From the NCBI GenBank assembly GCA_004362315.1, contig SNWL01000004.1, positions 992,001 to 1,056,000 of the forward strand: DNA of 64,000 bases. The letters are read 5' to 3'. This DNA comes from Mycobacterium sp. BK086 (GTDB taxonomy: Bacteria > Actinomycetota > Actinomycetes > Mycobacteriales > Mycobacteriaceae). Position numbers and translations under genes: made by a program. Below are positions 1 to 64,000 of this stretch, in pieces. Position 1 is the stretch's first letter; each line of letters starts with the position of its first letter. The notes beneath the pieces are model-generated. The model was not told the origin of the DNA. It was given only the letters and a program-made list of their open reading frames with translations, and made no database searches.

Positions 1-5
1 TCCGG

Positions 6-1103
6 TCAACGCTTACGTTTCTTGGGCCGCGTCCCCGGGCGCGGTGTGCGGTTGGCCGCGCCACCCGCCGCTGGTTTGTCCGATCCCAGTTCGGTGCCCG
101 TGTCGGTGTCGATCTCAACCGCTTCGGCCGCGTCCTCGGTATCGGCAGATTCAGTGGCAGCACCGTTGGTCGCCGCAACGCCCTTCTTCGGCTTGGTCGG
201 CTTGGCGCCGGGCGCCGGCGCGTTCGCCGAACGGCGAGCCAGCGCCTCCTCCTTCTTCGCCTCTTCTTCCTTCTCGATCTTGCCGAAGACGTAGTGCTGC
301 TGACCGAACGTCCAGATGTTGTTGGACACCCAGTAGATGATGATGGCGATCGGCAGGAAGGGTCCGCCGACGACGACGCCGAGCGGGAACACGTACAGCG
401 CGAGCTTGTTCATCATCGCGGTCTGCGGGTTGGCCGCAGCCTCCGGACTCTGGCGCGCGACCGAGGCCCGGCTGTTGAAGTAGGTGGCGATACCGGCGAG
501 CAGCATCAGCGGGATGCCGACGGCGATGACCGCCGGTCGGCTGAAGTCGAAGTTCTTGAAGGCCTCCAGGCCCGAGGTCTGGGTCATGCTCGCGCTCAGC
601 GGAGCTCCGAACAGATTCGCGTCGAGGAAGTGCCCGACGTCGGTGGCACTGAAGAAGTAGTTACCGGTGGCGCGGTTCTCCTCCACCGAAAGGCCGAGTT
701 GGCCGAAGCCGTGCTGCGTCCGGTTGAACGACCGCAGCACGTGATACAGCCCGAGGAACACCGGGATCTGAGCCAGCATCGGCAGACAGCCCAGGATCGG
801 GTTGAACCCGTGCTCCCGCTGTAGCTTCTGCATCTCCAGCGCCATCCGCTGGCGGTCCTTGCCGTACTTCTTCTGCAGCGCCTTGATCTGCGGCTGCAAC
901 TCCTGCATCTGCCGGGTGGTACGGATCTGGCGGACGAACGGCTTGTACAGCAGCGCGCGAAGGGTGAACACCAGGAACATCACCGACAGCGCCCAGGCGA
1001 AGAAGTTGGCCGGCCCGAGGAAAGAGGCGAACAGCTTGTACCAGAGCCACATAATCCCCGACACCGGGTAATAGATGACGTCCAGGCTGAACCAATTAAA
1101 CAT
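6..1103 (-). CDS. yidC: YidC/Oxa1-type membrane protein insertase
   Basis: Inserts and folds cytoplasmic-membrane proteins, alone or with SecYEG. The protein is 365 aa. A hydrophobic N-terminus ([15 protein letters not shown]) leads into the conserved YidC core, with the [17 protein letters not shown] cytoplasmic region, a [19 protein letters not shown] membrane segment and a strongly basic C-terminal tail (RPKKRKR). I start at the ATG at 1103, which gives the N-terminus known for mycobacterial YidC; a frame nine codons longer reads a Cys/Ala-rich stretch unlike the family. The upstream gene yidD ends inside its first codons, so rpmH-rnpA-yidD-yidC read leftward as one unit away from dnaA. 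The stop lies five bases from the window edge, so what follows (an R3H/Jag protein in relatives) is not visible. Confidence 0.97.
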
Positions 1104-1377
1104 GCATGCTCCTGCTGTCGCTGTCGACATCGGCCCCGGGCGCCTGCGGGCACCGCTCGGGTATTGGGTCCCATCCTCCCCGATGCCACGGTCCGCACTT
1201 CCCCAGCCGGATCAGGGTGAGCCAACTCCCCCGGATCAACCCGTATTCGGTCAGCGCGTCCACGGCGTACTGACTACATGTCGGCGTGAACCGGCATGTC
1301 GGCAGGCGCAGTGGCGAGATGGTGTGGCGGTACAGCTCGATGAGGAAGACCAGCGCTCGGACCGGAAGGTGGGTCAC
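1096..1377 (-). CDS. yidD: YidD membrane protein insertion efficiency factor
   Basis: A small protein (93 aa) of the YidD family, which assists YidC-dependent insertion at the inner face of the membrane. It shows the conserved core: an amphipathic start ([15 protein letters not shown]) followed by the Cys-containing motif [11 protein letters not shown], then [24 protein letters not shown]. Its ATG overlaps the rnpA stop by four bases and its stop overlaps the yidC start by eight, so the three genes are translationally coupled. The final 15 or so residues are acidic and not conserved, as is usual. Confidence 0.95.
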
Positions 1378-1730
1378 CGCGCCTTCTCCATCAGATCGTG
1401 GGTGCGACGGATGCCGGTGCGCAGCTGCTGTTCCAACCGAGCCGACATCGCGTGGCGGCTGGTGGGCAGCGCACGGATCACGATGCGCTCGTCTGGCGTG
1501 AGATCCGGGAGGACCGCTCTGGCTACATGCCGCAGCCGGCGGGACACTTGATGCCGCTGGACGGCATTGCCCACGGATTTGGCGACCACCAGACCGATTC
1601 GGGGTCCGCCGTCGGTCTGGGACTCACGTCGTGCGTGCACGACGATGTCCGGCTGCGCCGCTCGCACCCCGTGCTTGATGGTGGCGCCGAACTCCGCAGA
1701 CCGTGTCATCCGGAACTGAGCCGGGAGCAC
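1374..1730 (-). CDS. rnpA: Ribonuclease P protein component
   Basis: Protein subunit (118 aa) that binds RNase P RNA and helps process the 5' ends of tRNAs. The family landmarks are present: an N-terminal aromatic/basic binding cleft ([16 protein letters not shown]), the RNR-like stretch [16 protein letters not shown], and a basic C-terminus. It follows rpmH after 18 bases and overlaps yidD by an ATGA. The start used gives [11 protein letters not shown]; an internal Met at residue 8 is possible but would cut the N-terminal strand. Confidence 0.95.
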
Positions 1731-1748
1731 GCCGCCTGATCTCGTGGA

Positions 1749-1892
1749 TCAGGCAGTCAGTGAACGACGCCCCTTGCGGCGCCGGCCCGTCACGATGGCG
1801 CGCCCGGCACGGGTGCGCATACGCAGACGGAAGCCGTGAACCCGCGCCCGGCGCCGGTTGTTCGGCTGGAAGGTCCGCTTGCCCTTGGCCAC
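1749..1892 (-). CDS. rpmH: Large ribosomal subunit protein bL34
   Basis: A 47-aa, very basic 50S subunit protein. The sequence [20 protein letters not shown] and the end [11 protein letters not shown] are diagnostic. I start at the GTG at 1892: it is preceded by a GAGGAG Shine-Dalgarno five to ten bases upstream and gives the standard length. A frame opening further upstream would add about 48 residues with no bL34 similarity. First gene of the leftward rpmH-rnpA-yidD-yidC unit, divergent from dnaA. Confidence 0.96.
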
Positions 1893-2464
1893 GGCTATAT
1901 CTCCTCGTCGTATGGCAGTCGCTATCCGGTGGACACGCTTACGCGTGTACCCAGACGAACGCCACTGCTCGTTATAAGCTCTGGTCTCGCTCGAAACCGG
2001 CGCGGTCCCGAATCCCGGTCGCAGCCGTATCGCCACGTACGGGCGACTGTTCGAGGGTACTGACCGAGCTTCCCCTGGTCAAACCGCCTTGTCGGACCGT
2101 TCATCGCCGCAGGGATGAACAACCGTCACAGCCGTCACGAGCCTCCCGCGCGCCGTTATACCAACGTGATCAGAATGTTGCAGAACGGTTGGCACCCGCC
2201 CCGAAAACTGTTAGCTTCTGCCAAAGCCGCTTCAGCACGGGGCGGCGCGCCAATCAACTAGCGGGGGCACAGGCCGGCGTAAGTCCAGACGACACCGAAT
2301 TGCTCGGATTAACTGCCGGCCCGAGTTCCTGCGCCGATATGCTGCGAGACGAGGACGACTGTCCTGTCCACACCTGTGGATAACTATGTGGACAGATTTG
2401 TCGTCGTCTCCTTTGCTTTTGTGTGTTCTATGGAATTTGCCGATCGGACCAGGGGGATCTGTCG
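1893..2464. promoter_or_regulatory. rpmH-dnaA intergenic control region
   Basis: A 572-bp stretch between divergent rpmH and dnaA without a convincing gene. It should hold the promoters of both. Near its dnaA side (2364-2395) it carries three DnaA-box-like 9-mers in 32 bp, which fits DnaA autoregulation. No single -10/-35 pair stands out clearly enough to call. Confidence 0.7.
2364..2395. promoter_or_regulatory. Cluster of three DnaA boxes upstream of dnaA
   Basis: Three adjacent DnaA-box-like 9-mers: CTGTCCACA at 2364-2372, TGTGGATAA at 2375-2383 (exact reverse complement of the classical TTATCCACA) and TGTGGACAG at 2387-2395. They end about 70 bp before the dnaA start codon, where bound DnaA could repress its own gene or assist origin firing. 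Confidence 0.75.
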
Positions 2465-3967
2465 TTGACCGAAGATCCCGGTTCAGCGTTCGCCACAGTG
2501 TGGAGCTCGGTCGTTGCTGAGCTCAACGGCGACGGAACTGCGGACCCACGCCTCAGTAATGGCACTGGCGGCGACGCTCCGCTGACCCCGCAACAGCGGG
2601 CGTGGCTCAAGTTGGTCCAGCCGCTGACCATCGCCGAGGGGTTCGCGCTCCTGTCAGTGCCGAGCAGTTTCGTCCAGAACGAGATCGAGCGTCATCTGCG
2701 GACCCAGATCGTCGACGCCCTCAGTCGCCGGCTCGGACAGCGGGTCGAGCTCGGCGTGCGCATCGCCCCGCCGGATCTGGAAGCCGACGAGGACCCCGCT
2801 ACCCCGGACGTCCAGGCGGCCGATCCCGAACTCGACGAAGTCGACGAGGATCGCGAAGCCTTGGCCAGCGCCCACGAAACCTGGCCGAGTTATTTCATCG
2901 AACGCCCGCGCAGCAATACCGCCGCGGAGACTCCGGCCATCAGCCTCAACCGGCGCTACACCTTCGACACGTTCGTCATCGGAGCGTCGAATCGATTCGC
3001 GCACGCCGCCGCACTGGCGATCGCCGAAGCACCGGCCCGCGCGTACAACCCGTTGTTCATCTGGGGCGAGTCCGGACTGGGCAAGACCCACCTGCTGCAT
3101 GCGGCAGGCAACTACGCCCAGCGGCTGTTCCCCGGCATGCGGGTGAAGTACGTCTCGACCGAAGAGTTCACCAACGACTTCATCAACTCGCTGCGCGACG
3201 ACCGCAAGGTCGCCTTCAAGCGCAGTTACCGCGATATCGACGTGCTGCTGGTCGACGACATCCAGTTCATCGAAGGCAAGGAAGGTATCCAGGAAGAGTT
3301 CTTCCATACCTTCAACACGTTGCACAACGCCAACAAACAGATCGTCATCTCCTCAGACCGGCCGCCGAAACAGCTGGCCACTCTCGAAGACCGGCTGCGC
3401 ACCAGGTTCGAGTGGGGTCTGATCACCGATGTTCAGCCGCCCGAGTTGGAAACCCGCATCGCCATCCTTCGCAAGAAGGCTCAGATGGAGCGGCTCGATG
3501 TGCCCGATGACGTCCTGGAACTCATCGCCAGCAGCATCGAGCGCAACATCCGGGAGCTCGAGGGTGCGCTGATCCGGGTCACGGCCTTCGCCTCGCTGAA
3601 CAAGACACCGATCGACAAGGCCCTGGCCGAGATCGTCTTGCGGGATCTGATCGCCGACGCCGGCACCATGCAGATCAGCACGGCGGCCATCATGGCGGCC
3701 ACCGCCGAGTACTTCGACACCACCGTCGAGGAATTGCGCGGCCCCGGCAAGACCAGAGCACTGGCGCAATCCCGGCAGATCGCGATGTATCTGTGCCGAG
3801 AACTCACCGATCTGTCGCTGCCCAAGATCGGCCAGGCGTTCGGCCGTGACCACACCACAGTCATGTACGCCGAGAAGAAGATTCGCGGTGAAATGGCCCA
3901 TCGGCGTGAGGTGTTCGATCACGTCAAGGAACTCACCACACGGATTCGTCAGCGTTCCAAGCGCTGA
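2465..3967 (+). CDS. dnaA: Chromosomal replication initiator protein DnaA
   Basis: Binds DnaA boxes at oriC, melts the origin and loads the helicase (500 aa). Domain I is at about residues 1-90 and is followed by an acidic, poorly conserved linker. The AAA+ domain has Walker [10 protein letters not shown] at 201-209 and Walker B LLVDDIQF near 261-268. The C-terminal DNA-binding domain ends with the signature [14 protein letters not shown] near 460. I start at the TTG at 2465 (LTEDPGSAF): it matches the TTG start of M. tuberculosis dnaA and has a GGGGGAT ribosome site about 10 bases upstream. The longer in-frame opening at 2423 adds residues not found in relatives. Confidence 0.97.
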
Positions 3968-4471
3968 AATCCCACTTTTTCTGTCATCTCGTCATAAAAA
4001 CTTTGGTCACTGTCGTACCAGTGGTCACACTCCTGCCTTGTGCACACGGCTGTGGACAACACCTCACAACTCCGTCGAAGTACCCGAATGACAATGAACA
4101 ACCCGTGGCTGTGCACACGCGCCCTGTGATTCGCCGGCAGTCATACACAACTGATGCACATGCCGTCACCGCATCGGAGCAGGCGCTCGACCGCTTGGTC
4201 CACAGGTTGCACAGGCCCTATTACTGTTGCCGTTATCTCTCTTCCATTTCCTTCTTTGAAGACAGGGTTGGGGAACAGCCGGTTCACAGGGCGCCTCGCA
4301 CCGTGCCGTGGTGCTCTTGTCACCCCGATCGATTAGCTTTCAAGATGGCGCCCGACGCTCTACGGTTGTTCTTCTGACTGCCGTTCTGCGGCTGTCGCTC
4401 ACAGATCACGCTCGCCAGTGCTTCGGCATGGGTGGACGCTGGTCGGGGTTATTGGGTGATGAAGGGACTGT
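3968..4471. other. Chromosomal origin of replication (oriC), dnaA-dnaN intergenic region
   Basis: About 500 bp without a gene between dnaA and dnaN, the mycobacterial oriC position. It contains one perfect mycobacterial-type DnaA box (TGTGGACAA, 4051-4059) and several with one or two mismatches, for example TTGTGCACA (4038-4046), CTGTGCACA (4109-4117) and TGGTCCACA (4196-4204). A T/A-rich tract (3975-4010) just after dnaA and another near 4215-4260 could be unwinding sites. The dnaN promoter probably lies at its right end. Confidence 0.9.
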
Positions 4472-5665
4472 GTGCACGTGGCAACTACGACGGTTGGCTC
4501 CGACTTGAAGTTCCGCCTGGTGCGGGAGGACTTCGCCGATGCGGTGGCCTGGGTTGCACGTAATCTCCCCACCCGTCCGACCGTGCCGGTGCTGGCCGGG
4601 GTGTTGCTCACCGGCTCCGATGAGGGTCTGACCATCTCCGGCTTCGATTACGAAGTCTCGGCCGAAGTGCGCGTGCCCGCCGAAATCGCTTCTCCTGGAA
4701 GTGTTTTGGTCTCCGGCCGGCTGTTATCCGATATCACCCGAGCACTGCCTGCCAAGCCCGTCGATGTGACCGTCGAGGGCACCCGGGTGGCGCTGACGTG
4801 CGGAAGCGCGCGATTCTCGCTGCCGACCATGGCGGTCGAGGATTACCCGGCGTTGCCAGAGCTGCCCGAGGAAACCGGTGTCATCTCGGCCGATCTGTTC
4901 GCCGAGGCCATCGGTCAGGTCGCCGTCGCGGCCGGTCGTGACGACACGCTGCCGATGCTGACCGGTATCCGCGTCGAGATTTCCGGTGAGACAGTGGTTT
5001 TGGCCGCCACCGACCGGTTCCGGCTGGCCGTGCGCGAGCTGACGTGGGCGACCTCATCGCCGAGCCTGGAAGCCGCGGTACTGGTGCCGGCCAAGACATT
5101 GTCCGAGGCGGCGAAGGCGGGAACGTCCGGTGCCGAGGTGCATCTAGCGCTCGGCGCCGGATCCACCGTGGGTAAAGAGGGCCTGCTGGGTATCCGCAGC
5201 GGCGGTAAGCGCAGCACGACCCGGCTGCTCGACGCGGAGTTCCCGAAATTCCGCCAGCTGCTGCCCGCCGAGCACACCGCGGTGGCCACCATCGGTGTCG
5301 GCGAGCTGACCGATGCGATCAAACGTGTCGCGCTGGTCGCCGATCGCGGCGCGCAGGTGCGGATGGAATTCGGCGACGGCGTGCTGCATCTATCGGCCGG
5401 CGCCGACGATGTGGGCCGTGCCGAGGAAGATCTGGCTGTCGAATTCGCCGGCGAGCCCCTCACGATCGCGTTCAACCCCACCTATCTGACCGACGGTCTG
5501 GGCTCGTTGCATTCCGATCGGGTGACATTCGGCTTCACCACCCCGAGCCGGCCCGCGGTGCTGCGGCCGGCGAATGGTGAAGAACAGGTAGAAGGCACCG
5601 GGCCGTTCCCCGCCGTTCAGACCGACTACGTATATCTGTTGATGCCGGTCCGGCTTCCCGGTTAA
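4472..5665 (+). CDS. dnaN: DNA polymerase III beta subunit (sliding clamp)
   Basis: Ring-shaped processivity clamp for replication and repair polymerases, 397 aa, the full three-domain length. Recognisable blocks are [54 protein letters not shown] and the C-terminal [13 protein letters not shown], part of the peptide-binding pocket. The GTG at 4472 gives MHVATTTVG, aligned with M. tuberculosis MDAATTTVG. A second GTG at 4478 has better spacing from the AAGGGA at 4462-4467 and may be the real start. Followed by gnd after 28 bp. Confidence 0.97.
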
Positions 5666-5693
5666 TCCGGACCCCTGACCTAGAGAGGCACAC

Positions 5694-6587
5694 ATGCAGT
5701 TGGGTTTGGTCGGTCTTGGGAAAATGGGCTTCAACATGCGTCAGCGCTTGCGCGAGGGCGGACACGAAGTCGTCGGATACGACCCCAGACCAGAGGTGAC
5801 GGATGTGCCCAGCTTGGCTGGGCTGGCCGAAGCACTCAGCGCTCCCCGCGTGGTCTGGGTGATGGTGCCGTCCGGGCCGATCACCGATGACACCATCACC
5901 GAACTCGCCGCGGTGCTCAGCCCGGGCGATCTGGTGGTCGACGGCGGTAACTCCAAATACACCGAAGACGGTAAGCATGCGGAACTGCTTGCCACCAAAG
6001 GGATTTCATTCGTCGACGCCGGTGTGTCCGGCGGAATCTGGGGTTTGGCCGAAGGCTACGGCCTGATGGTCGGCGGTAGCGACGAAGATGTGGCGCGGGT
6101 GATGCCGATCTTCGAAACTCTGCGCCCGCCCGGTGATCTTGCCGACGGTTTCGTTCACGCCGGCCCGGTCGGTGCCGGTCATTACGCCAAGATGGTGCAC
6201 AACGGCATCGAGTACGGGCTGATGATGGCCTATGCCGAAGGTTACGAGCTGCTGGCCGCCGAACCGTTGATCAAGGACACCCAAGCTGTGATCCAGGCGT
6301 GGACCAACGGCACCGTCGTGCGGTCCTGGCTGCAACAGCTGCTGGCCAAGGCGCTCGCGGAAGACCCGTCGTTCGACGCGATTTCCGGCTACACCGAGGA
6401 CTCCGGCGAAGGCCGCTGGACCGTCGAAGAGGCGATCCGCCACCGGGTGCCCATGCCGGTCATCGCGGCGTCGCTGTTCGCCAGGTTCGCTTCGCGCCAA
6501 GAGGATTCACCGACCATGAAAGCAGTCTCGGCATTGCGCAACCAGTTCGGTGGACACGCGGTCAAGCGGGTCTCGGTGTCGGGATAA
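5694..6587 (+). CDS. gnd: 6-phosphogluconate dehydrogenase, decarboxylating (short NAD-type)
   Basis: Oxidises and decarboxylates 6-phosphogluconate to ribulose 5-phosphate in the pentose phosphate pathway. It has the N-terminal nucleotide-binding GLVGLGKMGFNM, VVDGGNSKYTED, and the substrate/catalytic regions DAGVSGGIWGLAEGYGLMVGG and AKMVHNGIEYGLM. At 297 aa it belongs to the short GntZ-like class rather than the 470-aa class. It sits between dnaN and recF, an arrangement of fast-growing mycobacteria that M. tuberculosis lacks. An AGAGAGG ribosome site precedes the ATG, and recF starts nine bases after the stop. Confidence 0.95.
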   Translation: MQLGLVGLGKMGFNMRQRLREGGHEVVGYDPRPEVTDVPSLAGLAEALSAPRVVWVMVPSGPITDDTITELAAVLSPGDLVVDGGNSKYTEDGKHAELLATKGISFVDAGVSGGIWGLAEGYGLMVGGSDEDVARVMPIFETLRPPGDLADGFVHAGPVGAGHYAKMVHNGIEYGLMMAYAEGYELLAAEPLIKDTQAVIQAWTNGTVVRSWLQQLLAKALAEDPSFDAISGYTEDSGEGRWTVEEAIRHRVPMPVIAASLFARFASRQEDSPTMKAVSALRNQFGGHAVKRVSVSG

Positions 6588-6596
6588 CGAGGCCCG

Positions 6597-7745
6597 ATGT
6601 ACGTCCGGCACCTGGCGCTACGCGACTTTCGGTCGTGGCAGAACGTCGAGCTCGAGTTGGCGCCGGGCCGGACCGTATTCGTCGGACCCAACGGGTTCGG
6701 GAAGACGAATCTCGTTGAAGCACTGTGGTATTGCGCAACTCTCGGATCGCATCGGGTGGCCACGGATGCGCCGCTGATCCGCGCCGGCGCCGAACGTGCG
6801 GTGGTCTCCACGATCGTCGTCAATGAGGGGCGGGAACTCGCGGTCGATATCGAGATCGCGGCGGGACGGGCGAACAAGGCACGGCTGAACCGTTCTCCGG
6901 TCCGCAGCACTCGGGAGGTCCTGGGCGCGGTACGCGCGGTGTTGTTCGCGCCGGAGGATCTTGCGCTCGTGCGTGGCGACCCAGGGGAACGCCGACGGTA
7001 TCTCGACGAGCTCGCTTCGGTACGTCGGCCGCGGGTGGCGGGGATCCGGGCGGATTACGAGAAGGTGCTCAAACAACGTACCGCGTTGCTGAAATCCGCT
7101 GCGGGAGCACGGTTTCGGGGTGATGTCGGCGCGCTCGAGACACTCGACGTGTGGGACGGTCACCTGGCCGCGCACGGCGCGCAGTTGATGGCGGCCCGGA
7201 TCGAGCTCACGAACCTGCTGGCGCCGGAGGTGGAGAAGGCCTACCAGCTGCTGGCCCCGGCATCGCGGCCGGCGGCGATCGCCTATCGCAGCAGTGTGGA
7301 ATTGAGCGATGATGCCGGCCAGGACGTCGAGTACCTGGAGGCCGCGCTGCTGGCCGGGCTCGCGGCGAAGCGCGGTGCCGAACTGGAACGAGGGGTGTGC
7401 CTGGTCGGCCCGCACCGCGACGATCTGGAGCTGCGGCTGGGCGATCAGCCCGCCAAGGGTTTTGCCAGTCATGGCGAATCCTGGTCTATGGCACTGGCAT
7501 TGCGGCTCGCGTCCTATGAACTGCTGCGCACCGAAGGCAGCGAACCGGTGTTGATTCTCGACGACGTGTTCGCCGAATTGGACAATGCCCGCCGTCGTGC
7601 GTTGGCGGGCGTGGCCGCTGACGCCGAGCAGGTACTGATCACCGCGGCGGTCGGCGAGGACATCCCGGCCGATTGGGACGCCACCCGGATCGGGATCACG
7701 TTGCGCGACGACGACGGAGGACGAATGTCGGAGGTGACGGCGTGA
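6597..7745 (+). CDS. recF: RecF recombination/gap-repair ATPase
   Basis: ABC/SMC-like ATPase that helps RecO and RecR load RecA at single-strand gaps (382 aa). Walker [10 protein letters not shown] lies at residues 30-38, the signature-like region is [14 protein letters not shown], and Walker [13 protein letters not shown] is near 318. The stop overlaps the next GTG (GTGA), so it is coupled to the DUF721 gene. Confidence 0.96.
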
Positions 7746-8317
7746 CCGAGCCCGAGGACAACGACGACGACCAGCCGGTCGGGCCGCCCGAGCACCTGGC
7801 CGGGCTGGCCGGCATGGATTTGGTGCGCCGCACTTTGGAGGAAGCCCGCGGCGCGGCGCGCAGTCAGGGTAAAGAGGTCGGCCGCGGTGGCCGCTCCCCC
7901 GGCGCTCGCCGCGGTGCCGAGCGCGGCAACCGCCGGACCTGGTCGGGACCGGGACCGGATCGTCGTGACCCGCAGACCTTCGCGACGGCGGCCAACGAGT
8001 TGGCGAAGTCCCGCGGCTGGACGGGCAAGGTAGCCGAGGGCGCGGTGTTCGCGCAGTGGGCGACAGTGGTCGGCGAGCAGATCGCCGAGCACGCCGAGCC
8101 GACCGCGCTGCGCGACGGTGTGCTCAGTGTGGCGGCAGAGTCGACGGCATGGGCGACGCAGCTGCGGATGGTGCAGTCCCAGCTGCTGGCCAAGATCGCG
8201 GCGGCGGTCGGCGATGGTGTGGTGAAGTCTCTGAAGATCACCGGCCCGGTGGCGCCGTCATGGCGCAAGGGGCCGCTCCATATATCGGGGCGCGGTCCGC
8301 GCGACACCTACGGCTGA
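7742..8317 (+). CDS. DUF721 / DciA-like protein (Rv0004 homologue)
   Basis: A 191-aa protein of the DUF721 family conserved next to recF in actinobacteria. An acidic N-terminus ([15 protein letters not shown]) is followed by a helix ([20 protein letters not shown]), a basic linker and the folded DUF721 part ([37 protein letters not shown]) with the usual end [20 protein letters not shown]721 proteins of the DciA type are reported to act with the replicative helicase; the role here is inferred from family and position. The GTG at 7742 overlaps the recF stop. Confidence 0.9.
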
Positions 8318-10553
<2,236 letters not shown>

Positions 10554-10569
10554 CTAGGACTGAAATCAC

Positions 10570-13116
<2,547 letters not shown>

Positions 13117-13125
13117 GGAGTGGCG

Positions 13126-13986
13126 GTGAGCGCACCGAACGAGCCGGGCCAACCCGGACCGGGTGCTAACGGTGGATCCGGCGAGGTTCCACCCTGGCAG
13201 CGTGGTGCGGCACGGGCGCGACAAGGCGGTGCTCCGCAGCAGCGACCGGCCGCCGAGGGCCAGCCCCGGCCGGCGGCCCCGCCCGCAGGTCCGCCGTCGA
13301 GCATCGAACAACGGGTCAACCGGTTCATCACCGGTTCCGCCGCACCGGACATGTCGGGTGTAAGCGGCCCGCCTCCGCCCCCGCGGCAGGACAGCGAGGC
13401 TCCGCAGAATCGACCTGAGCCCCGGCCCGAACCGCGTCCAGAACCCCGGCCCGAACCGCGGGGTGAGCGCACCGAGGCCTACGCCAGCGAGCTGCCGGAC
13501 CTGTCGGGGTCGACCCCGCCGAAGCCGGCGACGCAGCAGCAGCCACGCAAACCGGCACCCGAGCAGCCGGCTCGTCCGGCCACCCCGGCTGGCCGAGTTC
13601 AGGTGGCCGCCAACCGATCTCGCGGTCCGGTGCGCGCCAGCATGCAGATCCGGCGCATCGATCCGTGGAGCGCTCTGAAGGTGTCGCTGCTGCTGTCGGT
13701 GGCGCTGTTCTTCGTGTGGATGATCGCCGTGGCGTTTCTGTATCTCGTGCTGGGCGGCATGGGTGTGTGGAGCAAGCTCAACAGCAATGTGGGCGACCTG
13801 CTGACGGCTACCAGCGGGGGCGGCGGCGAGTTGGTGTCCAGCGGAACGATCTTCGGCGGCGCGGCGCTGATCGGTCTGGTGAACATCGTGCTGCTGACGG
13901 CGATGGCCACGGTCGGTGCGTTCATCTACAACCTGTCCACCGACATCGTCGGCGGTATCGAGGTCACGCTGGCCGACCGGGACTAG
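13126..13986 (+). CDS. DUF3566 membrane protein (Rv0007 homologue)
   Basis: A 286-aa protein conserved after gyrA in mycobacteria. The first 165 residues are Pro/Gly-rich and low in complexity, including a short tandem of EPRP units (near 13410-13462). The C-terminal DUF3566 domain starts at [20 protein letters not shown] and holds two membrane helices ([40 protein letters not shown]). I start at the GTG at 13126 ([11 protein letters not shown]), five bases after the AAGGAG at 13115-13120. A GTG at 13120 overlaps that site. Function unknown. Confidence 0.9.
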
Positions 13987-14001
13987 CCCCGTTCACCGGT
14001 T

Positions 14002-14031
14002 TTGGTTGCAGTGCTGGTGGTGCGGTAATCT
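14002..14031 (+). promoter_or_regulatory. Candidate promoter of the ileT-alaT tRNA unit
   Basis: TTGGTT (14002-14007), an 18-bp spacer and TAATCT (14026-14031) form a sigma-70-type promoter about 25 bp before tRNA-Ile. Confidence 0.4.
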
Positions 14032-14056
14032 CGTCGCTCGGTCGTATGTGAAATAC

Positions 14057-14130
14057 GGGCCTATAGCTCAGGCGGTTAGAGCGCTTCGCTGATAACGAAG
14101 AGGTCGGAGGTTCGAGTCCTCCTAGGCCCA
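14057..14130 (+). tRNA. ileT: tRNA-Ile(GAT)
   Basis: A 74-nt cloverleaf: acceptor GGGCCTA pairs with TAGGCCC, anticodon stem CTTCG/CGAAG with loop CTGATAA (anticodon GAT), and T-loop GTTCGAGTC. CCA is not encoded. Confidence 0.98.
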
Positions 14131-14159
14131 CGATGTCCTGGTCGACGGGAAGGGCGCCC

Positions 14160-14252
14160 GTGCGGATTGCACTGCTGTTGGCGGTGTTGGTCGCGGGCGC
14201 CGCGGTCATTCAGCGCCGGCGCGGCGAGGTGTGGCACACCCTCGACGACTGA
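14160..14252 (+). CDS. DLW-39-like micropeptide between ileT and alaT
   Basis: A 30-aa hydrophobic peptide (RIALLLAVLVAGAAVIQRR then GEVWHTLDD). Mycobacteria usually carry a gene of this kind between these two tRNAs, called the DLW-39 family for its conserved C-terminal DLW; here that position reads EVW. The GTG at 14160 has a GGGAAGGG ribosome site (14147-14154) five bases upstream. An ATG at 14133 would give 39 aa but starts three bases after the tRNA. One membrane helix is likely; function unknown. Confidence 0.6.
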   Translation: MRIALLLAVLVAGAAVIQRRRGEVWHTLDD

Positions 14253-14261
14253 GGCACTCGA

Positions 14262-14334
14262 GGGGCCTTAGCTCAGTTGGTAGAGCGCTGCCTTTGCAAG
14301 GCAGATGTCAGGAGTTCGAATCTCCTAGGCTCCA
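14262..14334 (+). tRNA. alaT: tRNA-Ala(TGC), carrying attL of the integrated element
   Basis: A 73-nt cloverleaf: acceptor GGGGCCT/AGGCTCC with a G-T pair, anticodon stem CTGCC/GGCAG with loop TTTGCAA (anticodon TGC), discriminator A at 14334, no encoded CCA. The 3' part from 14290 belongs to the 65-bp direct repeat of the element, so insertion left the tRNA intact. Confidence 0.98.
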
Positions 14335-14354
14335 CAATCAAACAGGGTCAGGCG
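14290..14354. repeat. attL, 65-bp direct repeat (left copy)
   Basis: Starts in the anticodon stem of tRNA-Ala and ends 20 bp beyond its 3' end. Identical to 29433-29497; bases on both sides differ between the copies (T/C before, G/T after). Confidence 0.95.
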
Positions 14355-14378
14355 GCAATCGTCTGGCCTGTTCTGCAT

Positions 14379-15512
14379 TTAGGCGGCGTCTGTGCCCACA
14401 TCTTGCCCACACTTTCGAGTTAAAAGGGCATTCATGGCGACGCCGACCGCCTCGATGTCCGAGTCGTACAGGTGGCCATAGCGGTCCAGCGTCAGGGCCG
14501 CGGACTCGTGTCCGAGCATGTTTTGCAGGCTCTTGATGTTGGCCCCGGCCTGGATCGCCAGCGACGCCGCGGTGTGCCGCAGCTCGTGGAGCTTGAAGTC
14601 GTACACGGTGACGGGCTCCCCGGCCGCGTTCTTCTCGCTGCGGGGAAACAGCCGGGCCGCAGCGACGGCGTCTGACCACCACCGCCGGCGCACGTTCGTC
14701 CCGCGCATGTGGCGACCCAGGCTGTCGGGAAACACCAACGCGTCGGCCTCCCCCGCCGCCAGGAGGTCGGCGACGAACGCCGGCAGGCTCACCGTGCGAC
14801 CCTTCCCGTTCTTCGGAGTGCCGACCTCGAACACGCCATCGACAAGAGTCACCGAGCGTGCCACCCTGATCGCCAACCGGTCCAGATCAACATCGCGCCA
14901 ACGAAGCTCCGCCACTTCTCCGAACCGCAGTCCACACGTCCCCAGCACGTATACCAGCGGCCGATTCCCCTCGGCCGCCGCCGCTAGCGAGTGCAGCTGC
15001 TCCAAAGTCAGGAACCGCTGTTCGACCGACTCCACCGCAGGCAGCTCCACCCCATCAACCGGATTCACCACCAACCGGTTCTCGGCTACCGCCATCGCGA
15101 GCACCTGGCGCAGCACCCCGATCGTCTTGTGGACCGACGCTGGCGCGTGGGTGCGGTTCAAATCGGCGGCCCATTCCCGCACGAGTTGCCGGCTGACGTC
15201 AGCGATCGCCACCGCTGCGTGGTCGGCGATGAACGTGTCCAGCACCACCTGATACCGAGCCGTGGTCGACGGCTTCAGCTTGTGCTTCGAGCCCAGCCAT
15301 TCACGCGCGTACTCTCCCAGCTGCACGCGGCCCGCCGCCGGCGCAACGTACGCCCCGCGCCGCTTGTCGACCTCGAGCTGATTGGCCCAAGCCTCCGCGT
15401 CCCGTTTCGTCTTAAAGCCCCGCTTGTCAGTCTGCCGGCGATCCGGGGTCCGGTACCTAACTCGGTAACGAGTTGTGCCAGTGGCCGTTTGGTACTTGTC
15501 AATCGTCGCCAA
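14379..15512 (-). CDS. Tyrosine site-specific recombinase (integrase)
   Basis: Catalyses integration and excision at alaT. The protein is 377 aa, with an N-terminal arm-binding domain (RYRVRYRTPDRRQTDKRGF), a SAM-like core-binding domain (about 65-155) and the catalytic domain. The catalytic residues are visible: R196 (CGLRFGE), K near 234-237 (PKNGKGR), H309-x-x-R312 (HELRHTAAS), H335 (LGHES) and Y345 (DRYGH). It reads toward attL and ends 24 bp from it. Its start overlaps the repressor stop by 14 bp, so the two are probably cotranscribed. Confidence 0.96.
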   Translation of the reverse strand: MATIDKYQTATGTTRYRVRYRTPDRRQTDKRGFKTKRDAEAWANQLEVDKRRGAYVAPAAGRVQLGEYAREWLGSKHKLKPSTTARYQVVLDTFIADHAAVAIADVSRQLVREWAADLNRTHAPASVHKTIGVLRQVLAMAVAENRLVVNPVDGVELPAVESVEQRFLTLEQLHSLAAAAEGNRPLVYVLGTCGLRFGEVAELRWRDVDLDRLAIRVARSVTLVDGVFEVGTPKNGKGRTVSLPAFVADLLAAGEADALVFPDSLGRHMRGTNVRRRWWSDAVAAARLFPRSEKNAAGEPVTVYDFKLHELRHTAASLAIQAGANIKSLQNMLGHESAALTLDRYGHLYDSDIEAVGVAMNALLTRKCGQDVGTDAA

Positions 15513-16017
15513 GGTTCTGCACCCCCTGAGCGCGCAACTCTAGATCGGTCTGTCTCAGCATGTCGCGGTCGTGGTCAGCTTCCACGAATGTGGGCCAGGC
15601 GAATGCTCGAAACTTCTGCAAACCCCACTCAGGGGTCATCATTGACGGCAGCGGGTCATGACCCGCCAACCAATACCATGCCGATCGCGCGGTAACGGGG
15701 CTCGTGGAGCCCGTGATGGACACCCTTGTGCTCTCGTCCACATGGGCCGGCATCATCAGTGTTGGCACCGAAACACCAAGAGCCACAGCTAAAGCCACCA
15801 GATCATCAGCATCTACGCGCCGGGTCTTCGCGACAATCTTTCTCAGCCCAAGCGTGGGTATCGGGCGCTGGATGTCGATGAGTCGTTCAGCGAGGGCAGC
15901 GAACGTGAGGTTCTGTTCGTTGCGTAGCCGATCGACGTTGGCCGCGACAATGTCGCCCGTCGCGCCGAGCGGGTTCTTAGTGAGCGCCTTCGGCGCTTCC
16001 GATTCTTCAGGATCCAC
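15499..16017 (-). CDS. HTH (Cro/CI-type) repressor of the element
   Basis: A 172-aa protein with an N-terminal helix-turn-helix region (VAANVDRLRNEQNLTFAALAE, then residues to about 85 ending VDADDLVALAVALGVSVPTL) typical of phage immunity repressors. The C-terminal half (SAWYWLAGHDPLPS onward) has no recognisable peptidase dyad. It is the first gene on the leftward side of the 16018-16141 operator region, where it probably represses its own promoter and the xis-side promoter. Confidence 0.75.
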   Translation of the reverse strand: MDPEESEAPKALTKNPLGATGDIVAANVDRLRNEQNLTFAALAERLIDIQRPIPTLGLRKIVAKTRRVDADDLVALAVALGVSVPTLMMPAHVDESTRVSITGSTSPVTARSAWYWLAGHDPLPSMMTPEWGLQKFRAFAWPTFVEADHDRDMLRQTDLELRAQGVQNLGDD

Positions 16018-16029
16018 GCTTCAAACGAT

Positions 16030-16050
16030 AAGCGATCATTTGGATCGCTT
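16030..16050. promoter_or_regulatory. Operator-like palindrome O1 near the repressor start
   Basis: AAGCGATC, spacer ATTTG, GATCGCTT: perfect 8-bp arms, 13 bp upstream of the repressor start. It shares the core GATCATTTGGATC with O2. Confidence 0.6.
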
Positions 16051-16061
16051 GCGCGATTCAC

Positions 16062-16067
16062 TTGACC
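16062..16067 (+). promoter_or_regulatory. Candidate -35 element for the rightward operon
   Basis: TTGACC between the two operator-like palindromes, facing the excisionase-like gene. No clear -10 at the ideal distance, so the call is tentative. Confidence 0.3.
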
Positions 16068-16101
16068 TCACCATAAATTGTGATGCATCTCTAACTCTAG
16101 A

Positions 16102-16127
16102 GAGATCATTTGGATCTCATTTGAGAT
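16102..16127. promoter_or_regulatory. Operator-like palindromes O2/O3 upstream of the excisionase-like gene
   Basis: O2 is GAGATC, ATTTG, GATCTC (16102-16118), with the same spacer and core as O1. It overlaps O3, ATCTCA, TT, TGAGAT (16114-16127). They end 14 bp before the ATG at 16142, beside its ribosome site, where a bound repressor would block expression. Confidence 0.55.
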
Positions 16128-16141
16128 GGAAAGGACATCCA

Positions 16142-16354
16142 ATGGTGAATCTCGTAGACGAGGAGACCCTGCCGGCGATCGCCACGTCGAACCAGGTCGC
16201 CAGGGTCGTACAAACGACAGCCGACGCCCTGGCCCAGGACCGATACCGCCGTCGCGGCATCCCCTACGTGAAGATTGGAGGCAGAGTTCGCTACCTCAGA
16301 GCCGACGTCCTGAAGTTTCTGGCCGACAACAGGATTGGTGGTGACGCGGCCTGA
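16142..16354 (+). CDS. Excisionase-like small HTH protein
   Basis: A 70-aa protein with a winged-helix/MerR-type DNA-binding fold: TSNQVARVVQTTADALAQDR, then RRRGIPYVKIGGRVRYLRAD and a last helix (VLKFLADNRIG). This pattern is typical of Xis/AlpA-like proteins. It is the first rightward gene after the operators, as expected for a directionality factor. GGAAAGG (16128-16134) lies seven bases before the ATG. Frames opening far upstream read through the operators and are not credible. Confidence 0.75.
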   Translation: MVNLVDEETLPAIATSNQVARVVQTTADALAQDRYRRRGIPYVKIGGRVRYLRADVLKFLADNRIGGDAA

Positions 16355-16434
16355 TGCTTCCCCAGAGGGATCACGCCGATTTAGGCCTGTTGCCCGACCG
16401 TGACCGCGCGGATCTTCGGCCCGGACAAGAAAAT

Positions 16435-16467
16435 GCCCCCGGCGCGGCTGCCACCGCGTCCGAGGGC
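16435..16467 (+). terminator. Strong hairpin between excisionase-like gene and next gene (attenuator/terminator)
   Basis: Thirteen base pairs with one mismatch and one bulged T around the loop CTGCCA, very G/C-rich, with no T run. It lies about 40 bp before the next start codon. It may attenuate transcription or hide the ribosome site of the next gene. An ATG just before it could also begin a short leader peptide. Confidence 0.45.
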
Positions 16468-16508
16468 TTGCAGAACACCCAACCCGCATTTGAGAGGAAG
16501 TCCCGACC

Positions 16509-16967
16509 ATGACGATAACCCACACCCCCGACGTGGCGCTGCCTCCCGGCGCAGACCCGGCGCGCCTCGAGGAATGGGAAACCTACGAAGGGAGCGCGTG
16601 TCGGCTTGTGTGGTCGACACTCATGTCGCTCCCCGAGGAGATCGACTACGACGTTCGCGTCGTCGTCGCCAGCCAGTCGCCAGACGGCGCCATCATCGTG
16701 AATTCAGCCGAAGGCCCGTTCGTGCACCTCGGCGACGGCAACGAGTACAGCTCCGATGACGCCCGCACGGTCGCCACAGCGTTGTTGACTCCCGCCGATC
16801 TAGCCGATCAATGGGCCGGCAAAACCACTCCGAGTAGTTGGCTGGCAATCGCGGAAGCTGCTGTGCGGGAGGCGTATGCGGCGTTCCGAACAGCACCAGG
16901 GAACGCCGGCGATTACTTGAAGGCCGCATTGGATTGCCTCGCCGACGCCCAGGCGGTGGCGCGATGA
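16509..16967 (+). CDS. Hypothetical element protein
   Basis: A 152-aa acidic protein with no family I recognise. It has an alternating strand region (DYDVRVVVASQSPDGAIIVN; VHLGDGNEYSSDDARTVATALL) and a helical C-terminus rich in Ala. GAGAGGA lies about 11 bases before the ATG. The stop overlaps the next start by ATGA, so it is part of the rightward operon. Confidence 0.7.
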   Translation: MTITHTPDVALPPGADPARLEEWETYEGSACRLVWSTLMSLPEEIDYDVRVVVASQSPDGAIIVNSAEGPFVHLGDGNEYSSDDARTVATALLTPADLADQWAGKTTPSSWLAIAEAAVREAYAAFRTAPGNAGDYLKAALDCLADAQAVAR

Positions 16968-17287
16968 GCCAAGCGACATCATCCTGTACCGCGGTCGAAA
17001 CGCCGCAGGATGGATGCCCGTCGTGGTGCCGGGGCCACGACAGTGCTGGCGAGACCGAGCACTTCTCGACCGCTTGCGAGCACTCGATCATGGCGACTGA
17101 TCAGACGGAGCTGACCTGTTACGTCGTCGTCGACACATCTGACCGAATGCCCGATGAGATTTGTGTTCACGCGCGATCGGTCCTCACCGGACAGGAAGCA
17201 GGAGGGTTTCTCACGGTTGAACAAGCGCTGGCACTGCGGGATCTGCTCGATATCGCCATCAACCAGCGCAGCGAGATCCTTGGCTAA
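16964..17287 (+). CDS. DUF6907-like small protein with a CPSWC motif
   Basis: A 107-aa protein. The N-terminus has QDGCPSWCRGHDSAGETEHF followed by ACEHS, a Cys/His pattern that may bind metal. The rest is a beta-rich part and a C-terminal helix (FLTVEQALALRDLLDIAIN). Similar proteins are common in actinobacterial phages and plasmids; DUF6907 is my best family guess. Starts in the previous stop codon (ATGA). Confidence 0.65.
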   Translation: MSQATSSCTAVETPQDGCPSWCRGHDSAGETEHFSTACEHSIMATDQTELTCYVVVDTSDRMPDEICVHARSVLTGQEAGGFLTVEQALALRDLLDIAINQRSEILG

Positions 17288-17288
17288 C

Positions 17289-17498
17289 GTGACGCCGGCA
17301 GACGAGGAGGAGACCGGCCTGCCCGCGCGGGCCGGCGCTCTACTGACCCCGTTCGGGGTGCCCTGCGCGTACTGCAGCGCCGTCGCCGGCGAGCGGTGCC
17401 GCAACCTCGTAACCGGTAAGCCGCTTCGGCGTGCCCTGGCCCATCCGGCGCGAATCATCGGCAGCCTCTCCCGACCTCGTTGGCAAGGACGGTGGTGA
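17289..17498 (+). CDS. Small phage-type zinc-binding protein
   Basis: A 69-aa protein. It carries CAYCSAVAGERCRN, then TGKPLRRALAHPARI: the C-x2-C-x6-C...H arrangement of small actinophage zinc-binding domains. Its relative at 18383-18634 shares the layout. The GTG at 17289 is used; a TTG at 17280 is possible and overlaps the previous gene. Probably nucleic-acid binding, by family. Confidence 0.6.
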   Translation: MTPADEEETGLPARAGALLTPFGVPCAYCSAVAGERCRNLVTGKPLRRALAHPARIIGSLSRPRWQGRW

Positions 17499-17504
17499 CA
17501 AAAG

Positions 17505-18386
17505 TTGACGCCGGAACAGCAGCGCGCCGGGTCTCTGACGTTCATCAGGGTCGTACCGGATGAAGTCAAGCAGCACGGTGCGGCCGCGGCGATCGTGCTC
17601 GCTCACATCCGATACAGGTGCTCGACCGACGGCCCGGGGCGCGTAGCACGAGATGGGCAGCGGTGGTGGCGTACATCGCAGAGCGGCATTGCCTGTGAGG
17701 TTGGCCTATCAGTGAAGGGTGTCAGAACCGCCCTGCGGACATTGGGCGAAGCCGTTGCAGCAAAGCATTTCCCGCCGCTGACCGACCAGTCACTGGCTTA
17801 TCGACCGGCCTACACCGACAACAGCACTGACCTGCCAGTCGCCGATACGGGCGAGGTCTCGAACCGCGCTGACCTGCCACTCGCCGAAATCGGCGTATCA
17901 GTCGCCGCAACGGGCGAGGTACCTCGCCAGAACGGGCACGGTACCTCGCCGAAAATGGCGCCTGTTCCTTTTGGTAAGAATCCTGAAGAAGGGGGAGAAG
18001 GCGGCGGCGTTCCCCGGCCGCCCGAACCGCGGCCCATCTCGCCAGAAACAGCAAACAGCAACAGATCCCGCCGACGTTGCCCCCGGCACCGCCACATCGT
18101 CCGGGACGAGGACGTGCCGCCGTGCGGTGGCTGTCGCGACGCTAGCAAGGCATTCGCCGCCGAACAGCGCGAAGACAAGAGGCTAAGGGCGGAGACGGAA
18201 GCGAACGCGCTCAAGGACTGCTTGATGTGCGACGAGGGGTGGGTCGTCGGGCCTGACGGCAAGCCGATCGAACCTGCCACTCGCTGCAGCCATCGCCGCT
18301 GCGCATGCGGAGCGGCACTGATCAGGAACAAGTCTCTCCACGTCGACCAGTGCCTCGAATGCCAGACCACCGGGGTCGCGTCATGA
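17505..18386 (+). CDS. HTH/zinc protein, probable replication-initiation-like protein
   Basis: A 293-aa protein with a TTG start. The N-terminus (FIRVVPDEVKQHGAAAAIVL; WWRTSQSGIACEVGLSVKGV then RTALRTLGE) looks like the winged-helix domain of phage replisome organisers. The middle (17830-17960) is a low-complexity stretch with repeated LPVADTGEV/LPLAEIGV-like units. The C-terminus is Cys/His-rich (RRRCPRHRH; PPCGGC; CLMCDEGW; CSHRRCACG; CLEC), enough for two or more zinc sites. As the largest early gene after integrase-repressor-xis, it is the best candidate for driving element replication. This is inference. Confidence 0.6.
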   Translation: MTPEQQRAGSLTFIRVVPDEVKQHGAAAAIVLAHIRYRCSTDGPGRVARDGQRWWRTSQSGIACEVGLSVKGVRTALRTLGEAVAAKHFPPLTDQSLAYRPAYTDNSTDLPVADTGEVSNRADLPLAEIGVSVAATGEVPRQNGHGTSPKMAPVPFGKNPEEGGEGGGVPRPPEPRPISPETANSNRSRRRCPRHRHIVRDEDVPPCGGCRDASKAFAAEQREDKRLRAETEANALKDCLMCDEGWVVGPDGKPIEPATRCSHRRCACGAALIRNKSLHVDQCLECQTTGVAS

Positions 18387-18634
18387 CCGGCCGTCGACCC
18401 GTCGCGGCCGCGTACGCCGGCGGCGCTCTCGACGAGCATTGCTCCACGTGCGGCGCCCGGAGCGGTGAGCCTTGCTGCCGGATCGACGAGCGCACTAAAG
18501 CGCGTGTCACACGCGCCATTCCGTGCGTTGCGCGAATCCATCCCGGAGCGATCCAGATCATCGACGACACGACGGTGTACGCCGACTTCACCGAACCTAA
18601 GTGCGCCAATCCCCTCACCGAACAAGACAAATGA
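18383..18634 (+). CDS. Second small zinc-binding protein
   Basis: An 83-aa protein. EHCSTCGARSGEPCCRIDER followed by RAIPCVARIH repeats the Cys spacing of the 17289 gene, so the two look like diverged paralogues. ATG overlaps the preceding TGA (ATGA). Function unknown. Confidence 0.6.
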   Translation: MTGRRPVAAAYAGGALDEHCSTCGARSGEPCCRIDERTKARVTRAIPCVARIHPGAIQIIDDTTVYADFTEPKCANPLTEQDK

Positions 18635-18653
18635 CCAGACACGAGACGCACTG

Positions 18654-19010
18654 ATGAAACTCTCGGACGACGAGGTGGAAATGGCGCTATTCGCAGTGAT
18701 TGACGCGATCAGCCTGCGCAATCGAGTGGGTTGGCGAGTGCCGCTCTGGATGAAGCCGCTGGCTAGGAAACTTGACCTGGCCAGCACTTTGTCCCCGGGG
18801 GGACATGAAAATCATGCTGAGAGTGGATCATTGGGGGACGGGATCCTGATCGGAACCCGGGAGGTGGCAGAGATCCTGGAGTGCTCGCCGAGGAACGTGC
18901 GTCGGTACCGCTCTGACCTTGGTGGTGAATTGATAGGCGGACGACTCCTTTTCAGGCTCACGGCAGTGGTCCGATACGTGAAGGAACGGGAAAATGATCG
19001 AACTAGCTGA
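18654..19010 (+). CDS. HTH domain protein of the element
   Basis: A 118-aa protein. The N-terminal half is helical (MKLSDDEVEMALFAVIDAIS). The C-terminal half is a helix-turn-helix of the excisionase/MerR type (IGTREVAEILECSPRNVRRY; GGRLLFRLTAVVRYVKER). Probably a second DNA-binding regulator. The ATG at 18654 lacks a strong ribosome site; a seven-codon ORF (18631-18654) ends exactly at it and could couple translation. Confidence 0.6.
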   Translation: MKLSDDEVEMALFAVIDAISLRNRVGWRVPLWMKPLARKLDLASTLSPGGHENHAESGSLGDGILIGTREVAEILECSPRNVRRYRSDLGGELIGGRLLFRLTAVVRYVKERENDRTS

Positions 19011-19236
19011 AGTCTTCGAGGAGCATCTCAAGGCCCTGTCTGACGAGGACTGGGCCGCTTTGGTGACGCGCGTTCGACCACCCAAGTCACCGCCGGCACC
19101 GCCGATATCGGGCGAGCGCGTCGACGATCAGCCACCGCAGAAGCGGTTCCCTCAGGCCACGGGACCGGCCACCAACGAAGGCCTTGCGGAGGCGCACCGG
19201 CGCGGGTACATCGACGACGAAGGAAATGCCCGATGA
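18994..19236 (+). CDS. Hypothetical element protein, small and proline-rich
   Basis: An 80-aa protein. Helical N-terminus (IELAEVFEEHLKALSDEDWA), a proline-rich centre and an end (GLAEAHRRGYIDDEGNAR). It overlaps the previous gene by 17 bp and the next by ATGA, which supports translation. No family recognised. Confidence 0.55.
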   Translation: MIELAEVFEEHLKALSDEDWAALVTRVRPPKSPPAPPISGERVDDQPPQKRFPQATGPATNEGLAEAHRRGYIDDEGNAR

Positions 19237-20264
19237 CCGCGGCGTGGGTGGCTCCGCGCCATCCGATCATCAGTGCTGCGACCATGCCGCCGTCGGGTGC
19301 ACTTGTCGGATCCGCAGTCCTGCTTCGAAATCTGATCGACACCGTCATTCCAGAATGGGACGCATTGGAAGCAACCGCGGACCGCGCCGTGAAACTCGCC
19401 CTCGACCTCCGGGCCGAGGCCGAATCCGTCCTGGCGTGGCCGTCGACACCGAGCGACGTCACCGACGAATGGCTGGACAACGAAGTCAGTCGCCGCCTCG
19501 GGAAGTCTGATCACGAAGTGCGGATCCAGGTGCTGCGGGAGTTGGAGTTCGGGGCCCGAACCGAGATCATCGAGCTCGTCGACGAACGAGCCGAGAACTT
19601 GATAACCGAGCTGGCATCCCGACTCTCCACGCTTCTTCTCCACTTGACGACATATGTCGAACAGCTTGGCGCGGATGTCAATACGGCGGCAGAGGCGATC
19701 GAGGCAGGCACCACGGATGCCTGGCGGTCCATCAACGCCTCGGCGCAGGCATACAACGAGATCCGTGAAGTCCAGCTGGTGTTGTACCGGCGCCAGGAGT
19801 TCGACCGCCGGCGTTGTGGCGACGATAACGTTGTGAAGGACGCCGAGGCGCGGCTGTTCTTCCACCGTCGGCTCGAGTTGGTTGCGCCAGATTGGCGCTC
19901 CTCGCAGCCCACATATCCGTGGCCCAACGACCCCGCGGAGCGGCTTGTGTGGCTCATCCGGCACGACTCCGGAATGTGGTGTCCCACAACGGCACAAATC
20001 AACAGGCTCCTCGCAGAAGGCCCGGAACCAGCCCCGGCGACCACCGGCACGGGCAGGAACACCGTCTCGCGCAAGGTCAACCCGAGGGGCCGATACCGCG
20101 ACGTCGACGACTCCGGCCACCGCCTAGGCGTGCCGGTACAGGCGGCACCGTCGCCACTCCCGGCACCGCCGACTCCAACATTCGCCGGATCGGTAACGAC
20201 ACATTCGAGCCGCTGGGACACACCCGCTAGCGATCTTGAAAACGGTTCGGATGCAGACGAGTGA
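19233..20264 (+). CDS. Hypothetical element protein, long helical N-terminus
   Basis: A 343-aa protein and the last gene of the first rightward operon. The first 200 residues are almost all helical, with heptad-like stretches (about 100-175) suggesting a coiled coil. The C-terminal 90 residues are Pro/Thr-rich and probably disordered. No catalytic motif and no membrane segment seen. ATGA overlap with the previous gene; a perfect terminator hairpin begins 20 bp after the stop. Confidence 0.6.
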   Translation: MTAAWVAPRHPIISAATMPPSGALVGSAVLLRNLIDTVIPEWDALEATADRAVKLALDLRAEAESVLAWPSTPSDVTDEWLDNEVSRRLGKSDHEVRIQVLRELEFGARTEIIELVDERAENLITELASRLSTLLLHLTTYVEQLGADVNTAAEAIEAGTTDAWRSINASAQAYNEIREVQLVLYRRQEFDRRRCGDDNVVKDAEARLFFHRRLELVAPDWRSSQPTYPWPNDPAERLVWLIRHDSGMWCPTTAQINRLLAEGPEPAPATTGTGRNTVSRKVNPRGRYRDVDDSGHRLGVPVQAAPSPLPAPPTPTFAGSVTTHSSRWDTPASDLENGSDADE

Positions 20265-20283
20265 ACTCTCCGGACAACACACT

Positions 20284-20313
20284 GAGCCGCCCCGCGCTTC
20301 CGCGGGGCGGCTC
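20284..20313. terminator. Bidirectional terminator hairpin
   Basis: Perfect 13-bp arms (GAGCCGCCCCGCG and its complement) around the loop CTTC, between two convergent genes. Confidence 0.85.
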
Positions 20314-20347
20314 CAGACGTGCTGAAGGTCTCTGCCGAGGTCGACCG

Positions 20348-20632
20348 CTAGTGCAGCATGTCGATGAAATGCTGGACCCAATCGGGTGGATTCTCGATGA
20401 CGCGGCCCGTGACTGCCTGACCCAACGCCTTGGTCGATCCGAGAACCAAGCCCCCGGCCGCCATGCGGCCCACGTGCCCGAACAGAGACTTCTTGTGTTC
20501 TTTGTGCTTGCTGAAGAACTGCTCGACGACGTCACCCGTGTCGCCATCCACCCGGTCGTTCCCGGGCTTCTCCGCTACCTCGTCTTTCGGATGTGGATCT
20601 TCATCGCTTACTTTTTCGGCGGCCGTGTCCAC
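20348..20632 (-). CDS. Hypothetical small element protein
   Basis: A 94-aa protein. The N-terminal half is strongly charged; the C-terminal half is partly hydrophobic (LFGHVGRMAAGGLVLGSTKA), perhaps membrane-associated. GTG start with a perfect AAGGAGGT ribosome site four bases upstream, so it should be well translated. It lies downstream of the ribbon-helix-helix gene on the same strand. An antitoxin-toxin style pair is possible but not shown. Confidence 0.65.
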   Translation of the reverse strand: MDTAAEKVSDEDPHPKDEVAEKPGNDRVDGDTGDVVEQFFSKHKEHKKSLFGHVGRMAAGGLVLGSTKALGQAVTGRVIENPPDWVQHFIDMLH

Positions 20633-20715
20633 GGCTACCTCCTTGAACCGCTTCGGCAGACCGATCAGCTGAAGTGCTGCGCGATCCCATCGGGGGCGGC
20701 CGCCCCGGTGTGGTC

Positions 20716-20940
20716 CTATGCCTCGCCGATTTCCTCCCGGAAAGCAGTGAGACCGTCGACGACCAGAGCTCGGACGATGCCGGAACGCGTCGGGTTCGAC
20801 CCGTTGGCCTTCATCCAGTGCAGCAGGCGGTCGAGTTCGGCCAGCTCGCTTGGCGTGAACTTCACCTGCACGACTTCGGATTGGCGTTCTTCACGCTTTT
20901 CGTATCCGTGCCGGAAGGACTCGAGCGACGAAACGGTCAT
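20716..20940 (-). CDS. Ribbon-helix-helix DNA-binding protein
   Basis: A 74-aa protein. The sequence VVQVKFTPSELAELDRLLHW and NPTRSGIVRALVVDGL is a classic ribbon-helix-helix: one strand and two helices with a TRSGIVRALV second helix. It may autoregulate through the inverted repeats just upstream. I start at the ATG at 20940, because the AGGAGGT before it overlaps the longer GTG start at 20952. Confidence 0.75.
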   Translation of the reverse strand: MTVSSLESFRHGYEKREERQSEVVQVKFTPSELAELDRLLHWMKANGSNPTRSGIVRALVVDGLTAFREEIGEA

Positions 20941-21272
20941 TTGTTCGACCACCTCCTATCTGGCCAAATGCTTGCGGCGCTGCCCATGGCCACGGGCGCG
21001 CTGGTCAGGTGTGATGACACTTGTCACTTCCTTCACTTTCAGGCGGGTCGATCCCGCCGGCGCCAGACGGGACGTTCCCGTCTGCACTTCAATGGGCCAC
21101 GCAGATCGGCTGCGCGCCCACAAGCAGGCTTTCCTGCTTGCATTACAGATTGTACACCCAACTGCTACACGGGTTGGTGTGAGAGGTGAACGCGCGCGGA
21201 GGCAGTGCAGACTCTGGAACCGACAAACATCACGAACCGCGTCTGCACGCCCCTCTGATTCAGTCCCCGACC
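20941..21272. other. Structured intergenic region with a row of hairpins
   Basis: About 330 bp between the ribbon-helix-helix gene and the next rightward gene with no convincing reading frame of its own. It contains TGACA-CT-TGTCA (21015-21026), then hairpins at 21042-21058 (6-bp arms), 21064-21084 (9-bp arms, loop CGT) and 21121-21140 (8-bp arms, loop CTTT). Operators, tandem terminators, a small RNA or an element origin would all fit. Confidence 0.55.
21015..21026. promoter_or_regulatory. Operator-like inverted repeat near the ribbon-helix-helix gene
   Basis: TGACA, CT, TGTCA, 75 bp upstream of the ATG at 20940. A short palindrome of the size bound by ribbon-helix-helix dimers. Confidence 0.35.
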
Positions 21273-21587
21273 ATGAACACACACGCAGTCATCACCACCA
21301 CCATCGTGCTGCTCATCGTCAGCGCGCTGTTCTTCATCGGCCTCGACCGAGCTCCGGCCCGCGACTACGCGATTGGTGCGCCTCGGCCTGGCCGGCCAGG
21401 GCTATATCCCGTCATCGGACCAGCGACCGATTGGCGCAAACTCTGGCGCCCCGTCTGCCTCTACGGCGCAATCCTGACCGCCACCGCCGACGGCACCGCG
21501 GCCGCCGCCGCGCCGATCTTCATGCAACAAGGCCAGGGGCACCCCCTCCCCCCGGGGGTGCCCAGCCCCTGCCGCATCGCCCTGTGA
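21273..21587 (+). CDS. Small membrane protein (hypothetical)
   Basis: A 104-aa protein with one clear membrane helix near the N-terminus (ITTTIVLLIVSALFFIGL) and a second weakly hydrophobic stretch (VCLYGAILTATADGTAAAAA). No family recognised. The ATG at 21273 has no good ribosome site; a GTG at 21186 would add 29 polar residues. A membrane protein in this position could be a superinfection or lysis-type function, but nothing in the sequence shows it. Confidence 0.45.
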   Translation: MNTHAVITTTIVLLIVSALFFIGLDRAPARDYAIGAPRPGRPGLYPVIGPATDWRKLWRPVCLYGAILTATADGTAAAAAPIFMQQGQGHPLPPGVPSPCRIAL

Positions 21588-21684
21588 AAAATGCTCCCCG
21601 CACGCATAATCGGAGAGTTTCGGGGCCCCGGGGTCGATGCTTTTCGGCCGGTGCGCCCGCGCCGGAATCCTCGAGGCGGTCTTG

Positions 21685-22182
21685 ATGGCTACCGATGTCG
21701 TGAAGTGCTCCACCTGCGGGGATGGGTTTCTCGGGACGCCGCGGTCGAAGTACTGCACGCCGGCGTGCAAGCAGAAGGCGCATCGGCGTCGGGGCGCGAA
21801 GAGTAACGCGGACCGTAACGTTACGGTCGAGCGCGCGACTCAGGCCGGCCACTGCGCGGAAGCGCTTGCGGTCCTGAGTGGTCTCGATCAGGAGCTGGCG
21901 TCGAACGCTAGCAGGCTGGGCAAGCCGCTGCGGTGGTCGACGGCAGAGGTTGCGGTGCGCGAATTGATCGCAGAGGCGATCGACCGAAAGGTCGACTTGC
22001 GCCGCCGGTATGAGACCAGCTCCGACGACAAGACGGCGTTGAAGTTCTCAGCCGAACTACGGCTGGTGGACGCGTCGATCGCGCGACTGCTCAAGCAGGT
22101 GAAGACCGACATGCCTCCGGTTCAGTCGCGGAAGTCAGCGAAGGCGGCGGCCGCAGCGAGTGTGCGCTGGGAGAACGCCTGA
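21685..22182 (+). CDS. Zinc-ribbon protein with helical C-terminus
   Basis: A 165-aa protein. Zinc ribbon at the start: C8-x2-C11 and YC24-x3-C28, followed by KQKAHRRRG. The rest is helical (LSGLDQELASNASRLGKPLR; LKFSAELRLVDASIARLLKQ) and ends KSAKAAAAASVRW. Similar small actinophage proteins sit near terminase genes, but no terminase follows. The ATG at 21685 is chosen because the zinc ribbon begins there. Stop overlaps the next ATG. Confidence 0.6.
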   Translation: MATDVVKCSTCGDGFLGTPRSKYCTPACKQKAHRRRGAKSNADRNVTVERATQAGHCAEALAVLSGLDQELASNASRLGKPLRWSTAEVAVRELIAEAIDRKVDLRRRYETSSDDKTALKFSAELRLVDASIARLLKQVKTDMPPVQSRKSAKAAAAASVRWENA

Positions 22183-22604
22183 TGCCCCGATATGTCGACG
22201 ACGCCGAAGGTGGTGCCGAGTTCGTCGCCTCGGTCCCCGGGATCTATGCGTCGTTGCTGCCCTGGGCCGAGTCCGAGTACGCCAGGAGTGGTGACCCGCG
22301 GTGGCGGTATTCTCACGACGACGGCGCCGGCGGAACGTGTCGAGGTGACGCTGACTGCGTCCACGGTGATCCGCCGCCAAACCCGAAGTCTTCCAAACGC
22401 TTGCGGCTTGAGGCGCTCACCGCGGGCTGGCCCGTACGCGTCTCGCATTGGATCGCATCAGGCCGGCGTTGGCGAGGCCCCGACGGGTGGTCCGGGCCAG
22501 AATTCAGCCTGCCGTGGGATGAGCGCGTCGCACCGTTCGTCACCGTGTCGGCGGACGACACCGTGCGGCTGAATGCATACGGGCGAAGGTCAACCCGCTC
22601 GTGA
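22182..22604 (+). CDS. Hypothetical element protein
   Basis: A 140-aa protein rich in Trp, Pro and charged residues (PWAESEYARSGDPRWRYSHD; RWRGPDGWSGPEFSLPWDER). No recognised domain. Coupled on both sides: ATG overlaps the upstream TGA and its stop overlaps the downstream GTG. Confidence 0.6.
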   Translation: MPRYVDDAEGGAEFVASVPGIYASLLPWAESEYARSGDPRWRYSHDDGAGGTCRGDADCVHGDPPPNPKSSKRLRLEALTAGWPVRVSHWIASGRRWRGPDGWSGPEFSLPWDERVAPFVTVSADDTVRLNAYGRRSTRS

Positions 22605-23677
22605 GCCGCTGCCATGTGATGGACAAGTATCCGAAGCGGTTCGGCTGGCGCTTATGGCATCTCGACGCGACAACGCGACTTCTGAGTCCGTACCACAAGG
22701 GAACCCCGGTCCGAGGTGGCGGCCGGATCGTCGAATCGGTGTGCTCGCATCGCCAAGATGCGCTCGAGCTCTCGCACATTTGTGATTGCGGTGTCTATTT
22801 CGATTCGAACCCTGCTGAGGCCGTAGAGCGATGGCGTTGGGGCACGGATGATTTCGGGGCCGAGCGCATGGCGATGACGTTCGGAGTCGCGGTCGGCGAC
22901 GCCGCGCCCGATCCGATCTTGCCGGACACCGCCATGCGAGCAGCTAGATACGCGATCTTGGCAATTGTCGTCATGCCGGGATCCTCGATCGCTGGCGAGC
23001 TGCGTTCTCGCTACGGCGTCAACGTCACGATGTCGGAGGTGACCGAAGCGACGCTGCAAGGCGTCCACGATGTCATTCGTACCGATCTGCGGAACACCCC
23101 GAGCGCACAGTTCCTCGACGACCTACGCGCAGAACCGTTACTGCCTGACGGCGGCCACGTCATGGACCAGCTTCCCCAGCTGTTCGGCTGGAGCGTGTGG
23201 CATCTCGACAAGTACGGCGGTGACATCGGCCTGCTCTCCAATCCCATCGCGGCAGCCCGATCGATCGAACACAACCGAACCTCCAAGGGGGCAGTGTGGT
23301 TCGAGGCCAAGTGCTTTCACACCGCGGACGACCCAACCTGTATGTGCGGCATTTCCTATACCCCGAGTGGCTTCTACTGCACCCACGTCTTGGCCAACTT
23401 GATGGTCGAGCACCCGTCGTGGACGTTCGCCGCGACGTTCGGCATCGCTAACGGCCACATCGTCAAGAACGCCGATCCCTTCGCCGACCTACGCCGCTGC
23501 CAACGCAACTTTCCGATGACTATTTGCATCCCGGCTACCCACCAACGACTCCAAGTCGCCATGCAGAAGCGGTACGGGATGGCCGTCATACCGGCGCTTC
23601 ATCCGCAGACCTTTGCCGCCGTTGAGCGGATGGCGCGCGCCAGACTCGCATCCGTCTGCCCCGAAGACCTGAGCTGA
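22601..23677 (+). CDS. Two-repeat protein with paired C-x-H / C-x-C-G motifs (unknown)
   Basis: A 358-aa protein made of two tandem copies of an unknown domain of about 165 residues. Copy 1 begins HVMDKYPKRFGWRLWHLD (5-22) and copy 2 HVMDQLPQLFGWSVWHLD (186-203). Each then has C-x-H (48-50; 238-240), C-x-C-G (61-64; 247-250), FG[VI]A.G (94-99; 280-285) and RYG (137-139; 324-326). The Cys/His sets suggest one metal site per copy. I do not recognise the family. GTG start overlaps the previous stop; last gene of this rightward run. Confidence 0.7.
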   Translation: MSRCHVMDKYPKRFGWRLWHLDATTRLLSPYHKGTPVRGGGRIVESVCSHRQDALELSHICDCGVYFDSNPAEAVERWRWGTDDFGAERMAMTFGVAVGDAAPDPILPDTAMRAARYAILAIVVMPGSSIAGELRSRYGVNVTMSEVTEATLQGVHDVIRTDLRNTPSAQFLDDLRAEPLLPDGGHVMDQLPQLFGWSVWHLDKYGGDIGLLSNPIAAARSIEHNRTSKGAVWFEAKCFHTADDPTCMCGISYTPSGFYCTHVLANLMVEHPSWTFAATFGIANGHIVKNADPFADLRRCQRNFPMTICIPATHQRLQVAMQKRYGMAVIPALHPQTFAAVERMARARLASVCPEDLS

Positions 23678-23684
23678 ACCGCAC

Positions 23685-23891
23685 TCAGTCGAGCAGGTGT
23701 GGACCGTAGTACTTCGGTTGCCACGGTTTAGACATCAGCCATTTGTCTATGTCTTCCGCCCGGAATCGGTACTGCGTTCCCGAGCGCATCGTGTATGCGG
23801 GGAGCTCGCCCTTTTTTACCGCTTGCGTAATCGTGGACTCCGACACGCGGGCGTAGTCGCCGGCCTCCCGTTTGGTGAGCCATGTCGTCAT
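23685..23891 (-). CDS. Excisionase-family HTH protein
   Basis: A 68-aa protein. WLTKREAGDYARVSESTITQ, then VKKGELPAYTMRSGTQYRFR and AEDIDKWL form the MerR/excisionase-type DNA-binding domain. It is convergent with the two-repeat gene and follows a similar gene on the same strand. The element thus carries at least three proteins of this kind. Confidence 0.75.
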   Translation of the reverse strand: MTTWLTKREAGDYARVSESTITQAVKKGELPAYTMRSGTQYRFRAEDIDKWLMSKPWQPKYYGPHLLD

Positions 23892-23915
23892 GGAACCAAA
23901 CCTAGTCAGCTCAGC

Positions 23916-24164
23916 TCACGGGGGCGCGTCACGGTACGGGCCGTACTGATTCCATGGACGCGTCTCCAGCCAGCGATCAACGTCTTCCCTGCGCACGCGA
24001 ATGCGGTGCCTCCCGGCCGTGTAGGCGGTCAGCAGGCGTGTTGTGGTTCCCGCGTGGCGTCGAATGGTGTCGGCCGTGACTGTGGGGAATCCGCGGGATT
24101 GGGCGTAGGTGGCCGCTTCAGATGAGTTCATCCACGGCGTTGCTACCTCGCGGCGGGATCTCAC
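23916..24164 (-). CDS. Second HTH protein, tandem to the excisionase-like gene
   Basis: An 82-aa protein of the same layout as its neighbour: MNSSEAATYAQSRGFPTVTA, then RHRIRVRREDVDRWLETRPW, which parallels YRFRAEDIDKWLMSKPW. The two probably arose by duplication. Start is either the GTG at 24164 or the ATG at 24131; the latter keeps the whole domain. Confidence 0.6.
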   Translation of the reverse strand: MRSRREVATPWMNSSEAATYAQSRGFPTVTADTIRRHAGTTTRLLTAYTAGRHRIRVRREDVDRWLETRPWNQYGPYRDAPP

Positions 24165-24183
24165 CTAGACAACGTAGCGGCTA

Positions 24184-24202
24184 GAGGTGAAGGGGTCACC
24201 TC
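24184..24202. promoter_or_regulatory. Inverted repeat upstream of the tandem HTH genes
   Basis: GAGGTGA, AGGGG, TCACCTC: perfect 7-bp arms, 19 bp upstream of the GTG of the leftward HTH gene and ahead of the rightward 24319 gene. Confidence 0.35.
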
Positions 24203-24318
24203 CCCGGGCAATAGTCGCGCACCGTCCCACATCGGCATATCCGACAGGCTTGGAAGAGCTGATTCCTTTGCCTCGAAATGCCTTGGCTATTCCGCCGATG
24301 GACGGGAATCATGGCGAT

Positions 24319-24552
24319 ATGGCCCGCGAGCGATTTACCGACGCTGAATACGCCGAAATGGCCAAGGACTACGCCGAAAACCCAGTCACCGCGGACGAGG
24401 TGCTCGCCGTCGAGGTGAATCCGGCGTTCCTGCGGACGGGGAGGACCGTCGCGGAGTATGGACAGATGAGCCGCGATGTCGAATTCGGCAAGTACACCGT
24501 CAGCGGACCATTGGAACCCGGCACGGAGTCAGCGACCGAACCGCCGGCGTGA
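24319..24552 (+). CDS. Hypothetical small element protein
   Basis: A 77-aa acidic protein (MARERFTDAEYAEMAKDYAE, ending PGTESATEPPA). No domain recognised; the N-terminus looks helical. An ATG at 24298 would add seven residues. Its stop lies just before the next GTG. Confidence 0.5.
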   Translation: MARERFTDAEYAEMAKDYAENPVTADEVLAVEVNPAFLRTGRTVAEYGQMSRDVEFGKYTVSGPLEPGTESATEPPA

Positions 24553-25044
24553 GTGCGCGGATCTACCTCAGGTTCGGGTATCTCGGCCGCGCCGTCGACG
24601 ACGATATCTGATTCGGGGTTTACGGTGACCCCTGTGAAGGTCCCGAATTCCCGCGCGGCGGTGAAACGGTTCGAGATGCGGCGAGATAGTGAGGACCACC
24701 GGCTATACCCAGAGGTTCCCGACGATTACGGCGTGGTGCACGCGGTGCTGCTGGCCGATCAGGAACGGCAACACCTGCCGCTGATCAGATTCAACCCAGA
24801 CAGCAAGGAAACTGCCTTCATCGAATACGCCTGGGCTGCACCGGAAGTCGTGTGTGGTCGGCGGGTGCGCGTCATCTTCTCGATGCAATTCGATACCGAC
24901 GAAGACGACGCCTGCCCGGACTGCCTTCGGTTGTGTGGGCTGTTGATGGACGACGAGCCTGAATATCAGCGGCAGATCGAAGCGCGGATGGAGCGGCGCC
25001 GGGAACGTGCCGAACTCGACGATTGGCACGGCCGCAATTCCTGA
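24553..25044 (+). CDS. Small zinc-site protein, hypothetical
   Basis: A 163-aa protein. A polar N-terminus is followed by the segment VVCGRRVRVIFSMQFDTDED then ACPDCLRLCG, which resembles zinc-ribbon proteins of actinophages, and by a charged helical end. The true start may be the GTG at 24625, dropping the first 24 residues, which look disordered. Confidence 0.5.
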   Translation: MRGSTSGSGISAAPSTTISDSGFTVTPVKVPNSRAAVKRFEMRRDSEDHRLYPEVPDDYGVVHAVLLADQERQHLPLIRFNPDSKETAFIEYAWAAPEVVCGRRVRVIFSMQFDTDEDDACPDCLRLCGLLMDDEPEYQRQIEARMERRRERAELDDWHGRNS

Positions 25045-25150
25045 TCCGCACCCGCACGTCCTCACTGCTTCCGAAGTGCACCACGTGCGCAACAGGAACG
25101 AGAACGGATACGTCTGCCGCTTCGCTGTCTGGCTGAAGGATTCGCCGTGA
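25007..25150 (+). CDS. Possible 47-aa small protein
   Basis: A short frame starting at a GTG inside the end of the previous gene (PNSTIGTAAIPDPHPHVLTA ... NENGYVCRFAVWLKDSP). Overlap at both ends, including a GTGA with the frame at 25147, resembles the coupled genes elsewhere in the element. No homologue recognised, so it is tentative. Confidence 0.3.
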   Translation: MPNSTIGTAAIPDPHPHVLTASEVHHVRNRNENGYVCRFAVWLKDSP

Positions 25151-25268
25151 CCCGTCGTCTCATCAATCCGGCTGCGGGGGCCCGGTGCGCGGCACGGCCG
25201 CCTCCGGTGGAGCGGTCCTCAAGTTGGTCGAGCACCGCATGGCCGAGGACGTCGGCACCGAGCCGTAA
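25147..25268 (+). pseudogene. Possible frameshifted small gene
   Basis: Starts as TRRLINPAAGA from the GTG at 25147. After a G-rich run (25175-25180) the coding pattern appears to continue in another frame as VRGTAASGGAVLKLVEHRMA to a stop at 25266-25268. One indel at the run would join the halves into a protein of about 40 aa. It may be a decayed gene, a sequencing error or chance. Confidence 0.3.
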
Positions 25269-25414
25269 ACGGGCCGCGAAACGTGGTGTCGAGACAAAAG
25301 CACCAGTGCGAACATCGACGGCGGGCGATCTCCTGTCCACGGGCAGCGGGACCGTTGTTAGCGGCACCCGCCACCCTGAGCAGCAGTTACGTTGTTGGCG
25401 GCGAAGAACTCTGC

Positions 25415-26461
25415 CTACTTGAGCGGTGCGACGTCTTTCATCACGGACTCCAGTTCTTCGATGTGCTCACGCTCGGCCGCTTCCAGTTCCGCGGCTTTGC
25501 GGTTGTTGTCGAAAGTGGCGTAACGGTCCTCGGCGATGGCCTTCATCTTGTCCGACGAGATCTTGCCGTTGTTGGTCAGCACGTCGTGCTCGTTGAACGC
25601 GAGGAACTCGTCGGTCTTGGTGGCCCATTCGTCCATCGTGACCTGCTGCCGCCGGCGAGCACGTTCATCTGCGTAGTCCAAGAACATCGTGGTGATCCTG
25701 TTGAGCTGGGCGACCTCGGATTCTGTGAGGTAGTTCTTCGCGATGGTCACGTCGCTCTTGCGGACAACGGCCCCCTTCCACGTGGTCAACCCCATATTGG
25801 GCTCGTCGACCTTCGCCCGGGCACACACCAGTTCGGCTGCGGTATGGCGGGTGACGGAATACAGCAGCTTGTTCTGGATCGTCGCGAAGAACCGTGTGGC
25901 GGCGGGGCTGGTGGAGTCGTAGTCCACGCTGGTTTGAGCGAAGATGTCCCGGATCTTCTGGTAGAACCGCTTCTCGGATGCCCGGATGTCGCGGATCCGT
26001 TCGAGCAGTTCGTCGAAGTAGTCCAGGCCGGCGGGGTCCTTGAGCTTGGCGTCGTTCATGGCGAACCCCTTGACGAGGTATTCCCGCAACACCGTGGTCG
26101 CCCACTGGCGGAATTGGACACCACGCACTGAACGGACCCGGTAGCCGACAGCCAGGATCAGCTCAAGACTGTACGCCTCGATGTACCTCGTGACCTCACG
26201 GCCACCTTCGCTCTGAACTGTCCGGAATTTCCGAAAAGTTGCCTCCGGCCTGCACTCATCGTCATCGTAGACGTTCTTGATGTGTTCGCTGATCGTCGAA
26301 ACACTCTTGTCGAAGAGTTCGGACATGTCGCGTTGCGTCAGCCAGACGGTGCCCTCGACCGCCCGCAGTTGGATCTGCGTGTGACCGTCGGTGGTCTTGT
26401 ACACGATGAACTCACCCGTCCCGGTGGGCAGGTTGTGGTTGTTGTCGTCGGCGTCGCTCAA
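25415..26461 (-). CDS. RhuM-family protein
   Basis: A 348-aa protein of the RhuM family, named for a Salmonella pathogenicity-island gene of uncertain function. Visible features: an N-terminal DNA-binding-like part (AVEGTVWLTQRDMSELFDKS, VSTISEHIKNVY), the family core RYIEAYSLELILAVGYRVRS and FRQWATTVLREYLVKGFAMN, and a long helical C-terminus ending EHIEELESVMKDVAPLK. I start at the TTG at 26461: an AGGAAGG ribosome site lies just upstream and the family similarity begins there. Carried on islands and phages; likely cargo. Role unknown. Confidence 0.85.
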   Translation of the reverse strand: MSDADDNNHNLPTGTGEFIVYKTTDGHTQIQLRAVEGTVWLTQRDMSELFDKSVSTISEHIKNVYDDDECRPEATFRKFRTVQSEGGREVTRYIEAYSLELILAVGYRVRSVRGVQFRQWATTVLREYLVKGFAMNDAKLKDPAGLDYFDELLERIRDIRASEKRFYQKIRDIFAQTSVDYDSTSPAATRFFATIQNKLLYSVTRHTAAELVCARAKVDEPNMGLTTWKGAVVRKSDVTIAKNYLTESEVAQLNRITTMFLDYADERARRRQQVTMDEWATKTDEFLAFNEHDVLTNNGKISSDKMKAIAEDRYATFDNNRKAAELEAAEREHIEELESVMKDVAPLK

Positions 26462-26596
26462 TTGTCGACCTTCCTGTTGTTGGACAAGGAAGTGTCGAGG
26501 CCGCTGAGCGACCCGGATCCACAGCCACGATTCCGCCGGGATGCTGCCATTTGTCGGCGTTTCGCTTAGACTCGTGATTGTCCTACCAAGACATCC

Positions 26597-26633
26597 CCGA
26601 GCCCTGCTGGAGTCCGCTTCGGCAGGGCCTCGG
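26597..26633. terminator. Hairpin upstream of the RhuM-family gene
   Basis: CCGAG-CCCTGC pairs with GCAGGG-CCTCGG apart from one extra base, with a 14-nt loop. It lies between two leftward genes and may end the upstream transcript. Confidence 0.45.
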
Positions 26634-26643
26634 CATTTCCATG

Positions 26644-26663
26644 GGCGGGACAGTCTTCCCGCC
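26644..26663. terminator. Second hairpin upstream of the RhuM-family gene
   Basis: GGCGGGA, loop CAGTCT, TCCCGCC: perfect 7-bp arms, 11 bp from the preceding hairpin. Similar in sequence to the hairpins at 21042-21084. Confidence 0.4.
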
Positions 26664-26756
26664 AACTGACAGCTTAGCGGTGGGTACCGACAGCATTCGG
26701 CGTGTCGCGGCCGGTGTCTTCGTACACTCGTTCGGCATCTGGCCCGGTGCTACCCG

Positions 26757-27098
26757 TCAGCCCGCTGCGGATCGGCGCCCCGGGCCGTGCCGGGGTAGAT
26801 CGAGAACTTGCGCGGCCGCGTCGACCCCGATGACGACGTCCCGGACCAGGCGCTTGCGCCACTGTAGAACCAACTGCAGCAGCTGCTCCGGGTCGGTTGA
26901 CGCCGCGACGACTAGCGCCGCGGCCAGCTCATTGCGCCGCACGTTTGCCCCTGCGCTGTTGGCGATCTCGACCAACTGATCAAGCCGTCGATCGACCGGT
27001 AGCGGCCAACTCAGCGCGGCAGGTTTTTTGATCGCCTTCGCCGCGACCAAGTTCGCGTCGAGTTTGACCCCCGACTCATCTGTCACTGCCACCACCAT
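26757..27098 (-). CDS. Hypothetical actinobacterial protein
   Basis: A 113-aa protein. Its middle (LPVDRRLDQLVEIANSAGAN, VRRNELAAALVVAASTDPEQ, LLQLVLQWRKRLVRD) is a helical pattern that recurs in actinobacterial mobile elements; R-N-E-L-AAALV resembles small helical dimerisation proteins. Likely real, but without assigned function. Upstream of RhuM on the same strand. Confidence 0.6.
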   Translation of the reverse strand: MVVAVTDESGVKLDANLVAAKAIKKPAALSWPLPVDRRLDQLVEIANSAGANVRRNELAAALVVAASTDPEQLLQLVLQWRKRLVRDVVIGVDAAAQVLDLPRHGPGRRSAAG

Positions 27099-27175
27099 CC
27101 CGGCGCGTCTTTGTTGGCTCTATGTATTTAGGCAGTAGTCTTCAAATACGTATCCAGAATATTCTTAGGATCAGT

Positions 27176-27493
27176 ATGCGTGAGTCAGCTCAGTTGTTCG
27201 AGCCCGTCGTGGATATCCGAGACGTACTGGAATCTTTCCTAGTGGACGCCGTCCTTCTGGCTGACTGGCAGGCGACCTTGACGTCGGCGGCAGTCCGGAT
27301 TTCAAACCTGGCGCAGGCGTGGTCTGACCAAGACCTGCTTGACCTCGCGAACATCACCGGGCAGCTTGCCGGCACGTCCCTCGTCGTCGACACCGCGCTA
27401 GTCCGGACAGCGGCAGACAACGTGGCTAGATTGCTTGAACAGGTGCGCGCCCCCGGCGTACCTCGGCCTGAAGACGAGGACTGGGCGTTCTAA
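27176..27493 (+). CDS. Hypothetical small helical protein
   Basis: A 105-aa, acidic, mostly helical protein (VVDIRDVLESFLVDAVLLAD; LDLANITGQLAGTSLVVDTA). The ATG at 27176 follows a TAGGAT ribosome-like site. It converges on the phosphoribosyltransferase gene, with a 4-bp overlap of stops. Its link to the neighbouring pair is unknown. Confidence 0.55.
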   Translation: MRESAQLFEPVVDIRDVLESFLVDAVLLADWQATLTSAAVRISNLAQAWSDQDLLDLANITGQLAGTSLVVDTALVRTAADNVARLLEQVRAPGVPRPEDEDWAF

Positions 27494-28374
27494 CGAAACT
27501 TCATTGTCCTGACGGCCGCTATGGCGGCCACGCGGATGGCGCCGGCGGCGCGAAGAGCACGCGCGGTCTCCTCTGCCGTGGCACCGCTGCCGTACACATC
27601 ATCGACGATCAATATGTATTGACCGGAAACATCAACGGGGCAATGAAACTGCTCATGGAGCGCGTCGGCGCGTTGCGCAGGTTCCAAACTTTTCGCGGGC
27701 GCGCGGAACACCTGTGTCGATTCGCAGCGGACGACAGGAACGTTACCGAGGTCGCGGGCCACAGTCGCAGCAACGCGCGCGCCAAAACTCGGCACACGCG
27801 AGTCGTGACCCGGAACCGATCCAATCGCGTCAACGCCTTTCAGGAGAGGGTGCTGTGCGATGAACTCAGTTAACTCGCCGGAGACGGCTCTGCCGACGTT
27901 GCCCTGGTTCTCGGCATCGGCCTTGTACCAGTACTTGCCACGATGGACCAAGTCCGCAAGGTCTGTGTGGCCGCCAAGGCGTTCGTCGACGATCTTGTTG
28001 TACCAATCAAGTGCGATCGCGTAATCGACCGAATTCCTGCAGGGGAGAATGACAACGCCCTGCAGGAGTTGCAGAAGGGTGGATGTGGCGGCGGTCGGCT
28101 GAGCTCCAGCGCCGTCTAGCGAATGGTGATCGATAAACGCCCTTCTAGGCGTGTAGCTGGAGTCGGTTAGCTTGACCTGGTCGATGGCGCCCTGCGGCCC
28201 GACAACGTGCAGTACGTGTCCACCGGTTGATCCCGGTTCGTGGCGGTACTCGGTGACATATGCACCACCGCCGTTGGTGGGGCCGCTCTGGGATAAGTCT
28301 CTGATGACCATGAAGCCTGCTAGGTGGGTTTGTCGTCCTATATCGTCGCTCGGGAGCCCGGCATACCTCAGTCC
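27490..28374 (-). CDS. ComF-like phosphoribosyltransferase (candidate defence partner)
   Basis: A protein of about 294 aa. The C-terminal third is a type I phosphoribosyltransferase: the PRPP-binding loop VDDVYGSGAT (27577-27606) comes after a strand ILI, as in ComF and related enzymes, and is followed by helix AEETARALRAAGA. The N-terminal two thirds match no family I know; WYNKIVDERLGGHTDLADLV lies before the transferase part. The start is uncertain: the longest frame begins at 28461, inside the divergent DprA-like gene. I use the GTG at 28374; an ATG at 28311 is also possible. Head-to-head with the DprA-like gene near attR. Confidence 0.7.
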   Translation of the reverse strand, partial: GLRYAGLPSDDIGRQTHLAGFMVIRDLSQSGPTNGGGAYVTEYRHEPGSTGGHVLHVVGPQGAIDQVKLTDSSYTPRRAFIDHHSLDGAGAQPTAATSTLLQLLQGVVILPCRNSVDYAIALDWYNKIVDERLGGHTDLADLVHRGKYWYKADAENQGNVGRAVSGELTEFIAQHPLLKGVDAIGSVPGHDSRVPSFGARVAATVARDLGNVPVVRCESTQVFRAPAKSLEPAQRADALHEQFHCPVDVSGQYILIVDDVYGSGATAEETARALRAAGAIRVAAIAAVRTMKFR

Positions 28375-28453
28375 CGACACGCGGATTTGTCGGTACTCGA
28401 AAGTATGTTCGAATAGGACGTAGACTCTCGCCCGCGTGCCAAGGAGGTGAGCG
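28375..28453. promoter_or_regulatory. Divergent control region of the phosphoribosyltransferase/DprA-like pair
   Basis: The short gap between the two heads. It contains TACTCGAAAGTA (28393-28404), an imperfect inverted repeat, and a perfect AAGGAGGTGA ribosome site (28441-28450) for the rightward gene. No firm -10/-35 pair is visible. Confidence 0.45.
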
Positions 28454-29314
28454 ATGGGCACCGACTCGCTTATGCGGCTTCAGTACGCGATTGCGGCCAC
28501 AAAGTTCGGCGGGGGACAAAGGACTATCTCTGCGAAAGCTAGAACTGGCGGCCTCCGCGCATTCGAACAAGTTGTTGATGTGCTACAGCCCGCAGAGCGC
28601 CAGCTTGTCGAGGATCAAGCTGAGGAACTTTTCGACAGCGGGGTCGACGCGGTCCTCCTTGGTCAGGAGAACTACCCGGACGCCTTGGCTGCATCCAGGC
28701 AGGCCCCCGCAGCGGTCTTCTCCAAAGGTCCCATCGAGCTGCTTAGGCGGCGCGCAATAGGCGTGTGCGGTTCACGTCAGGCGAGTGCCGAGGGGCTGCG
28801 TGCGGCGCATGCATGCTCTGACGCAGCCGCCAGGCGCGGCTACTGCGTGGTGTCTGGCTACGCGAAAGGGGTCGACCTCGCTGCACATTCAGCTGCCCTC
28901 GCAGCCGGGGGCACGACTGTCATCGTGCTCGCCGAAGGGATCAACCACTTCAGAGTCCGGCGCGGCGAGTTCAGTGACTTGTGGGACCCCGCGCGTGCGC
29001 TGGTCGTATCGCAGTTCGCACCAGACCAAAAGTGGTTTGCATCGGGTGCGATGACTCGTAATGCGGTTATCTCGGAGTTGAGTCGGGCACTCGTCGTCGT
29101 AGAAGCAGGCGAGAAGGGTGGCACACTGGCCGCCGGCGAATATGCGTTGCAACGGAACCAGCTAGTGCTAGCACTGCAGCTGTTCGACGCAGCCCCCGGC
29201 AACAAGCTCTTGATAGCCAACGGCGCGAAGGTCATTCGTAGCCGGCAGCATCTCGAAGCCGCGCTCGATTACCTCGACAGGGGTAAATCGTTCGAACAAT
29301 TAACCCTGATGTGA
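28454..29314 (+). CDS. DprA/Smf-like SLOG-domain protein (candidate defence gene)
   Basis: A 286-aa protein of the DprA/SLOG Rossmann superfamily: IGVCGSRQAS (102-111), CVVSGYAKGVDLAAHSAALA (131-150), TRNAVISELS (201-210) and VVVEAGEKGGTLAAGEYAL (214-232) follow the DprA pattern GSR...VSG.A.GID..AH...RNR...LS...VVVEA...GT L. It lacks the winged C-terminal domain of housekeeping DprA, and its N-terminal 95 residues are different. DprA loads RecA on single-stranded DNA; SLOG relatives bind nucleotides and occur in conflict systems. Location at the element edge beside a phosphoribosyltransferase suggests a defence role, which is inference. Confidence 0.8.
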   Translation: MGTDSLMRLQYAIAATKFGGGQRTISAKARTGGLRAFEQVVDVLQPAERQLVEDQAEELFDSGVDAVLLGQENYPDALAASRQAPAAVFSKGPIELLRRRAIGVCGSRQASAEGLRAAHACSDAAARRGYCVVSGYAKGVDLAAHSAALAAGGTTVIVLAEGINHFRVRRGEFSDLWDPARALVVSQFAPDQKWFASGAMTRNAVISELSRALVVVEAGEKGGTLAAGEYALQRNQLVLALQLFDAAPGNKLLIANGAKVIRSRQHLEAALDYLDRGKSFEQLTLM

Positions 29315-29432
29315 GCGTGACGCCCACACGGTGACCACAATCTGCCCACAGTTACAGATAACTGCTGTTAACTACAGTCGCGTATTTCGGCACGTCGGCC
29401 AACGTGGAACCCCCCGAACTGCAGGGTGATTC

Positions 29433-29497
29433 GCCTTTGCAAGGCAGATGTCAGGAGTTCGAATCTCCTAGGCTCCACAATCAAACAGGGTCAGGCG
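29433..29497. repeat. attR, 65-bp direct repeat (right copy)
   Basis: Identical to 14290-14354. Includes the last 42 bases of tRNA-Ala; upstream sequence does not restore a tRNA. Confidence 0.95.
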
Positions 29498-29721
29498 TGT
29501 GTGAGCTTGTCCACCGGGATCGCCAGCCGTATCGGCAGCGTCTTCTTGCATTGGCGGCACGTGAATGTGTCCCGGCCAACGAACACCGTCTGCGGGCAAT
29601 TGCATATCCCGCACCTGGCTTTCCTGCGAGACAGGATCCCCCAACCCATGACGAAATTGTGCACCCCGCGCAGGGCGTCCCATGACCAAATGAGCGCTCC
29701 GCTTCCTAGATATTTGAACAT
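29491..29721 (-). CDS. Small zinc-ribbon protein beside attR
   Basis: A 76-aa protein with CGICNCPQTVFVGRDTFTCR and QCKK: C-x2-C...C-x2-C, a zinc ribbon. Its stop and last sense codon lie inside the attR core. Since attB and attR share that sequence on this side, the gene is host-side and unchanged by insertion. No clear ribosome site before the ATG. Function unknown. Confidence 0.55.
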   Translation of the reverse strand: MFKYLGSGALIWSWDALRGVHNFVMGWGILSRRKARCGICNCPQTVFVGRDTFTCRQCKKTLPIRLAIPVDKLTHA

Positions 29722-29846
29722 TCAGCAAACGCGAAATTGACTCGCCCGCAAACGGGCGGAGGACCGTTCGCTGATGCTCTTGGCACGCAACTGAACTCAG
29801 CGAGTTCACAGCTTTGTGAACCTGCCCGTCCGCGCCGGCTACCGCG

Positions 29847-30254
29847 TCAGATTTTCGGCGCCACGTCCACGCTCGGCGGCAGCGGCGATGGCTCTGGTGT
29901 CGCGGAGCGACGCGCAATGGCGAACGCCACCCCGCCGCCGGCCAATGCGAGCCCCAGGAACCCGAACAGAAACAGCCGCCGGCGCCTGCGGTGCTGCGAC
30001 TTACGGGCCTCCTGCAGCAGGTGCGGCAACTCCGCGACGACCTGCTTGACGGCCTCGGCCTCGCCGGCGACCTCGTCGCGCACGGCGCGCGCTTCCCGGG
30101 CCCGTCGCTTGATGGCGCTCGCGGCCGATTCGACGCCATGGGCGCTGACACCGACCACGCCGCGGGTGATGTCCACCGGACCGACTGCGGTGTAGTGCAG
30201 TCCGCGGTTGAGCCGCTCGCGCGAGGTGAGTTTGGCTTCAGTCTTGCGGCCCAT
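29847..30254 (-). CDS. cwsA: Cell wall synthesis protein CwsA
   Basis: A 135-aa homologue of M. tuberculosis Rv0008c, a membrane protein reported to interact with CrgA and Wag31 in division and polar growth. Conserved parts: [20 protein letters not shown] and the C-terminal helix [20 protein letters not shown] followed by RRS...[12 protein letters not shown]. Between them is a charged, probably coiled-coil segment. I use the ATG at 30254, which gives the family N-terminus. Divergent from ppiA. Confidence 0.9.
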
Positions 30255-30344
30255 CGAAGTCTCCCGACACTGGCAGCTGATTGGTGGTCTCAACACTGCC
30301 ACAGCCACCCGGGGGGTGGCCGCGAGTTGGGGCACTCGGCGGTA

Positions 30345-30890
30345 GTGGCAGACTCAGATCCCGTGACTAGCTCCATTGCAACCGCGACCGCGACCCTGCA
30401 CACCAACCGCGGCGACATCAAGATCGCGCTGTTCGGTAACCACGCCCCCAAGACCGTCGCCAACTTCGTTGGACTGGCTCAGGGCACCAAGGAGTACTCG
30501 ACGCAGAACGCATCGGGCAGCACGTCCGGGCCGTTCTACGACGGCGCGGTCTTCCACCGCGTCATCGACGGCTTCATGATCCAGGGCGGTGACCCGACCG
30601 GCACCGGCCGCGGTGGACCCGGCTACAAGTTCGCCGACGAGTTCCACCCCGAGCTGCAGTTCGACAAGCCTTACCTGCTGGCGATGGCCAACGCCGGGCC
30701 CGGCACCAACGGCTCCCAGTTCTTCATCACCGTCGGCAAGACCCCGCACCTCAACCGTCGCCACACCATCTTCGGTGAGGTCGTCGACCCGGAGTCGCAG
30801 AAGGTCGTCGACGCGATCGCCACGACGGCCACCGATCGCAACGATCGGCCCAACGACGCCGTCGTGATCGAGTCCGTCACCATCTCCTAG
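30345..30890 (+). CDS. ppiA: Peptidyl-prolyl cis-trans isomerase A (cyclophilin)
   Basis: Catalyses proline isomerisation during folding (181 aa, as in M. tuberculosis PpiA). Cyclophilin motifs: [20 protein letters not shown] (catalytic Arg in FHR), [16 protein letters not shown] and [11 protein letters not shown]. The GTG at 30345 gives [10 protein letters not shown], similar to the M. tuberculosis N-terminus; a GTG at 30363 is the alternative. No signal peptide, so cytoplasmic. Confidence 0.95.
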
Positions 30891-30896
30891 CGTTAA

Positions 30897-30947
30897 GTCA
30901 GAACTGGGAGCGAAATTCCTCGCCGGAATCTCGCTCCCAGTTCTGAC
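30897..30947. terminator. Long bidirectional hairpin between ppiA and the PH-domain gene
   Basis: Perfect 17-bp outer arms (30897-30913 and 30931-30947) with an inner ATTCC/GGAAT stem. It stands between two convergent genes; no T run on either side. Confidence 0.8.
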
Positions 30948-30957
30948 TCAACGGGCG

Positions 30958-31374
30958 CTAGCGACCCGCGAAGCCCGCGTCGGTCAGCGCGTCCAGCACG
31001 CTCAGCGGGTCGGTGCCGAGGTCCCATCGGCTGAGCACGAGCAGCCTGTCGGCGGTCGTCTCGATCTCCAGCAGCCGTGTCTTGCGGCCGATGCGGCGGA
31101 ACTCCGTGATCCGGATCAGGGTGATGTCGGGACGCCGCAGCGTCAGCTCGCGAAACCACCCGCGGTACACCAGCGCGTCACCGGTGATAGCCAGCTTGGG
31201 TCTGGCTCGCCATGATCCGAATGCGAACCCGAGTAGCCCCACCGCAGCAATCGCGGTGAGGATCCGGCCGGGGGGATCTGTGACCACGGTCACACAACCG
31301 ATAGCCATCACGATACCCGCGATGCCAAGACCTGCGACGGCCCCGATTTTCGGGCCCCAACTAGTTTGCTGCAT
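30958..31374 (-). CDS. PH-like domain membrane protein (Rv0010c homologue)
   Basis: A 138-aa protein. Two membrane helices near the N-terminus (IGAVAGLGIAGIVMAIGCVT; ILTAIAAVGLLGFAFGSW) precede a bacterial PH-like domain (LAITGDALVYRGWFRELTLR; LLEIETTADRLLVLSRWDLG). Conserved between ppiA and crgA in mycobacteria; role unknown. The ATG at 31374 gives MQQTSWGPK, like the M. tuberculosis protein. Confidence 0.88.
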   Translation of the reverse strand: MQQTSWGPKIGAVAGLGIAGIVMAIGCVTVVTDPPGRILTAIAAVGLLGFAFGSWRARPKLAITGDALVYRGWFRELTLRRPDITLIRITEFRRIGRKTRLLEIETTADRLLVLSRWDLGTDPLSVLDALTDAGFAGR

Positions 31375-31440
31375 GGCGCTCTCGAGTGCGTCTACCGTGG
31401 GTGATGCAGTTATCCACAAGTGCTATCAACAATGGGGATG

Positions 31441-31458
31441 AATCACACGCGTGTGATT
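31441..31458. promoter_or_regulatory. Perfect 18-bp palindrome between the PH-domain gene and crgA
   Basis: AATCACACGCGTGTGATT, 67 bp upstream of the PH-domain gene start and downstream of crgA. Looks like a regulator site; protein unknown. Confidence 0.45.
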
Positions 31459-31529
31459 GGGTGACCAGAAGGTTGCCAGCCTCAAAACGGTGAACGCACA
31501 GCACGAATCCTCTAAGGTGTACGCCGCGA

Positions 31530-31811
31530 TCAACGCCACCGCATTGTCAGCAACAATCCGGTGATCATGAATGCGAAGGCGATCGCGTAGTTCCACGGGC
31601 CGAGTTTGGCCATCCACTCGAGCGCGGTCGGAACGTCCAGACCGGAGGCCGCGAGCTGGAACACCAGCAACCAGGCCAGCCCGATCAGCATCAGGCTGAT
31701 GAACAGCACGACGAACCACACGCTCGACGGCCCGGCCTTCACCTTGACCGGAGTGCGGCTCACCGGTTTGACGGTGAAGTCGGTCTTCTTGCGAACCTTG
31801 GACTTGGGCAT
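31530..31811 (-). CDS. crgA: Cell division protein CrgA
   Basis: A 93-aa two-helix membrane protein that bridges FtsZ, FtsQ, FtsI and CwsA in actinobacterial division. Basic N-terminus ([16 protein letters not shown]), helices [20 protein letters not shown] and [17 protein letters not shown]. Start at the ATG at 31811 gives the family length; longer frames run into the divergent neighbour. Confidence 0.96.
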
Positions 31812-31860
31812 GGGTACCTTCGGGCCGGGATCTTCTGCGACGATGGTGCGCAGATCGACT

Positions 31861-32652
31861 ATGAGATTAACGCAGCGGCGCCGCGACCCGACAACTCCGG
31901 CACCAGCGACGACGGGTGCCAGGCGCTCGCCGTGGCGGTTCGGCGTCCCGATCGTGTGCCTGCTCGCCGGTGTTCTGCTGGCCGCCACCCACGGTGTTTC
32001 CGGTGGTAGCGAGATCCGCCGGGCCGATTCACCGCGACTGGTCGACCTGGTCCACGACGCGCAGAACTCGGTCGACCGGCTGAACGCCCAGCGCGACGGG
32101 CTTGCCGCGCAGGTCGACTCGACCCACGGGGCATCGGCGGGTACCGCGCTGGCCGCCATGCTGGCGCGTGCCGACGAACTGGCCGGTGAGGCCGGACTGG
32201 ATCCGGTGCATGGCGCCGGGCTGATCGTCACGCTGTCCGACGCCCAGCGCGACGCCAACGGGCGCTTCCCCCGCGACGCGTCCCCCGACGATCTGGTGGT
32301 CCATCAGCAGGACATCCAGGCGGTGCTCAACGCGCTGTGGAGCGCAGGCGCCGAGGCGATCCAGATGCAGGACCAACGCATCATCGGCACCTCGGCACCG
32401 CGCTGTGTCGGCAACACTCTGCTGCTGAACGGGCGCACCTACAGCCCGCCGTACACCATCACCGCGATCGGCGATGCCGATGCCATGCGGGCGGCCCTGG
32501 CCGCCGCTCCCCTGGTGACCCTTTACAAGCAGTACGTCGTGCGATTCGGGCTGGGCTACAGCGAGCAGACCCGCGACGACATCACGGTCGCCGGCTATAC
32601 CGGACCGGTCCGGATGCGCTACGCCCAGCCGATCGGTCCAGTCGGATATTGA
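31861..32652 (+). CDS. DUF881 protein (Rv0012 homologue)
   Basis: A 263-aa protein with one N-terminal membrane anchor ([20 protein letters not shown]) and an outer DUF881 domain with a coiled-coil start ([20 protein letters not shown]) and the core [20 protein letters not shown] and [20 protein letters not shown]. Related DUF881 proteins are linked to division in Gram-positives; the role here is unknown. Start ATG at 31861, divergent from crgA with 49 bp between. Confidence 0.92.
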
Positions 32653-32679
32653 GTGGATCCGCCCAGGTAATCTGGCCGG

Positions 32680-33363
32680 GTGCAGGTCTTGGTCGTCGAC
32701 AATTACGACAGCTTCGTGTTCAACCTGGTCCAGTATTTGGGCCAGCTCGGTGTGGACGCGCAGGTCTGGCGTAACGACGACGCCCGCCTGGCTGACGAGG
32801 CCGCCGTCGCCGCCGAATTCGACGGAGTGCTGCTGAGCCCGGGGCCCGGTACCCCGGAACGGGCCGGCGCGTCGATCCCGCTGGTGCGCGCCTGCGCTGC
32901 CGCGGCCACCCCGCTGCTCGGCGTGTGCCTGGGACACCAGGCGATCGGCGTGGCATTCGGGGGAACGGTCGATCGGGCGCCCGAGCTCCTGCACGGCAAG
33001 ACCAGCACCGTCTATCACACCAATGAAGGTGTGCTGCAAGGACTTTCGAATCCCTTCACGGCGACGCGGTACCACTCGCTGACCATCCTGCCCGACACCG
33101 TCCCGGCCGAGCTGGAGGTCACCGGGCGGACGAAGAGCGGCGTGATCATGGCCGTGCGCCACGTGGAGCTGCCCATCCACGGTGTGCAGTTCCACCCCGA
33201 GTCGATCCTGACCGAGGGCGGCCACCGGATGTTGGCCAACTGGCTCGGCTACTGCGGGCAGGCCCCGGAGGAGACGCTGGTGCGCCGCCTCGAGCAGGAG
33301 GTTGCCGACACCGTGCGGCACGCGCTCGGCGGCGGTGAGCCCGCCCTTACGACGCGAAGCTGA
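32680..33363 (+). CDS. trpG: Glutamine amidotransferase of anthranilate/aminodeoxychorismate synthase
   Basis: A 227-aa class I amidotransferase that supplies ammonia to TrpE or PabB for tryptophan or folate. N-terminal VLVVDNYDSFVFNLVQYLG, oxyanion region LLSPGPGTPE, nucleophile C83 (GVCLGHQ) and the His/Glu of GVQFHPES. One such gene per mycobacterial genome probably serves both pathways. Its end overlaps the convergent pknB end by 17 bp. Confidence 0.94.
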   Translation: MQVLVVDNYDSFVFNLVQYLGQLGVDAQVWRNDDARLADEAAVAAEFDGVLLSPGPGTPERAGASIPLVRACAAAATPLLGVCLGHQAIGVAFGGTVDRAPELLHGKTSTVYHTNEGVLQGLSNPFTATRYHSLTILPDTVPAELEVTGRTKSGVIMAVRHVELPIHGVQFHPESILTEGGHRMLANWLGYCGQAPEETLVRRLEQEVADTVRHALGGGEPALTTRS

Positions 33364-35224
33364 GGGTGATCGTCGCGTTGAAGTTCACCCCGGTGCCCGC
33401 CGGGGGGCTTTGGGTCACGACGGCGTTGGAGCGCTGACCGCTGTTCTGGACGTCGGCGCCTTTGTCGAGAATCCCGGTCCACCCCAGTGCTGCCAGCCGT
33501 TGCTGGGCGTCGGTCCAGAATTGCCCGACGAGGTTGGGCATGACGAACTGATTGCCCTTGGACACCTTGATCTGGATCGGGGTGTCCTGAGGCACGGTCT
33601 GTCCGTTGGCCGGATCGGTCCCGACCACGTTGCCGGCCGGCTCGGAGCTGTCAGTGGGTACCGGCACGGTGTTCAGGAAGCCCGACGCGGTGAGAATCTG
33701 CTTGGCCACGTCGGTGTTCTGCCCGGCGACCACCGGAACCTCGGCGTTCTGTGGACCGTTGCCGACGACGATCGTGATCTCGTTGGTGATCGCCGAGAGC
33801 TGGTTGGCCGGTGGAACAGTGGACAGAACTTTGTCCTTCTGGTCCGGGGTCGACGGCGAGTTAGTCGGCTTGAACTTGGTGAACCCGGCATCCTTGAGCT
33901 TCTGCGTGCAGTCAGCGGCAGACATCGTCGTGCAGTCGGGGACCTCTACCTGCTTCGGGCCGATCGACACGTTGATCGCGATATCGTCACCGGCGCTGGC
34001 CATCGAGCCCGCCGGCGGATCGGTGTCAATGACTTTTTCCGGCAGAACGGTGTTGTCCTGCTTGGTCTCGGTGTGGATCTTGAAGCCCTTGTTCTGCAAA
34101 GCCGCGATCGCGTCGGCCGATGACTGGCCGCGCACGTCGGGAATCTGAACATCGCGGGGGCTTCCGCTGACCATGTTGATGCCGATCGTCACGACGACGG
34201 TCAGGATGGCCAGGATCGCGACCACGATCAGCCAGCGCCCGATCGATCCCCCGGCGGCGCGATCGTTCTCCACAAAGGCCGCTGACCGCGGGATCTCGTC
34301 GGTGTCGTCACCCCGGGAGGGGACCGCCGGCGCGTTGAGCATGGACGTCCGCTCGGCGGCGCTGAACACCTTGGGCGCCTCGGGCGATTCCCCGTTGTGC
34401 ACGCGCACCAGATCCGTGCGCATCTCGGCGGCGGTCTGGTAGCGGTTGTCCGGATTCTTGGCCAGCGCCTTGAGCACGACGGCATCCAGCTCGGGAGAAA
34501 TGCCCGAATGCTTCTGCGACGGTGCCACCGGATCCTCGCGGACATGCTGGTAGGCCACCGCCACCGGCGAATCGCCGACGAACGGCGGCTCTCCGGTCAG
34601 GATTTCGTAGAGCACGCAGCCCAGCGAGTAGACGTCGGAGCGGGCGTCGACCTTCTCGCCGCGCGCCTGCTCAGGGGAAAGATATTGCGCGGTGCCGATC
34701 ACGGCCGCGGTCTGTGTGACGTTGTTGGCGTCGGCCAGGGCGCGGGCGATGCCGAAGTCCATCACCTTCACCGCGCCGGCCTTGGAGATCATGATGTTCG
34801 CCGGTTTGACATCGCGGTGGATGATGCCGTGCTGGTGGCTAAAGTTCAGTGCCTGGCAGGCGTCGGCGATCACCTCGATGGCCCGCTTGTAGGGCATCGG
34901 GCCATCGGTGTGCACGATGTCGCGCAGCGTGACGCCGTCGACGTACTCCATGACGATGTAGGGCAGCGGCCCGTTCGGCGTCTCGGCCTCACCGGTGTCA
35001 TAGACCGCGACAATCGCGGGATGGTTCAGCGCGGCGGCGTTCTGCGCTTCGCGGCGGAACCGCAGATAGAAGCTGGGATCGCGGGCCAGGTCGGCGCGCA
35101 GCACCTTGACCGCCACGTCCCGGTGCAGCCGGGTGTCGCGCGCCAGATGTACCTCGGACATGCCACCGAAGCCGAGGATCTCGCCCAGCTCGTAGCGGTC
35201 CGACAGATGCTGTGGGGTGGTCAT
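33347..35224 (-). CDS. pknB: Serine/threonine protein kinase PknB with PASTA domains
   Basis: Essential-type receptor kinase that senses peptidoglycan fragments and controls growth and division (625 aa; M. tuberculosis 626). Kinase domain with [14 protein letters not shown]40, [15 protein letters not shown] and activation loop [21 protein letters not shown] juxtamembrane linker leads to one helix ([20 protein letters not shown]) and four outer PASTA repeats. The ATG at 35224 overlaps the pknA stop by ATGA. Last gene of the fhaA... operon. Confidence 0.98.
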
Positions 35225-36492
35225 CGCGGTTTCTCGTCGTGTCGATCCGGTTCGCACAGAGCAGCTATAGCCACACTGGCAGCGGTGAATCGGATTGGCC
35301 CGATCTGCCCTCCAGAATTACCCGTGACCGGGCCTTCCGTCCAACCGCTCGGGGCGGCCGTCGGGGTGACCGTATCGGTGACGGTCTGCTCCACCGGCTT
35401 GTTGTCCTTGCGGTCGCGGTCGGCCAGCACGATCAGGATGGCGCTGATGATCGCCAGTGCACCCAGCACACCCGCGGCCCAGAGCAGAGCCCGCTGACCC
35501 GAGGAGAACGTGCGCCGCGGGGCCGGTGGGCGGTGGCTGCCGGTGTTGGCGCGAGGGCGCGTGCCGGTCGCGGGCGCGGCAGGCATGCGGGGCGAGCTGC
35601 CGGGAATCGACGCCGGGGTGGCGCGGATGGTCGGTGCCGAGTTGGGCCGCGGGGGCCGGCGTCCGGCGCGCACCGCGGCCGTGGCGTCGGCGAACTGTCC
35701 GCCGTTGCGGTAGCGCATGCCCGGGTTCTTCACCAGGGTGATCTCGATCAGCTCGCGCACGTTGGGCGGCAGATCGGCGGGCAGCGGTGCCGGCGTCTCC
35801 TTGATGTGCTTCATCGCGACCGTCAGCGCGCCATCACCGATGAACGGGCGCTTGCCCGAAACCGCTTCGTAGCCAACGACTCCCAGCGAGTACACGTCAC
35901 TGGCCGCGGTGGCATCGTGGCCGAGGGCCTGTTCGGGGGCGATGTACTGCGCGGTGCCCATCACCATGCCGGTCTGGGTGACCGGGGCGGCGTCGACGGC
36001 CTTGGCGATACCGAAGTCGGTGAGCTTCACCTGGCCGGTCGGCGTGATGAGGATGTTGCCGGGCTTGACGTCGCGGTGCACCAGGCCGGCGGCGTGCGCG
36101 ACCTGAAGGGCGCGGCCGGTCTGCTCCAGCATGTCCAGCGCATGGCGCAGCGACAGTCGGCCGGTGCGTTTGATCACCGAGTTCAGCGGTTCACCGTTGA
36201 TGAGTTCCATCACCAGGTACGCAGTGCGGCCCTCGCCGTCCATGTCGGTCTCGCCGTAGTCGTGCACCGCGGCGATGCCGGGGTGGTTGAGCATGGCGAC
36301 CGTGCGCGCCTCGGCCCGGAACCGTTCGACGAACTCGGGGTCGGACGTGAATTCCTGCTTGAGTACCTTGACCGCGACCCGGCGTCCCAGCCGGCTGTCG
36401 ACGGCCTCCCACACCTGGCCCATACCGCCGGTGGCGATCAGGCGCTGCAGGCGATAGCGGCCCGACAGCGTCACTCCTACGCGGGGACTCAT
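35221..36492 (-). CDS. pknA: Serine/threonine protein kinase PknA
   Basis: A 423-aa membrane kinase that acts with PknB on cell shape and division proteins. Motifs: [38 protein letters not shown] and [18 protein letters not shown] Pro/Arg-rich linker (280-340) is followed by one helix ([20 protein letters not shown]) and a short outer tail without PASTA domains. ATGA overlaps with pbpA upstream and pknB downstream. Confidence 0.97.
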
Positions 36493-37964
36493 GCGGCCCC
36501 CTGTAGCGCAGCGGCGATGGTTGCTCGCCCGACTGGCGCGGCCAGCGCACCGCCGGTCGCCGAGAGCCGGTCGCCGCCGTTCTCGATCAGCACCGACACC
36601 GCCACCTTGGGGCTCTGTGCGGGCGCGAATGCGATGTACCAGGCATGTGGAGGAGTGTTTCGTGGGTCGGTACCGTGCTCTGCGGTACCCGTCTTGGATG
36701 CGATCTGCACGCCGGGAATCGCCCCTTTCTGCTGGGTCATCTGCTCGGCGCCGATCATCAAATCTGTTAGCTTAGCCGCGACCTGCTGCGAGACGGCGCG
36801 GCGCTGCTCCTGCGGAGCCGCGGTAGCGATGTTGGACAAGTCCGGTCCCTTGAGGCTGTCCACCAGATACGGCTGCATCATCACACCGGAGTTGGCGATC
36901 GTCGCCGCTACCAACGCGTTCTGCAAGGGTGTCACCGCCACGTCTTTCTGACCCATGCTCGACATACCCAGCGCGGCGGCGTCGGACATCGGGCCGATCG
37001 TCGACTCCGCCACTTCCAGCGGAATCGGCGCTGGCGGGCTGTCGAACCCGAACGCCTGCGCGGCGCTGCGCAGGGCGTCGGCACCCACTCGGATACCCAG
37101 TTCGACGAAAGCTGTATTGCAGGATCGGGCGAAGGCCTCCCGCAGCGAGGCGGTCGGGCCGCTGCCGCACGGCGTACCGCCGTAGTTCTCCAAGGTGGCC
37201 GTGCTGTTGGGCAGCTGGATCTGCGGTGAGCTGGTGAGCTGATCGGTATCGCTCATCCCGGCCTGCAGTGCCGCCGCGGTGGTGATCACCTTGAACGTGG
37301 ACCCAGGCGGGAACGTCTCGGCGATCGCCCGGTTGGTCAGTGGCGAGGCGGGGTCGTCGCGCAGCTGCTGCCACGCCGTGCCCTGTTCCTCGGTGTCGTG
37401 GGTGGCCAGCAGGTTGGGGTCGTAGGACGGGGAGGACACCATCGCCAGGACCTTGCCGGTCGACGGTTCCAGCGCCACCACGGAGCCGCGGCAACCGCCG
37501 GTGCAGCCCTGCTGCATCGCCTCCCAGGCCGCCTGCTGAATGCGCGGGACGATCGTGGTGTCGACGTTGCCGCCGCGCGGGTCGCGGCCGGTGAAGAAGT
37601 CGGCCAGCCGGCGCCCGAAGAGCCGTTGATCCGAGCCGTTGAGGATGCCGTCCTCGGCACGCTCCAGCCCGGTGCTCGAGTAGCGCAGTGAGTAGAAGCC
37701 CGTAATCGGTGCGTACACATAGGGATTCGGGTACACGCGCAGGAATCGGTAGTGCCCGTTGGTGGATACCGAGTAGGCAAGCAGCTGCCCGCCCGCGGTG
37801 ATCTGGCCGCGCTGGCGGGAGTATTCGTCGAGCAGCACCCGCTGGTTGCGCGGATCGGCGCGCAGGCCGTCCGCCTTGAAGACCTGGGTGACCGTCGCAT
37901 TGAGCAACAGCAGCACGATCAGCGCCATGATCATCACCGATATGCGGCGCAGTGAGGTGTTCAT
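36489..37964 (-). CDS. pbpA: Penicillin-binding protein PbpA (class B transpeptidase)
   Basis: Cross-links peptidoglycan at the septum (491 aa, same as M. tuberculosis). One N-terminal helix ([18 protein letters not shown]), a dimerisation domain, then transpeptidase motifs S-x-x-K in [16 protein letters not shown]-x-N in SCNTAF and KTGTAEHG. Sits between rodA and pknA; the partner SEDS protein is RodA. The start overlaps the rodA stop (ATGA). Confidence 0.97.
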
Positions 37965-39364
37965 ACCCGCTCGATCACCTCGGTACTGGAGGCCGCGATG
38001 GACGTGTGCGGGTTGGTGATGATCGGGCGCCGGGCGGCATGCGAGATCTTGACCAGGATGGCCAGCAGCACATAGTTGGCGACCAGTGACGAGCCGCCGT
38101 AGGACATCCACGGGGTGGTCAGCCCGGTCAGCGGGATCAGTCCGGTGACGCCGCCGACGACGATGAACAGCTGGATCGCCAGCGTCGAGGCCAGCCCGGC
38201 GGCCAGCAGCTTGCCGAAGCTGTCCCGCACCGCGATCGCGGTGCGCAGCCCCCGCACGATCACGATCGTGTACAGCATCAGCACACCGGCCAGCCCGACC
38301 AGGCCCAGCTCCTCACCGATCGCGGCGGTGATGAAGTCGGTGGAGGCGGCGGGCACGGTGCCCGGCTGGCCGTTGCCAAGACCCGTGCCGAAGATGCCGC
38401 CGGTAGCAAAGCTGAACTGCGACTGGACCATTTGATAGCCGGCACCCTCGGGATCGCCGAACGGGTCGAGCCAGGTCTGCACCCGCACCCGCACATGGCC
38501 GAACAAGTAGTAGGCCACCACGCTGCCGGCGGCGAACAGGCTCAGACCGATCACCACCCAGCTGAACCGCTCGGTGGCGATGTAAACCATCACCAGGAAC
38601 GAGGCGTACAGCAGCAGCGAGGTGCCCAGGTCTTTCTCGAAGACCATGACGCCGACCGAGACGATCCAGGCGGCCAGCAGCGGTGCCAGGTCGCGCGGCC
38701 GCGGCAGATCGGTGCCCAGGATGTGCTTGCCCGCGCTGGTGAACACATCGCGCTTGGCCACCAGCACGGCAGCGAAGAAGATCAGCAGCAGAATCTTGGA
38801 GAACTCGGCGGGCTGAATACTGAAGCCCGGGAAGCGAATCCAGATCTTGGCGCCGTTGGTCTCGGAGAAGTGCGCGGGCAGGACAGCCGGAATGGCAAGC
38901 AGCACAAGGCCGATCAGTCCGAAGGTGTATCCGTAGCGGGCCAGGATGCGGTGGTCCTTGAGGAACACGACCACGAGTGAGAAGCCGACGACACCGACGA
39001 GGGTCCACAGCATCTGCTGTTCCTCGCTGGGACCGCGCTGGGTGGTCAATGCGCCGCCGATCAGGTCGAGGCGGTGGATCATCACCAGGCCAAGGCCGTT
39101 CAGCAGCGCGACGACCGGCAGCAGCACCGGGTCGGCATAGGGCGCGAAGCGCCGGATGGCCAGGTGCGCGCAGACGAACAAGGTGAGGTACGCCAGTGTG
39201 GAGCTGGCCAGGTCCCAGCTGATGCCCTGCTCTTGGTTGGCCTCGACGATCAGCAGCGCGACGACGGTGATCAGCGTGGCGAAGCACAGCAACAGCAGCT
39301 CGGAATTGCGGCGGGTCGGCATGACCGGAGCCAGCGTGACCGGAGCTTGCGGTTGGGTGCTCAT
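37961..39364 (-). CDS. rodA: SEDS peptidoglycan glycosyltransferase RodA
   Basis: Multi-spanning (about 10-12 helices) SEDS polymerase, 467 aa, that builds glycan strands from lipid II with its class B partner. Recognisable stretches: LIWIRFPGFSIQPAEFSK-like segment, KDLGTSLLLYASFLVMVYIA, FATGGIFGTGLGNGQPG, DFITAAIGEELGLVG and TGLTTPWMSYGGSSLVANY. ATGA coupling with pstP and pbpA. Confidence 0.97.
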   Translation of the reverse strand: MSTQPQAPVTLAPVMPTRRNSELLLLCFATLITVVALLIVEANQEQGISWDLASSTLAYLTLFVCAHLAIRRFAPYADPVLLPVVALLNGLGLVMIHRLDLIGGALTTQRGPSEEQQMLWTLVGVVGFSLVVVFLKDHRILARYGYTFGLIGLVLLAIPAVLPAHFSETNGAKIWIRFPGFSIQPAEFSKILLLIFFAAVLVAKRDVFTSAGKHILGTDLPRPRDLAPLLAAWIVSVGVMVFEKDLGTSLLLYASFLVMVYIATERFSWVVIGLSLFAAGSVVAYYLFGHVRVRVQTWLDPFGDPEGAGYQMVQSQFSFATGGIFGTGLGNGQPGTVPAASTDFITAAIGEELGLVGLAGVLMLYTIVIVRGLRTAIAVRDSFGKLLAAGLASTLAIQLFIVVGGVTGLIPLTGLTTPWMSYGGSSLVANYVLLAILVKISHAARRPIITNPHTSIAASSTEVIERV

Positions 39365-40950
39365 GCCGCCGCCCGGCAGTCGGTGCCCGGCTTCTGCGGC
39401 GCTGCGGGCAATTGCGTCACCGTCGGCGCGGGGCTCGTCGGGGGTGCCGGTGCGACGGAACCGGTTGTGGCGGTGTCACTTTCACTCGGCGTCGGGGCAG
39501 GTCCCAGTGAAGGTCTGGCACTCACGAGCGGCGGGGTCGACGTGGGCGCCGGCGGCGGGGATGAGATGGGGGCCGGCGTTGGGGCCGAGGTCGGCGACGG
39601 CCCCGGCGCGGGAGATGCGCTCGGAGCCGGGGTCGGGGTTGGCGGGGGTGCCGGGGTGGTGGTGGGTGTGCTCGTCGGCGGCGGTGCGCACGGCGGCAGC
39701 AGTGAACTGTGCGCGAGTTCGCGCAGCTGACCGATCGCATCGTCGAGGCTGCCTGCCGGAAGCCCGGCCGAGACCTGCGCGCGCTCGGAGGGGCGCAGGT
39801 CCTGCAGCCGCATGAGCTGGCAGCCCAGCGAATCGGTGGGCTGGCCGTAGCTGATCTGGGACAGCTCGTTGCGGTCGTTGAGACAGCCCAACAGATAGGG
39901 CTCCTGCAGCGGGAAGGTCAGGATCGACCCCTCGATACCGCGCATGATCGCGACCGTGCCGTCGTGGGCGCTGACGTAATAGTTACTGCGGATGATCTGG
40001 CGGCCCACGGCGAGGCCGGCCAAGGCCAGCAGCAGGATGACCGCGGCGGCGATGATCATCCGCCGCCGCGAGCGTGGCTTGGGCGGCGGTTCGGGTTCGG
40101 CCACCACCCGCTTGGCGGCCGGGGGGCGTGCCGTGATGGCCGAGGCGCGGCCGGCGGCGGTGTTCGGCGGCGCGGCGTTGTCGTCGTCCCCGGAGACAGC
40201 ACCGGCGAGGATCGGCTGGGTCTGCCCGCCGTAATCGTGGTCCACGACGTCGGCGACCACGACGGTCACGTTGTCCGGACCGCCGCCACGCAGCGCCAGC
40301 TCGATCAGCCGGTCGGCACTCTCGGCGACGTCGGGGATCTGCAGGGCCTCCAGGATGGTCTCCTGGCTGACCGGATCGGACAGACCGTCGGAGCACAGCA
40401 GATAGCGGTCGCCCTCTTTGGCTTCCCGCATGATCAGCGTCGGCTCGACCTCGTGGCCGGTCAGCGCCCGCATGATCAGCGAGCGTTGCGGGTGGCTGTG
40501 CGCCTCCTCGGCGGTGATGCGGCCCTCGTCGACGAGGGTCTGCACAAAGGTGTCGTCCTTCGTGATCTGTGCCAGCTCCCCGTCGCGCAACAGGTAGCCA
40601 CGGGAGTCGCCGATATGGACGAGCCCAAGTCGGTTGCCCGCGAACAGGATTGCGGTCAGGGTGGTGCCCATGCCCTCGAGTTCGGGCTCGAGTTCGACGT
40701 GCGCGGCGATCGCGGAGTTGCCTTCGCGGACCGCCCCGTCGAGCTTGCTCAGCAGATCGCCGCCGGGTTCGTCGTCATCGAGGTGGGCCAGCGCGGCGAT
40801 GACGAGCTGGGAGGCCACCTCACCGGCGGCGTGCCCGCCCATACCGTCGGCGAGAGCGAGCAGCCGCGCGCCGGCGTAGACGGAGTCTTCGTTGTTGGCG
40901 CGCACCAGGCCGCGGTCGCTGCGGGCGGCATAGCGGAGGACGAGGGTCAC
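39361..40950 (-). CDS. pstP: PP2C-type serine/threonine phosphatase PstP
   Basis: Dephosphorylates PknA, PknB and their substrates (529 aa). The PP2C domain fills about residues 1-240 with the metal-binding motifs RSDRGLVRANNEDS, LALADGMGGHAAGE, HIGDSRGYLLRDG, LLCSDGLSD and GGPDNVTVVVAD. One membrane helix (MIIAAAVILLLALAGLAVG) is followed by an outer part whose last 110 residues are a Pro/Thr/Ser-rich tail longer than that of M. tuberculosis (514 aa). Starts with a GTG that overlaps fhaB. Confidence 0.97.
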   Translation of the reverse strand: MTLVLRYAARSDRGLVRANNEDSVYAGARLLALADGMGGHAAGEVASQLVIAALAHLDDDEPGGDLLSKLDGAVREGNSAIAAHVELEPELEGMGTTLTAILFAGNRLGLVHIGDSRGYLLRDGELAQITKDDTFVQTLVDEGRITAEEAHSHPQRSLIMRALTGHEVEPTLIMREAKEGDRYLLCSDGLSDPVSQETILEALQIPDVAESADRLIELALRGGGPDNVTVVVADVVDHDYGGQTQPILAGAVSGDDDNAAPPNTAAGRASAITARPPAAKRVVAEPEPPPKPRSRRRMIIAAAVILLLALAGLAVGRQIIRSNYYVSAHDGTVAIMRGIEGSILTFPLQEPYLLGCLNDRNELSQISYGQPTDSLGCQLMRLQDLRPSERAQVSAGLPAGSLDDAIGQLRELAHSSLLPPCAPPPTSTPTTTPAPPPTPTPAPSASPAPGPSPTSAPTPAPISSPPPAPTSTPPLVSARPSLGPAPTPSESDTATTGSVAPAPPTSPAPTVTQLPAAPQKPGTDCRAAA

Positions 40951-41414
40951 GGGCGCAGCTCGATTACCGTCTTGCCGATGTGAATCGGCGTGCCGATCGG
41001 AACGCGTACTGCCGTTGTCACCTTCGCCCTGTCGAGGTATGTGCCGTTGGTCGATCCTAGGTCTTCCACGTACCAGTCGGAACCGCGCTGCGACAGCCGG
41101 GCGTGCCGGGTGGAGGAGTAATCGTCGGTCAGCACCAGCGTCGAGTCATCCGCGCGGCCGATCAGCACCGGCTGGGTGCCCAGCGTGATCCGGGTGCCGG
41201 CCAGGGCTCCGTCGGTCACCACCAGATAGCGAGCGGCGGAGCGCTGCTGACGCGACGGCAGCAGCGTGCCGCGCAGGGCCAGGCCCCGGCGCACCATCAC
41301 CGCACCGGTGGGCGCATAGATGTCGTTGCGCAGAATGCGCAGCACCGACCAGATGAACAGCCACAGCAACAGCAGGAAGCCGGCGCGCGTCAGCTGCAGT
41401 ACTAGTCCCTGCAT
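40947..41414 (-). CDS. fhaB: FHA-domain protein FhaB (FipA)
   Basis: A 155-aa protein with an N-terminal helix (GLVLQLTRAGFLLLLWLFIW) and a C-terminal FHA domain (VLIGRADDSTLVLTDDYSST, RHARLSQRG, DLGSTNGTYLDRA), which binds phosphothreonine. In M. tuberculosis it links FtsZ and FtsQ and is a kinase substrate. The ATG at 41414 gives the family length. Confidence 0.95.
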   Translation of the reverse strand: MQGLVLQLTRAGFLLLLWLFIWSVLRILRNDIYAPTGAVMVRRGLALRGTLLPSRQQRSAARYLVVTDGALAGTRITLGTQPVLIGRADDSTLVLTDDYSSTRHARLSQRGSDWYVEDLGSTNGTYLDRAKVTTAVRVPIGTPIHIGKTVIELRP

Positions 41415-41565
41415 CCGGCGTCCTCTCCGTCCTCGTGCCCCGCTTGCCGTTCCCGCGATACCAGCAGGCACCGGGCCGACTTCGGCACCGTCACGATACT
41501 TGGACGCCGGTGGGTGCGCGGGTGAAGCCACTCCCGCGTCAACCAAGCTGCGGCCCCCGGCGACC

Positions 41566-42984
41566 TCAGTGAACGCGGACGATGATCTCGGAATGACCGA
41601 GCCGGATGACGTCCCCATCGGCAAGCTGCCACTCCTGTACGGGTGCGTTGTTCACCGTGGTTCCGTTGGTCGAATTCAGATCGGACAGCAGCGCGACCTG
41701 GCCGTCCCACCGGATTTCCAGATGCCGGCGGGAGACTCCGGTGTCGGGCAGCCGGAACTGGGCGTCCTGCCCGCGGCCGATGACGTTGGCGCCCTCCCGC
41801 AGCTGGTAGGTGCGTCCGCTGCCGTCGTCGAGCTGCAGGGTGACGGCGTGCCCGGTGGAGGGGTAGTCGCCCTGGGCGGGCGGCTGGGCGTAACCGCCGT
41901 AGCCACCGCCGGCGGGCTGGCCGTAGTCGTAGTCGCGCCCGGCGGGCTCGGCGTAGCCGCCCTGCTCGTAGCCGCGGCCGTAGTCCGGCTGGCCGTATTC
42001 CTGACGGCCGTAGCCGCCGCCGTAGCCGCCCTGCTCGGGGTAGCCGCCCTGGTCGGGGTAGGCCGGGCGAGGCTCGGGACGGCCGTAACCGGCGTCCTCG
42101 TGCCGGCCCGGTCCGCGGCCGTAGTCGTAGTCACTGGCGGGCGGAGCCTGCTGCCCGTACCCGCCGCCCTGCGGCGGGCCGTAGGACTGACCGCCGTACC
42201 CGGGGGGCGGGCCCTGGCGGTAACCCTGGTCATAGCCCTGACCCTGGCCGCCGGGAGGTTGGCCGTATCCGCGGTCGGCAGGCGGGCGCTGTTCGTAGCC
42301 GGCGCCGTAGGCGTAGCCCCCCTGGTCGGGGTAACCCTGACGCTGGCCGTAGCCCTGCTCACCCTGAGGTGCGTAGCCGCCCTGCTCGGGCGGGTACGGG
42401 CCGCGCTGCTCGGGGGCGGCGGGGCGCTGCTCGTCGGGGCGCGGGTACCGGTCGTCGTAATAGTCGTCGCCGGGCCGCCCCTGACCCTGGTCGCCGCGGT
42501 AGGTGGGGTTGTCGCTCATCGCTGGTACTCCTGGTTCTGCGGTGTACGCCTTGTTCGATTGTGGTGGGGCGGTACTAGCTTTGGACGGGTGGGGGTCGGC
42601 GTCAGGATTGACGACGCCGCGCGCACGGTATTGGCCGGTATGCAGGCCCGGCGACTGCTCGAACCTGACAACCACATCACCATACGTTTGCCACCCCTGA
42701 TCTCGGATGTATCCGCCCAAGTGTTTGGCAAAAGTGTCCGTGGTGAGATCGCGATCGGCGCTGACCTTCTCGAAGTCGGATGCACTGAGAGTAATGACGT
42801 ATTCATTGGGGGCCAAAAAGCGTTCGCCCGAGAGTTCCTGCACACCAGCGGAGGCTTCCCGCCGCAGCGCCGCTTCTACCTCGGCTGGCGCAATTGATCC
42901 GCCGAATACTCGGGCGAAGGCATCACCGACGGTGTTTTCGAGTCTGCGCTCGATGCGTTGAACCAGACCTCTCTGGTTACTCAT
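41566..42984 (-). CDS. fhaA: FHA-domain protein FhaA
   Basis: A 472-aa kinase substrate that binds phosphorylated MviN and slows peptidoglycan synthesis in mycobacteria. N-terminal FhaA domain (RGLVQRIERRLENTVGDAFA; NEYVITLSASDFEK), a long disordered Gly/Tyr/Gln/Pro-rich middle (about 130-375) with many QGGY-, GYGQ- and PPGYG-like units, and a C-terminal FHA domain (NVIGRGQDAQFRLPDTGVSR; LNSTNGTTVNN). First gene of the leftward operon; 151 bp separate it from fhaB. Confidence 0.96.
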   Translation of the reverse strand: MSNQRGLVQRIERRLENTVGDAFARVFGGSIAPAEVEAALRREASAGVQELSGERFLAPNEYVITLSASDFEKVSADRDLTTDTFAKHLGGYIRDQGWQTYGDVVVRFEQSPGLHTGQYRARGVVNPDADPHPSKASTAPPQSNKAYTAEPGVPAMSDNPTYRGDQGQGRPGDDYYDDRYPRPDEQRPAAPEQRGPYPPEQGGYAPQGEQGYGQRQGYPDQGGYAYGAGYEQRPPADRGYGQPPGGQGQGYDQGYRQGPPPGYGGQSYGPPQGGGYGQQAPPASDYDYGRGPGRHEDAGYGRPEPRPAYPDQGGYPEQGGYGGGYGRQEYGQPDYGRGYEQGGYAEPAGRDYDYGQPAGGGYGGYAQPPAQGDYPSTGHAVTLQLDDGSGRTYQLREGANVIGRGQDAQFRLPDTGVSRRHLEIRWDGQVALLSDLNSTNGTTVNNAPVQEWQLADGDVIRLGHSEIIVRVH

Positions 42985-43164
42985 CTCACCGCCTACCTCG
43001 AGACCGCCGCGTGTCGCGGCGGCGCATGCCTTCCCCTGATGGTATCGGCCCAGGTCGACGCCCCGTCACCATGAGAATTCTGAGAATCCCGTTACACCTG
43101 GTCAGGGCCTTGGGGGCCGGGGTGTGACGGCCGTCGGTAGGCTGGCTGGAGCCGTGGGCGCGAG

Positions 43165-43192
43165 TTGAGGTGCACCCCCTCAAGCGTGATAC
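43165..43192 (+). promoter_or_regulatory. Candidate tRNA-Leu promoter
   Basis: TTGAGG (43165-43170), a 16-bp spacer and TGATAC (43187-43192), 18 bp before the tRNA. Confidence 0.45.
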
Positions 43193-43209
43193 GCTCCCCC
43201 GGTCATTTT

Positions 43210-43292
43210 GGGCGAGTGGCGGAATGGCAGACGCGCTGGCTTCAGGTGCCAGTGTCCTTCGGGACGTGGGGGTTCAAGTCCCCCTTCGCCCA
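43210..43292 (+). tRNA. leuT: tRNA-Leu(CAG)
   Basis: An 83-nt class II tRNA: acceptor GGGCGAG/TTCGCCC, anticodon stem CTGGC/GCCAG with loop TTCAGGT (anticodon CAG), long variable arm, T-loop GTTCAAGTC. CCA not encoded. Confidence 0.97.
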
Positions 43293-43301
43293 CAATTGGA
43301 G

Positions 43302-43330
43302 AAAAACCCCGGCTTCTGGCCGGGGTTTTT
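43302..43330. terminator. Intrinsic terminator after tRNA-Leu
   Basis: AAAAACCCCGGC, loop TTCTG, GCCGGGGTTTTT: perfect 12-bp arms with a T run. Serves the tRNA and, on the other strand, the convergent GGDEF gene. Confidence 0.9.
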
Positions 43331-43338
43331 CGTTGTGC

Positions 43339-44649
43339 CTACGCGTCGATGGCGACGGTGTTCCGGCCGGCTTGCTTCGCGCGGTACATGGCGGCATCGG
43401 CCCGGGCCGTGACCGCGGCGGCATCCTCGTCAGGATCGGGCGACGAGGCGGCGCCGATGCTCAGCGTCGTCTGGATCGTCAGACCGAACTGATGGATCGG
43501 TTCGGCGGCCAGCGCGCGGATCCGTTCGCCGATCTCCACCACCTCTTCTGCGCTGCCGACGTTCGTCAACAGGATGAGCAGCTCGTCACCGCCGATGCGG
43601 CCGACCGTGTCGTCCAGGTGGACGCACTCGCGCATCCGGGTGGCGATCGTCGACAGCACGGCGTCGCCGACGGCATGGCCCCAGGTGTCGTTGATCTGTT
43701 TGAAGTGATCGATATCGCAATACAACAGGCCAACCAGTGCCCCGGGGGAGCGACGGCACTTCAGCGCGGCGTCCAAGCGGGCCATCGTTTCGGCACGGTT
43801 GACCAGGCCGGTGACGCTGTCGAACCGGGCCAGTTCCCGCAGCCGGTTACGCATATCGTCGACGGCCGCCGAAATCTCGGCGATCTCGCGGGGCCCGCCG
43901 CGGCCGATGGGTTGGTCGTAGTCGCCGTCAGCCACCGCGCGGACAGTGCTCACCAACTGGGATACCGGTTGGGTGAGCATCCGCCGCACCGTCGCGATGC
44001 AGCCGATGACGCTGGCGACCAAGAGCGCAAGCGCGACGTATTGGCTGATGTTCGCCTGGCGCAGCACCGAGCGGATGTGTTCGATCTCCTGGGCGATCAG
44101 CGTGTCGATCTGAGCATTGAGCGCGCGGAACCGTTCTCGCAGTTTGTCGAACAGAAGCTTGCCCTCGAGCACCATCTGGTCGAGCTGGGCGCGCGGAACC
44201 GGCCCGGTGCGGAGCGCGGCGATCTGGGGCGCCGCCGCCTGTCCGTTCCAGGTCGCGGCGGCGGTCAGCTCCTGCTCGTAGAGAGTGAGGAGCTCGTCGG
44301 CGTAGGTCATCCCGGCAAGCTCCCGATGTAGTTCGGGTGCAAGGCGATTGGCGGTGGCGACGCCGGCTTCATACAGTTCGAGGGCAATCGGGTTGCCGGT
44401 CAACATGTATGCGCGTTGCCCGGTCTCTTGGTCGACATAGGCGCGACTCAACTCCGAGGTCTGGGACCGGATGGGAATGAGTCGATCGCCGAGGGTGTGG
44501 ACGGCGTTCGCGACGGAAACCCGGCCCGCGATCGAGGCGCCCATCGTGACGACGAAAACCAGGGCGATGATCCCGACGCAACAAAAAATCAGCGTCCGCA
44601 GGGAGAGCCGCCGTGTCCCCGAACCAGCCACAGGTTGACGATAAGGCAA
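43339..44649 (-). CDS. Diguanylate cyclase with CHASE3-like sensor, HAMP and GGDEF (GGDEL)
   Basis: A 436-aa membrane signalling protein. Helix 1 (TLIFCCVGIIALVFVVTMGA), an outer CHASE3-like region (about 50-195, with SELSRAYVDQETGQRAYMLT), helix 2 (YVALALLVASVIGCIATV), HAMP (RMLTQPVSQLVSTVRAVADG) and a GGDEF domain (DSVTGLVNRAETMARLDAAL; YCDIDHFKQINDTWGHAVGD; RIGGDELLILL). The signature is GGDEL, compatible with c-di-GMP synthesis but not the consensus. No EAL domain follows. Convergent with tRNA-Leu. Confidence 0.9.
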   Translation of the reverse strand: MPYRQPVAGSGTRRLSLRTLIFCCVGIIALVFVVTMGASIAGRVSVANAVHTLGDRLIPIRSQTSELSRAYVDQETGQRAYMLTGNPIALELYEAGVATANRLAPELHRELAGMTYADELLTLYEQELTAAATWNGQAAAPQIAALRTGPVPRAQLDQMVLEGKLLFDKLRERFRALNAQIDTLIAQEIEHIRSVLRQANISQYVALALLVASVIGCIATVRRMLTQPVSQLVSTVRAVADGDYDQPIGRGGPREIAEISAAVDDMRNRLRELARFDSVTGLVNRAETMARLDAALKCRRSPGALVGLLYCDIDHFKQINDTWGHAVGDAVLSTIATRMRECVHLDDTVGRIGGDELLILLTNVGSAEEVVEIGERIRALAAEPIHQFGLTIQTTLSIGAASSPDPDEDAAAVTARADAAMYRAKQAGRNTVAIDA

Positions 44650-44665
44650 GCACGACCGCGCTGTG

Positions 44666-44971
44666 TCAGCGCAGCACCACCTGCAGCGGCGCGCCGCGCC
44701 AGGGGTAGAGCGTGCTGCTGTTCACATCGACGATGCCGTACGAGTTCCAGAACCAGTCGTGGCAGACGTTCCAGTCCCAGCTCAGGACCTGGCTTCCGGG
44801 AATGGCGGGATCACCGGGACACCAGTGTGTGCAGGTCAGTCCCTGTGGGCAGTTGCCGCCCTGGTAGCTGGGGCCTTCGGCCTGTGCCGCGCCGGCACCC
44901 AGCGTCCACCCGGCCAGTGTGAGCGCGCCGGCCAGCACCGCCGAGCCTGTGAGCCGCGAAATCTTTGTCAT
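44666..44971 (-). CDS. Small secreted Cys/Trp-rich protein
   Basis: A 101-aa protein with a Sec signal peptide (KISRLTGSAVLAGALTLAGW, cleavage after AQA) and a mature part with four Cys (NCPQGLTCTHWCPGDP; WNVCHDWFWNSYG). Similar short exported proteins occur in mycobacteria without known function. Start at 44971; an upstream Met at 44992 is possible. It lies between two GGDEF genes on the same strand. Confidence 0.75.
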   Translation of the reverse strand: MTKISRLTGSAVLAGALTLAGWTLGAGAAQAEGPSYQGGNCPQGLTCTHWCPGDPAIPGSQVLSWDWNVCHDWFWNSYGIVDVNSSTLYPWRGAPLQVVLR

Positions 44972-45013
44972 GCGCCCAAGTCCAGTCGTCATCCTCGACT
45001 ACCGATCCCAAGA

Positions 45014-46114
45014 TCAGCGTTCGACGCGGGCGGGCCGGCAGATCCGCGTCTGGTTGCCGCCGGCGCGCTTGGCCGCGTACATGGCGGCGTCGGCCGACTG
45101 GATCAAATCGTCCATTGCGGAACTGCCGTCCCAGCGCACGATGGCTGCTCCGACGCTGGCGGTCACCGGCTGAGGCAGCGCGGCGATGGCTGCACACAGT
45201 TGCGCCGGCAGCTGTTCGGCGACCTCGGCGGGCACCGCGTCGATCACGATGAACTCCTCGCCGCCGAACCGTCCGATGATGGCCGAGGTGGTGCTGGTCT
45301 CGCGCAACACCCAGCCGACCGCGGTCAGCGCCTGGTCGCCGGCGAGGTGACCATAGGCGTCGTTGAGTTTCTTGAACTCGTCCAGATCGATCATCACGAC
45401 TACCAGGTGCAGATCCTCGCCGGGCGAGGTGAGCAGCGTGGTGGCCCGCTCGTAAAAGGCGCGTCGGTTCAGCACGCCGGTGAGCGGGTCCTGATCCGAG
45501 CGCACGACATCGGCGCCCATCGTGCGCATCACCGCTTGAATCGCCAGCGGGACAGCGACATTGAGCTCGACCACCAACCACCAACCCGCACCGGCCACCG
45601 CCCAGCCGTAGATCGGGACTACCCGGGTTGCGCATAGCGCGCCGACTGCGATCCCGAGAACGACGATGAACGTGATCGCCTTCGAGTTGTGGAAGAACGC
45701 GGCGTAGCCGCCGACGACGGCCAGACCGGTGCAGCCCATCAGCGCGACCATCGGGTAGGTCTGCATCACGCAGCCCACGGCGATCAGGGTGCTGCCGAGG
45801 AAGGCCATTCGCAACGATCGCGCGCGAGTCGGCCAGCCCCGCAGCCACAGCGTGCTGTAGGTGATGCCGGTGAGCACCGCCGCCATGCCGAAGGTCCATG
45901 CCCACACCGGTGGCACGTTGCGCATCGTCGGCGTCGCGGCACCCATGAAGATCAAGGCCGCCGAGATCAGGGCCATCAGAATCTTGGTGGGCCACGCCAG
46001 TCCCCGTGCCCGCAGATACCCGGAAAGCCAGTCGAACTGGTCGGGCAGACCCCACCATCGCGCGAACGGTCCCCCGGCCTGGTTGCCCAGCCCGGACGCC
46101 CGTTCCGCGCTCAC
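45014..46114 (-). CDS. Membrane diguanylate cyclase (GGEEF)
   Basis: A 366-aa protein. About six membrane helices (residues 40-190) form an integral sensor. A GGDEF domain follows with DPLTGVLNRRAFYERATTLL, VMIDLDEFKKLNDAYGHLAG and the signature RFGGEEFIVI, an active-type GGEEF. No inhibitory RxxD site is evident in the expected place. Together with the gene at 43339 it gives two c-di-GMP enzymes within 3 kb. Confidence 0.9.
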   Translation of the reverse strand: MSAERASGLGNQAGGPFARWWGLPDQFDWLSGYLRARGLAWPTKILMALISAALIFMGAATPTMRNVPPVWAWTFGMAAVLTGITYSTLWLRGWPTRARSLRMAFLGSTLIAVGCVMQTYPMVALMGCTGLAVVGGYAAFFHNSKAITFIVVLGIAVGALCATRVVPIYGWAVAGAGWWLVVELNVAVPLAIQAVMRTMGADVVRSDQDPLTGVLNRRAFYERATTLLTSPGEDLHLVVVMIDLDEFKKLNDAYGHLAGDQALTAVGWVLRETSTTSAIIGRFGGEEFIVIDAVPAEVAEQLPAQLCAAIAALPQPVTASVGAAIVRWDGSSAMDDLIQSADAAMYAAKRAGGNQTRICRPARVER

Positions 46115-46243
46115 TGTGCCGTCCCTCCCCGCACCCGGTTCACGGTAGCGGGAGCAAATCGGTAGCGAGGCGAAACATCAACGTCGGCGGAAAATTGGGC
46201 ATCGGAGTGCGGCACGGCGCACAAGCTTGGTTAACCTGGCTAA

Positions 46244-46513
46244 ATGAGCACGCAATCGGTTCCCGGTGGGGTGGTGCACACGCTTCCCGCCGATCTGCGC
46301 ACGGCACTGCTCGGCAACGACACCGCACTTGCGGCCTGGCGCGACATCACTCCCCTGGCCCGCAACGAGTTCATCTGCTGGGTCGAGGACGCCAAGCAGG
46401 ACAAGACCCGCGAGCGCCGCATCCGCCGTACGCAGGAAGAACTCGAGGAAGGCATGCGTCGGCCGTGCTGCTGGCCGGGATGCAAGCACCGGGAGCGCAC
46501 CGGCAAGGCCTAG
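46244..46513 (+). CDS. YdeI/OmpD-associated family protein
   Basis: An 89-aa protein: LPADLRTALLGNDTALAAWR, ITPLARNEFICWVEDAKQDK, TRERRIRRTQEELEEGMRRP, then CCWPGCKHRER. The NE[FW]..W[VI]..AK...TR.RRI core is that of small YdeI/OmpD-associated (bacteriocin-protection-like) proteins. Function uncertain. Its end overlaps the convergent TetR gene by four bases. Confidence 0.75.
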   Translation: MSTQSVPGGVVHTLPADLRTALLGNDTALAAWRDITPLARNEFICWVEDAKQDKTRERRIRRTQEELEEGMRRPCCWPGCKHRERTGKA

Positions 46514-47106
46514 CTGAGGCCGCGCAGCAGCACCGCCAGCCCGAACTCGAAATGGTCGTCGGCGCGTCTAGGCTTGGGTCCGCCGGTCGCCAGCGCCGCC
46601 GAAAGCTCTTGTCCCACTTCGGCGCCCGACTCCCACGGCTCCTCCGGCGCGGCCAGATCCAATGCCGACCCCAGCACGAAACAGTCCATCAGGGTGATCG
46701 CCCGCAAGGTGTCGGCCGGATCGAAACCGGCGCGGCGGAGCGTCACGGCCAGCACGTTGTACATCCGGATGGCATGACTGCTGTTGACGGCGTAGGCGGT
46801 CAGCAGCGGGATCAGCCGGGGATAGCGGGCGTAGCTGCGCCGGTAGGACCGCAGGATGTCGGCGACCACATCGGTCCACGGGCGGTCGGGTTCGTCGTCG
46901 GGCAGCTCGACTTCTGACATCGCCCGCTCGCGCAGCAGCTCGACGATCTGATCGCGCCCAGTCACGTGGTTGTATAGCGAAGACGGGCTGACCTGCAATT
47001 TCTTCGCCAGATCCGGCATCGTGAAACCGCCGGTGGCACTGACCAGGTCCATGGCCGCAGACGCGATCCGGTCGGTGGACAGCAGCGGTGTAGGCGGCCG
47101 GCCCAT
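46510..47106 (-). CDS. TetR-family regulator of the amidase cluster
   Basis: A 198-aa repressor: N-terminal HTH (RIASAAMDLVSATGGFTMPD, LAKKLQVSPSSLYNHVTGRD) and a TetR_C-like helical ligand domain. Divergent from the nitrilase gene with 90 bp between, which hold a 25-bp palindrome. It therefore probably represses the nitrilase-amidohydrolase-permease operon. The ATG at 47106 has AAGGGGAT upstream; longer frames read antisense through the nitrilase gene. Confidence 0.9.
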   Translation of the reverse strand: MGRPPTPLLSTDRIASAAMDLVSATGGFTMPDLAKKLQVSPSSLYNHVTGRDQIVELLRERAMSEVELPDDEPDRPWTDVVADILRSYRRSYARYPRLIPLLTAYAVNSSHAIRMYNVLAVTLRRAGFDPADTLRAITLMDCFVLGSALDLAAPEEPWESGAEVGQELSAALATGGPKPRRADDHFEFGLAVLLRGLS

Positions 47107-47164
47107 CGCGATCCCCTTTTCTCGGCCCTCTCTCCTCTTGCGAAGAAGTATGAGCCAGTTCACA

Positions 47165-47189
47165 CTAAAACGAAACAGATTCGTTTTAG
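47165..47189. promoter_or_regulatory. TetR operator-like palindrome
   Basis: CTAAAACGAA, ACAGA, TTCGTTTTAG: perfect 10-bp arms. It touches the AGGAG ribosome site of the nitrilase gene (ATG 47197), in the gap between the divergent TetR and nitrilase genes. Confidence 0.8.
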
Positions 47190-47196
47190 GAGTTCG

Positions 47197-48180
47197 ATGA
47201 TCACCCTCACCGCGCCCGCGCCCGAGCCGCTGTCTCGCTCGGGCCCGTCGGATCGCCCGCCACTGCGGGTGGGACTGGTCCAGCACCGGTGGCGCCCCGA
47301 CCGCGACGAACTCGTCGCCACGGTGCGGGCCGGGATCGACAGCGCGGCCGGCGAGGGCGCGTCGGTGGTGTTCCTGCCCGAGATCACCCTGCTGCGCTAC
47401 CCCGCCGACACCCCGGCGGGCGCTCATCCCGCCGCCCTGGCCGAGGATCTGGAGAACGGCCCCACCTTTGATCTGGCGGCCGGCGCCGCGCGGGACAACG
47501 GGATCTTCGTGCACGCCTCGCTCTACGAGAAGACACCCGACGAGTCCGACGGCCTGGGCTACAACACGGCGATCCTGGTCTCCCCCGGCGGCGAGCTGGT
47601 GGGCCGAACCCGCAAGCTGCACATCCCGATCTCGGCGGGTTACTACGAGGACACCTACTTCCGGCCCGGGCCGGACACCGATCCGTACCCCGTCTATGCC
47701 CCCGACGGTCTCGACGTCCGTCTCGGCATGCCGACCTGCTGGGACGAGTGGTTCCCCGAAGTCGCGCGCAATTACTCCCTCGCGGGCGCGGAGGTCGTCG
47801 TCTACCCCACCGCCATCGGGTCCGAACCGGTCTTCCCCGACTTCGACACTCGCCCGCTGTGGCAACAGGTGATCGTCGCCAACGGCATCAACAGCGGCCT
47901 GTTCATGGTGGTGCCCAACCGAGTTGGCGACGAGGGCGCGGTGACGTTCTACGGTTCCTCGTTCATCTCCGACCCCTACGGCCGCGTCCTGGTGCAGGCG
48001 CCCCGCGACGAGGAGGCAGTGCTGGTCACCGATCTCGACCTCGACCAGCGCCGGGACTGGCTGGAGCTGTTCCCGTTCCTGCTCACCCGCCGCCCCGACA
48101 CCTACGCGAGCCTGACACGTCCGGTCGTCACCAGTGAGCCCTACGGCGCAGGCCATGCGGCGACGGCGGTGGTCAAGTGA
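47197..48180 (+). CDS. Nitrilase-superfamily amidase, N-carbamoylputrescine amidase-like
   Basis: A 327-aa carbon-nitrogen hydrolase with the Glu-Lys-Cys triad E62 (FLPEITL), K140 (RTRKLHIP) and C181 (PTCWDEWFPE). The segment GAEVVVYPTAIGSEP is characteristic of AguB-type N-carbamoylputrescine amidases, so an N-carbamoyl or amide substrate is likely. An extra 20-residue N-terminus precedes the domain. First gene of an operon with amidohydrolase, permease and DUF2071 genes, all overlapping by ATGA or GTGA. Confidence 0.9.
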   Translation: MITLTAPAPEPLSRSGPSDRPPLRVGLVQHRWRPDRDELVATVRAGIDSAAGEGASVVFLPEITLLRYPADTPAGAHPAALAEDLENGPTFDLAAGAARDNGIFVHASLYEKTPDESDGLGYNTAILVSPGGELVGRTRKLHIPISAGYYEDTYFRPGPDTDPYPVYAPDGLDVRLGMPTCWDEWFPEVARNYSLAGAEVVVYPTAIGSEPVFPDFDTRPLWQQVIVANGINSGLFMVVPNRVGDEGAVTFYGSSFISDPYGRVLVQAPRDEEAVLVTDLDLDQRRDWLELFPFLLTRRPDTYASLTRPVVTSEPYGAGHAATAVVK

Positions 48181-49808
48181 GTTCGACGCTGTTCTCCGGT
48201 GGGGTGGTGTGGACCGGGACCGGCAGCGACGTGGACGCGGTTCTGGTGACCGACGGGGTGGTCCGCGCTGTAGGTGCGCAAGCCCGCGAACTCGCCGGTG
48301 AAATCGACTGTGAACACGTCGATCTCGACGGCGGATTCCTGATGCCCTCCTTCGGTGACGGCCACGCCCACCCGCTGTACGGCGGTCTCGAAGCCGTTGG
48401 GCCCGCGGTCCGGGGCTGCGGCACGATCGACGAAATCGTCACCGCGGTCAAGGTTTACGCCGAGGAGCATGCCGACGAGGAATGGATCGTCGGCGCATCC
48501 TACGACGGCAGTCTTGCTGAAGGCGGCCTGTTCGACGCCCGTTGGCTGGACGCCGCGGTACCGGATCGGCCCGTGGTGCTGCGGGCCTGGGATTACCACA
48601 CGATCTGGTGCAACACCGCGGCCATCGAGCGCGCGGGTATCACCGCCGAGACCCCCGATCCGGTGCTCGGGGAGATCCCGCACCGCGCCGACGGGTCCGT
48701 GTTGGGCACATTGCGGGAATGGGGCGCAACGGATTTGGTGATGGCGGTGATGCCCCCTCGTGATGAGGGGCAGCGCATCGCCGCCCTCGGGACGGCGGCT
48801 GACTACTACCTGGCTCGCGGGGTCACCTGGGTCCAGGATGCGTGGGTCGAGCCCGGCGACGTCGCCACGTACATCGCGGCGGCTCGTCAGGGCGCCCTGC
48901 GCATGCGGTTCAATCTGGCGCTGTACGCCGATCCACGCCATTTCGATTCGCAGATAGAACAATTCGCCGCATCCCGCAGCGCAGTCGAGGACGTGGGATC
49001 GCCCCTGCTCACCGCGCAGACGGTGAAGTTCTTCGCCGACGGCGTCGTCGAGAACGAGACCGGGGCACTGCTGGCGCCCTATTGTTCCGGGCTGCACAGC
49101 CACGGCATGACGAACTGGGAAGGCGATTCACTGGCCGAGGCGGTCCGTCGTGTCGACGAGCTCGGGCTGCAGATCCACATCCATGCCATCGGTGACGCCG
49201 CCGTCCGCCAGGCGCTTGATGCGATCGCATATGCCCAGCAGCGCAACGGGAGTCGTGACCGTAGGCCGGTGATCGCCCACGTACAGCTGGTGGATGAGGC
49301 CGACATCGGTCGGTTCGCCGCGCTCGACGTGATCCCCAACATGCAACCGCTGTGGGCGCAGATGGATGCGCTCATGACAGTGCTGACCATCCCCCGGCTC
49401 GGGGCCGAGCGCGCCGACCGGCAGTACCAGATGCAAACCCTCAACCGCTCCGGCGCCGCGCTCGCGTTCGGGTCGGACTGGCCGGTGTCCTCGGGCGCGC
49501 CCCTGGACGGCATCGCGGTCGCGACCTCGCGCCGGACCTCCGAGGGGCAGCCCGACGGCGGGTGGACCCCACACGAGATCGTGCCGATCGAGCGCGCACT
49601 GTCCGCCTACACCCACGCCGTCGCCTACCAGGCGTTCGCCGAAAACAGTTGGGGAGTAATCACTCCCGGAGCAAGCGCCGATCTGGTGTGGCTCGACCAC
49701 GATCCGCGGAACACACCGCCGCTGGATCTGCCCGGCGTGGGCATCCGCGCCACCTACGTGCGCGGTGCGCAGGCCTACCGGGCCGACGACGGAAAGGTAC
49801 GAGCATGA
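48177..49808 (+). CDS. Amidohydrolase, YtcJ-like
   Basis: A 543-aa metal-dependent hydrolase of the amidohydrolase-3 group. The N-terminal beta part (LFSGGVVWTGTGSDVDAVLV) leads to the metal motif DGHAHP; later come RAWDYHTIWCNTAAI, QTVKFFADGVVENETGALLA, HIHAIGDAAVRQALDAI and the ending FGSDWPVSSGAPLDGIAV. Substrate unknown. Starts at a GTG overlapping the nitrilase stop. Confidence 0.9.
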   Translation: MSSTLFSGGVVWTGTGSDVDAVLVTDGVVRAVGAQARELAGEIDCEHVDLDGGFLMPSFGDGHAHPLYGGLEAVGPAVRGCGTIDEIVTAVKVYAEEHADEEWIVGASYDGSLAEGGLFDARWLDAAVPDRPVVLRAWDYHTIWCNTAAIERAGITAETPDPVLGEIPHRADGSVLGTLREWGATDLVMAVMPPRDEGQRIAALGTAADYYLARGVTWVQDAWVEPGDVATYIAAARQGALRMRFNLALYADPRHFDSQIEQFAASRSAVEDVGSPLLTAQTVKFFADGVVENETGALLAPYCSGLHSHGMTNWEGDSLAEAVRRVDELGLQIHIHAIGDAAVRQALDAIAYAQQRNGSRDRRPVIAHVQLVDEADIGRFAALDVIPNMQPLWAQMDALMTVLTIPRLGAERADRQYQMQTLNRSGAALAFGSDWPVSSGAPLDGIAVATSRRTSEGQPDGGWTPHEIVPIERALSAYTHAVAYQAFAENSWGVITPGASADLVWLDHDPRNTPPLDLPGVGIRATYVRGAQAYRADDGKVRA

Positions 49809-51148
49809 CCGCTGAATACATCACCGGCCCCCACGAGGGGCACCTGAAACGGGCGCTCGGTCTGCCGTCGCTGGTGCTGTTCGGGCTGGTGTACATGGTC
49901 CCGCTGACCGTGTTCACCACCTACGGCATCGTCACCGAAACCTCCGGTGGCCGACTGCCATTGGCATACATCGTCACGCTCATCACCATGGTGTTCACCG
50001 CGCTGTCCTACGCGCGGATGGCGGCGGCGATCCCGGTTGCCGGATCGGCGTACACCTACACACAGCGCACCTTCGGAGCACCCGTCGGCTTCCTCGCCGG
50101 GTGGTCGCTGCTGCTGGACTACCTGTTCCTGCCGATGCTGAACTATCTGGTCATCGGGCTCTACCTGAACGCGGCGCTGCCCGCGCTCCCCGCGTGGGTC
50201 ATCGTCCTGGTCTCGATAGCGATCGTCACGGTGCTCAACATCGTCGGCATCGTGTCCGTCGCGCGGGCCAACTTCCTGATCATCGCCATCCAGGCGATCT
50301 TCATCGTGGTGTTCGTCGCCCTCGCAGTCGCCAAGACCACCGGCTACGGAACCGTCGACCTGATGGCGCCCTTCACCGGCGACGGCACCGCGGGCGGGAT
50401 GAGCCCCATCCTGGCCGGCGCGGCCATCCTGTGTCTGTCCTTCCTCGGCTTCGACGCGGTCTCCACACTGTCCGAAGAGGCGCGCGACGCCAAACGTACA
50501 GTGCCGCAGGCGATCATGATCGCGACCATTGTCTCGGGGATCATCTTCATCGTGCTGTCCTACGCGTCGCAGCTGGTGTTCCCGTCCAACAAGTTCGCCG
50601 ACGTGGACACCGGATCGACCGACGTGATGCTGGCCACGGGCGGGGCGTTCGTCAACACGTTCTTCACCGCGGCCTACGTGGCCGGTGCGCTGGGTTCGGC
50701 ACTGACCTCCCAGGCCTCGGTAGCCCGCATCCTCTACGCGATGGGCCGCGACGGCATCCTGCCCCGCAAGGTGTTCGGGCACGTGTCCGCCAAATACAGC
50801 ACACCGGTATACGCCATCCTCACGGTCAGCGTCATCTCGCTCGCCGCCATCTGGATCGATCTGGCGATTCTCGCGTCGGTCGTCAGTTTCGGTGCGCTGG
50901 TGGCCTTCTCGGTGGTGAACCTGTCGGTCATCAAGCACTACTTCGTCGACATGAAGCAACGAAACATCCTGCTCAACCTGATCGCGCCGGTGATCGGCTT
51001 CCTGCTCACCGCCTGGTTGTGGACCAGCCTGTCGGGCACCGCGTTGACGATCGGATTGATCTGGCTGGCAATCGGATTCGTGTGGCTACTGGTCGTCACC
51101 CGGGGATTCAGCCGGCCCACACCGGTGCTGGATCTGGACTACGAGTGA
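49805..51148 (+). CDS. APC-family amino acid/polyamine permease
   Basis: A 447-aa transporter with about 12 helices. GLPSLVLFGLVYMVPLTVFT and AAIPVAGSAYTYTQRTFGAP are the APC signature region; LSFLGFDAVSTLSEEARDAK is the conserved loop after helix 6. In an operon with an AguB-like amidase it probably imports the amide or polyamine-type substrate. ATGA overlap upstream, GTGA downstream. Confidence 0.92.
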   Translation: MTAEYITGPHEGHLKRALGLPSLVLFGLVYMVPLTVFTTYGIVTETSGGRLPLAYIVTLITMVFTALSYARMAAAIPVAGSAYTYTQRTFGAPVGFLAGWSLLLDYLFLPMLNYLVIGLYLNAALPALPAWVIVLVSIAIVTVLNIVGIVSVARANFLIIAIQAIFIVVFVALAVAKTTGYGTVDLMAPFTGDGTAGGMSPILAGAAILCLSFLGFDAVSTLSEEARDAKRTVPQAIMIATIVSGIIFIVLSYASQLVFPSNKFADVDTGSTDVMLATGGAFVNTFFTAAYVAGALGSALTSQASVARILYAMGRDGILPRKVFGHVSAKYSTPVYAILTVSVISLAAIWIDLAILASVVSFGALVAFSVVNLSVIKHYFVDMKQRNILLNLIAPVIGFLLTAWLWTSLSGTALTIGLIWLAIGFVWLLVVTRGFSRPTPVLDLDYE

Positions 51149-51888
51149 GCCTGCAGGGCTATCCGGTCGCCGCCCCTGCGCTGGACGGCCCGGTGTGGTT
51201 CGACCAGAGCTGGTTGGACCTGACGTTCCTGCACTGGCCGGTTCGCCCCGACGACGTGGCGCACCTGTACCCGCCGGGTACCCGCCCGGATGTGTTCGAC
51301 GGCGTGACCTACGTCGGGCTGATCCCGTTCCGGATGGGCTACACGAAGGTGGGCGCGAGCCCCGCCGTGCCCTATTTCGGCGCCTTCGCCGAAACCAACG
51401 TGCGGCTGTACTCCGTGGATGATGCGGGACGGCACGGTGTGCTGTTCCGGTCGCTGGAAACCGCGCGCCTGGCGGTGGTGCCGGCCGTCCGCCTGACGAT
51501 GGGGGTGCCCTACACGTGGGCGCGGATGCGGGTGACCCGCTCGGCGAACGTGATCCGCTACGACAGCGTGCGGCGCTGGCCGCGGCGCGGATTGCGTAGC
51601 CGTGTCACGGTCGGGCTCGGTGAGTCCGTCGTGGCGACCCCGTTGGAGATCTGGCTGACCGCGCGCTGGGGCGCCCACACCCGCAAGGCCGGGCGTACCT
51701 GGTGGGTGCCCAACGAGCACGATCCCTGGCCGCTGCAGGCCGCGGATCTGTTGGGTCTCGACGACGAGCTGGTGGCGGCAGGCGGTGTGCGCACCGCGGG
51801 TGAACGGCTGCGGGCGTTGTACTCCCCCGGCATGCGGACCAGATTCGGACGGCCGATCGTGATCGCCGGTGGACGACTCTCGCAGTAA
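51145..51888 (+). CDS. YqjF-like DUF2071 protein
   Basis: A 247-aa protein of the DUF2071/YqjF group: DLTFLHWPVRPDDVAHLYPP, VTYVGLIPFRMGY, FAETNVRLYSVDDAGRHGVL and FRSLETARLAVVPAVRL. It probably adopts an acetoacetate decarboxylase-like fold, but no catalytic Lys is assigned. Last gene of the amidase operon (GTGA overlap). Confidence 0.85.
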   Translation: MSLQGYPVAAPALDGPVWFDQSWLDLTFLHWPVRPDDVAHLYPPGTRPDVFDGVTYVGLIPFRMGYTKVGASPAVPYFGAFAETNVRLYSVDDAGRHGVLFRSLETARLAVVPAVRLTMGVPYTWARMRVTRSANVIRYDSVRRWPRRGLRSRVTVGLGESVVATPLEIWLTARWGAHTRKAGRTWWVPNEHDPWPLQAADLLGLDDELVAAGGVRTAGERLRALYSPGMRTRFGRPIVIAGGRLSQ

Positions 51889-51897
51889 GCTCACAGC

Positions 51898-52176
51898 ATG
51901 GTTTCACGGGTGGGGATCTCTCGGGCGCTGCTGGCTGCCGCGTGCGGAGCGCTCTTCGTGGCCGCGCCCGTCGTCGTCGCCGCCCCCGCCGGCGCCTGCC
52001 CGATCGGGCATCTGTCCGACCCCATCACCGGTCAGTGCTATGTGGCCAACAGCGGTGTGCCGACCGTCGGCGGAATCCCGTGTATCCCAGGCAAATCGCT
52101 GGGCACCTGCCTGGGCATCCTGCAGAATCAGTCGCCGCGCGGCGGCGGCCCGCCGGTGGGCGGGCCCTGGCCCTAG
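51898..52176 (+). CDS. Small secreted protein
   Basis: A 92-aa protein with a signal peptide (GISRALLAAACGALFVAAPV, cleavage near APAGA). The mature part has four Cys (CPIGHLSDPITGQCYV; GGIPCIPGKSLGTCLGI) and a Pro/Gly-rich end. Mycobacteria have similar exported proteins of unknown function. Its stop overlaps the convergent MerR gene. Confidence 0.75.
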   Translation: MVSRVGISRALLAAACGALFVAAPVVVAAPAGACPIGHLSDPITGQCYVANSGVPTVGGIPCIPGKSLGTCLGILQNQSPRGGGPPVGGPWP

Positions 52177-53051
52177 GCCGGGTCGTCTGGGGTGTTGCCC
52201 CTGGTTGTCTCGACGGCTTGCGCCAAAATGCTGGCCACCACCGACTCGACCCGCGACTCGATCGAGAACGCGAGGGAAGCCGTGACGGAGGACACCGCCT
52301 GAGTGCGGAAGCGCACCAGCATCGTGATCATCTCGGCCACTTCGGTGTCCGGCGGCAGTGGCGACCCCGGGTTGAGCCGTTCGCCGATGTGCTCCACACC
52401 CGCCTGCACCAGGATCCCACTGATCTGGTCGACCAGCGGGGTGGTCTTCTCGTAGATGTCGATGAGCGTTGCAACGGTCACGCCGTACTGGCGGATCTCG
52501 TTGAACGCCTCGATCAGCTTGGGGCGCACCAGAGTCACGTCGTGTCCGTCGTCCTCGAGCTTGATCACCCCGAGCCCGACCAGCCGGTCGAATCCGGCGT
52601 CGTCGTCGACGAGTCTGCGTGCCTCGGCGACCGGCATCCGCTCGGGCTTCTCGGTGGCCCAGCTTCCGGCGATCGCCGATTCCAGCCCCAGCATGTCCCC
52701 GACGTTCTTGCCCTGCTCCCAGGCCGACAGCATCTCGTTGACGTGGGCGATGTTGTAGCCCCGGTCCAGCAGGGAGGTGATCATCCGCAGCCGGGTCAGA
52801 TGGGTGTCGTTGAACAGCGCGATCCGCCCGACCCGCAGCGGTGGGTGCAGCAGCCCGCGGTCGCGATAGACGCGGATGTTGCGAGTCGTGGTCCCGGCGA
52901 GCCGGGCCAGCTCGTCGATGCGGTACTCCCCCGAGGCCGCCACCTCGTGCGGCTGCACAGCGGCGTCGAACAGCTGGGACACCGCTGCTTCCACGACGTC
53001 GCGGGATCCGCGGCGCAGCCGCCGCAGAATGCTCGGGATCGGACCCGTCAT
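52173..53051 (-). CDS. MerR-family transcriptional regulator
   Basis: A 292-aa protein. The MerR HTH is not at the very start but at about 55-120: YRIDELARLAGTTTRNIRVY, RDRGLLHPPLRVGRIALFND, THLTRLRMITSLLDRGYNIA. A long helical C-terminal part follows. It begins one base after the monooxygenase stop and is the last gene of a five-gene leftward operon, so it may control that operon. The ATG at 53051 is preferred over an upstream start inside the monooxygenase gene. Confidence 0.88.
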   Translation of the reverse strand: MTGPIPSILRRLRRGSRDVVEAAVSQLFDAAVQPHEVAASGEYRIDELARLAGTTTRNIRVYRDRGLLHPPLRVGRIALFNDTHLTRLRMITSLLDRGYNIAHVNEMLSAWEQGKNVGDMLGLESAIAGSWATEKPERMPVAEARRLVDDDAGFDRLVGLGVIKLEDDGHDVTLVRPKLIEAFNEIRQYGVTVATLIDIYEKTTPLVDQISGILVQAGVEHIGERLNPGSPLPPDTEVAEMITMLVRFRTQAVSSVTASLAFSIESRVESVVASILAQAVETTRGNTPDDPA

Positions 53052-53052
53052 C

Positions 53053-54555
53053 TCATGCCGTCGAGACGACCACACGCGGCCCGGCATCCACTGCCACCGC
53101 CTCGTAGTCCTCGAACCGGAACTGTCGCATCTGTCGAAGATACTGTGTCGCGAAGCCCGGATACATCGAGGCGTTGAACCCGTCGGCTGTCAGATACCAG
53201 CTGTTGCAGCCCGACATCCACGTGGTCTTGGTCAGGCGCCTCTGCATGCGGTCGTTGTAGCGGCGTTGCACGTCGGCACGCACGTCGAGGTACCGCAGGT
53301 TTTGGCGCAGGATCGTGGTGACTCCGGTGACGGCGTAGTCGATCTGCCCCTCGACGTAGACCAGCAGCGAATTGTGGCCGGGCCCGGAATTCGGGCCGGT
53401 CATGAAGAACAGGTTCGGGTAGCCGTGTGCGCTGGAGCTCTTGTAGGCCTCGGCATGTTCGGCCCATTCCTGTTGCAGGCAGCGGCCATCGAGCCCGGTG
53501 ATCGAGAACGGCGGACCCGACAGGTGCACGTCGTATCCGGTGGCGAACACAATGGCATCGAGGTGATGCTCGATGCCATCACTGGTGCGGATGCCGACCG
53601 GGCTCAGGGTGGCGATGGGCCAGTCGATCAGCTTGCAGTTGTCGCGCTGCAGCGCCGGGTAGTAGTCACTGGAGACCAGCATGCGTTTGCAGCCCGGGGT
53701 GAAGTCCGGGGTGAGCTGGCGGCGCAGCCACGGGTCGGCCACCGAGCGTCGCAGATGCGCCTTTCCGAGCCGGGCGACCAGCCGGCTGGCGGGGGTGTCC
53801 CAGACCAGCGCCGCCGCGCTCGCCTCGTGACCCCAGTACAGTGCCTGGCGTGCAAATGCCTGGGCGGCAGGCACTTTCGCGAACAGTTCCTGCACGGCGT
53901 CGGGCATCGACACGTCCAGCCGGGGCAGTACCCAGCCGGGAGTGCGCTGGAAAACCTTGACGGCCGCGGCGGTCTTGACCAGTTCGGGAACGATCTGTAC
54001 CGCACTGGCGCCGGTTCCGATCACCCCGACCCGTTTCCCGGCGAAATCGTAGTCGTGATCCCAGGCCGCGCTGTGGATCTTGTGCCCGCGGTAGCTGTCG
54101 ATACCGCGGATGTCGGGGAATTTGTGGTCGGCCAGCGGACCGGACGCCAGGATCACGGTACGGGCCTGAATCTGTTTGCGGCCCTTCGCCGTCACGGTCC
54201 AAACTCCGGCCTGCTCATCAAAGCTCAACCCGGTGACCTCGGTGTCGAATCGGATCAGCGGTCGCAGCCCGTGCTGGTCGGTCAGATCCTCGATGTGGCC
54301 GCAGATCTCGGCACCCGACGGGTAGGCGCGCGACCAGCTCGGGTTCTTGACGAACGAGAACGAGTACAGAAGTGACGGGATGTCGCAGGCCACCCCGGGG
54401 TAGGTGTTGTCCCGCCAGGTGCCACCGACCCGGCCGTTGCGTTCGACGATGACGATGTCGTCGACGCCGGCCTGTCTGAGCTTGATGGCGGTGCCCAGTC
54501 CGGTGAAGCCCGCGCCGACGATGAGAGTGTCGTGGATGTGCTTGACGGCGGCCAT
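53053..54555 (-). CDS. Flavin monooxygenase, Baeyer-Villiger type
   Basis: A 500-aa FAD/NADPH enzyme: FAD motif GAGFTGLGTAIKL, the GGTWRDNTYPGVACDIPS loop, a BVMO-like fingerprint YRGHKIHSAAWDHDYDF and NADPH motif GVIGTGASAVQIVP. Likely oxidises a ketone or long-chain substrate. Neighbours (hydrolase, SDR, ferritin-like) recall the mymA-sadH-lipR set of M. tuberculosis. ATG three bases after the ferritin-like stop. Confidence 0.93.
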   Translation of the reverse strand: MAAVKHIHDTLIVGAGFTGLGTAIKLRQAGVDDIVIVERNGRVGGTWRDNTYPGVACDIPSLLYSFSFVKNPSWSRAYPSGAEICGHIEDLTDQHGLRPLIRFDTEVTGLSFDEQAGVWTVTAKGRKQIQARTVILASGPLADHKFPDIRGIDSYRGHKIHSAAWDHDYDFAGKRVGVIGTGASAVQIVPELVKTAAAVKVFQRTPGWVLPRLDVSMPDAVQELFAKVPAAQAFARQALYWGHEASAAALVWDTPASRLVARLGKAHLRRSVADPWLRRQLTPDFTPGCKRMLVSSDYYPALQRDNCKLIDWPIATLSPVGIRTSDGIEHHLDAIVFATGYDVHLSGPPFSITGLDGRCLQQEWAEHAEAYKSSSAHGYPNLFFMTGPNSGPGHNSLLVYVEGQIDYAVTGVTTILRQNLRYLDVRADVQRRYNDRMQRRLTKTTWMSGCNSWYLTADGFNASMYPGFATQYLRQMRQFRFEDYEAVAVDAGPRVVVSTA

Positions 54556-54558
54556 GTT

Positions 54559-55479
54559 TCAGGCCGCCGGCTCGTGGGTCAGTTCCTTGAACCAGCTCGG
54601 AATCGGACTGAGCAGTCTGCGCGGTATCCGGTCGGACGCCCACACCATCGGGTTGGCGACCCAGTGGTAGGGGTTGTTGGGTTTGATCACCATGCGGGCG
54701 TGCAGTTTGAGGATCTGATAGGTCGGGACGCGGTGTGTGTACTCGCCGCGCTCGCCGAGGGTGCGGAACCGCTTGACGGCGTTGTAGAGCCGCTCGGGCT
54801 CCAGTCCCATCCCGACGATCTCGTTGCGGATCCGATTGAGCAGCGGAATGTACATGATCGCGCCGATGATCAGCCCGGGGGTGGCGACACTGCCGACGAA
54901 CTCGATCGCCAACCGCCGCAGATCGGCCTGTCCGATCATGTTCAGCACCTCGAAATCGACGGCGAGGTGCCGGGATTCGTCGTTGTTGATCTTCTCGAAG
55001 ACCTGATGGCAGACGGGGTCGTCGACCTCCTCGAGCAGGAACTTGAGCAGGGCACCGTCGAGCGCCACCTCGAGCATCGGGATGACGGTGCCCAGGATCG
55101 ACAGCGACATGGAGTCGGCGTAGGTGTCCAGCCAGTCCATCGACAGACGGATGTTGACGTTGGGTTCGGGCATCTCGCCGTCGTCGAGCATGCCCCAGCG
55201 CTTCATCAGCGCGAGTTCGGCATTGGCATGCCGCTGTTCCTCGGCGTGGAAATAGCGGTAGATCTCGGCGATCGTCGGGTTGGGTGCCTTCTTGGCCAGC
55301 GCGGCGAATCCGCGGGCGCCGATGTTCTCGATCCAGCACAGATCCGCCATGAACGCCTTGAGCTTCGGGCGTTGCTCGTCGGTGATGCGTTCGGCACCTG
55401 GCGCGTTCCAGTCGATGTCGGCCAGCGCCCACTGCCGGTCCTTGATCTTGGCCAGCATGACGTCCATGTCGATCGCCAT
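54559..55479 (-). CDS. Ferritin-like diiron protein
   Basis: A 306-aa helical protein. YRYFHAEEQRHANAELAL and NNDESRHLAVDFEVL supply E-x-x-R-H and D-E-x-R-H motifs of ferritin-like diiron or metal-dependent hydrolase proteins. The C-terminal third is hydrophobic and basic. In an operon with a monooxygenase and SDR it may oxidise or desaturate a lipid-type substrate. Reaction not known. Confidence 0.75.
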   Translation of the reverse strand: MAIDMDVMLAKIKDRQWALADIDWNAPGAERITDEQRPKLKAFMADLCWIENIGARGFAALAKKAPNPTIAEIYRYFHAEEQRHANAELALMKRWGMLDDGEMPEPNVNIRLSMDWLDTYADSMSLSILGTVIPMLEVALDGALLKFLLEEVDDPVCHQVFEKINNDESRHLAVDFEVLNMIGQADLRRLAIEFVGSVATPGLIIGAIMYIPLLNRIRNEIVGMGLEPERLYNAVKRFRTLGERGEYTHRVPTYQILKLHARMVIKPNNPYHWVANPMVWASDRIPRRLLSPIPSWFKELTHEPAA

Positions 55480-55487
55480 CGATTCTC

Positions 55488-56306
55488 CTAGGTGGTGACG
55501 CGGGTGACGAATCCGGCGGCGCGGGTGTACACCGTCGGAGTGAAACGTTTGATACCCCAGCCGATTCGGGCTTCAGGCTGGGGCATGCAGTAGAGACCGC
55601 CGCGGTCGAGGGTGTCCAGGCACATGCGGGCGACCCGGTCGGCGGAGAATCCGGTCCACCGCATCAGCTGCTCGGCACGGTGTGTCGTCTCGGTCGGGAT
55701 GCGGCCGGATTCGAGGATGTTGGTCTTGACGAAGGTGGGGCACAGCACCGTGACATTCACCGCGGTGCCGGACATTTCGGCGGCAAGGGTCTCCGACAGC
55801 GACAGGGTGCCCGCCTTACTGACGTTGTAGGCGGCCATCCCGGGTGCGGCGCCGAACGCCGCGGCCGAGGCCACGTTGATGATCCCTGCCGGACGGCCGG
55901 CGTCGCGCAGGATCGGGGCGAAGACGTGGCAGCCGTGGATCGGTCCCCACAGGTTGACGTTGAGTACCCACGTCCAGTCGGCGAGGTCGACGTCGCCGAT
56001 CGGCTTCCCGCCGGCACCCACACCGGCGTTGTTGACGACCAGCGTCGGTGGGCCGCCGAACCACGACTGTGCCTGCTCGGCAAGGCGATACACGTCGTCG
56101 ATCTGGGTGACATCACACGCGACCGCCAGCGCGCGGTCGCCGATCGCGCCGGCGGTCTTGCGCGCGGCACCCTCGTCGATGTCGCTGCACACCACCCGCC
56201 CGCCCCGCGCGGCCAGCTCGGTCGCGAAGGCGGCGCCGATACCGCTGCCCGCACCGGTGATGACGGCGTCGGCGTTGTGACTGCGTTTTGTACCGAAAAT
56301 GCCCAT
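55488..56306 (-). CDS. Short-chain dehydrogenase/reductase
   Basis: A 272-aa classical SDR: NAD(P) motif TGAGSGIGAAFATEL, DID after strand 2 (acidic, favouring NAD), NNAGVGAGG, the catalytic Ser in NVASAAAF and YNVSKAG. Probably an alcohol dehydrogenase or ketoreductase acting with the adjacent hydrolase and monooxygenase. The ATG at 56306 starts three bases after the hydrolase stop. Confidence 0.93.
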   Translation of the reverse strand: MGIFGTKRSHNADAVITGAGSGIGAAFATELAARGGRVVCSDIDEGAARKTAGAIGDRALAVACDVTQIDDVYRLAEQAQSWFGGPPTLVVNNAGVGAGGKPIGDVDLADWTWVLNVNLWGPIHGCHVFAPILRDAGRPAGIINVASAAAFGAAPGMAAYNVSKAGTLSLSETLAAEMSGTAVNVTVLCPTFVKTNILESGRIPTETTHRAEQLMRWTGFSADRVARMCLDTLDRGGLYCMPQPEARIGWGIKRFTPTVYTRAAGFVTRVTT

Positions 56307-56308
56307 GC

Positions 56309-57286
56309 TTAACCCACCTGGCCGACACTGGTGTCGCACAACGCATTTGTGATGAACGCGGTAATCTCACGCATTGACCGCGCGGCCGAGGGAGTCAGGC
56401 GAGGTAGGGCCTGGAAGACGTGCACTTGGTCGGGCCAGATGCGCAGATCGCATTCGCCGCCGGCACGGCGCAGGTCGTCGGCGAGGGCGACGGCGTCGGC
56501 CGCGAGCATCTCCGCGCCACCGGCATGGATCAGAGTGGCCGGCAGCAGCCGCCCACCGGCGACGTCGAGCGCTAGTCTCGGGTGCACGGGATCGACACCG
56601 GCACAGTACAACTCGACCAACCGTGCGGCGTCCCGGGAGCGGATGGCGGGGTCACGGCCGGTGCGCTCCCACGTTCGGGCGAGCCCGAACGTCAGGTCAA
56701 GCAGCGGTGACAGCAGCACGAGGGCGGCGGGATGCGAAACCTCAGGTTGCAGCAGCAGATCGACCGCGAGATGGCCGCCCGCGGAGTCGCCGGCGATCAC
56801 CAAGTGTTCGGGCGACATCCCGCGGTCGCCGGTCAGCCAGTCCCAGCCGGCGCGCACATCGTCCGCGGCGGTCGGGAACCGGTGCCGCGGTGCCAGCCGA
56901 TAGTCGATGCTGAACACGGGCAGACCCGTCAACTGCGACAACCATGAGGTAAGGCGGCGGTGGGTGCGTGGTGAGCAGAGCGCGTATCCGCTGCCGTGCA
57001 CGAAGTAGATCCCCCGCCGAGCCGTCACGTCCGGGGCGACACCTCGGCCGCACACCCATTCGCCGACGACCCGACGCCCGTCCGACGTCCGAGTGTCCAC
57101 CGGAACGGTCGTGGTCCCGGACAAGGTCGGTCCGAAGGTGTCCATGATGCGAGCCACGATCTGGCGCGAAGCCCAGAGACCCCACGCCTGGTCGGGCGGC
57201 AGCACGGCGCTGAGCTGTCGCAGGGTCAGGCTGCTCGCGACGTTCGCGCTTCGACTTCGCCACTCGGATATCGATCCGCTGAACAT
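56309..57286 (-). CDS. Alpha/beta hydrolase, HSL-type (LipR-like)
   Basis: A 325-aa esterase. The oxyanion motif reads HGSGY instead of the usual HGGG; the nucleophile elbow is GDSAGG, followed by PLLDLT and a C-terminal DQVHVFQ with the catalytic His. First gene of the five-gene operon. I start at the ATG at 57286 because the longer frame (from 57328) would be encoded by the perfect palindrome at 57301-57336. Confidence 0.9.
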   Translation of the reverse strand: MFSGSISEWRSRSANVASSLTLRQLSAVLPPDQAWGLWASRQIVARIMDTFGPTLSGTTTVPVDTRTSDGRRVVGEWVCGRGVAPDVTARRGIYFVHGSGYALCSPRTHRRLTSWLSQLTGLPVFSIDYRLAPRHRFPTAADDVRAGWDWLTGDRGMSPEHLVIAGDSAGGHLAVDLLLQPEVSHPAALVLLSPLLDLTFGLARTWERTGRDPAIRSRDAARLVELYCAGVDPVHPRLALDVAGGRLLPATLIHAGGAEMLAADAVALADDLRRAGGECDLRIWPDQVHVFQALPRLTPSAARSMREITAFITNALCDTSVGQVG

Positions 57287-57300
57287 TTGATGGATACAAC

Positions 57301-57336
57301 GCCCAATAGTGACATTTGTCAATGTCACTATTGGGC
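57301..57336. promoter_or_regulatory. Perfect 36-bp palindrome upstream of the hydrolase-SDR-monooxygenase operon
   Basis: Arms GCCCAATAGTGACATT and AATGTCACTATTGGGC are exact complements around TGTC, 14 bp upstream of the hydrolase ATG. Shape fits a TetR- or MerR-type operator. It also lies just beyond the stop of the upstream cyclase gene's neighbour strand (57348), so a terminator role is possible, though there is no T run. Confidence 0.75.
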
Positions 57337-57347
57337 AATGTCGATTA

Positions 57348-58121
57348 TCAGTCGTCGAAGATCGCGACGGCTCTGGTCCACCCCGCCGATGCGGCGTGAA
57401 CCTTCACCGGGAAGCACGACACCTCAAAGCCGTTGGGCGGCAACGACTCCAGATTGTGCAGCTTCTCGATATGGGAGTAGCCGATGGTGCGGCCGGCGCG
57501 GTGGCCTTCCCAGATGATCGACGGGTCGTGGTCCTCGGCGTATCGCTGCGCGGTGTACGAGAATGGCGCGTCCCAGCTCCAGGCGTCGGTCCCGGTGAGC
57601 CGTACACCCCGCTCGAGCAGGTACAACGTCGCGTCGCGGCCCATGCCGCACCCGGTCCCGACGTAGTCGGGCTCCCCGTACCGCGCGCCCGCACTGGTGT
57701 TGACGAGCACGATCTCCAAGGGGGACAACGTATGTCCGATGCGATCGAGTTCGGCCTCGACGTCGGCCGCGGCCACCACGTAACCGTCCGGAAAGTGGCG
57801 GAAGTCGAGTTTGACGGCGGGCTGCAGGCACCACTCCAGCGGAACCTCGTCGATGGTGATCGCGCGCTTGCCGCCGTCCATCGTCGACGCGTAGTGGTAC
57901 GGGGCGTCGAGATGCGTTCCGTTATGGGTGGTGATCCGCACCCGCTCGATGGCCCAGCCTTCGCCGTCCGGAAGGTCGTCCACGGTGGCGCCGGGGAAGA
58001 ACGACACCACGTCGGCGGCGGTCTGTTTGTGGTCGTAGTAGTCGATCTCCGGCAGATGACCGGGCGGGTCTGAGGCGATGCCGGCCTGCAGCGGGACGGA
58101 GATGTCGACGAACCTTCTCAT
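57348..58121 (-). CDS. Cyclase-family / kynurenine formamidase-like hydrolase
   Basis: A 257-aa protein of the Cyclase family, with the metal-binding motif THNGTHLDAPYH near residue 65 and the N-terminus FVDISVPLQAG. It probably hydrolyses an amide or lactone. Follows the thioesterase gene by nine bases on the same strand. Confidence 0.88.
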   Translation of the reverse strand: MRRFVDISVPLQAGIASDPPGHLPEIDYYDHKQTAADVVSFFPGATVDDLPDGEGWAIERVRITTHNGTHLDAPYHYASTMDGGKRAITIDEVPLEWCLQPAVKLDFRHFPDGYVVAAADVEAELDRIGHTLSPLEIVLVNTSAGARYGEPDYVGTGCGMGRDATLYLLERGVRLTGTDAWSWDAPFSYTAQRYAEDHDPSIIWEGHRAGRTIGYSHIEKLHNLESLPPNGFEVSCFPVKVHAASAGWTRAVAIFDD

Positions 58122-58130
58122 CGCATCTTT

Positions 58131-58940
58131 CTACGCCCTGGGATGGAACGACTCCACGGGGTTGACCAAGCCCACCGTGACCGCGTTGCCGATCTGTCCT
58201 CCGACGTCGAACACCGCGACCGCACCGGACGCGATGCCGTGGGTGCTGTTGTGCGACGTGGCCGCCAGACCGATGTACTCCCCCACCGGTTCGCGGGCCA
58301 GCGTGAGCGTGTAGTCGGCGTTGATGTAACGCAAACCGCCTGTGCCCCAATGGGATGTCGCACTGGCCGCGTCCGCGGCCATCGCCACGGTGACGAACGG
58401 GCTGGTGACCTCGCCCTCGACCAGTGGGCGGACCTGCCGGATCCACGCGTACTTGGGGCCGGTGGCGTCACCCCATTCGGTGAAGGCCATCGCGCCGGTG
58501 GATGGGCCGTCTCCCCCGTATCCCCAGACGAACATCATCAGGTCGTCGGGCAACGGACCGGGATCCGGTGGCAGCGGGGGCATGGTGACCGGTGAGGACC
58601 AGATGTCTCCTGCCGGGTGCTCACCGCGGCGCAGGAACACAGCGCTGGCCCGGGACACCACGACGTCGTTCTGGACGAGGTCGGCGTCGACCAGCCGGAT
58701 GCGCTTGCCATCGCGGCGCACGGTGGTGCGGACCGAGAGCGGTTCGATGAAGGTGGGCCGCAGCAGGTCGACGGTCAACCGCGCGGGCACCAGGTCCGGG
58801 CCGCTGCCCGCCTGTTCCAGTGAGCGCGCGAGGATGCCGCCGACGACGTGCCCGCTGATCGTCTGGCCCCACGGCCCTTTACATGTCGCGCTGGGCAACA
58901 GCACGTCGCCGTCGGGGACGAGATACGCCGGACGTGTCAC
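58131..58940 (-). CDS. Acyl-CoA thioesterase-like double hot-dog protein
   Basis: A 269-aa protein with two hot-dog halves: GHVVGGILARSLEQAG then LTVDLLRPTFIEPLSVRTTV, and RYINADYTLTLAREPVGEYI then GLAATSHNSTHGIASGAVAV. Resembles TesB/thioesterase-like proteins. Substrate unknown. First gene of a two-gene unit with the cyclase. Confidence 0.85.
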   Translation of the reverse strand: MTRPAYLVPDGDVLLPSATCKGPWGQTISGHVVGGILARSLEQAGSGPDLVPARLTVDLLRPTFIEPLSVRTTVRRDGKRIRLVDADLVQNDVVVSRASAVFLRRGEHPAGDIWSSPVTMPPLPPDPGPLPDDLMMFVWGYGGDGPSTGAMAFTEWGDATGPKYAWIRQVRPLVEGEVTSPFVTVAMAADAASATSHWGTGGLRYINADYTLTLAREPVGEYIGLAATSHNSTHGIASGAVAVFDVGGQIGNAVTVGLVNPVESFHPRA

Positions 58941-58970
58941 GAGCTCACACGATAGCGGCCGTTAGTCGAG

Positions 58971-59312
58971 CTATCTGCTTTGCGTCCGTTGCAAGAAACG
59001 CTTGGTGTCGGTGGTGAGCGGATCGACGATGTCGTCGAAGTCGTGATGCTTGTCGAGGTAACCGGCGACCATCTCGCAGACAGCCACGATCCGCAGCCCG
59101 GCAGCCCGGGTGGCCGTCAGGGCTTCCGACACCAGAATGGTGGCCAACCCACGCCCCCCGAACGCGTCGTCGACCTCGGTGTGCAGGAAAATCCGCTGGC
59201 CGTCGTGATCGACGAAATCAATCAGGCCCACCTGCTGGTCGTCGACGGAGATGGTGAACTGATCGGTGCTTGCTGCGACGGTGGTGGGTGCGCCGGTCTT
59301 GTCGGTGGTCAT
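58971..59312 (-). CDS. GNAT-type acetyltransferase (YidJ/YegJ-like small class)
   Basis: A 113-aa small GCN5-related protein: VGLIDFVDHDGQRIFLHTEV, DDAFGGRGLATILVSEALTA (acetyl-CoA loop GGRGLA) and RIVAVCEMVAGYLDKHHDF. Short members of this class acetylate unknown targets. Nine bases after the pirin gene stop, same strand, so probably cotranscribed. Confidence 0.88.
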   Translation of the reverse strand: MTTDKTGAPTTVAASTDQFTISVDDQQVGLIDFVDHDGQRIFLHTEVDDAFGGRGLATILVSEALTATRAAGLRIVAVCEMVAGYLDKHHDFDDIVDPLTTDTKRFLQRTQSR

Positions 59313-59321
59313 GGAACTCCT

Positions 59322-60290
59322 TCAGGTTCGGCGGCGTGGCCGCAATCGGGTGGCGGGCATTTCGGGGGCGGGCAGTCGGGCGATGGACCCGGTGTACCCG
59401 CTGACGCTCCCGAACCGATCGTCGCCGTCTTGCCAAAACTGGCGATAGGCGACGATCTCGTCGTGACTGCGGCCGACGAAGTTCCACCACATGAGCAATT
59501 CTTCGGTGAACGGAGCGCCGCCGAGCAGCAGCATCCGTGCCGCCATCCCGGTCGGGTTGCGTAGACACACCGCCGTCGACCCGGGGCCCAGATAGGCCAA
59601 CTCCCCCGGCGTCAGCGTGCGGCCGGCCACGTCGACGTGGCCCAGGTCCAGCAGCACCCCGTGCTCGAAGCCGGGGTTGATGTCGAGGTCCAGCGTGCAC
59701 CCGGCGGGCAGGTCGACCTGAGCCCCGAGCAGCGGGGAGAAGGTGTGCACCGGTGACCGGTCACCGGCCAGCTCGCCGAGAAATAGCCGCACGGACGCTT
59801 GGCCATGCGAAATCGGCTCCGGCACATAGTGATCGAAGTCGCGAGCCGCATTGCGGTCGGCGTCGGGCAAGGCGACCCACAGCTGCACACCGTGCAAGAC
59901 CGTGGTTGACGCCGTCGACACCTCGGAGTGGCAGATCCCCGCTCCGGCGGTCATCAGGTTCAGCTCACCGGGGTTGACGACCTGGTGCACGCCGGCGCTG
60001 TCGCGATGCTCGATGTGCCCACGGAACAGCCAGCTGACGGTTTGCAGACCGGTGTGCGGGTGCGGAGGCACATCCATGCCCTCGGACTCGCGCACATCCT
60101 GCGGACCGTAGTGATCGGCGAAGCACCAGGCCCCGATCAGCGAACGTTGGTGCTGCGGCAGGGTACGCCGGACTGGAAGGGCCCGCGGGCCACCCAGCGG
60201 CACCTCCCGCGGCGAGAGTACTTCGACACCATCGAATCCCGTTGCACCACAGGCAACTTCACGTGGGGAGGTTTCGAGGTTACTCACCAT
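59322..60290 (-). CDS. Pirin-family protein
   Basis: A 322-aa bicupin. Pirin N-domain: CFADHYGPQDV, GMDVPPHPHTGLQTVSWLFR and HRDSAGVHQVVNPGELNLMT, with the metal-binding His set (H78, H80 region; H125-like); AGICHSEVS follows. The C-domain carries GGAPFTEELLMWWNFVGRSH. Pirins bind Fe and some act as quercetinases. ATG at 60290; a GTG at 60287 is possible. Confidence 0.92.
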   Translation of the reverse strand: MVSNLETSPREVACGATGFDGVEVLSPREVPLGGPRALPVRRTLPQHQRSLIGAWCFADHYGPQDVRESEGMDVPPHPHTGLQTVSWLFRGHIEHRDSAGVHQVVNPGELNLMTAGAGICHSEVSTASTTVLHGVQLWVALPDADRNAARDFDHYVPEPISHGQASVRLFLGELAGDRSPVHTFSPLLGAQVDLPAGCTLDLDINPGFEHGVLLDLGHVDVAGRTLTPGELAYLGPGSTAVCLRNPTGMAARMLLLGGAPFTEELLMWWNFVGRSHDEIVAYRQFWQDGDDRFGSVSGYTGSIARLPAPEMPATRLRPRRRT

Positions 60291-60319
60291 CCCCGAGCAT
60301 ACTCGCTCCCGCGTGTGGC

Positions 60320-60739
60320 TCAGGCTGCGAGCTGCTGAGTCATCGCTGTGCGGATGAGCAGGAAGTCCGGCTCTTCGATCCTGAACACCCCGAACCGGAA
60401 CTTGTAGCCCCACCGCTGCGGGTCGACGATGAACTCCAGCCGATCCAGCAGCGGCCGGATGGGTGTCGCCGTGCAGGGCAGGAACTCCATCCTGCGCCGC
60501 CACGGCGCGGAGTCCTGTTCCTGATACGGCTCGTCGTCGGCGACCCGCCCGATCGCGGTGAACGCCTGCAGCGACTCCCCTTGTTCCAGTGCGGTTTTCG
60601 GCGAATAGAAGATGATCCAGTCGCCACGGGCCATCTTGCGCAGCATGTGCGGCTTACCGTGATTGGCCTGAGTGAAACCGCCGGCGACGCCACGCTGCAC
60701 GTGATCGGCGCTGACGGTATTGATCCAATATGTCGTCAT
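60320..60739 (-). CDS. EVE-domain protein
   Basis: A 139-aa protein with an EVE (PUA-like) fold: TYWINTVSADHVQRGVAGGF, GDWIIFYSPKTALEQGESLQ and EFLPCTATPIRPLLDRLEFI. EVE domains recognise modified bases in nucleic acids and occur near modification or restriction genes; none is visible here. Upstream of the pirin gene on the same strand. Confidence 0.88.
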   Translation of the reverse strand: MTTYWINTVSADHVQRGVAGGFTQANHGKPHMLRKMARGDWIIFYSPKTALEQGESLQAFTAIGRVADDEPYQEQDSAPWRRRMEFLPCTATPIRPLLDRLEFIVDPQRWGYKFRFGVFRIEEPDFLLIRTAMTQQLAA

Positions 60740-60788
60740 GGACCCACGCTAGGCCGGGGGTACGACAGGCTCCCCCGACGCCTCGCGA

Positions 60789-60841
60789 GCGTCACACCAG
60801 AGTCACGTTCGACGCCCAGCGTCACACTGAGGTGACGTTCG
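60789..60841. repeat. Imperfect 30-bp tandem repeat
   Basis: Two units with 30-bp period, starting at 60789 and 60819, both GCGTCACAC...ACGTTCG. They form an array of GTCAC/GTGAC half-sites in the gap between the EVE gene and a leftward membrane-protein gene. Confidence 0.6.
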
Positions 60842-60850
60842 GCGGGCGGG

Positions 60851-61159
60851 CTACTCCTCGGGCTGGTCCGCGCGCGCGTCCGAGGATGGGCCGCGGCCGT
60901 CGGTGGAGATGTCCGGGGCGAACATCTCCGGAGCGATCGGGATGGCGACCGTCTCCGCCTCGGGCTCGTCGGACTCGACCAGCTCTACCGGCGCCTCGGT
61001 TGGCCGGCGGTCGGCACGCCAGTCCCGCGCCAGTAACAGGATGCCGAGGACGGCCAGCACGATGACACCGACCGCCACGAAGGTGTTGTCGGTCAGGATC
61101 GCCACCAGGAGCGTGATCAGCCCGGCAATGGCGACCACGACGACGACCTTCACGGACAC
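60851..61159 (-). CDS. Small two-helix membrane protein
   Basis: A 102-aa protein: helices VKVVVVVAIAGLITLLVAIL and TFVAVGVIVLAVLGILLLAR, then a 50-residue acidic cytoplasmic or outer tail ending DARADQPEE. GTG start. No family with known function. Confidence 0.75.
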   Translation of the reverse strand: MSVKVVVVVAIAGLITLLVAILTDNTFVAVGVIVLAVLGILLLARDWRADRRPTEAPVELVESDEPEAETVAIPIAPEMFAPDISTDGRGPSSDARADQPEE

Positions 61160-61202
61160 AGTTCTATCCCGGCAGCCGGTCCCCCGAGGGCAATTGCCGC
61201 AG

Positions 61203-61802
61203 TCAGCGAGTCGCGACGGCGGGCACCGGTGCGGCGGTCAGCATCGCGGCCAGCATCGTCACGATCTCCTCGAGGCTGTCCGAGCCCTCGCTCTCAGCCT
61301 CGACCCGCCGCTCATGGTCGGCCAGCAGCGCGAACATCGTGGTGGCCACGGCGCTGACCCGGCTCTCCCGAGCACTGCGCTCCTTGAGCGGAACCAGCCT
61401 GGCCAGGGCGTCGAGGATCCGCGGCCAGGCCGACTCCTCGGGGCTCTGCGGCTCCCGGTTCAGCCGGATTCGCACCACCTCGAGGAACCGGGCGTAGTGG
61501 GTGCCCTCGCTGTGGAAGAACGGTTCGACCAGGATCCGCAGCACCGCGTGCGCGTCGGCCATCTCGTCATCGGACATGCGGTCCAGCAGCGCCTGCCGCT
61601 CGACTTCCATCGGGACCAGGCGCCGGGCGACCACCGCATCGATGAGGTCCTGGCGGGTGCGGAAGTAATAGTTCACGGCGGAGTTGTTGCGCTGCCCCGC
61701 GGCCTTGGCGATCTCGCGCAGCGGCACCTCGAAGCCGTGTTCGGCGATCAGCCGTTCGGCGGCATCGAGCAGCTCTTCTCGAGAACGAGCGCCGCGGTCC
61801 AC
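61203..61802 (-). CDS. TetR-family regulator divergent from the KshA-like gene
   Basis: A 199-aa protein: HTH EELLDAAERLIAEHGFEVPL, REIAKAAGQRNNSAVNYYFR, then a large helical ligand domain. Divergent from the Rieske oxygenase gene with a perfect 22-bp palindrome between. Probably represses both genes and senses a steroid-type or other hydrophobic metabolite. GTG start at 61802. Confidence 0.92.
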   Translation of the reverse strand: MDRGARSREELLDAAERLIAEHGFEVPLREIAKAAGQRNNSAVNYYFRTRQDLIDAVVARRLVPMEVERQALLDRMSDDEMADAHAVLRILVEPFFHSEGTHYARFLEVVRIRLNREPQSPEESAWPRILDALARLVPLKERSARESRVSAVATTMFALLADHERRVEAESEGSDSLEEIVTMLAAMLTAAPVPAVATR

Positions 61803-61831
61803 GTCGAGCAGTCTAAATGCATGCTAGGCAG

Positions 61832-61853
61832 ATTTAAGCACTCGTGCTTAAAT
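61832..61853. promoter_or_regulatory. Perfect 22-bp TetR operator-like palindrome
   Basis: ATTTAAGCAC, TC, GTGCTTAAAT, between the divergent TetR and Rieske oxygenase genes: 30 bp from the TetR start and about 45 bp from the oxygenase start. Confidence 0.85.
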
Positions 61854-61896
61854 TAGAGCCGGGTGCCCCTCAGCCAGAGTGAAAAGGATGCGCCAG

Positions 61897-63030
61897 ATGA
61901 CCGATATCCGGGAGATCGACCCCGGCACGCCGATGACGCGGTTCGCTCGCGGCTGGCATTGCCTGGGTCTGGCCGACGATTTCCGCGACGGCAAGCCGCA
62001 CGGTATCGAGGCGTTCGACACCAAGCTCGTCGTCTACGCCGATTCGAACGGCGACATCCAGGTGCTCGACGGCTACTGCCGGCACCTGGGCGCCGACCTG
62101 GCGATGGGCACCATCAAGGGCGACAACCTCGCCTGTGCGTTCCACGACTGGCGCTGGAACGGCGCGACCGGCCGTTGCGTCGAAATCCCCTATGCCCGAC
62201 GGGTTCCCAAGCTGGCGCGCACCCGCAAGTGGCAGACCATCGAGGTCAACGGGCAGCTGCTGGTATGGCACGATCCGGAACGGGGCGAGCCGACACCGGA
62301 ACTCACCCCGCCGACGATCGAAGGCTATGACGAGGGCCAGTGGTCCAAGTGGGCGTGGAACTCGATGATCATCGAAGGGGCGAACTGCCGCGAGATCGTC
62401 GACAACAACGTCGACATGGCGCACTTCTTCTACATCCACTACGCCTACCCCACCTACTTCAAGAACGTCTTCGAAGGCCACACCGCCAGCCAGTTCATGG
62501 AATCCAAAGGCCGCCAAGACTTCACCGAGAATCCCGAAAAACTCTGGGAGGGCACCAAGCTGCGCTCCGAGGCCACCTACTTCGGCCCGTCGTACATGAT
62601 CAACTGGCTGCACAACGACCTCGGACCGGATTTCACGGTCGAGTCGGTGCTGATCAATTGCCACTACCCGATCAGCCAGAACTCGTTCATGCTGCAGTTC
62701 GGCGTCTCGGTGCAGAACATTCCGGGACTGTCGGAAGAGAAGGCGGCCAAGCTCGCCCGGTCCTATTCGAAGATCTACGAAGTCGGCTTCCTGCAGGACG
62801 TCGAGATCTGGAAGCACAAGACGCGGATCGAAAACCCGCTGCTGTGCGAGGAAGACGGTGCGCTCTATCAGTACCGCCGGTGGTACGAGCAGTTCTATGT
62901 CGACGTCGCCGATGTCACTCCGGATATGACCAACCGGTTCGAGCTCGAGGTCGACACCACACACGCCTACGACATCTGGCAGCGTGAGGTGGACGAGAAC
63001 CTCCAAAAACGAGCTGCGGCAAGCACTTAG
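61897..63030 (+). CDS. Rieske oxygenase, KshA-like (3-ketosteroid 9-alpha-hydroxylase oxygenase component)
   Basis: A 377-aa oxygenase. Rieske [2Fe-2S] ligands C61-x-H63 (YCRHLGADLA) and C80-x2-H83 (ACAFHDW); mononuclear iron ligands in NNVDMAHFFYIHYAYPTYF (H176, H181 with an Asp further on). Very similar in layout to KshA, which opens ring B of 3-ketosteroids with reductase KshB. No reductase gene is near. The ATG at 61897 has AAAAGG nine bases upstream; starts at 61879 and 61888 are closer to that site and less likely. Confidence 0.9.
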   Translation: MTDIREIDPGTPMTRFARGWHCLGLADDFRDGKPHGIEAFDTKLVVYADSNGDIQVLDGYCRHLGADLAMGTIKGDNLACAFHDWRWNGATGRCVEIPYARRVPKLARTRKWQTIEVNGQLLVWHDPERGEPTPELTPPTIEGYDEGQWSKWAWNSMIIEGANCREIVDNNVDMAHFFYIHYAYPTYFKNVFEGHTASQFMESKGRQDFTENPEKLWEGTKLRSEATYFGPSYMINWLHNDLGPDFTVESVLINCHYPISQNSFMLQFGVSVQNIPGLSEEKAAKLARSYSKIYEVGFLQDVEIWKHKTRIENPLLCEEDGALYQYRRWYEQFYVDVADVTPDMTNRFELEVDTTHAYDIWQREVDENLQKRAAAST

Positions 63031-63440
63031 GCCGCAGTCGACCTGGGCCGGCCCAGCGGTAGGTGGACGACGGTTGCCACCTGGGCCGGCAGTTCCTCGC
63101 TGCGGGCCAGCAGCTCCGCGCTCTCGGGTAGCTCACGCGGGTTGAGCCGGCCGTCGGCTATCTGCTGGAGAACATCGTGGGCGTGCGCCAGTTGGTGGCG
63201 CTTGCGGTACTGCCCGCCGGGCAGTTTCACTCCCGCCCACACGCCGTACTCCTCGCCGCCCTCGACCGCGGCCCGAGCGCAGGCGCGCTGCTGGGCCAAC
63301 GGGCACCGGCGCAGGCAGATCGTTCTCGCGCGGGTGGCGGACTGCTCGTAGACGCGGGCCTTGGCCGCGCCGTCACTGGCGTCGTCGTCTGCGTAGCCGA
63401 ACCAGAGATCAGGCTCGAGCGAGCACGGGCGGTGGTTCAT
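63027..63440 (-). CDS. whiB5: WhiB5-like iron-sulfur transcription factor
   Basis: A 137-aa WhiB protein. Fe-S cluster cysteines C6, C42, C46 and C54; the spacing C-x3-C-x7-C is the WhiB5 form, unlike C-x2-C-x5-C of other WhiBs. GVWAGVKLPGG (66-76) is the family turn, followed by a basic DNA-binding part. The ATG at 63440 has a perfect AAGGAGG upstream. Its stop overlaps the convergent Rieske gene. The divergent XRE gene matches Rv0023, next to whiB5 in M. tuberculosis. Confidence 0.94.
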   Translation of the reverse strand: MNHRPCSLEPDLWFGYADDDASDGAAKARVYEQSATRARTICLRRCPLAQQRACARAAVEGGEEYGVWAGVKLPGGQYRKRHQLAHAHDVLQQIADGRLNPRELPESAELLARSEELPAQVATVVHLPLGRPRSTAA

Positions 63441-63472
63441 GGTGCCTCCTTGGCGGGATTCAATGACGAAAG

Positions 63473-63552
63473 CGTATATGCGACGAACCGACATGGCAAG
63501 AGAAACGTAGAAAAAAACGTATACAACAACGATGCTGTGTACGCTCCGTATA
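63473..63552. promoter_or_regulatory. whiB5-XRE divergent region with repeated CGTATA motifs
   Basis: CGTATA occurs at 63473-63478, 63518-63523 and 63547-63552, with flanks GCGTATATG, ACGTATAC and CCGTATATG. The A-rich centre (63510-63517) is unusual in this G/C-rich genome. Likely promoters and binding sites for one or both regulators. Confidence 0.55.
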
Positions 63553-63565
63553 TGGCTGGGGGCCG

Positions 63566-64000
63566 ATGGTGAGCCGAGAGGCAGCAGGTGCGGCCATCCG
63601 GACATTGCGCGAGGCTCGAGACTGGTCGCTGGCAGATCTGGCCGCGGCCACCGGCGTCAGCATCATGGGTTTGAGCTTTTTGGAGCGCGGCGCCCGCAAA
63701 CCCCACAAAGGCACAGTTCAGAAGGTTGAGAACGGACTCGGTCTGCCGCCGGGAACGTATTCGCGGCTCGTCGTCTCCGACGATCCGGACGCCGAGATCG
63801 CGCAAATCCTGGCCGCCTCGCCCGCCGATTCAGCCCGGCCGCGAGCCACTACGGGGATCGTCGTCAACCGCCACAGCGACGCCGACGTCCTCGAAGCGCA
63901 CGCCGAGGCGCACCTGGATTCGCTCAACTCGTTGATAGCCCGTCTGCCAGCGGAGACGTCAAACGAATATGAAACGTATATTCAATCCGTGATCGAGCAA
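63566..64000 (+). CDS. XRE-family HTH regulator, partial (Rv0023 homologue)
   Basis: The first 145 codons of a gene that runs off the window. The HTH is at the N-terminus (VSREAAGAAIRTLREARDWS, LADLAAATGVSIMGLSFLER, GARKPHKGTVQKVENGLGLP), followed by the conserved DADVLEAHAEAHLDSLNSLI and ETSNEYETYIQSVIEQ. It matches my memory of Rv0023, the XRE regulator beside whiB5. ATG at 63566, just after the CGTATA sites. Confidence 0.9.
   Translation, partial: MVSREAAGAAIRTLREARDWSLADLAAATGVSIMGLSFLERGARKPHKGTVQKVENGLGLPPGTYSRLVVSDDPDAEIAQILAASPADSARPRATTGIVVNRHSDADVLEAHAEAHLDSLNSLIARLPAETSNEYETYIQSVIEQ

Follow-up and report, generated by a model that had tools for sequence, protein, structure and literature searches.

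A Phosphoribosyltransferase and DprA-Like Gene Pair with a LexA-Type Box and Two Companion Genes Beside a tRNA-Ala Repeat in Mycobacterium sp. BK086

The 64,000-nucleotide stretch of Mycobacterium sp. BK086 analysed here (contig SNWL01000004.1, positions 992,001 to 1,056,000; hereafter the window) contains an integrative element with two head-to-head genes, T and D, near one end, together with two small genes, A and B. The features discussed below, in window coordinates, are as follows.

14262-14335: tRNA-Ala gene
14290-14354, plus strand: attL, the 3' part of the tRNA-Ala gene and the bases that follow it (65-bp exact repeat)
14379-15512, minus strand: tyrosine integrase of the element (Pfam Phage_integrase, E 9.1e-18)
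26757-27086, minus strand: B, small protein of 109 aa that looks ribbon-helix-helix-like by eye, transcribed divergently from A
27176-27493, plus strand: A, small protein of 105 aa, convergent with T with a 4-bp overlap at the stops
27490-28311, minus strand: T, ComF/ShosT-type phosphoribosyltransferase (PRTase) of 273 aa, predicted toxin (the listed open reading frame extends to 28461)
27577-27606, minus strand: PRPP-binding loop VDDVYGSGAT of T, residues 236-245, kept in aligned relatives
28111-28251, minus strand: residues 21-67 of T, a small N-terminal part with strand-strand-helix-strand-strand order in an AF2 model
28312-28453: divergent T/D promoter region, 142 bp, from an alignment of five loci
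28397-28412: LexA/SOS-type box TCGAAC-N4-GTTCGA with one mismatch, lying 41 nt before the start codon of D
28454-29314, plus strand: D, DprA/SLOG protein of 286 aa, predicted antitoxin (PADLOC PsyrA, Pfam DNA_processg_A, tree)
29297-29311, plus strand: QLTLM at the C-terminus of D, a candidate peptide for sliding-clamp binding, in five of five intact module D proteins
29433-29497, plus strand: attR, second copy of the 65-bp repeat, matching 14290-14354 exactly

D stops 118 bp short of attR, and because an exact tRNA-Ala repeat lies just past it, the pair sits at the edge of a mobile element, as the initial annotation had it. Two tRNA-Ala end copies bracket the unit in four of the six near loci; in the window and in G047 it occupies the end farther from the tRNA gene. 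The 3.2 kb between the tRNA-Ala copies of G060 contain, among the open reading frames called there, only T, D, A, and B, so the unit has outlived any integrase. In G064 the unit lies beside a gene that resembles sigM by eye, and no tRNA was found within 20 kb of it; at the locus in a named Mycobacterium, a search for a second att copy found none. Both T and D are broken in G222, D being interrupted by what appears by eye to be an IS21-like pair and T containing stops and two frames. Third-position GC is 0.57-0.77 in the module genes called, as against mostly 0.75-0.9 in flanking genes, and the codon use of the module looks foreign.

The head-to-head arrangement first noted for T and D recurs in all six near loci, a one-strand arrangement in none, and in all six A and B are present with the pair and identically arranged. 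This near form is patchy: five of the 297 genus genomes have it, and it lies mostly on DNA that looks mobile. The expectation that the homologues travel as a pair holds for these near relatives but not further out: six genomes of an order sample of 397 have a match to T, and in four of them it is a remote transferase, 27-28% identical, without DprA (best 5-7 candidates per genome). Elsewhere in the source genome (contig C8) there is a second DprA/transferase pair, which, like genes A and B and the LexA-type box, goes beyond the initial annotation.

A start of T at GTG 28461 was rejected; clear homology begins at residue 51 of that longer frame, which is ATG 28311. The DNA upstream of this ATG aligns as a conserved promoter region, start codons and clear homology fit it in the other four intact loci, and the longer frame is interrupted by TAG in G060. 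ATG 28311 is thus the most likely start, which makes T 273 aa long and widens the T/D gap, originally put at 79 bp or less, to 142 bp.

The identification of T as a ComF-like PRTase with a VDDVYGSGAT loop stands. The minus-strand reading frame scores 27 bits against Pfam Pribosyltran (cut-off 26.3), and D237, D238, G243, and T245 are invariant across 11 aligned relatives, leaving the PRPP-binding loop intact. In fold comparisons, whose rows mostly span residues 109-273 of the T model and barely cover the N-terminal residues 21-67, T comes closest to ComF and to ShosT, a toxin of solved structure, with H. pylori ComF giving the top Z (13.2). The VIA alignment with ShosT begins at residue 84 of the T model and residue 166 of ShosT; Foldseek aligns the two over 235 columns (TMq 0.47). 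The PADLOC PsyrT model matches T only at model positions 572-685 of 689. The matches of T to the PsyrT and ShosT models appear not to be specific, as the models score a remote transferase that stands alone, with no DprA, just as high (35.4 bits for both with PsyrT; 28.5 against 24.4 with ShosT). The NCBIfam GntX model gives T 38.9 bits, against a cut-off of 304.

A tblastn search of phage and plasmid collections with T returned no match at 1e-5, a pattern search of genome contigs matched 22 stretches, of which two were relatives, and an alignment search of IMG/VR matched 324 stretches, of which one (L098, 33% over 43 residues) was confirmed. In the genus, order, and class samples the best 5-7 candidates per genome were scored for T, so that misses are possible. 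On this basis 17 of 394 class genomes, including the source genome, have a match; in the other 16 the match is confined to the PRTase end, and a DprA-like gene lies within the approximately 1.5-kb flanks of one of them (G865).

D matches Pfam DNA_processg_A at 151.9 bits (E 1.9e-44) and Pfam finds no further C-terminal domain in it, bearing out its description as a DprA-like protein without the usual C-terminal winged domain. The source genome has two further DprA genes, so D is, as had been supposed, an extra copy rather than the strain's sole DprA; one of the two is a 377-aa protein with a longer C-terminal part, taken by eye as the winged domain. The PADLOC PsyrA model prefers D (152.4 bits, E 4.7e-45) to the housekeeping DprA of the genome (84.8), whereas both ShosA models favour the housekeeping protein over D (161 vs 133 and 83 vs 75 bits). 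A single 100/100 branch of the DprA tree separates 15 rows from pairs or mobile DNA from 10 housekeeping rows; the former group includes a Corynebacterium plasmid DprA (L083) with no annotated transferase in its stretch. Frames for this tree were chosen by motif, and L031, which gave no match, was left out. Behind a variable linker, QLTLM ends all five intact module D proteins. Peptides that bind the sliding clamp have the consensus QLxLF, often at the C-terminus, as described in PMC4549789, and QLTLM, which differs at the last position, is a possible member of this class.

A was found in five of the 297 genus genomes, each of which also has T and D in this form, and B in seven of the 297; the best 15-16 candidates per genome were scored in both searches, and misses are possible. 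The ratio of changes at codon position 3 to those at position 2 is 2.9 for A and 4.0 for B. Against Pfam and PADLOC, A matched no family and B no convincing one, and in IMG/VR the A and B patterns matched 61 and 221 stretches, with zero relatives among them. The four-gene unit, the LexA-type box in its promoter, and the QLTLM end of D are three features that look new.

Across the five aligned loci, GCGTGTC and GACGATATAG are invariant in the T/D promoter region, and GACGATATAG could be the -10 element of T. The LexA-type box, 41 nt from the D start codon and 85 nt from that of T in the window, has the mycobacterial LexA consensus TCGAAC-N4-GTTCGA (PMC4181829) with one mismatch. A box within one mismatch is present in the T/D promoter of all six near loci, and is the only such site in each stretch of 17-64 kb. 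When the intergenic regions were shuffled, 0 to 7 of 5000 per region gave a box this close; a 1-mismatch site arose somewhere in 16 of 100 shuffled 64-kb sequences and so is not rare at that scale. The genome contains 14 exact boxes and none of the reversed pattern, and 1-mismatch boxes lie upstream of its recA and lexA matches. A PafBC-type promoter, for RecA-independent damage, was compared by eye; its motif does not fit all five intergenic sequences.

Eleven other DprA loci (L006, L042, L043, L077-L083, and L097) were scanned for the box. In one of them, Gordonia phage Vasanti, it lies directly upstream of dprA; L042 contains two, of which one is within the called T gene, L081 contains one at a distance from dprA, and none was found in the remaining eight. 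The box is therefore not general at such pairs. L044 and L045 each have three 1-mismatch sites, thousands of bases from T, and a scan of L007, L046, L099, and L100 found none. Conservation of the box in the near loci suggests that the DNA-damage alarm of the cell tunes the module. A literature search for ShosTA and LexA together did not find LexA control of such a pair; the available text of a paper on AbpAB names ShosTA as possibly responsive to replication intermediates, without a link to LexA there.

We regard the module as probably a variant of the ShosTA/PsyrTA (RqlHI) kind of toxin-antitoxin and phage-defence system that has four genes and is wired to DNA damage. On the reading we prefer, a genotoxic transferase would be kept in check by a DprA-like antitoxin, DNA damage would boost the antitoxin gene, and the unit would serve as defence or addiction cargo, mostly sited at a tRNA-Ala gene. 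For this reading, gene content, conservation, resemblance in family and in fold, the att sites, and the box were computed here, and toxicity, neutralisation, phage protection, and triggers are drawn from the literature on relatives; the LexA feedback, clamp contact, and roles of A and B we infer. The loss of both T and D in G222 counts indirectly for a toxin-antitoxin pair, and the divergent, non-operon layout counts against membership of the ShosTA/PsyrTA kind. The initial proposal of an undescribed mobile defence cargo fits in its second part, with related pairs in phages and a protective P2-like pair, but not in its first: ShosTA and PsyrTA/RqlHI are already known, and D matches PsyrA (152 vs 85 bits).

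By analogy with these relatives, T would bind PRPP and, when free, upset nucleotide pools or nucleobases and so damage DNA, and D, a DprA-like DNA-binding protein, would neutralise T or its effects. An infection that cuts host transcription or makes abnormal replication intermediates would tip the balance to T and stop the infected cell. LexA would sit at the divergent promoter, nearer D, so that damage caused by T would lead to LexA cleavage and to a rise in D, and perhaps in T as well; this feedback may spare uninfected cells, and a host-shutoff phage would block it. A and B may be accessory genes dedicated to the unit, B probably encoding a regulator that binds DNA, and the unit may also keep its tRNA-Ala element or locus. 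A fuller scheme, which we think doubtful, has a LexA-timed supply of antitoxin docking on the replication clamp and undoing or repairing the damage of its own PRTase toxin, with A and B adjusting the circuit and only phage-seized cells failing to rescue themselves. The box before the antitoxin gene in six loci opens to a direct reporter test how ShosTA/PsyrTA-type systems spare their host and are wired to its physiology, and LexA control, if true, would couple a genotoxic toxin-antitoxin pair with the same stress response that toxins of this kind set off. In mycobacteria, moreover, two unmatched genes travel with the pair.

The chief alternative, which carries an appreciable though less than even chance, is that the toxin-antitoxin unit mainly prevents loss of the integrative element or of its own locus, with phage protection secondary or absent. 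The tRNA-Ala copies around the unit in four of six loci, its solitary survival between them in G060, and its foreign-looking codon use all agree with such maintenance, whereas the setting in G064, with no tRNA in 20 kb, and the named Mycobacterium, in which no second att copy was found, count against it, and the phage-borne relatives and the P2-like pair that was tested elsewhere speak for defence. Somewhat less likely is that LexA control arms the module, with damage or prophage induction raising T and D together and priming the cell instead of feeding back on the antitoxin only; a single box does serve the divergent promoter, but it lies nearer D, and the invariant GACGATATAG on the T side is about 45-60 nt away.

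Two further explanations fare worse. A housekeeping-like role of a second comF/dprA set in DNA uptake or recombination accords with the closeness of the T fold to H. pylori ComF and with the place of D in the DprA family, yet we consider it very unlikely given the 100/100 branch between D and housekeeping DprA and the patchy, mostly mobile-looking distribution of the near form. SLOG and PRTase folds bind nucleotides, and T or D might thus make or sense a nucleotide second messenger, as first suggested. This is the least probable explanation, barely worth entertaining: the sole constant neighbours in the six loci are A and B, which matched no effector family in a domain search within the window, and the PRTase of relatives is described as a directly genotoxic toxin with a DprA-like antitoxin (PMC4670107, PMC12593503).

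The toxin-antitoxin reading can be placed among known systems. Housekeeping DprA and ComF have a common family and fold with D and T, but housekeeping DprA has a longer C-terminus than D and stands apart in the tree. The closest DprA kin outside the module (44-45%) belong to the tandem pairs of G437, G009, and the IMG/VR contig L097, in which T precedes D on one strand, unlike the divergent module; the T proteins of G009 and G437 are 27-28% identical to that of the module, and their stretches gave no match to A or B. The G009 pair has a third gene, metallo-beta-lactamase-like by eye. DprA/PRTase pairs are present in Gordonia, Geobacillus/Thermus, and Burkholderia phages. In Gordonia phages Vasanti and Bosnia, both with an integrase nearby, in an M. 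intracellulare plasmid, and on contig C8, DprA-like and PRTase-type genes adjoin as in the module, but these pairs fall in a different part of the DprA tree and read D then T on one strand. L006, the one of this group searched for A and B, gave no match.

In PsyrTA/RqlHI, a RecQ-PRTase toxin (PsyrT/RqlH) is restrained by the DprA-like PsyrA/RqlI; as described, toxicity and SOS induction by RqlH depend on its PRTase domain, and RqlI restrains both (PMC4670107). D is nearest to PsyrA among the models, and the PRTase part of T aligns with the end of PsyrT, whereas T, at 273 aa, has no RecQ-type helicase domain and the module has divergent genes, A, B, and the box. ShosTA, from E. coli and P2-like phages, combines the PRTase ShosT with the DprA-like ShosA. 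ShosT is described as perturbing purine metabolism and ShosA as binding DNA, the trigger being phage T7 Gp0.7 (PMC12593503), and the DprA and PRTase pair of a P2-like phage is reported to guard E. coli against T7 and lambda (PMC9122126). A survey describes PsyrTA and ShosTA as under-represented in defence islands (PMC10924106). The module differs from ShosTA in the length of T (273 aa, against 424 aa for P2_4C9 ShosT), the first approximately 165 residues of ShosT lying outside the VIA alignment, and in its layout, the phage pair being on one strand and the module divergent with A, B, and a LexA-type box.

The predicted toxin T, a phosphoribosyltransferase (PRTase) of the ComF/ShosT type, and the predicted antitoxin D, a DprA/SLOG protein, stand divergently beside two small genes, A and B, to form a four-gene unit. 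Gene order (B, A, T, D) and orientations are the same at all six near loci, namely the window, the sampled genomes G047, G060, G064 and G222 (where T and D are broken), and Mycobacterium sp. 236(2023); stretch L020 repeats the G047 contig, with equal length and position, and adds no further locus. The features of the window are as follows.

14290-14354: attL, exact 65-bp copy of the tRNA-Ala 3' part and following bases
25415-26665: RhuM-family gene (362.7 bits), inside the element and adjoining B
26757-27086, minus strand: B, 109 aa, divergent from A
27176-27493, plus strand: A, 105 aa, sharing 4 bp with T at its stop end
Likely start ATG 28311 (listed start GTG 28461): T, transferase, 273 aa
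28454-29314, plus strand: D, DprA-like gene
29433-29497: attR, exact 65-bp copy of the tRNA-Ala 3' part and following bases

The GTG at 28461 is probably not the start of T, clear homology in the other four intact loci beginning at residue 51 (ATG 28311). Because homology starts there, a TAG interrupts the longer frame of G060 ahead of the equivalent point, and the DNA upstream of ATG 28311 aligns as a promoter region across loci, T is most likely a protein of 273 aa separated from D by a gap of 142 bp. Identity to the window proteins is 56-70% for T, 67-83% for D, 53-75% for A, and 61-66% for B. Ratios of third- to second-position codon changes (T 2.6 and D 3.9 over five loci; A 2.9 and B 4.0 over six) point to change mostly at the third position, as expected for real proteins. 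Pfam gave no convincing match for B, which by eye looks like a ribbon-helix-helix regulator. The divergent region between A and B (27087-27175) holds GGCGCGYC and TTTAGG-containing elements that look conserved across six loci and may form the operator of B.

The gap between T and D carries TCGAAC-N4-GTTCGA, the consensus of the mycobacterial LexA box (PMC4181829), without mismatch in G064 and Mycobacterium sp. 236(2023) and with one in the window, G047, G060, and G222. It lies 41-44 nt ahead of the D start in five loci and 28 nt ahead of the ATG in G060, and is the sole site with at most one mismatch in each of the six stretches (17-64 kb); when the gaps were shuffled, between 0 and 7 of 5000 trials per locus yielded one. 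The source genome contains 14 exact boxes, against none for the reversed pattern, most of them at gene starts, many of these genes belonging by eye to the 13E12 repeat family. Boxes with one mismatch, no closer to the consensus than the window's own, lie upstream of the recA match and, twice, of the lexA match. A 1-mismatch box is not rare in a 64-kb sequence of the window's make-up, occurring somewhere in 16 of 100 shuffles, and the case for an SOS box rests on its position and repetition across loci. The box is not general beyond the unit. Of 11 stretches scanned (L006, L042, L043, L077-L083, and L097), eight have none; L042 has two, one of them within the called T gene; the one in L081 lies away from dprA; and Gordonia phage Vasanti is alone in having one immediately ahead of dprA (L078 3799-3842, one mismatch; an integrase gene lies about 2 kb off). 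Clusters of three LexA-type sites each were also seen in L044 and L045, away from T.

D is shorter than housekeeping DprA (286 versus 377 aa), the extra C-terminal part of the latter being by eye the usual winged domain. D ends in QLTLM, preceded by a variable linker, in all five intact loci, and related ends occur in the D fragment of G222 (QLSLM), in G437 (QLTLT), and in the ShosA of phage P2_4C9 (QLSLLGDE). Such an end is found in seven of 15 pair or mobile DprA rows of the tree and in none of 10 housekeeping proteins; the eight rows without it are G009, the source genome's own C8 pair, Vasanti, Bosnia, phiOH2, Mana, the M. intracellulare plasmid, and C. atrinae, whose DprA ends in AQLFA. 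Clamp-binding peptides follow a QLxLF pattern, often C-terminally (PMC4549789), a mycobacterial example being QLPLWG (PMC10421592); we offer the D tail as a candidate clamp-binding peptide by way of suggestion only.

The genome carrying the window (6.93 Mb, 11 contigs) has Mycobacterium sp. 236(2023) and the MAG Mycobacterium sp. AWTP1-6 as its nearest named kin, judged by this locus. The element, 15.1 kb between its exact 65-bp repeats, has a tyrosine integrase adjoining attL and also encodes one protein with a weak helix-turn-helix likeness and another that weakly matches phage replication initiators; the four-gene unit occupies the attR end, the D stop lying 118 bp before the repeat. Two copies of the tRNA-Ala end surround the unit in four of the six near loci (window, G047, G060, and G222, where the second copy has two mismatches), and in G060 the approximately 3.2 kb between them contains only B, A, T, and D among the ORFs called. 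In Mycobacterium sp. 236(2023) the unit adjoins tRNA-Ala, but a second copy was sought and not found; in G064 no tRNA lies within the 20-kb stretch, and the unit has a different site, next to a gene that by eye resembles sigM.

A search of 297 genus genomes with T (E ≤ 1e-10) matched six: G009, which has a tandem T-D pair (32%), and the five genomes that carry the four-gene unit. A occurs in exactly these five carriers, and B in seven genomes, the carriers plus the distant G087 and G156, the absences holding within the best 15-16 candidates scored per genome. As the models for A and B derive from the same near loci, presence there is expected and absence elsewhere is informative; the sample is related by descent, and the counts carry no probability. 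The B-like genes of G156 (L099 4774-6622) and G087 (L100 4842-6602), ribbon-helix-helix-like by eye, lie near a kinase-like gene (by eye), and B may be a regulator common to different conflict modules. Among 397 order genomes T had six matches, including the source genome; of the other five, G437 has D beside T on a contig that also bears what looks by eye like a tape-measure gene, and the remaining four show no DprA next to the transferase. In G361 (L044), G381 (L015), and G449 (L017) such relatives (27-28%) adjoin a ribonucleotide-reductase-like gene (by eye) and may represent an ancestral form that was not a toxin or serve in nucleotide metabolism. Among the six near loci decay was seen only in G222: an IS21-like istAB pair (by eye) is inserted in D, and T is also broken (L041 10327-12707). 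This joint breakage would fit a toxin-antitoxin requirement, although a single case proves little.

In the related RqlHI system, toxicity, SOS induction, and filamentation depend on the PRTase domain and PRPP loop of RqlH, which the DprA-like RqlI restrains (PMC4670107). ShosT perturbs purine metabolism, ShosA is a DNA binder, and one trigger is the T7 protein Gp0.7, which inhibits host RNA polymerase (PMC12593503); replication intermediates have also been proposed as a cue for ShosTA (PMC10732053). For a P2-like DprA/PRTase pair, defence against T7 and lambda has been shown (PMC9122126). By analogy, T would poison nucleotide or DNA metabolism and D would counteract it; the box suggests that the damage itself could release LexA and so renew D, a loop that a phage seizing transcription would break. 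The box could, however, act on T as well. Against the proposed mechanism stand the solitary occurrence of remote T homologues, the differences in layout and partners from known pairs, and the under-representation of PsyrTA and ShosTA in defence islands reported in one survey (PMC10924106).

Other pairs were also encountered. The same genome has a second, one-strand pair with D before T (L006 7189-8250 and 8135-8998; contig C8:232000-248000), which scores 188 bits against the ShosA model, falls on the tree branch of Gordonia phages and an M. intracellulare plasmid, and, because ParA/ParB-like genes (by eye) are nearby, probably lies in a plasmid or in mobile DNA. In G009 (L042 6624-10891), T and D run together with an 835-aa protein containing a metallo-beta-lactamase-like part (by eye) near tRNA-His, possibly another extended variant. 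A 46-kb viral contig (L097 4153-5864; IMGVR_UViG_3300028040_000001) carries a tandem T-D pair whose D is 45% identical to that of the window.

By partner and fold, the T/D pair belongs to the known kind represented by PsyrTA/RqlHI and ShosTA, but it differs in lacking a helicase and a one-strand layout. As far as our database and literature searches reach, this divergent form, with its four genes and SOS box, is a new variant of that kind.
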